Virus record (IMG/VR): IMGVR_UViG_3300031999_000242
Span: 1 to 20,426 of that record
Origin: a virus
Length of the DNA stretch: 20,426 nt
Reading direction: 5' to 3' (one strand)
Below the pieces are notes generated by a model. The model was not told where the DNA came from. It saw only the letters and a program-made list of their open reading frames with translations, and searched no databases. The translations under genes and the position numbers were made by a program. The number at the start of each line of letters is the position of its first letter. The first letter of the stretch is position 1. Positions 1 through 20,426 of the stretch are shown piece by piece.

Positions 1-407
1 TCATTTCGCCTGATCCAGCGGCAGGACAACGCGCGCAAACTGACGAACGCACCGTTGTTGACATTCTATCTAAGGATTTCAGAGTGAAGATCGCCACCAG
101 CAACAATCAGTTGCCGGGGCGCATCGACGCGATTGAACATTTCACCACGCGGCTTACGGAAAATGGCCCGGCGATGCAAGTCGATCCGTTGTGCCGCATG
201 ACTATTCGTGCATTGCGCAGTGGGTGGAGGTATAGTACGAACACCAAGGGTGATACGAAAGAGACCCCGATGAAGAATGTGTATTCTCATCCGGGGGATG
301 CTCTTTCGTACTTGTGTCAGTATTTCTATGTGGGTAACGCTCGTGAAGATCGCAAGAAACGACACGGCAACGCGGTACCCGACGTGAACACCTACTCACT
401 ACGCTAG
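1..407 (+). CDS. terL: Terminase large subunit, C-terminal part (partial, 5' end outside window)
   Basis: The reading frame is open from base 3 to the TAG at 405-407, so this is the 3' end of a longer gene. The visible 134 residues match the end of the phage terminase large subunit, the motor-nuclease that cuts concatemeric DNA and pumps it through the portal. Visible signs are a DPAAGQRAQTDE segment at the start (the usual DPAG...TDE stretch of the RNase H-like nuclease domain), then SNNQLPGRIDAI, then DPLCRMTIRAL with GWRY, and finally KNVYSHPGDALSYLCQYF. The Asp of HPGDAL (codon 297-299) is at the place of the last metal-binding Asp of the nuclease. The GTG at 84 could be read as a start, but the conserved frame continues upstream of it. 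The portal gene follows after 8 bases, the normal packaging order. Confidence 0.88.
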   Translation, partial: ISPDPAAGQRAQTDERTVVDILSKDFRVKIATSNNQLPGRIDAIEHFTTRLTENGPAMQVDPLCRMTIRALRSGWRYSTNTKGDTKETPMKNVYSHPGDALSYLCQYFYVGNAREDRKKRHGNAVPDVNTYSLR

Positions 408-415
408 GACACGAT

Positions 416-2620
416 ATGGACCCTGTAGCGCAACCAATCGCGTCAATGCCCCCACCGCAGCCCGTGATGCCTTCCGATGCGGTCAGCGCTCCCGCGATGC
501 TTACGCCACCCGTCATCAACCAAGAGAAGCTTCGTGCCCTTGGCGTTCGTCTCGCTTCCGACTACAAAACGTACGAGAACCACCGCAAACTCGCGGAGCT
601 ACGCTGGACACGCAACCTGCGTCAGTTTCTTGGCGAGTACGATCCGGACGTTTCCAAACAGCTTGACACCAACCGCTCGCGAGCCTACCCCCGGCTGACG
701 CGCGTCAAGGTCGTGTCGATGGTGGCGCGGCTGATGAATCTGCTGTTCCCCACGTCGGAAAAGAATTGGGGCATAGGGCCATCGCCGATTCCGAATCTGT
801 CGATGGAAGATCTGCAAATCGTGCTGCAGCAGGCGCAGGCCGGTGTGGCGAAAGCGCAGAAGCAACTCACCGATGCGGTGATCGAGGCCGCAGTGAAGGC
901 GTTCGCGCAGACACGCGCCACCGCGCTTGAACTGGAGATCGAGGATCAGCTTGAAGAGATCGGCGGCAGTCGCAGCCTGTCGATGGTGGCGCTGGTGCGC
1001 AAGGTGCTCTTCTCCGGTGTGTTGTACGGTGTTGGCGTGCTCAAGGGGCCGTTCGTGCGCCCGCAGAAGCAAAGAAAGTGGGTGGTAAACCCGACGACAG
1101 GTCAATACGCGCCGCAGGAATTTACCGCGTTCCGGCCGCAGTTCGAGTTCGTGCCGGTGTGGGATTACTACCCCGACATGACTGCCAAGCATCTCGATCA
1201 GATGGATGGCCAGTTTCACCGACTGGTGCTATCGAAGATGCAGCTACGCGAACTCGCGGATCGCACTGATTTCTTCGGTCCTACCGTGCTCTCCTATCTA
1301 CAGCGCATGCCGAAGGGCAACTGGAAAGAGCGTACGTACGAAACGGAATTGCGGACTATCGGCGTGCAGAGTTCGGTCAATGTGCTCTCCAGCAGCAAGT
1401 TCGAGGTGTGGATTTGGGACGGGCTGGTGTCGAGCCAGCAGTTGAAGGAAGCCGGTATCGAGCTACCGCAGGGGCTGTCGAATGACATGGTGGAAGCTTC
1501 GGTGTGGATGCTCGACAACGAAGTCATCAAGTGCGACATCTCGCCGTGGGTCGAGTTGGAGCCGAACCAACGCGTCAAGATGTACCACCACTTCATCTTC
1601 GAGGAAGACGACAGTTCGCTCCTCGGCAATGGCCTGCCGAACATCATGCGAGACTCGCAGATGGGCGTGGCAGCGGCGACACGGATGACGATGGACAATG
1701 CGTCCATCACGTGCGGCCCGAACCTTGAAATCAACACCGAGTTGCTGCGTGACGACGTGGACCGTAAGAACGTGGTCCCGTACAAGCTCTGGTACCGAGA
1801 AGGCACTGGCGCGGACGCGATGATTCCTGCGGTGAAGAATATCTCGTTCGACAATCACATTGGCGATCTGAAAAGTGTGATCGATATGCACATGAACTTC
1901 GCCGACATGGAGACGTTCGTGAACGCCGGTACTGGCGGGGATATCGAGAAGCTACCAAGCGAGCCGTTCCGTTCGGCCGCTGGTGCCTCGATGATGAAGG
2001 GCGATCTCGCGCTGCCGTTCAAAGACACGGTGCGCAATTTCGACAACTTCACGATCTCGTATATCAGTTCGCTCATCGTGTTCAATCGGCACTTCAATCC
2101 GAACCCGGAAGTGCAGGGTGATTTCTCCCCCATCGCCCGTGGATCGACCTCGCTGATCGCGAAGGAGGTTCGTGGCATTGCGCTTGACATGCTGGGCACG
2201 AACCTGCAACCGGAAGAGCGTCCGTACGTGAAGTGGCACAAGCTATTGCAGGAGAAGATGAAGGTACGCGATGTGGATGTGACGGGCGTTGTCGCGGACG
2301 ACGACGAAGCAGTGGAAATTGACGCTCATGCAGCGGAGCAGGCCGCGCAGGACAAGAAAGACATGGCCGAGTTGCTAAGAGCGGAGGTGCGGAAGTTGCT
2401 GGCGGATGCAACAAAGTCGCTCACACAGTCGGACAAGAATTCCGCAGCGACCGAAGTGGCGCAGTTCAACGCGATTCTAGGAGGGCTGGAAAGTGGCGTT
2501 ACCCCAACAGATGTACACGCAGCAAGGTCAGGTGCTGGAATACCGACGCCGATTGCTAACGGCTTCCGCAGAACCAGTGGTGCAGACCCTACTCCTGCTG
2601 CTGGAACTGGAACTAAATAA
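416..2620 (+). CDS. Portal protein (head-to-tail connector), 734 aa
   Basis: This is the portal protein, the dodecameric ring at the capsid vertex through which terminase loads DNA and to which the tail joins. The assignment rests on size (734 residues, typical of podovirus portals), position directly after TerL and before scaffold and capsid, and composition. A Pro-rich N-terminus (about residues 1-40) is followed by a helical segment with paired aromatic and basic residues, then a long mixed alpha/beta core containing WDYYPD and a DNASITCGPN stretch at about residues 425-435. The C-terminal region, from roughly residue 600, is helical and acidic. The ATG at 416 has only a weak AGGA upstream, so translation is probably coupled to terL, 8 bases away. 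The last 128 bases also encode the start of the next gene in another frame. I cannot name the exact portal family. Confidence 0.85.
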   Translation: MDPVAQPIASMPPPQPVMPSDAVSAPAMLTPPVINQEKLRALGVRLASDYKTYENHRKLAELRWTRNLRQFLGEYDPDVSKQLDTNRSRAYPRLTRVKVVSMVARLMNLLFPTSEKNWGIGPSPIPNLSMEDLQIVLQQAQAGVAKAQKQLTDAVIEAAVKAFAQTRATALELEIEDQLEEIGGSRSLSMVALVRKVLFSGVLYGVGVLKGPFVRPQKQRKWVVNPTTGQYAPQEFTAFRPQFEFVPVWDYYPDMTAKHLDQMDGQFHRLVLSKMQLRELADRTDFFGPTVLSYLQRMPKGNWKERTYETELRTIGVQSSVNVLSSSKFEVWIWDGLVSSQQLKEAGIELPQGLSNDMVEASVWMLDNEVIKCDISPWVELEPNQRVKMYHHFIFEEDDSSLLGNGLPNIMRDSQMGVAAATRMTMDNASITCGPNLEINTELLRDDVDRKNVVPYKLWYREGTGADAMIPAVKNISFDNHIGDLKSVIDMHMNFADMETFVNAGTGGDIEKLPSEPFRSAAGASMMKGDLALPFKDTVRNFDNFTISYISSLIVFNRHFNPNPEVQGDFSPIARGSTSLIAKEVRGIALDMLGTNLQPEERPYVKWHKLLQEKMKVRDVDVTGVVADDDEAVEIDAHAAEQAAQDKKDMAELLRAEVRKLLADATKSLTQSDKNSAATEVAQFNAILGGLESGVTPTDVHAARSGAGIPTPIANGFRRTSGADPTPAAGTGTK

Positions 2621-2747
2621 GCTGCGAAATAAAGCATTGACGATATCAAAAGACGATCTCGGGAAGCTGCAAGGGCGTGCTGAAGCGTACACGCAGGTGT
2701 ATAAGTGGCTGACGGAGCCTCTGGACCCCAAGATTGACAATCAGTAA
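2493..2747 (+). CDS. Small conserved-looking protein starting inside the portal gene, 84 aa
   Basis: The function is unknown. The protein is 84 residues, predominantly helical and rich in Leu and Gln (a LLLLLELELNKL run at about residues 34-45), followed by a TISKDDLGKLQGRAEAY helix. It starts at GTG 2493, 128 bases before the portal stop, in the +1 frame relative to the portal. The start is well supported: AGGAGGG at 2479-2485 lies 7 bases upstream, one of the best ribosome binding sites in the window. The gene continues 127 bases past the portal stop with no other candidate there. The place between portal and scaffold suggests a head-assembly or connector accessory role, but that is inference only. 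Confidence 0.75.
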   Translation: MALPQQMYTQQGQVLEYRRRLLTASAEPVVQTLLLLLELELNKLRNKALTISKDDLGKLQGRAEAYTQVYKWLTEPLDPKIDNQ

Positions 2748-2769
2748 CATCGAGCATATAAGGCGACCT

Positions 2770-3732
2770 ATGGACCCCAAAGACAAAGCACCTGAAACTC
2801 CTGTCGTCGTTCCGGCGACACCGATAGCACCGTCAACGCTACCGGAAGATGACTTCGATGCTGTGTTCGACGCCATCACTTCGGAAACTGCTCTTGGCAC
2901 TACGCCTGTCGAACCGGTTGTCCCCGCGACACCAGCGACGCCTACGGCTGCGGCTCCTGCTGCACCGGTTGAAGGCGGGGCTCCTGCGGCGGTAGCACCG
3001 GAGACTCCGGAAACGCCCGCTACTGTCGTTCCTCCGGAAGAAACGGATTGGAAGGCAAAGTTCGAAGCGCTCGAAGCGGAACGCGCGAAAGCGCCCGCAC
3101 CTGCGCCTGCCCCAGCGCCCACTGCTGCGGCTCCGGAACCTGTCGCTGCGCCCGCTGCCGCCCCTCCCGAAGAGATTCAGTGGTATCGGCCCTCGGAGGA
3201 AGAAGCGGCCGTGCTTGCAGAGCACGAGAAGCAGTGGCCGGATATCTCCAAGGCCGAAGCGATTCGCACCAAGCAGGCGGTGTACAATGCCGTGCAGTAC
3301 ACGTTCGCACAGGTGAAGAAGCAATATGATCCTGTGCTCGACAGATTTGGTGTAATGGCTGATGCTCTTGAACAGCAACTGACGTTGAACTTGCTGGAAC
3401 GGGATCACAGCGATTACAACTCGATTCGTGATAAAGTCGCGGAATGGGTTGAAACACTTCCGGCATTCGCAAAGGCAGGCGCGAAGGCCACAATGAAAGA
3501 CGGCACGCCCGAAGACGTTTCGGAGCTTGTCGCGGAATACAAGAAGGCACATCCGGTGGCAGCAATCGCGACACCAGTTGCACCGGTAGCACCCAAGGCC
3601 GAACTCTCAGCGGCAGCCAAGAAAGCGGCGAGCAAGTTGACAGTGGTCGATTCGAAACGCACTACAGCGGCATCTGCTCCGGACCCCAATGACTTCGATA
3701 GTGCATGGGCCGAAGCGAGTGCCGTGAAGTAG
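2770..3732 (+). CDS. Putative capsid scaffolding protein, 320 aa
   Basis: This is a scaffold candidate, the protein that guides capsid assembly and then leaves the shell. It sits immediately upstream of the major capsid gene. It is acidic, with a long low-complexity Pro/Ala/Val/Thr-rich first half (about residues 10-135), then a helical, charged middle containing QWYRPSEEEAAVLAEHEKQW, a Gln/Leu-rich helix, and a basic Lys/Ala-rich C-terminus ending in DPNDFDSAWAEASAVK. A disordered acidic N-terminal half and a helical charged C-terminal part are typical of phage scaffolds, which share little sequence. I chose ATG 2770 because AAGG at 2760-2763 precedes it; a TTG at 2734 in the same frame would overlap the previous gene and has no clear binding site. 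I see no protease motif, so a fused maturation protease is unlikely. Confidence 0.7.
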   Translation: MDPKDKAPETPVVVPATPIAPSTLPEDDFDAVFDAITSETALGTTPVEPVVPATPATPTAAAPAAPVEGGAPAAVAPETPETPATVVPPEETDWKAKFEALEAERAKAPAPAPAPAPTAAAPEPVAAPAAAPPEEIQWYRPSEEEAAVLAEHEKQWPDISKAEAIRTKQAVYNAVQYTFAQVKKQYDPVLDRFGVMADALEQQLTLNLLERDHSDYNSIRDKVAEWVETLPAFAKAGAKATMKDGTPEDVSELVAEYKKAHPVAAIATPVAPVAPKAELSAAAKKAASKLTVVDSKRTTAASAPDPNDFDSAWAEASAVK

Positions 3733-3739
3733 GCACTCG
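3716..3739 (+). other. Perfect 8-bp inverted repeat over the scaffold stop codon, just before the capsid gene
   Basis: CGAGTGCC (3716-3723) and GGCACTCG (3732-3739) form a perfect 8-bp stem with an 8-base loop that contains most of the scaffold TAG stop codon. It ends 24 bases before the capsid ATG and is followed by CGACAACCA, then the capsid ribosome binding site AAGGA at 3753-3757. There is no T-run, so it is not a standard intrinsic terminator. It could insulate the capsid leader or mark an mRNA end. Confidence 0.4.
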
Positions 3740-3763
3740 ACAACCACCCTTTAAGGAACCGTC

Positions 3764-4801
3764 ATGGCTCAGATCGTCCAGTATGGTGACATCTCCCCGC
3801 GTACCGCCGCGTACGTTGTCAAAGAACTGCTCAAGCGCGCGATGCCGTACATGGTCATCGAGCGATTTGGTCAGTCGTATCCGATCCCGCTCAACAGCAC
3901 GCGCACCGCGAAGTTCCGCCGCTACTTCCTGACCGGCGCGACCGGTTCGGCCGGTAACGGCAATCCGGCGAATCCGTTCTTCACGCCGCTGTCTATCACG
4001 CCGCTGGTCGAAGGTGTGACGCCCGCTGGTCTCAAGCTGTCGTTTCAGGACTACACGGTCCAGTTGAACCAGTACGGCGACTACATCAACATCACCGACG
4101 TGGTGGAAGACACCCACGAAGACCCGATCTTGTCGGAAGCCACGCAGATCCTGTCCGAGTCGGCGGCGCAGACGTTCGAGGCCGTTCGCTACAACGTGCT
4201 GAAGGCTGGCACCAATGTGTTCTGGACGAACGGCGGCGTGCGTACGGCGGTCAACACGACCATCACGCTCGCGCTGCAACGTCAGATCACGACGGCGCTT
4301 ACGCGGCAGAACGCCAAGCCGATCACGTCGATCCTGTCGTCCAATCCGAACTACCGTACGGAACCGGTCGAGGCCGCGTTCATCGGTCTGATTCATCCGG
4401 ACATGGAAACGGATTGTCGGCAAATCACTGGGTTTATCCCCACCAAGCAGTACGGCACGGTCACTCCGTACGAGAACGAAATCGGCGCGGCGGAACGCGT
4501 TCGGTATCTGATCTCGACGGTGTTCACGCCGTTCCCCGATGCAGGCGGTGCGAAGGGTCTGATGCGCTCCACCTCGGGCACATCGGCCGATGTGTACCCG
4601 ATGCTGTATCTGGCGCGGGATGCGTTCGGTATCGTGCCGCTGCGTGGGCGTGATTCGCTGACACCGATGGTGGTCAATCCGAAGCCGGTCGCTGGCGATC
4701 CGTTGGGTCAACGTGGCTCTGTGGGCTGGAAGGCGTGGCAAGCTGCCGTCATCCTGCAGGACGCGTTCATGGTTCGTTGCGAATCGGCTGCGACGGCGTA
4801 A
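3764..4801 (+). CDS. Major capsid protein, N4 gp56 family, 345 aa
   Basis: This is the major capsid protein that builds the icosahedral shell. The N-terminus reads QYGDISPRTAAYVVKELL, then ERFGQSYPIPLNSTRTAKFRRY, then TPLVEGVTP, then LNQYGDYINITDVVEDTHEDP. These phrases are the hallmark of the N4-gp56 type capsid family (HK97 fold), including the GDISPRTAAY opening, the RTAKFRRY strand, the LTEGVTP-like loop and the ITDVVEDTHEDP helix start. The length of 345 residues is somewhat shorter than N4's own protein. The ATG at 3764 has AAGGA at 3753-3757, six bases upstream. Inverted repeats sit on both sides of the gene, consistent with a strongly expressed, separately processed message. Family assignment is from recognised sequence phrases, not a search. 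Confidence 0.9.
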   Translation: MAQIVQYGDISPRTAAYVVKELLKRAMPYMVIERFGQSYPIPLNSTRTAKFRRYFLTGATGSAGNGNPANPFFTPLSITPLVEGVTPAGLKLSFQDYTVQLNQYGDYINITDVVEDTHEDPILSEATQILSESAAQTFEAVRYNVLKAGTNVFWTNGGVRTAVNTTITLALQRQITTALTRQNAKPITSILSSNPNYRTEPVEAAFIGLIHPDMETDCRQITGFIPTKQYGTVTPYENEIGAAERVRYLISTVFTPFPDAGGAKGLMRSTSGTSADVYPMLYLARDAFGIVPLRGRDSLTPMVVNPKPVAGDPLGQRGSVGWKAWQAAVILQDAFMVRCESAATA

Positions 4802-4809
4802 TCAATCTA

Positions 4810-4827
4810 GGGGGGCTTCGGCCCCCC
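4810..4827 (+). terminator. Strong cUUCGg hairpin after the capsid gene (terminator or RNA end structure)
   Basis: GGGGGGC, TTCG, GCCCCCC form a perfect 7-bp stem closed by a C-UUCG-G tetraloop, the most stable RNA tetraloop class. It starts 8 bases after the capsid stop. No T-run follows; the next bases are the 9-mer CGACAACCA and the next gene's AAGGAG. It may act as a partial terminator, a 3'-end protector of the capsid message, or a processing signal. Confidence 0.5.
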
Positions 4828-4846
4828 GACAACCAAGGAGATTGAC

Positions 4847-5038
4847 ATGCCGACATCAGTACAGGCCAGTTTGCTCTCGCTGGAAGAGAAGCGGGCGCTT
4901 GGTGAAGTAGCCGCAGATCTTGCGGCGTTGCGTGCTTCCATTCTTCTCATCACGGCCAAGCTTGATTTGGACGCGACGGTGACGGATGTGAATTACGCTT
5001 CGCTGTGCAACCCCGCAGCGACCAAGCTCACGCCGTAA
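4847..5038 (+). CDS. Small protein downstream of the capsid gene, 63 aa
   Basis: The function is unknown. It encodes 63 residues with one clear helix, SLEEKRALGEVAADLAALRASILLITAKLDLDA (about residues 11-43), with heptad-like spacing of Leu/Ala/Ile, so a short coiled coil is plausible. The C-terminus is short and polar, ending KLTP. ATG 4847 has an excellent AAGGAG at 4835-4840, six bases upstream. The place just after the capsid gene, behind a strong hairpin, suggests a small head-associated protein, but I do not recognise a family. Confidence 0.75.
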   Translation: MPTSVQASLLSLEEKRALGEVAADLAALRASILLITAKLDLDATVTDVNYASLCNPAATKLTP

Positions 5039-5071
5039 TTTCTTCCAATCATTTTCTGACAAGGAACTATC

Positions 5072-5422
5072 ATGACCACAGGCGTTACGACCAACACCCA
5101 AGCGACTGCTGCTGGGGTTCTGAATCATGCCACGGGTGTCGTGGTTTCCGATGCTGGCGCGGCGACGGGTTTCACCTTCACTTGCGGGTTCATTCCGCGC
5201 GTGATTCGGTGGCAGAACGTGACCGACGGCATCATGCACGAGTGGTACGAAGGCATGACGAACCCCGGTGCCATCAAGACACTCGCTGCGGGTACGCGCT
5301 CGATTGAAACGACCAACGGCTTCACGGTGGGTACAGCGGCAGCGGGAACGGCTGGGACGTTCACGGTTGCGGCGGCGCTCATCATCGCCAGCAAGTCGTA
5401 CGTGTGGGAGGCGTTCGGCTAA
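5072..5422 (+). CDS. Putative small virion protein (head decoration candidate), 116 aa
   Basis: No family is firmly recognised. The 116 residues are rich in Thr, Gly, Ala and Val with alternating hydrophobic residues, the look of a compact beta protein: a VVVSDAGAATGFTFTCGFIPRVIRW section, then NVTDGIMHEWYEGM, then a run of Gly/Thr/Ala-rich strands ending in SYVWEAFG. There is no signal peptide or membrane segment. ATG 5072 has AAGGA at 5061-5065. It sits two genes after the capsid protein, and small beta proteins at this place are often capsid decoration or stabilisation proteins, but that role is inferred from position and composition only. Confidence 0.75.
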   Translation: MTTGVTTNTQATAAGVLNHATGVVVSDAGAATGFTFTCGFIPRVIRWQNVTDGIMHEWYEGMTNPGAIKTLAAGTRSIETTNGFTVGTAAAGTAGTFTVAAALIIASKSYVWEAFG

Positions 5423-5440
5423 CAGGCAAGGGTTCGTGCA

Positions 5441-5467
5441 AGGAGGGGGACTTCGGTCCCCCGTCCT
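5441..5467 (+). terminator. Second cUUCGg hairpin, before the alanine-repeat gene
   Basis: GGGGGAC (5445-5451), TTCG, GTCCCCC (5456-5462) form a perfect 7-bp stem with a C-UUCG-G loop. A single bulged G at 5463 allows AGGA (5441-5444) to pair with TCCT (5464-5467), extending it to 11 bp. The following bases are pyrimidine-rich (CCCTCTCTTCTCT), not a pure T-run. It lies between the 116-residue gene and the TTG-started repeat gene, and could reduce read-through or fix an mRNA end. Confidence 0.5.
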
Positions 5468-5494
5468 CCCTCTCTTCTCTGCTAGGAGTACGTC

Positions 5495-6754
5495 TTGAAT
5501 CTCGATCTCGTACTGAGTTTTATTCGGTCGCTGCCTCTGACTCCGGACGAGAAGACGTACATCTCGATCCAGATTACGCAAGCGGCAGATCGTATGCCCC
5601 CTCCGCTCAGTGCGGAAGAGGAAAAGGCCATTGCGGACGAGCGTATCGCTCGTGACGCGCGTCTAGCTGCCGAAGCTAGTGCGGATGCTGCGCGTAAAGC
5701 TGCGCTCGATGCGGCGGAAGCGGAAGCCAACAAAGAAGCGTTCGATGTTGCTGCGGAGTCGGCTCTTGCGGTGAAACTCGCTGCGGAAGCAAAGGCTGTT
5801 GCGGACGATGCGGTCGCGGACAAAGCAGAAGCAGTCGCTGATGTTTCGGCGGCTGTTTTCGCGCAAGCGGAAGCTCTCGATCAAGTTACGTCGATTGACG
5901 CTGTGACGCATGCGCAATCCGCAGCCGATGCACAGGCTGCGGCTGATGCTGCCGCGAAGGCTGCTGCGGACGCCAAGAATGCGGCTGATGCGAAGGCCGC
6001 ATCGGATGCTGCGGCTGCGGCTGCTGTTGCTGCTCAAGCTGCTGCGGATGCGGCGGCTGCTGCGGTTGTCGCTCAAGCTGCTGCGGATGCCAAGGCTGCT
6101 GCGGATGCCAAGGCTGCTGCGGATGCCAAGGCCGCTGCGGATGCGCAAGCTGCTGCGGATGCCAAGGCTGCTGCGGACGCCAAGGCTGCGGCGGATGCGC
6201 AAGCTGCGGCCGATGCACAAGTCGCTGCTGATGCTGCTGCCAAGGCCGCAGCGGACGCCAAGGCTGCTTCTGACGCTGCCGCTGCGGCACAGGCTGCCGC
6301 CGATGCTCAAGCTGCCGCCGATGCTAAGGCCGCTGCGGATGCCAAGGTCGCTGCGGATGCCGCGCAAGCTGCTGCTGACGCCAAGGCTGCTGCAGACGCC
6401 GCTGCTGCGCAGGCTGCCGCCGACGCACAAGCTGCTGTCGATGCGAAGGCTGCTGCTGACGCCGCCGCCGTGCAAGCCGCTGCGGATGCCCAAGCTGCTG
6501 CCGATGCCAAGGCTGCCGCTGCTGACGCTGCTGCGCACGCCGCCGCTGACGCCGCCGCTGCACAAGCTGCTGCTGACGCCAAGGCTGCTGCCGATGCACA
6601 AGCTGCCGCTGACGCCGCCGCTGCACAAGCTGCTGCTGACGCCAAGGCTGCGGCTGATGCACAGGCTGCTGCCGATGCCGCTGCTGCCGCTGTTGAAGTC
6701 CCGGTGACGCCGGTAGATGTCCCGGCCGATCCGGCGGTACCGGTGACGCCATAA
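5495..6754 (+). CDS. Alanine-rich hexapeptide-repeat protein, 419 aa
   Basis: The function is unknown. Residues 1-40 form a distinct leader (NLDLVLSFIRSLPLTPDEKTY, then ISIQITQAADRMPPPLS). Residues 41-139 are an Ala/Glu/Lys-rich helix. Residues 140-399 are nearly pure repeats of AAADAK or AAADAQ, and the last 20 residues are a Pro/Val tail (VPVTPVDVPADPAVPVTP). A six-residue period turns about 600 degrees on an alpha helix, so charged or polar positions spread around all sides, which fits a long single helix or filament better than a heptad coiled coil. The composition resembles the helical middle domain of TolA. TTG 5495 is supported by AGGAG at 5484-5488 and by the leader sequence. A virion fibre, spacer or internal role is possible. 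The stop overlaps the next ATG (TAATG). Confidence 0.8.
   Translation: MNLDLVLSFIRSLPLTPDEKTYISIQITQAADRMPPPLSAEEEKAIADERIARDARLAAEASADAARKAALDAAEAEANKEAFDVAAESALAVKLAAEAKAVADDAVADKAEAVADVSAAVFAQAEALDQVTSIDAVTHAQSAADAQAAADAAAKAAADAKNAADAKAASDAAAAAAVAAQAAADAAAAAVVAQAAADAKAAADAKAAADAKAAADAQAAADAKAAADAKAAADAQAAADAQVAADAAAKAAADAKAASDAAAAAQAAADAQAAADAKAAADAKVAADAAQAAADAKAAADAAAAQAAADAQAAVDAKAAADAAAVQAAADAQAAADAKAAAADAAAHAAADAAAAQAAADAKAAADAQAAADAAAAQAAADAKAAADAQAAADAAAAAVEVPVTPVDVPADPAVPVTP
5912..6691 (+). repeat. 18-bp tandem repeat array coding for AAADAK/Q hexapeptides
   Basis: About 780 bases of degenerate 18-bp repeats lie in frame inside the 419-residue gene, roughly 40 or more units with a few offset or partial units. 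Three consecutive units at 6077-6094, 6095-6112 and 6113-6130 are identical (gctgctgcggatgccaag), with another exact copy at 6149-6166. Most other units differ at wobble positions. The homogeneous block in the middle suggests recent unequal exchange or slippage, so array length may vary between isolates. Confidence 0.9.
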
Positions 6755-7032
6755 TGGCAAACGCTGTAGCACCGTCCATGCCGTCACGAACTGTCGCGGA
6801 AATTCGTAGCATCGCGAACGGGTTCGTGGTGCGCGTGGATGATCCAGAAGTTCGCAAGGCCAACCAAGACCCCAAAGCACCGTGGCAAGATCCATCGAAG
6901 GAATATTCCTTCACTACGGTCGAGAAGGCGCTGGCGTGGATCAAGGCGAACATTGCAACATTGACTGCTGATCTCGATGAGGATGGTGACGAGTTCGGCG
7001 CGTCTTTCAAACGAGCAACCACGGAGAAGTGA
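6754..7032 (+). CDS. Small conserved-looking phage protein, 92 aa
   Basis: The function is unknown. The core reads GFVVRVDDPEVRKANQDPKAPWQDPSKEYSFTTVEKALAWI when taken in pieces: a short strand with VRVDDP, a WQDP turn, then EYSFTTVEKALAWIKANI forming a strand and helix. The C-terminus is acidic (DLDEDGDE). This mix of alpha and beta looks like a small soluble folded domain of the kind that recurs in podovirus structural regions, although I cannot name the family. ATG 6754 shares a base with the upstream TAA (TAATG), so translation is coupled to the repeat gene. The downstream gene starts one base after its stop codon. Confidence 0.78.
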   Translation: MANAVAPSMPSRTVAEIRSIANGFVVRVDDPEVRKANQDPKAPWQDPSKEYSFTTVEKALAWIKANIATLTADLDEDGDEFGASFKRATTEK

Positions 7033-7033
7033 C

Positions 7034-7423
7034 ATGAGCGACCCCTTCAACAATCTCAGCGACGACGAACCAGTTCCCGGCCTGCCCCCGATCAAGATGG
7101 AAGCTGCGGTCGTGCGTGAAGCGCCCGCGCCGCGCAAGGTCGAGGCGAACGTCGTGGGTCCGCGAGTGCGCATCATCCTCGAAGACAGCGAATCGATTCC
7201 TCCTACCGGCCTGTTTCTTGGCGCGGATGGGGTTGGCTACATGCTGAAAGCGAACCTTCCTGCGGATGTTCCTGCGTCGATCATTGGCATCCTCGATACG
7301 GCGGTGATGTCCACGCCGGTTGTCGATCCCGAGACGCTGCAGGTGACGGGGTATCGCGACCGGTTGCGTTTCCCGTATCGTGTCGTGGCGCATATCCCGG
7401 CCTCGGTGCGCGAGGCGGCGTGA
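7034..7423 (+). CDS. Small conserved-looking phage structural-region protein, 129 aa
   Basis: The function is not known. After an acidic Pro-rich N-terminus (residues 1-40) comes a compact domain: VRIILEDSESIPPTGLFLGADG, GYMLKANLPADVPASIIGIL, then AVMSTPVVDPE and GYRDRLRFPYRVV. A pattern of Leu-Glu-Asp, IPPTG, then VP and RFPYR reads like a conserved protein I associate with podovirus morphogenesis clusters, but I cannot attach a role. I chose ATG 7034 because GGAGA at 7023-7027 lies six bases upstream and the protein begins MSDPFNNLSDDE; a longer version from 6977 would overlap the previous gene by 56 bases. The stop TGA is directly followed by the next GTG start. Confidence 0.78.
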   Translation: MSDPFNNLSDDEPVPGLPPIKMEAAVVREAPAPRKVEANVVGPRVRIILEDSESIPPTGLFLGADGVGYMLKANLPADVPASIIGILDTAVMSTPVVDPETLQVTGYRDRLRFPYRVVAHIPASVREAA

Positions 7424-8197
7424 GTGAATCTCCAAGACGGTCTGGACGAACTGCGCAATGGGATTTTGCGTGATGCCAGTGCATTGAAAAGTGGTCCGAC
7501 AGATCACTTCTGGCAGGACTTGAATCTCATTCGGTACATTGACGACGCGCAGAAACGATTTGCGCGTTTGTCTTTGTGCATCCGCGATAGCACCACTCCG
7601 GCGGTGACGCAGGTGGTGTTGGTTGGCGATGGTGCTACGGATATCTACCAGCTTGATCCTTCGGTATTGTTCGTCACGTCCGCGCGGCATCAAGACGATT
7701 CGAAAGACATGGTGCGCATGCAGCACCCGTCGTCGGTCGGCACGCAGAACACGTTCACCGAGACGTACGACTTCGCAAGCTACCCGGTTAGCGGGAAGCC
7801 GACGATGTACACCACGGATGAAGGTCTCGATCCGAACAACGATCACGCCATTAGCATTCGTTTTTTCGGCATGCCGTTGGATCAGTCGGGGGACACTGAG
7901 ACTGGAAAGATCGTGTACCTGCGCACGATCCGCAAGCCCCTTATCACACTGGATCTCACGCAGCTAGGTACGGACTTCGAGATCCCAAGTGAGTACCAGT
8001 TGGACATGCTGGAGTGGGCCGCGTATCGTGCGCTGCGCAACGTGGACATTGACGGCGAAGATCGCACCAAGGCCGAAGCGCACAAGAAGCGTTTCGAAGA
8101 AGCTATTGCGGAATGCAAGAAAGACATTCGGCGCAAGATGTGGCAACAAGAGCAATGGGGCTTTGGCGGTAACGGTTTTACCTACTTGCATAACTGA
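7424..8197 (+). CDS. Putative head-tail adaptor protein, 257 aa
   Basis: This is likely the adaptor that binds under the portal ring and links head to tail. The N-terminal helices (LNLIRYIDDAQKRFARLSLCIRD), the central beta region (VVLVGDGATDIYQLDPSVLFVTSARH), the later strand (GKIVYLRTIRKPL), and the C-terminal helical block with IPSEYQLDMLEWAAYRALRN, DGEDRTKAEAHKKRFEE and CKKDIRRKMWQQ fit the phage adaptor type found in many podoviruses, where the phrase LDMLEWAAYRALRN with an acidic DxED and a KAxxHxxRFEE helix is characteristic. GTG 7424 directly abuts the upstream stop, with GAGG at 7412-7415. Assignment is from recognised phrases and position, not a search. Confidence 0.8.
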   Translation: MNLQDGLDELRNGILRDASALKSGPTDHFWQDLNLIRYIDDAQKRFARLSLCIRDSTTPAVTQVVLVGDGATDIYQLDPSVLFVTSARHQDDSKDMVRMQHPSSVGTQNTFTETYDFASYPVSGKPTMYTTDEGLDPNNDHAISIRFFGMPLDQSGDTETGKIVYLRTIRKPLITLDLTQLGTDFEIPSEYQLDMLEWAAYRALRNVDIDGEDRTKAEAHKKRFEEAIAECKKDIRRKMWQQEQWGFGGNGFTYLHN

Positions 8198-8205
8198 GGT
8201 GCGAC

Positions 8206-9282
8206 ATGGCCGGTGAATACCCGAACTTGGACAACCCTTTCGTGCAGCAGAAAGGGATGCGGCCACAGGCACCCGGTAGAGATGCTGCTGGGTACCCCAT
8301 CGGGCCATCTACTGCTCCGATTGCCACCGCGTACCACGCTGTAGTGGACCCCATCAAAGCGTACGCGGAGTCTGTTTCCGCCAACAACGCGGAGCGGGAT
8401 GCAGGCACAGCTTCGGCTGCGGCGCGTAATGCTGCGACGAAAGCGGCGAGCATGAGCGGACGTACGCAGGAAGATCGTGGCGCTGGCGCTGTAACACCTC
8501 CAACGCCGGTCGATCCGTCCGTGGCCGCGTGGAATGCGCATGTTGCTGGTGTCAGCGGACAACTCGGCAATCAAGGTGTCGGCACTCCCGCCGAAGTTGC
8601 AGCGTTGATGAATGGGCCACAACCGGGATGGACAAAGCAGGCAGGGTTGGACGCGATCAACAAAACAGGCGGCGCACCGCGCATGTTGAACGTCGGGTAT
8701 GGCAGCACGATTGTCGGTTCGGGCAGTGGCGAGCGAGGCCAAGCGAACAACTTTGTCGGTGTCGGCACTGGTGCAGCACCTGCGGGTGCGGCGGGAGTTT
8801 TCGGAACGCCGCCGGGCGGTGCGCCATCCACGATTGACACGATGCAGGCGCAGCTTGCGAAGCTCAACGCACGTCAACAGATGTACAGCGAGAGCGGAAC
8901 GGTGCGGGGGAAACTGCAAGCTGTGGCGTTGTCCCGGCAAGCGCAACGGCTGTCGAGCCAGATCTACACCGAACAACTCGCGCAACACCAGATGGGGTCA
9001 TTGAACCTCGAAACACAGAAAGCGAATCCAGCGATCACCGCGCAATTGGCGGCGCAGAAACTCGCGAACGGTGGAGATCATCTCGGCGCGTACAAGTTGC
9101 TCTCTACGCTAATGCACGGGGCGAATCCGGATGCGATGCATGTGCAAGCGACCCCGCTCGGCGCGTTTGGGTATTCGCCGAACGCTCCTGATGGCAGCGG
9201 AGGGCCGGTGTACGACATGTACGGCAAGCTGGTGGGGAAGAATCCGGCGCTGACTGATCTGCCCACGTTGGGCCGGAAGTAG
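8206..9282 (+). CDS. Putative internal or tail-associated virion protein, 358 aa
   Basis: No family is recognised. The protein has an Ala-rich helical section (about residues 55-85), a long Gly/Ala/Pro-rich, likely flexible middle (about 90-205), then a helical Gln/Leu/Ala-rich section with TIDTMQAQLAKLNARQ, GTVRGKLQAVALSRQAQRLS and SGLQ-free QIYTEQLAQHQM (about 205-270), a short ALQ helix region to about 300, and a Gly/Pro-rich tail with a YDMYGK motif. There is no signal peptide or transmembrane segment. ATG 8206 has GAGG at 8196-8199. The position between the adaptor and the giant virion protein fits an internal core or ejection partner, or a tail-hub component. The role is inference. Confidence 0.75.
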   Translation: MAGEYPNLDNPFVQQKGMRPQAPGRDAAGYPIGPSTAPIATAYHAVVDPIKAYAESVSANNAERDAGTASAAARNAATKAASMSGRTQEDRGAGAVTPPTPVDPSVAAWNAHVAGVSGQLGNQGVGTPAEVAALMNGPQPGWTKQAGLDAINKTGGAPRMLNVGYGSTIVGSGSGERGQANNFVGVGTGAAPAGAAGVFGTPPGGAPSTIDTMQAQLAKLNARQQMYSESGTVRGKLQAVALSRQAQRLSSQIYTEQLAQHQMGSLNLETQKANPAITAQLAAQKLANGGDHLGAYKLLSTLMHGANPDAMHVQATPLGAFGYSPNAPDGSGGPVYDMYGKLVGKNPALTDLPTLGRK

Positions 9283-9287
9283 CCCCC

Positions 9288-12200
9288 GTGGACTATCCGC
9301 CTCTGAATCCGGGGTACTCGCCGGAGCTACTCTCGCAGGCTGATCGGCTTGCTTCATCTTTCGCGACGAAGCCTCGCGCCCCTGCTGCGCCCCCTCCTCC
9401 GGAGCCATTGCCCGACAACGGGATCTTGACCGACATTGGCCACGGTCTCGCTGGCGGTGTCATGGTCGGTGCGCCGCGTTTAGTAGGGCAGATGCTGAAG
9501 TACCCCGGTGCGCCGGGCGACACGTTGTATGACGCCGGGCAGTCTATGGTCGAGTCGGCCGACCAGCGCGAGAAGGGTAACGATCTGTACCGCACTACAG
9601 GCGCTTGGGGCGCGGGTGCGAACATGTTGGCATCTGGACTGCCAGCGATGGTTGCCGGGCCTGCTGTGGCCGCTATGGGCGCTCCTGCGGCGGCTGTGGC
9701 TGGGGTTGGAGCATTGGCCGGAGCGGCGTTGTTCGGCGGGGGGATGGCGCAGACTCGGTACGAGGAAGAGCGCAAGCTGGGCGCTACGCACGAAGAGGCA
9801 AGCTCTACTGCCGCCAAAGAAGGAATGATTCAGGGTGTTGGGCAGGGTGTAGCCTCGGCCGTTGGCGCTCGGGTGCTGACCGGCGGCGCAGGTGCGCTCG
9901 CTCGCGGCGTGGGCATTGGCGGGGAACACACTGCGCAAGGTGTGCTCAATTCGTTTTTGTCCCCAGCGTTCGCTAGGAAGGTGGCGTTGGGGGCTGCCGA
10001 GAACGCGGCGGTGCAAGTACCTGTGCAGATGGGCGCGGCGGCAGCCTCGGCTTCGTTGGGTAAAGAGCCTAGCGATTCATGGGAAGCTGCGAAGGCGAGC
10101 GTAGCTCCGACGTTGGCGATGGGCGCGTTGATGACACCGTTGATCGGTGGCGGCACGCTGTTGAACAACCATCGCAGAGCGCACATTGCGGATCTGGCGG
10201 TTGCAGCGCGGCCTCCGGAACATTCTAGTGACGCGCTTACGTCGCTGTTGTATGACGGCACGCGCACCAGAGCAATCAGTGAGATCTATAAGGAGATGCG
10301 TCGCGTAGATCCAGCAGCGGCCGACAAATGGCGGAACAACGCTGAAGTTGTCGTGATGCGCGGAGAAGAGTTGCCGCTCGATGTCGGGTTTGATCCGGAT
10401 GCACCGAAGCAACAAGCTCCGGCAGAGGCACCTGCTGCGGCCCCCGTTGAACCGCAGAGGATGCTGCCCCCTCCTGTCTATGCGATGGGGGAGCAACAAG
10501 ATCAGCCAGCGCGTGCGCCGGGGCCGGAGAATTTTTACGGGTTTGATCCGAACGCCGAACGGTGGAAAGCAAGAGACGCGGAAGAGCAGCGTCGTGCCGC
10601 TGCCATGCGCGCGTCTGAAATTCCAGAGGTGCCGTCGAACGCCATCGACGTGTCTGAGATTCCCGGCCAAGAGATCCATCCGCCTGAGTATTATCAGTCG
10701 CGGACAATCAACCTTCGTCCTGCTGAACTTCCTGTGGGCGAAGTGCACGAGCTTCCAGTGGAAGAGCGGACGCTTAGTGGTACGGTAGGCGTGCCCATTA
10801 CGAAGCAGGAACGTGCTACGTGGTTGAAGTCTATGTTGGGTCGCACGGACAACAAGAATACGATCATTGCCGATCTGACGGCGCGTGAACCTGCGGAGCT
10901 TGCGTCGGCGCTGCAGAAGGTGTGGCACGACAAAGGTGGGGATAACGGTCCCAAGTATCTGCAACGTGTGGAACAACTGTACCAACGACTGACCGATTCC
11001 GATATTCGTCAACAGAAAGCCGCCGATGAAACTGCCGGTAAGAATGCCGCCGAAGAAACTCAAGGGGCCGAACCCAAATCAGCCGCCGATGAAACTGGAA
11101 CCAAAAATGCCGTCACTACTGACAAAGTGGCTGAAGAAAAAGGGAATGCCGATGCCGGGCGAAGCGATGGCAAAACTGCGGAAAGCGCGGATGAGCTAGA
11201 TCTTGGCAGGACGATGGGGCTTGAGCAGGGCGGTGAGAAGAAAGTAGTCAGCGCGACGATTCGTGTTGGCGGGCAGGAGTTCGATGGCCCGGTCCACGGC
11301 GCTGCGCTCAACAAGGCCATTGCTGCCGGTGTGCTGCGTAAGAATCCTGCTGGCGGTTGGCTGGTTAAGGAGAACGGTGCATGGCGCAAATTCAGTTCGG
11401 AAAAGGGAGACGACTACGGTCTGTTCAAACTAGACGATGGCTCGACTGTTTCACGCGAGGCAGCGACCAATCTGACCGGCGAGAAGAAGGCCGAGAACAT
11501 GCCGTTCGGCAAAGGGTACAAGGAGACAACTCCGGTACCTCCGAAGGAGCCAACGAAAAAGGAAATTCGTGATGCGGATCGCGCGGCCAAAATTGAGCAG
11601 TCGCGGCTCGCAGCGGAACGCAAAGCGGAGCAGATTCAATCTGCTATACAGCGGCATCGTGAAGAGACCGCCAAGCTACAGGCGCAGGTGCGTGACATCT
11701 TCGCCAACCCTAATCCATCCACGCAGGAGCAAGCCCGTAAGACGGTGCTTGAGGCGGAAATTGCGGCTCGCAATAAACGGGAAGAGCAGGCCGTGCAGAT
11801 GCATACCGAGGCTATCGCCGAAGCCGAGGATGCTGCTCATGGGAATCCTGAAGTCACGCGCGAGAAGAGTGATTGGCGGTTCGCCACGCATGCATGGAAT
11901 AGTCTCGCGGGTATCGGTCGTATGGAAATTGATCGTGAAGGGCGGGGCCAAGCCGCACTTAACGCCTTCGGCGCTGCGCAGAATCTGCTCAATATGGCGG
12001 ACTACGTAACTGCGCGTCTTCTGACGGGCACTGCGACCAAACGGGAAAAGAGCATTTTGTCGGAATCCAACGCATACAAGGGAGTCAGCGCGGAGAATCG
12101 GCGCTCCGCGCAAGTTGCGCTCGACTCGCTCGGCAAGGATGAACTTGCCAAGTACGTAGCGCGAGCAGAGCATTTCTCGAAGTCTATGGAACTCGCGTCG

Positions 12201-15200
12201 GCTATGTCGGCGAAGATCTCCGAACTCACACGACAAGAGAAAGTGAAAGCGGCCAGTGAGACGATCATTGAAATGGCGCATCTGAAGGAAGGTCTAGCCA
12301 TCGTGGATCGTAACGTCGCGGAAGGTAAGACGACGGTGGAGGAAGGGCAGGAACTGAAGCGTTTGATCGCGGCGCAAGTCAAAGACATGATCGACAAGGG
12401 CGTGTACGACCGTGGACTAAACGCTCTGTCCGATAAGGGGATGCGTGAACATCTGGCCGCGAAAGCCACGGCGAAAGATGCGATGGATTACATCGTGCGC
12501 AATCACTCGAATCCAATTGTGCGCATGGTGGCGAAGCTGCTTGGTAGCAGCGATCATTTGTCGGCGCGTGTCGATGTTGTCGAGAATCCTACGTTCGATG
12601 GTGGACGGTACAACACGCGCACCAATACCATCGAGATCGGGCGTGGGGGTCTGAACGCAGTCACGTTGATGCATGAGACTACGCACGCGCTTGTGCACCG
12701 CGCGCTGCATGAGGCGATGCTCGATCAGCACCAAGAAGGGTTGGCAGGGCAGAAGAAGGCCAATGTTGAGGCGATGCACGAGATCAATGCGGTCATGGAG
12801 AAGTTTCGTGACATCGCCGATCTGGACGATCCTTCGCATCGGCTCGCGTTGGAAAGTGCGCATGAGTTCACGGCGGAAGCGCTTAACAATGAGCACATCC
12901 AAGAGATGCTCGGTGGGCGTTCTGGCTTGTGGACTCGGTTCACCAATGCGCTTCGTGGCATGGTGGGGATAGCCCCTAAAAACCAAACAGAATTCGAACA
13001 ATTGCTGAAGGCATCGACTACGTTGTTCGGAGATCCGCGTCAGGACACCATGACGGTGTTCAACCGTAGCCTCACGAGTTTCTTCAAGAGGGATCTCGAT
13101 CCGACTAACCCCACAGACGCGTTAGAAATTCATCGCCGCGCTATGGATGGGGCGTCCGCTGTGTCGGCGAAGTTAATGAAGCAGCTTGGGGAAAAGGACA
13201 TCGGGGCGCGGGTGAAGCAGGAAGCGCTGAAGTTTCTCACGCTCAATCATCAGATGTGGTTGGCAGATCGCATCGGTTCGAAGTTGATCGCGCAGTTTCC
13301 TGAGAATACTGCGGTGCATGAAGCGGTGCGTAGTACGGTGGATTCGATCCGGAGTTGGCGGCGTGCGGTGACGGATCGCAGCGGCCTGTCGGGGCATCTG
13401 GTCAACGGCAAAGACGAATCGCAGGACATGATGCGTTCGTTGCTTCGGCAAGCCGATACTACACCGCAGCAGTTTCTTGAGATGACGAAGATGGCGCGCA
13501 ACGCGAAGTATGTTGGCGTGCATCCGTCTATCAAGACGTTCGCTGAAGCCAAGAAGAACATGCCTAAGCTGACGGAGGAGCAGTTCAACCATCAGTCGGC
13601 GCGAGAGGCAAGGGACACCTACCAGAAGCTGTCGCGGTCGCATCCAGAAGTCATCAAACTGTACGATGCTATTTTGCAGAAGCATCGCATGGACTTTGCG
13701 CGGTACTACGCAACGGCGTTGGAGAACACGCTGCGTCAGGCCGGGCTGCACAAGACTGCAGGGTTCGCAGAGCGCATGAATGAACTCGATCCTATGGCGC
13801 ATCGTGATAATACGCAGGCGATGCAGGAGTCGAAGCTCAATGGGGTCATGCGGTACATGCAAGGCAAGCTGGACGATCTGCACACAAGCGCGAAGCTGGA
13901 AGAACTGAAACAGTTCAATTCGAAGCTCAAAGCGGGCGAGACGCCGCTAACGGAGCTACCGCAGCGGCACACTCCGGAGACGCAAGCACTGCGCGATTCC
14001 ACGCTGACCAAGAGCGCCGTGGACGATCTGCTCGCCACGTACGACAAGCAACGGGCTACACCCTATGTGCACATCGGTCGTTCTGGTGGGTATCACATCG
14101 GGTTCGAGGTAGCGAATACTCCGGGTGCATGGGAGAAGGTCGGCAAGGTTGTCTCGGGGAAACAAGCCGAAGGTGGTTTGGAGCGTGATTGGCACGCCGG
14201 ATTCGATGGCAAGCGTAAGGTGTACATGCGTTTTGGTTCCGCTGCGGAGATGAATGAAGCGAAGAACCGATTGCAGGCGTTGAAGGATGAAGGGCTGTTC
14301 AAGGTGGAAGACACGAAGAACGGCACCACGAAAGAATCTTACTACGACGGCATGGCCATTGACCACGCTAGAGGGCTGGACTCGGCTACGCCTGAGTTCA
14401 TTCGTGTGTTGTCGGAACGGTATAACAACGATCCCAACCTAGATGCGGACGAGCGCGCGATGGTCATCAACACGTTGGTTGATACCTATCGGCAGCAGCT
14501 TCCGGAAACGTCTCCGCTGAAAGCGTCTATGTTCGCGGAGAACACGCCGGGGGCCAGTCAGGACATGCTTCGCACGTTCGGTGATCGCATGACCATGAGC
14601 AATCAGGCGCTGGTCAACGCGCGCTCGGCTCCTCGCATGGCGCAAGCGATCTCGGAACTTCGTCAATCTGTCAGCAAGCTCAATGCCACGGAGGTTGGGG
14701 ACGCGAAACTGCAGTTGGCGCAGTACGCTAAGGAATGGATGGGGCGTGCGCAAGATCTTCAGGTGCCTATCAATTCACCGATTGTGGACACGTTGAAAGG
14801 GACCACGGCAGCGTGGATGTTGGCGATGTCTCCTGCGTACACGATGATGACTTCGTACCAACCGTGGCAGATGACGCTGCCTGCTATCGGTTCGAAGTAC
14901 GGCATGGTGCGCTCCGCGATGACGATGGCGAGCAAGACCGGGGAAGCGATTGGCGTTCTGAAATCGATGCTGGATGTTGGTTGGGGGCAAGAGAAAGGAA
15001 ATAGCTGGTTCGACCGGGCTTCCAGCCTGTCCGACATTCAGATGCGGTTCAAGGAACTGAAGAACCCTAACGGCAGTCCGTTGTTGTCGGGGGAAACGCT
15101 GGGCATGCTCAACGCGCTGCAGTGGTCGGGCATGATGAACTTTGGGCAGACGCAGCAGATATTTCGAATGGACCCTGCCAACAAAGGGGTCACAGCGAAG

Positions 15201-16424
15201 ACGATTCGCATCGCCACGATCATGCCGCACTATGCGGAGATGTTGAACCGGATTGTCACCGCGACCACGGCCTACGAGATGGCGCGCAAGGTCGGCAAGA
15301 TGGGCATCGAGGAAGCTCAACAGTACGCATTGCAGACGGTGACTAATACGGACGGCAATCACTCGCAAGCTAATGTAGCTCGCGCGCTAGGGCGGCGTGG
15401 TATCGCTGGACGGGTGACGCCGTTGTTCGTCGGTTTTGGTCAGTACGACATTCAAATGACGGAGCAGCTTGCTCGCGTCGCGATGGATGCATGGGGCAAT
15501 ACGTTCACGAACAAAGAAGCACGGCAAGCGCAGAAGCAGTTGATGGGAATTGCGACCATGACTTCGTTGATAGCGGGAACATTGGGGCTGCCGCTGGTTG
15601 GGCTGCTCACTGCTGCGGCGAACGCCATTGGATCGTTGACAAGTGACGGCAACGACTCACCTCCAGATTTCCAGCGTGCGTGGCGTCAGCACATGGACGG
15701 AATCTTCGGTGAGAAGGGCGGGGAGATTGTCTCGAAGGGTCTACCGCGCGCGTTCGATTTCGACATGAGTAGCCGCTCCGGGTATCAGGATCTGGTGCCG
15801 TTTACTACGTTCCTGACGGATCGGCGCAAGATGGATGACCGGCTGAAAGACGGTGCGACTACGTTGCTTGGGCCAACGGCCGGAATTGGTATGGGCGTGC
15901 TGCGGGGTGCGGAAGCGTACAGTCGCGGGGACTACGTATCCGCGATCAATGATGCGCTTCCTGCTGGGATTAGAAATTTGGCTAAGGCATATCGGCTGTC
16001 GCAGTATGGGTACGAAACGCAAGGCGGTAATAATGCGATTCCGATCACACCGTCAAGCTGGAACGTATTCATGCAGGCCGGTGGGTTCGTCGGGGGCGCA
16101 CGCGCGGAAGAAAGCGAGCGCACGTTCCAGTTCAACACCAATAACGACCTGCTGCAGCGGAGACAGCAGGAGCTACGCAATCGGTTCTATAGAGCCGTAG
16201 AGCATGGCGATTTTCAAGAAGTGGGCAAGATCATGCAAGATAACGTAAACTTCGCCGTTCAACACCCACAGTTCCACGCTGATGTAGCGGCGGGGCTGGT
16301 GGAAAGAGCGAAGCAACGGGCCGTAGGAGGAATGGCAGGTGGCATGCTGTTGAATCCGCGTCAGCTTCCTTACGCGCAACAGATGTTCCCTGACCTTCGT
16401 CCATACACGCAAAGGCAGCCATGA
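9288..16424 (+). CDS. Giant polyvalent-type virion protein with zinc metallopeptidase motif and LPD38-like C-terminus, 2378 aa
   Basis: This is probably an internal virion protein delivered into the host with the DNA. Visible layout: Pro-rich N-terminus (about 29-45); Gly/Ala-rich hydrophobic stretch (about 112-153); linker with repeated AADET/KNA phrases (about 574-614); small module beginning ATIRVGGQEFDGPVHGAAL (about 655-720); charged coiled coil (about 752-850); zincin-type peptidase (about 1070-1215) with LMHETTHALVH, giving H1129, E1130, H1133 and a likely third ligand at E1193 or E1197; PYVHIGRSGGYHIGFEV module near 1592, resembling the PLxRFG domain of polyvalent proteins; and an LPD38-like region (about 1830-2260) with two hydrophobic stretches (about 1834-1872 and 2086-2116). 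GTG 9288 is the only start in this frame after an upstream stop, with weak GGAAG at 9275-9279. I see no RNA polymerase motifs. Its stop overlaps the next ATG. Confidence 0.85.
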   Translation: MDYPPLNPGYSPELLSQADRLASSFATKPRAPAAPPPPEPLPDNGILTDIGHGLAGGVMVGAPRLVGQMLKYPGAPGDTLYDAGQSMVESADQREKGNDLYRTTGAWGAGANMLASGLPAMVAGPAVAAMGAPAAAVAGVGALAGAALFGGGMAQTRYEEERKLGATHEEASSTAAKEGMIQGVGQGVASAVGARVLTGGAGALARGVGIGGEHTAQGVLNSFLSPAFARKVALGAAENAAVQVPVQMGAAAASASLGKEPSDSWEAAKASVAPTLAMGALMTPLIGGGTLLNNHRRAHIADLAVAARPPEHSSDALTSLLYDGTRTRAISEIYKEMRRVDPAAADKWRNNAEVVVMRGEELPLDVGFDPDAPKQQAPAEAPAAAPVEPQRMLPPPVYAMGEQQDQPARAPGPENFYGFDPNAERWKARDAEEQRRAAAMRASEIPEVPSNAIDVSEIPGQEIHPPEYYQSRTINLRPAELPVGEVHELPVEERTLSGTVGVPITKQERATWLKSMLGRTDNKNTIIADLTAREPAELASALQKVWHDKGGDNGPKYLQRVEQLYQRLTDSDIRQQKAADETAGKNAAEETQGAEPKSAADETGTKNAVTTDKVAEEKGNADAGRSDGKTAESADELDLGRTMGLEQGGEKKVVSATIRVGGQEFDGPVHGAALNKAIAAGVLRKNPAGGWLVKENGAWRKFSSEKGDDYGLFKLDDGSTVSREAATNLTGEKKAENMPFGKGYKETTPVPPKEPTKKEIRDADRAAKIEQSRLAAERKAEQIQSAIQRHREETAKLQAQVRDIFANPNPSTQEQARKTVLEAEIAARNKREEQAVQMHTEAIAEAEDAAHGNPEVTREKSDWRFATHAWNSLAGIGRMEIDREGRGQAALNAFGAAQNLLNMADYVTARLLTGTATKREKSILSESNAYKGVSAENRRSAQVALDSLGKDELAKYVARAEHFSKSMELASAMSAKISELTRQEKVKAASETIIEMAHLKEGLAIVDRNVAEGKTTVEEGQELKRLIAAQVKDMIDKGVYDRGLNALSDKGMREHLAAKATAKDAMDYIVRNHSNPIVRMVAKLLGSSDHLSARVDVVENPTFDGGRYNTRTNTIEIGRGGLNAVTLMHETTHALVHRALHEAMLDQHQEGLAGQKKANVEAMHEINAVMEKFRDIADLDDPSHRLALESAHEFTAEALNNEHIQEMLGGRSGLWTRFTNALRGMVGIAPKNQTEFEQLLKASTTLFGDPRQDTMTVFNRSLTSFFKRDLDPTNPTDALEIHRRAMDGASAVSAKLMKQLGEKDIGARVKQEALKFLTLNHQMWLADRIGSKLIAQFPENTAVHEAVRSTVDSIRSWRRAVTDRSGLSGHLVNGKDESQDMMRSLLRQADTTPQQFLEMTKMARNAKYVGVHPSIKTFAEAKKNMPKLTEEQFNHQSAREARDTYQKLSRSHPEVIKLYDAILQKHRMDFARYYATALENTLRQAGLHKTAGFAERMNELDPMAHRDNTQAMQESKLNGVMRYMQGKLDDLHTSAKLEELKQFNSKLKAGETPLTELPQRHTPETQALRDSTLTKSAVDDLLATYDKQRATPYVHIGRSGGYHIGFEVANTPGAWEKVGKVVSGKQAEGGLERDWHAGFDGKRKVYMRFGSAAEMNEAKNRLQALKDEGLFKVEDTKNGTTKESYYDGMAIDHARGLDSATPEFIRVLSERYNNDPNLDADERAMVINTLVDTYRQQLPETSPLKASMFAENTPGASQDMLRTFGDRMTMSNQALVNARSAPRMAQAISELRQSVSKLNATEVGDAKLQLAQYAKEWMGRAQDLQVPINSPIVDTLKGTTAAWMLAMSPAYTMMTSYQPWQMTLPAIGSKYGMVRSAMTMASKTGEAIGVLKSMLDVGWGQEKGNSWFDRASSLSDIQMRFKELKNPNGSPLLSGETLGMLNALQWSGMMNFGQTQQIFRMDPANKGVTAKTIRIATIMPHYAEMLNRIVTATTAYEMARKVGKMGIEEAQQYALQTVTNTDGNHSQANVARALGRRGIAGRVTPLFVGFGQYDIQMTEQLARVAMDAWGNTFTNKEARQAQKQLMGIATMTSLIAGTLGLPLVGLLTAAANAIGSLTSDGNDSPPDFQRAWRQHMDGIFGEKGGEIVSKGLPRAFDFDMSSRSGYQDLVPFTTFLTDRRKMDDRLKDGATTLLGPTAGIGMGVLRGAEAYSRGDYVSAINDALPAGIRNLAKAYRLSQYGYETQGGNNAIPITPSSWNVFMQAGGFVGGARAEESERTFQFNTNNDLLQRRQQELRNRFYRAVEHGDFQEVGKIMQDNVNFAVQHPQFHADVAAGLVERAKQRAVGGMAGGMLLNPRQLPYAQQMFPDLRPYTQRQP

Positions 16425-16801
16425 CAGATGATGACCGCCGGTTGATGGACGTTCAATGGAAGGCTTCAGTGGATCAGAAACTTGCAGACGGTGGGGAGAA
16501 GTTCGACCAGTTGCATGCAGGGCAAACAACACTCCTCAGTCGTATGGATGAACAGGACGTTGCGCTAAAAGACATAGGAGACACGTTAGATTCGCATATT
16601 GTTACGACGAAAAAACTCGCTGACAGTGTGGCTCCGTTGATTAAGGCGGTTGACACAATGGAAAGTGGGGTACGGGTGCTCGGGGCCATCGGCACTGGTG
16701 TCTCATGGACCGGGAAGATTCTTAGACGCACCGTTGTTTGGCTCGCGCCATTTGGCGCGTTGGTGGCTACGCTGTACCACTTTTTCCATCCCACAAAATG
16801 A
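16421..16801 (+). CDS. Putative lysis accessory membrane protein (XhlA-like layout), 126 aa
   Basis: This is a candidate holin or holin partner. The first 80 residues are soluble and helical with heptad-like spacing (LHAGQTTLLSRMDEQ, VALKDIGDTLDSHIV), followed by LGAIGTGVSWTGKILRR, then one membrane segment at about residues 104-122 (TVVWLAPFGALVATLYHFF) and a short tail HPTK. A cytosolic coiled coil ending in one C-terminal membrane helix is the layout of XhlA-type lysis proteins, known from PBSX to work with a holin. ATG 16421 overlaps the giant gene's stop (ATGA), and its own stop overlaps the lysozyme start (ATGA), so the three are translationally coupled. An inner-membrane spanin is less likely because those carry an N-terminal membrane helix. 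Confidence 0.75.
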   Translation: MTDDDRRLMDVQWKASVDQKLADGGEKFDQLHAGQTTLLSRMDEQDVALKDIGDTLDSHIVTTKKLADSVAPLIKAVDTMESGVRVLGAIGTGVSWTGKILRRTVVWLAPFGALVATLYHFFHPTK

Positions 16802-17955
16802 ACTTAACTCAAAAAGCGGTAGCGTTCTTTATCGCGAAGAATTGGACGCCGGAGCAGGCGTCAGGGGTTGTTGCGAATCTCGTAGCCGAGAGCGGGCTAC
16901 GCCCCGATGCTGTGGGCGACGGTGGTGAGGCGTATGGCACCGCGCAGTGGCACGGAGATAGGCAAGCAAAGTTTGCCGAGGTCATGGGCGAACCAATGCG
17001 CGGTTCGTCGTTGGAAAGTCAACTAGCGTTTGTCCATTGGGAACTTCAGAACACGGAGAAGCGAGCCGGTGAAGCGCTCGCTACCTGCACGACGCCAGCC
17101 GATGCCGGAGCTTGTGTATCCAAACTGTACGAGCGTCCCGCAGATCGCGAAGGCGAAGCCAGTAAAAGGGCTGCGTTAGCGCAACGGATTTTCGATGCGT
17201 TCGGCGGGCAACAGAGTCCGCAAGTGAGCGAAACACCGCAAGTGAGCGAAGCACCGCAAGTACAACCACAACCCAAAGGAGCAAAGATGGGAGCGATCCT
17301 CGTACCGCTGTTGATGAGCGTAGTCGGGAAGTTTCTCAATCCGACAGTCGCGCAAAATGTCACTTCAATCGTTACCAAGGATGGTGGACAGTCCACGGCT
17401 GCGCAGAATCTGCTGCAGATGTTGCTGGGCGCAGTGGCGAGTTCTGCGGGGGTGACACCCGCCGCGATGAAAGCCGATGACAGTGTGGCGATTCAGGCTG
17501 TCGCTGCGGTGCAATCAAACGCGGAGAAACTACGCGCTGTAGAAGATGCCGCCGCCGCGCATCTCAATGCGGTATTGCCGTTCGTTCAGCAACTCGCTGT
17601 GCTCGATCAGATGCGTTACGACGCGGAGAACAAGGGCAAGCAAGTCGTGTCTACCATCGCCATAGCGGAGCATGCGGCCGGGTTGTGGGACATGACGCGG
17701 ACGGTGGTGCTCATCGCGGGCTGTACGATGATGGCGATCTCGCTGGGCCTGCTGGCGGCGATTCTGTATCAGTCAGTGAGCAAAGGCGCTATCGACCCCG
17801 GTCTGCTAGGGATGACAGGGCCGATCCTGATGGCGACTCTCGCCGCGTGGGCAGCGATCATCGCGTACCGGTTCGATGGCTCGAAGGAATCGCATGCTGC
17901 GGCTGAAGCGCAGCGAGCTACGGAAAAATATCGCGAAGACACAGGGAAAGCATAA
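16798..17955 (+). CDS. Lysozyme fused to a two-membrane-segment holin-like domain, 385 aa
   Basis: This looks like an endolysin joined to a holin-like domain. Residues about 1-135 match the phage tail lysozyme type of peptidoglycan hydrolase: NWTPEQASGVVANLVAESGL, with E31 as the likely catalytic acid, then GGEAYGTAQWHGDRQAKF. A linker (residues 140-160) holds two PQVSET/A repeats. From residue 164 the protein is Ala-rich and helical, with membrane segments at about 302-324 and 337-357, and ends in a charged tail. ATG 16798 overlaps the previous stop (ATGA); a TTG start at 16738 would lie inside that gene's membrane-coding part. An in-frame ATG at 17287 (M164), preceded by AAAGGAG, could start a separate 222-residue holin-like product. 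No signal peptide is seen, so the lysozyme would depend on membrane permeabilisation or on its own anchor. Confidence 0.85.
   Translation: MNLTQKAVAFFIAKNWTPEQASGVVANLVAESGLRPDAVGDGGEAYGTAQWHGDRQAKFAEVMGEPMRGSSLESQLAFVHWELQNTEKRAGEALATCTTPADAGACVSKLYERPADREGEASKRAALAQRIFDAFGGQQSPQVSETPQVSEAPQVQPQPKGAKMGAILVPLLMSVVGKFLNPTVAQNVTSIVTKDGGQSTAAQNLLQMLLGAVASSAGVTPAAMKADDSVAIQAVAAVQSNAEKLRAVEDAAAAHLNAVLPFVQQLAVLDQMRYDAENKGKQVVSTIAIAEHAAGLWDMTRTVVLIAGCTMMAISLGLLAAILYQSVSKGAIDPGLLGMTGPILMATLAAWAAIIAYRFDGSKESHAAAEAQRATEKYREDTGKA
17218..17262 (+). repeat. Two and a half 18-bp repeats in the lysozyme-membrane linker
   Basis: ccgcaagtgagcgaaaca (17218-17235) and ccgcaagtgagcgaagca (17236-17253) differ at one base, and a third partial unit begins ccgcaagta (17254-17262). 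They encode PQVSET, PQVSEA, PQV in the linker between the lysozyme and the membrane domain. Short Pro/Ser/Glu repeats suit a flexible tether. Confidence 0.85.
17275..17289 (+). promoter_or_regulatory. Internal ribosome binding site and in-frame ATG at the domain boundary
   Basis: AAAGGAG at 17275-17281 is followed after 5 bases by ATG 17287, in frame with the lysozyme fusion (codon 164). The encoded downstream protein starts MGAILVPLLMSVVGKF and contains both membrane segments but no lysozyme. Both the match to the binding-site consensus and the spacing are as good as those of the annotated genes here. Confidence 0.65.
17287..17955 (+). CDS. Putative free holin-like protein from the internal start, 222 aa
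   Basis: This is a proposed second product of the lysozyme fusion gene, read in the same frame from ATG 17287. It would be 222 residues: an N-terminal amphipathic or weakly hydrophobic helix (MGAILVPLLMSVVGKFL), a long Ala/Gln/Val-rich helical middle, membrane segments at about residues 139-161 and 174-194 of this product, and a charged C-terminal helix. That order (helical body, C-terminal membrane hairpin, charged tail) resembles holins such as the GTA-type three-helix family, without clear sequence identity. The strong binding site is direct evidence; actual expression and function are inference. If it is real, the cassette makes XhlA-like, lysozyme fusion and holin from about 1.5 kb. Confidence 0.5.
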   Translation: MGAILVPLLMSVVGKFLNPTVAQNVTSIVTKDGGQSTAAQNLLQMLLGAVASSAGVTPAAMKADDSVAIQAVAAVQSNAEKLRAVEDAAAAHLNAVLPFVQQLAVLDQMRYDAENKGKQVVSTIAIAEHAAGLWDMTRTVVLIAGCTMMAISLGLLAAILYQSVSKGAIDPGLLGMTGPILMATLAAWAAIIAYRFDGSKESHAAAEAQRATEKYREDTGKA

Positions 17956-18173
17956 TGGGATTTCGTGTTGACGACGTACGGGTTGAGATCGATATCAATG
18001 TCGAGTCTGACATGGGGGGCAAGACGATCAGGTTTGCGTTCGCCCCCGAGAAAAAATTCGGTCATGATCTCGATCCGCTCGTGCGGGCGCTGCTCGACAA
18101 AAACATGGAGATCTTGAACGCTGCGATGATAGCCGCCGGGCCGATTACCGATCCCGGTGTTGGGATACTGTGA
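17955..18173 (+). CDS. Small protein of unknown function, 72 aa
   Basis: I do not recognise this protein. It begins with alternating hydrophobic and charged residues (VRVEIDINVESDMGGKTIRFAFAP, two or three strands), then a helix with DLDPLVRALLDKNMEILNAAMIAAG, and ends GPITDPGVGIL. It is soluble, acidic, with no membrane segment. ATG 17955 shares a base with the upstream TAA (TAATG), so it is coupled to the lysis gene. Its stop lies 25 bases before the next ATG. Confidence 0.7.
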   Translation: MGFRVDDVRVEIDINVESDMGGKTIRFAFAPEKKFGHDLDPLVRALLDKNMEILNAAMIAAGPITDPGVGIL

Positions 18174-18198
18174 CGGTTCGGATCAAGCGGAGAACGTA

Positions 18199-18789
18199 AT
18201 GGCCACGAAGAAGAACTTCCAGATCTTGCAAGGTGAGACGTGGCAGCGCGTGATTCGCTGGGAACAACTGCCGTTCCTGTACAAGCCGATTACCGCGATC
18301 ACGCTTGCGGCTCCGGCCGCAATCACTGCGACCGCACACGGGTTCAAGACGGGGTGGCGCGCGGCGCTGGTCAGTGTGATTGGCATGTCCGAGATCAACG
18401 CGCTCAATGTGCCGCCGCGCGATTCCGACTACCATCAGATGACGGTGGTCGATCCGAACACCGTAACGTTCAACGACATTAACAGCGCGGAGTACACGCC
18501 GTACGTATCCGGTGGGTACTTAATGGCGTACACACCAGTGGACATGTCTGGATACACCGCCAGCATGGAGATCAAGAGCAGGATAGGCGGTCCTGTCTTG
18601 ATTACGCTTACGACAGTGAATGGTGGTATCGCGATTGACAATACCAACCACACAATAACGTTGCTCATCGCTGCTGCTGTCACGGACATACTCACGTGGA
18701 AGACTGCGGTGTATGACTTGGACATGATATCTGCATCTAACGTAGTGACACCGCTGTACACCGGAACGCTGTCAGTGATAGCAGAGTAG
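18199..18789 (+). CDS. Virion protein with an FCCH-like domain inserted in a second beta domain, 196 aa
   Basis: This is probably a tail, baseplate or capsid-surface protein. Residues about 1-30 (FQILQGETWQRVIRWEQLPF) and about 110-196 (VDMSGYTASMEIKSRIGG, ITLTTVNGGIAID, TWKTAVYDLDMI, VTPLYTGTLSVIAE) together resemble a beta-sandwich module common in phage tail and head-fibre proteins. Between them (about 30-110) is a stretch reading PAAITATAHGFKTGWRAAL, VIGMSEINAL, NTVTFNDINSAEYTPYVSGG, the layout of the ubiquitin-activating-E1 FCCH-like domain frequent in phage structural proteins (HGF..G, IxGM.E.N, T.F, Y..Y.SGG). ATG 18199 has GGAG at 18189-18192, six bases upstream; an earlier ATG at 18157 lies inside the previous gene. 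The two-domain reading is from phrases, not a search. Confidence 0.78.
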   Translation: MATKKNFQILQGETWQRVIRWEQLPFLYKPITAITLAAPAAITATAHGFKTGWRAALVSVIGMSEINALNVPPRDSDYHQMTVVDPNTVTFNDINSAEYTPYVSGGYLMAYTPVDMSGYTASMEIKSRIGGPVLITLTTVNGGIAIDNTNHTITLLIAAAVTDILTWKTAVYDLDMISASNVVTPLYTGTLSVIAE

Positions 18790-18793
18790 CCTA

Positions 18794-19219
18794 ATGACAC
18801 AGGCAATGTGCACCAGTTTTAAGAAGGAGCTATTTACAGCGACGCATAACTTTGCGGCGTCCGGAGGGCACGCCTTTAAGTTTGCTCTGTACACATCGTC
18901 TGCGACACTGGACGCTGCCACAACTGTGTACTCAACGTCTAACGAAGTCACGGGCACAGCGTACGTCGCAGGAGGGTTCGCGCTAACCAATGTGGACCCT
19001 AGCATATCCGGTACTGTTGCTATGGTGTCCTTCTCTGCGAACCCAACGTGGAGTGGAGCTACCTTTTCAGCTAGTCAGGCGCTTATCTATAATACGTCGG
19101 CCAGCAATAAGGCCGTAGCAGTGGTAGACTTTGGGGGCACACAAACCGTCACTTCCGGAACTTTCGTTGTAACCTTTCCGGCGGTGACATCCACCACAGC
19201 CCTGTTGAGGCTGGTGTAA
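18794..19219 (+). CDS. Small virion protein, paralogue 1, 141 aa
   Basis: This is a beta-rich structural protein of a type repeated 470 bases downstream. It reads MTQAMCTSFKKELFTATHNF, FKFALYTSSATLDAATTVYSTSNEV, GTAYVAGGFALTNVDP, WSGATFSASQALIYNTSASN, then a C-terminal LLRLV. The shared phrases with the gene at 19693 are CTSFK, FK.ALY, AATTVYS..NEV and the closing LLR. Proteins beginning CTSFK...LYTSSA are common small structural proteins of podoviruses, sometimes called tail or head proteins, with no proven role. Codons look more AT-rich than those of its paralogue. ATG 18794 has only a weak AGAG upstream and follows the previous stop by 4 bases, so coupling is likely. Confidence 0.78.
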   Translation: MTQAMCTSFKKELFTATHNFAASGGHAFKFALYTSSATLDAATTVYSTSNEVTGTAYVAGGFALTNVDPSISGTVAMVSFSANPTWSGATFSASQALIYNTSASNKAVAVVDFGGTQTVTSGTFVVTFPAVTSTTALLRLV

Positions 19220-19235
19220 AACGAAGGAGCGAAAT

Positions 19236-19682
19236 ATGAACGTAGGAACCGGGGTAGATACAGGCATTGTGCAAACACCGCTGGGTGACATTCCGGACTT
19301 CGATCTGGATCTCGTGCTGGTTCCGATGAAGTTGGAGGATGGAAGAATCGTCACAGCGTGTGAGTGTCGGTACAAGGGGCGCAATCCGGCGCTCGCCGAT
19401 CATGTCGGGAAGGTCGTTCGTTGCGATGTGTGGGATGCCACAGGCGAACGTGAAGGAGAGCCGGTCTTTACGACGGAGGGGGATCTTCCGGCGACGGATT
19501 TGGACATCAAGATTATCCCGCAGGTTGGCGGTCCTAACGTGTGGGTCTTTGCGCGTGAGTGTCGGTACAAGGGAAGTGATTCGGCGTTGTCCGCGAAGCT
19601 CGGCGAGATCATTCGTCGTGACGTGTGGGCGACAATCAAAAGTGGGCACTCGATGTCGGGTGAGCAGGCCAAACTAGGCTAG
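19236..19682 (+). CDS. Protein with an internal two-fold duplication, 148 aa
   Basis: The function is unknown. The protein contains two copies of a unit: about residues 20-68 (DFDLDLVLVPMKLEDG, CECRYKGRNPALADHVGKVV, RCDVWDA) and about 85-133 (ATDLDIKIIPQVGGPN, ECRYKGSDSALSAKLGEII, RRDVWAT). Shared phrases are ECRYKG, ALA/ALS, a Val/Ile-rich helix and R.DVW. At DNA level an exact 19-base match (gtgagtgtcggtacaaggg) occurs at 19360-19378 and 19555-19573, a 195-base offset (65 codons). The first copy has two Cys (CECRYKG), the second one. It lies between the two paralogous small virion genes. ATG 19236 has AAGGAG at 19224-19229, six bases upstream. Confidence 0.78.
   Translation: MNVGTGVDTGIVQTPLGDIPDFDLDLVLVPMKLEDGRIVTACECRYKGRNPALADHVGKVVRCDVWDATGEREGEPVFTTEGDLPATDLDIKIIPQVGGPNVWVFARECRYKGSDSALSAKLGEIIRRDVWATIKSGHSMSGEQAKLG
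19360..19573 (+). repeat. Exact 19-bp direct repeat marking the internal duplication
   Basis: The 19-base string gtgagtgtcggtacaaggg occurs at 19360-19378 and again at 19555-19573, in the same reading frame 65 codons apart. It codes for the ECRYKG core of each half of the duplicated protein. The rest of the two copies has diverged, so the duplication is old and this short segment is either constrained or was homogenised. Confidence 0.9.
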
Positions 19683-19692
19683 GAGATTCATC

Positions 19693-20136
19693 ATGGCGAA
19701 TGTCGCCGCAATCTGCACGTCGTTCAAAGTCGAGATACTGAACGGGCTGCACGCACTTGGAACGTCGGTGGTTCGCGGCGGCACGGGTGCGGACACGTTC
19801 AAGATCGCGCTCTACGCACCGGCCGGTTCTCTCGGTGCGGCTACCACAGTGTACTCAGCCACCAACGAAGTATCTTCGGCGGGATACACCGCCGCAGGCA
19901 CGGCGATTGTTTTCACCGCACCGGCATCAACCGGTACCATCGCGTACACCACACCGAACGCCAACGTGACGTGGACAGGTGTCACTTTCACCACGGACTG
20001 CGCGTTCATTCACAACGTCACGCAGACTAGGGCGGTCGCGGTCTACACGTTCTCTTCGCAAACCGTCACGGCGGGCAACTTTACGCTCACCATGCCGACG
20101 AACGATTCGAGCACGGGATTGCTTCGGATCGCGTGA
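19693..20136 (+). CDS. Small virion protein, paralogue 2, 147 aa
   Basis: This is the second copy of the small beta-rich structural protein. Key phrases are NVAAICTSFKVEILNGLHAL, GADTFKIALYAPAGSLGAATTVYSATNEV, GYTAAGTAIVFTAP, NANVTWTGVTFTTDCAFIHN and LTMPTNDSSTGLLRIA. It aligns along its whole length with the gene at 18794 (141 residues), with an insertion of a few residues near GTSVVRGGTG. The sequence is GC-rich and codons match the rest of the window. ATG 19693 has AGGAG at 19681-19685 after a gap of 7 bases. The stop TGA (20134-20136) overlaps the next ATG (TGATG). The exact role, for example capsid surface or tail attachment, is not known. Confidence 0.8.
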   Translation: MANVAAICTSFKVEILNGLHALGTSVVRGGTGADTFKIALYAPAGSLGAATTVYSATNEVSSAGYTAAGTAIVFTAPASTGTIAYTTPNANVTWTGVTFTTDCAFIHNVTQTRAVAVYTFSSQTVTAGNFTLTMPTNDSSTGLLRIA

Positions 20137-20333
20137 TGCATCACCAATCGCCCTCGTGCTACGTCATCGAGTCCATCAGCAAACCCTTCAATGATGGGAC
20201 GCTGGTGGAGGTCAAGTTCGCAATGACTCGGTGTCGTGGCACAGAGGCCGAAATGTTTTTGCGCGTTCCGGTGGAAGCTGCTAAGGCGTACATGGTGGGC
20301 GATACGTACATGATGCGGATGCGGAGAATTTAA
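20136..20333 (+). CDS. Small protein of unknown function, 65 aa
   Basis: The function is unknown. It encodes MHHQSPSCYVIESISKPFND, GTLVEVKFAMTRCRGTEAEMF, LRVPVEAAKAYMVGDTYMMR and MRRI. The alternating strands and a short helix (VEAAKAYMV) suggest a small beta-rich domain. I chose ATG 20136, which overlaps the preceding TGA (TGATG); a GTG at 20133 is three bases earlier in the same frame and would add one residue. The next gene's AAGGAG follows the stop closely, so this belongs to the same operon of small structural genes. Confidence 0.7.
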   Translation: MHHQSPSCYVIESISKPFNDGTLVEVKFAMTRCRGTEAEMFLRVPVEAAKAYMVGDTYMMRMRRI

Positions 20334-20350
20334 CCAGCAAGGAGATTCTG

Positions 20351-20426
20351 ATGGCTGATGGACTGTTCTATCAAGACACGCGTGAGCCGTTCATCACGAC
20401 GGACATTGCGGCTGTCACGTTGGCGG
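20351..20426 (+). CDS. Start of a further phage structural gene (partial, 3' end outside window)
   Basis: An ATG at 20351 is preceded by AAGGAG at 20339-20344, six bases upstream, and opens a frame that runs to the window edge: MADGLFYQDTREPFITTDI, then AAVTLA. The binding site is perfect and the frame has no stop. The opening phrase with YQDTREPF is reminiscent of small phage virion proteins, but only 25 residues are visible, so no role can be given. Confidence 0.65.
   Translation, partial: MADGLFYQDTREPFITTDIAAVTLA

Follow-up and report, generated by a model that had tools for sequence, protein, structure and literature searches.

The window analyzed here is an entire virus record of 20,426 bases. 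We identified in it a single gene encoding a lysozyme, a linker and a holin-like membrane domain, with an internal Shine-Dalgarno (SD) sequence and an in-frame start codon where the membrane domain begins. The features of the locus are as follows.

16421..16801, plus strand: upstream gene whose 126-aa product has a coiled coil and a membrane segment at its C-terminus; the gene overlaps the start of the fusion gene
16798..17955, plus strand: full-length fusion gene (lysozyme, linker, holin-like membrane domain), 385 aa, stop codon within the coordinates
16810..17202, plus strand: PF18013 (Phage_lysozyme2) enzyme domain, residues 5-135, profile match E=6.9e-30
17203..17286, plus strand: linker with an 18-bp tandem repeat (17218-17261), sequence not kept among homologues
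17275..17281, plus strand: internal SD AAAGGAG, position kept in homologues
17287..17289, plus strand: internal in-frame ATG start codon, aligning with Met1 of TeaA, a stand-alone holin
17287..17955, plus strand: predicted internal product, a holin-like protein of 222 aa (from sequence, profile comparison and AlphaFold2)
17299..17328, plus strand: short uncharged N-terminal hydrophobic helix, short-form residues 5-14 (AlphaFold2, pLDDT about 74-81)
17692..17784, plus strand: helix 1 of a C-terminal membrane hairpin, short-form residues 136-166 (AlphaFold2)
17797..17874, plus strand: helix 2 of the same hairpin, short-form residues 171-196 (AlphaFold2)

The fusion gene runs from ATG at 16798 to TAA at 17955, as read directly from the sequence, and its ATG and the upstream stop overlap in ATGA. 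No SD is present at this start (anti-SD energy +3.5). The enzyme domain scores 104.5 bits against PF18013 (curated cut-off 28.2) and covers positions 4-140 of the 140 in the profile. The fused enzyme has no N-terminal hydrophobic segment that could act as a SAR-type signal-anchor helix.

The second in-frame start lies 489 nt from the first, directly after the repeat linker, and ATG 17287 is the first codon of the membrane domain. A preliminary description of this DNA, made from the sequence alone, had placed AAAGGAG at 17275-17281, five nucleotides before that ATG, and had predicted products of 385 and 222 residues. Both statements hold, the first exactly: the spacer is CAAAG (17282-17286) and the region reads CCC AAA GGA GCA AAG ATG GGA. 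The site was also said to be among the best ribosome binding sites in the window, and this is correct, as only 15 of the 642 window ATGs on both strands have an anti-SD duplex energy equal to or better than its -7.9 kcal/mol. The RNA structure around the site is not unusual (z=+1.2). The further claim that there is no coding reason for AAAGGAG fails, since AAA-GGA encodes the ordinary residues KG.

Scanning viral contigs with single-protein patterns, from P0001, P0002 or the giant protein encoded upstream, yielded no relatives. Searches of annotated phages by tblastn with the membrane domain found no fused example, and plasmids likewise gave none. Relatives were reached through the major capsid protein, followed by searches of the whole records so found. 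We identified 22 further fusions of this type, some in environmental phages and others in the genomes of betaproteobacteria, making 23 with the window, in which three unrelated classes of enzyme (PF18013, GH104-type and GH19-type) precede one related membrane domain. Two records, L066 and L064, carry a PF18013 fusion at the same place, after the giant protein; in L060 and L062 the fusion is at the same place but has a GH104-type enzyme, which matches the phrog_90 endolysin (2e-27 and 2e-13, respectively). Profile scans with the membrane domain identified L071 and L072 (GH104-like by similarity) as well as L073 and L087 (GH19-like), the L073 enzyme matching phrog_181 at 2.2e-49, and a scan with the PF18013 fusions identified L090, L091 and L095. 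A first genome scan with a three-sequence profile found nothing. However, a profile of the full-length GH104 fusions retrieved ten fusions (L170-L174, L176-L179 and L181) from bacterial genomes, mostly of Burkholderiales and Rhodocyclaceae, and a sample comprising 399 genomes of that order yielded L254. Tail-spike and tail-fibre genes are among the neighbours of L172, L174 and L177, which fits prophages.

Several observations concern the surroundings of these genes. The protein of 16421-16801 is 37% identical to the product of the same gene in L066 (E=3.6e-26) and matched no named family; by inference, it is likely another protein of the lysis cassette. The small coiled-coil proteins encoded upstream are hardly conserved in sequence across relatives, and their membrane segment may lie near the N-terminus (L060, L064) or the C-terminus (window, L066, L072). 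The giant protein (2378 aa, window 9288-16424) is likely a virion protein. Its C-terminal part has distant relatives in 55-63 kb phages that are annotated PLxRFG or 'DarB-like antirestriction', and the 'antirestriction' label seems doubtful here. Shortly past the capsid gene, 5495-6754 encodes a long Ala/Asp/Lys/Gln repeat protein (AAADAKAAADAQ...); the underlying DNA is an imperfect 18/36-bp repeat array (6019-6687). The genes at 18794-19219 and 19693-20136 encode a pair of similar proteins, each about 145 aa long and of like make-up (CTSFK...), and L060, L064, L065 and L066 have counterparts arranged in the same order. Four relatives of the window phage (L058, L059, L063 and L065) have neither a fusion nor an endolysin of the searched families after the giant protein, and we infer from these negative searches that their lysis genes must sit elsewhere or be of another kind. 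In addition, a set of GH104-type enzymes mainly from rhizobial genomes (L241-L248) has one C-terminal membrane segment, and these may be a second kind of membrane-tethered endolysin.

A start codon is found at the junction in every one of the 23 fusions (20 ATG, 3 GTG). An AGGA, GGAG or GAGG core occurs within 17 nt upstream of it in 19 of the 23, compared with 46 of 506 other in-frame start codons in the same genes (Fisher 2.3e-15). After removal of membrane domains more than 70% identical, the counts are 15/18 and 37/381 (Fisher 4.5e-12). Permutation of the last 24 linker codons gives a combined p=1.6e-12, or 5.8e-9 in the non-redundant set. The SD is found in all three codon phases and is encoded by differing residues (KGA, AEG, GET, SGD, PGD, QE, KE, SEV), and thus does not reflect one conserved peptide motif. 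The signal is not uniform: L095 is essentially without an SD (-3.0), and in L178, L179 and L181 it is weak or distant. The junction was assigned by the domain boundary, which involves some choice; however, the alignment of TeaA's first Met to that column is independent of it.

With the residues held fixed, synonymous shuffles reveal no extra SD signal, either in the window (p=0.21) or across the first 22 fusions (Fisher p=0.90). The shuffles reproduce the SD about equally because K-E, Q-E and similar residues nearly dictate it. This is a second correction to the preliminary description: codon choice adds nothing significant once the amino acids are fixed. The comparison with homologues that it proposed is positive, since the ribosome binding site and start codon are kept while the linker residues and the enzyme vary. 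The evidence is therefore positional and comparative, resting on position, recurrence and module swapping and not on synonymous bias. On these grounds it is very likely that the internal SD and start are not a chance site, while their use in the fusion genes is inferred, without expression or protein data.

Relatives with two separate genes, a possibility raised in the same description, were indeed found as adjacent pairs. In Xanthomonas phage PBR31 a lysozyme gene is followed by a phrog_1544 gene with a TAATG overlap and GGAGGGGGG directly ahead. In VP58.5, VP882 and Vibrio 1.024 the holin-type gene begins 2-15 nt past the preceding gene, which mostly encodes an enzyme. Among the genome loci L257-L263, reading by eye places a separate copy behind a peptidase-like or lysozyme-like gene in L258, L259 and L261-L263. 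Stand-alone genes carry an SD at the matching position, either overlapping the end of the upstream gene or between the genes.

The pair L254 and L174, two prophages, shows exchange of the enzyme. Their membrane domains are identical at 162 of 178 residues (91%), whereas their enzymes are unrelated (GH19-like and GH104-like, respectively). The L254 enzyme is 63% identical (123/196) to that of L087, yet the membrane domains of these two are merely about 25% identical. The L254 and L174 DNAs become alike at CCAC..GGAGG (the SD), roughly 20 nt ahead of the start codon, indicating that the ribosome binding site and initiator travel with the holin module. The two differ in the start codon itself, ATG against GTG.

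Two alternative explanations of the junction site can be weighed against these data. In the first, the site is a coincidence at the protein level: linker residues such as Q-E, K-E or E-G, followed by a structurally favoured Met, would yield SD-like DNA without function. Synonymous shuffles with the given residues do reproduce the SD, and Q/K-E occurs about three residues ahead of the start in about half of the fusions. However, the SD is elsewhere encoded by KGA, AEG, GET, SGD, PGD or SEV and in all three phases, stand-alone genes carry it at the matching position, and every junction codon that is not Met is GTG. We consider this explanation very unlikely. In the second, the SD and start are unused leftovers of a two-gene stage and the tethered enzyme is the sole product. 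Ancestry as separate genes is real, a leftover site would be expected soon after fusion, and there is no excess selection in synonymous codon choice. However, the PF18013 fusions of the group to which the window belongs (window, L066, L064 and L091) appear to be old, with membrane domains 24-36% identical to that of the window and linkers almost wholly diverged, and each nevertheless has an SD with ATG or GTG. The difference between ATG and GTG in L254 and L174 also indicates that initiator function is kept, and not the residue. A fossil site is therefore a very improbable reading as well.

The C-terminal domain of the window alone does not match any Pfam or PHROG family, and its relation to holins consequently runs through its relatives as a group. 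Among the fusions, phrog_1544 matches L064 (5.6e-7), L071 (1.6e-12), L072 (1.9e-8) and L091 (1.6e-4); it also matches gp57 of Vibrio phage VP58.5 (9e-47) and orf38 of PBR31 (4e-28). PBR31 orf38 is above the cut-off for PF11351 (GTA_holin_3TM), and VP58.5 gp57 is 41% identical to TeaA of ICP1. TeaA, the one member for which such activity is published, collapses the proton motive force, is triggered by dinitrophenol and itself matches GTA_holin_3TM (PMC7182436). In profile-profile comparison, the group that includes the window matches the TeaA/VP58.5/VP882 group with 96% probability (E=2.8e-9), and the group from bacterial genomes matches it at E=8.6e-19. Additionally, an HMM of the genome group matches TeaA at 7.4e-18, with profile position 1 falling on TeaA Met1, and in an alignment that includes 25 linker residues most junction starts fall in the column that holds TeaA's first Met or in a neighbouring one. 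The profiles thus show that, as a group, the membrane domains of the fusions are related to stand-alone holins including ICP1 TeaA; holin activity is inferred. A fusion of lysozyme and membrane domain together with a free holin-like protein, as first proposed, is supported, and its holin part is strengthened by the profile homology to TeaA.

Structure prediction is consistent in part with this assignment. The two C-terminal membrane helices found in TeaA-type, phrog_1544 and PF11351 holins are present, although the AlphaFold2 model of the C-terminal domain is of moderate quality (pLDDT 74, pTM 0.46). As a candidate for the third, N-terminal membrane helix of those holins, the model has only the short hydrophobic helix of residues 5-14, which is perhaps too short to span a membrane. 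A Foldseek search of this model against viral models returned nothing significant; rank 2 was a 'Holin of 3TMs' (E 0.4) and rank 4 was VHML ORF20 (E 1.4). Positive charges average 0.8 in the hairpin loop and 1.6 and 2.2 in its flanks, which weakly favours a topology with the enzyme and the tail inside.

A role in the virion is another possibility: the PF18013 lysozyme with its membrane helices would then serve in ejection or in the tail, digesting the cell wall when infection begins. Annotations as tail or tape-measure proteins attach to PF18013 and to the top PHROG matches, and the gene comes after the giant protein, probably an internal virion protein. However, homologues bear endolysin-type GH104 and GH19 enzymes, and the membrane domain is kin to a tested holin and lies behind endolysin genes when separate. 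In the longer relatives no other member of the searched endolysin families was found, either: in the two longest with a fusion (66-68 kb) the fusion enzyme is the only phrog_90 match, and in the L064 and L066 records the fusion is the only PF18013 match. Searches of relatives for GH108 and GH19 found no other enzyme, but these are weak negatives without a positive control. A virion role is very unlikely.

Finally, two products could be made with the short form acting as an antiholin or membrane scaffold and the holin encoded by another gene, for instance 16421-16801. A small coiled-coil membrane protein is encoded directly upstream in the window and in several relatives, and the PBR31 annotation names orf38 a putative spanin and assigns the holin to another protein, of 62 aa. 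However, the relative that has been tested, TeaA, is itself the holin, and when its antiholin ArrA was compared with the upstream genes no similarity was found. This arrangement is unlikely.

We favour the reading that the gene is a fused two-gene lysis operon that has retained its internal start and would produce a membrane-tethered endolysin and a free holin (likely, probability roughly 0.78, with expression and timing inferred). In this reading the ancestor had an endolysin gene and an adjacent TeaA-type holin gene behind it. Loss of the endolysin stop codon, which alone would suffice, would have joined them in frame, and the holin gene would have retained its own ribosome binding site and start codon through the fusion. 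The sequence data show the fusion, the SD and start at the junction (23 examples), the holin homology with alignment of the Met, the two-gene relatives and the enzyme swap. From one gene, two proteins would be made: an endolysin tethered by the linker to a holin domain, and a free holin (222 aa in the window). No obvious signal sequence is found in the PF18013 and GH104 enzymes of the fusions, and an enzyme without one should remain in the cytoplasm. We infer that it waits at the cytoplasmic face of the membrane, that long and short chains mix in holin rafts, and that the enzyme would be at the rim once holes open. Timing may be set by the long chain, acting as a weaker or antiholin-like partner: with a folded enzyme in front of its short N-terminal helix, it is possibly a poorer pore former, which would slow the clock. 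In lambda S the long form also delays lysis, by different means. That lysis is timed by the proportion of tethered enzyme to pore former, as first proposed, is still an inference without expression or timing data.

A bolder reading is that endolysin-holin single polypeptides form a recurrent class in which the long chain is both tethered enzyme and antiholin-like, the ratio of the two starts sets the lysis clock, and the enzyme half is interchangeable since recombination falls at the internal ribosome binding site. The balance of evidence tips slightly against this wider claim.

Phages normally make holin and endolysin as separate proteins; in current models the freed enzyme diffuses through the hole. 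If the favoured reading is correct, the enzyme would arrive already attached to the pore former, as a fused endolysin-holin made alongside free holin. One gene would link both dosages, providing a simple system for relating the holin to enzyme ratio to lysis time, and two point mutations would separate the products. Annotation pipelines would probably report the long protein alone.

The domain resembles the TeaA, phrog_1544 and PF11351 holins in its profile relationship, length class, start Met, C-terminal hairpin and ...GSS..S.KD tail. However, those are encoded by separate genes, and that of the window is fused behind an endolysin. Lambda S, which had been offered as a precedent, likewise has two in-frame starts in one lysis gene and a common C-terminus. 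Its products differ by two residues. The near-identical products of such closely spaced starts are not matched here, as the window products differ by a whole enzyme and linker of 163 residues. Endolysins made as two polypeptides, such as CTP1L and Ms6 LysA, likewise have an internal SD and in-frame start where two domains meet, and a short form without the N-terminal part. However, their short product is soluble and belongs to the enzyme itself, typically as its cell-wall-binding domain, whereas that of the window is a membrane, holin-like protein. Internal-start endolysins are established in phages of Gram-positive bacteria and mycobacteria (PMC9430671, PMC4777826, PMC3111421, PMC12203907), and a survey of them excluded Gram-negative phage endolysins as unlikely to have internal starts (PMC9430671). 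If the start described here is used, such lysis genes are not confined to those phages, as several fusions occur in Burkholderiales and Rhodocyclaceae. A fusion of the TpeE family in Clostridium sporogenes also unites holin and endolysin in one polypeptide, but with the holin first and with an unrelated one-helix holin (PMC9527704), and the relevant sections of that paper mention no internal start. Our search of the open-access literature found no report of a gene in which an endolysin is fused ahead of a holin and an internal start is conserved. Internal-start endolysins and a holin-endolysin fusion are already known, and what is new, within that literature, is the order of endolysin before holin with a conserved internal start between them.
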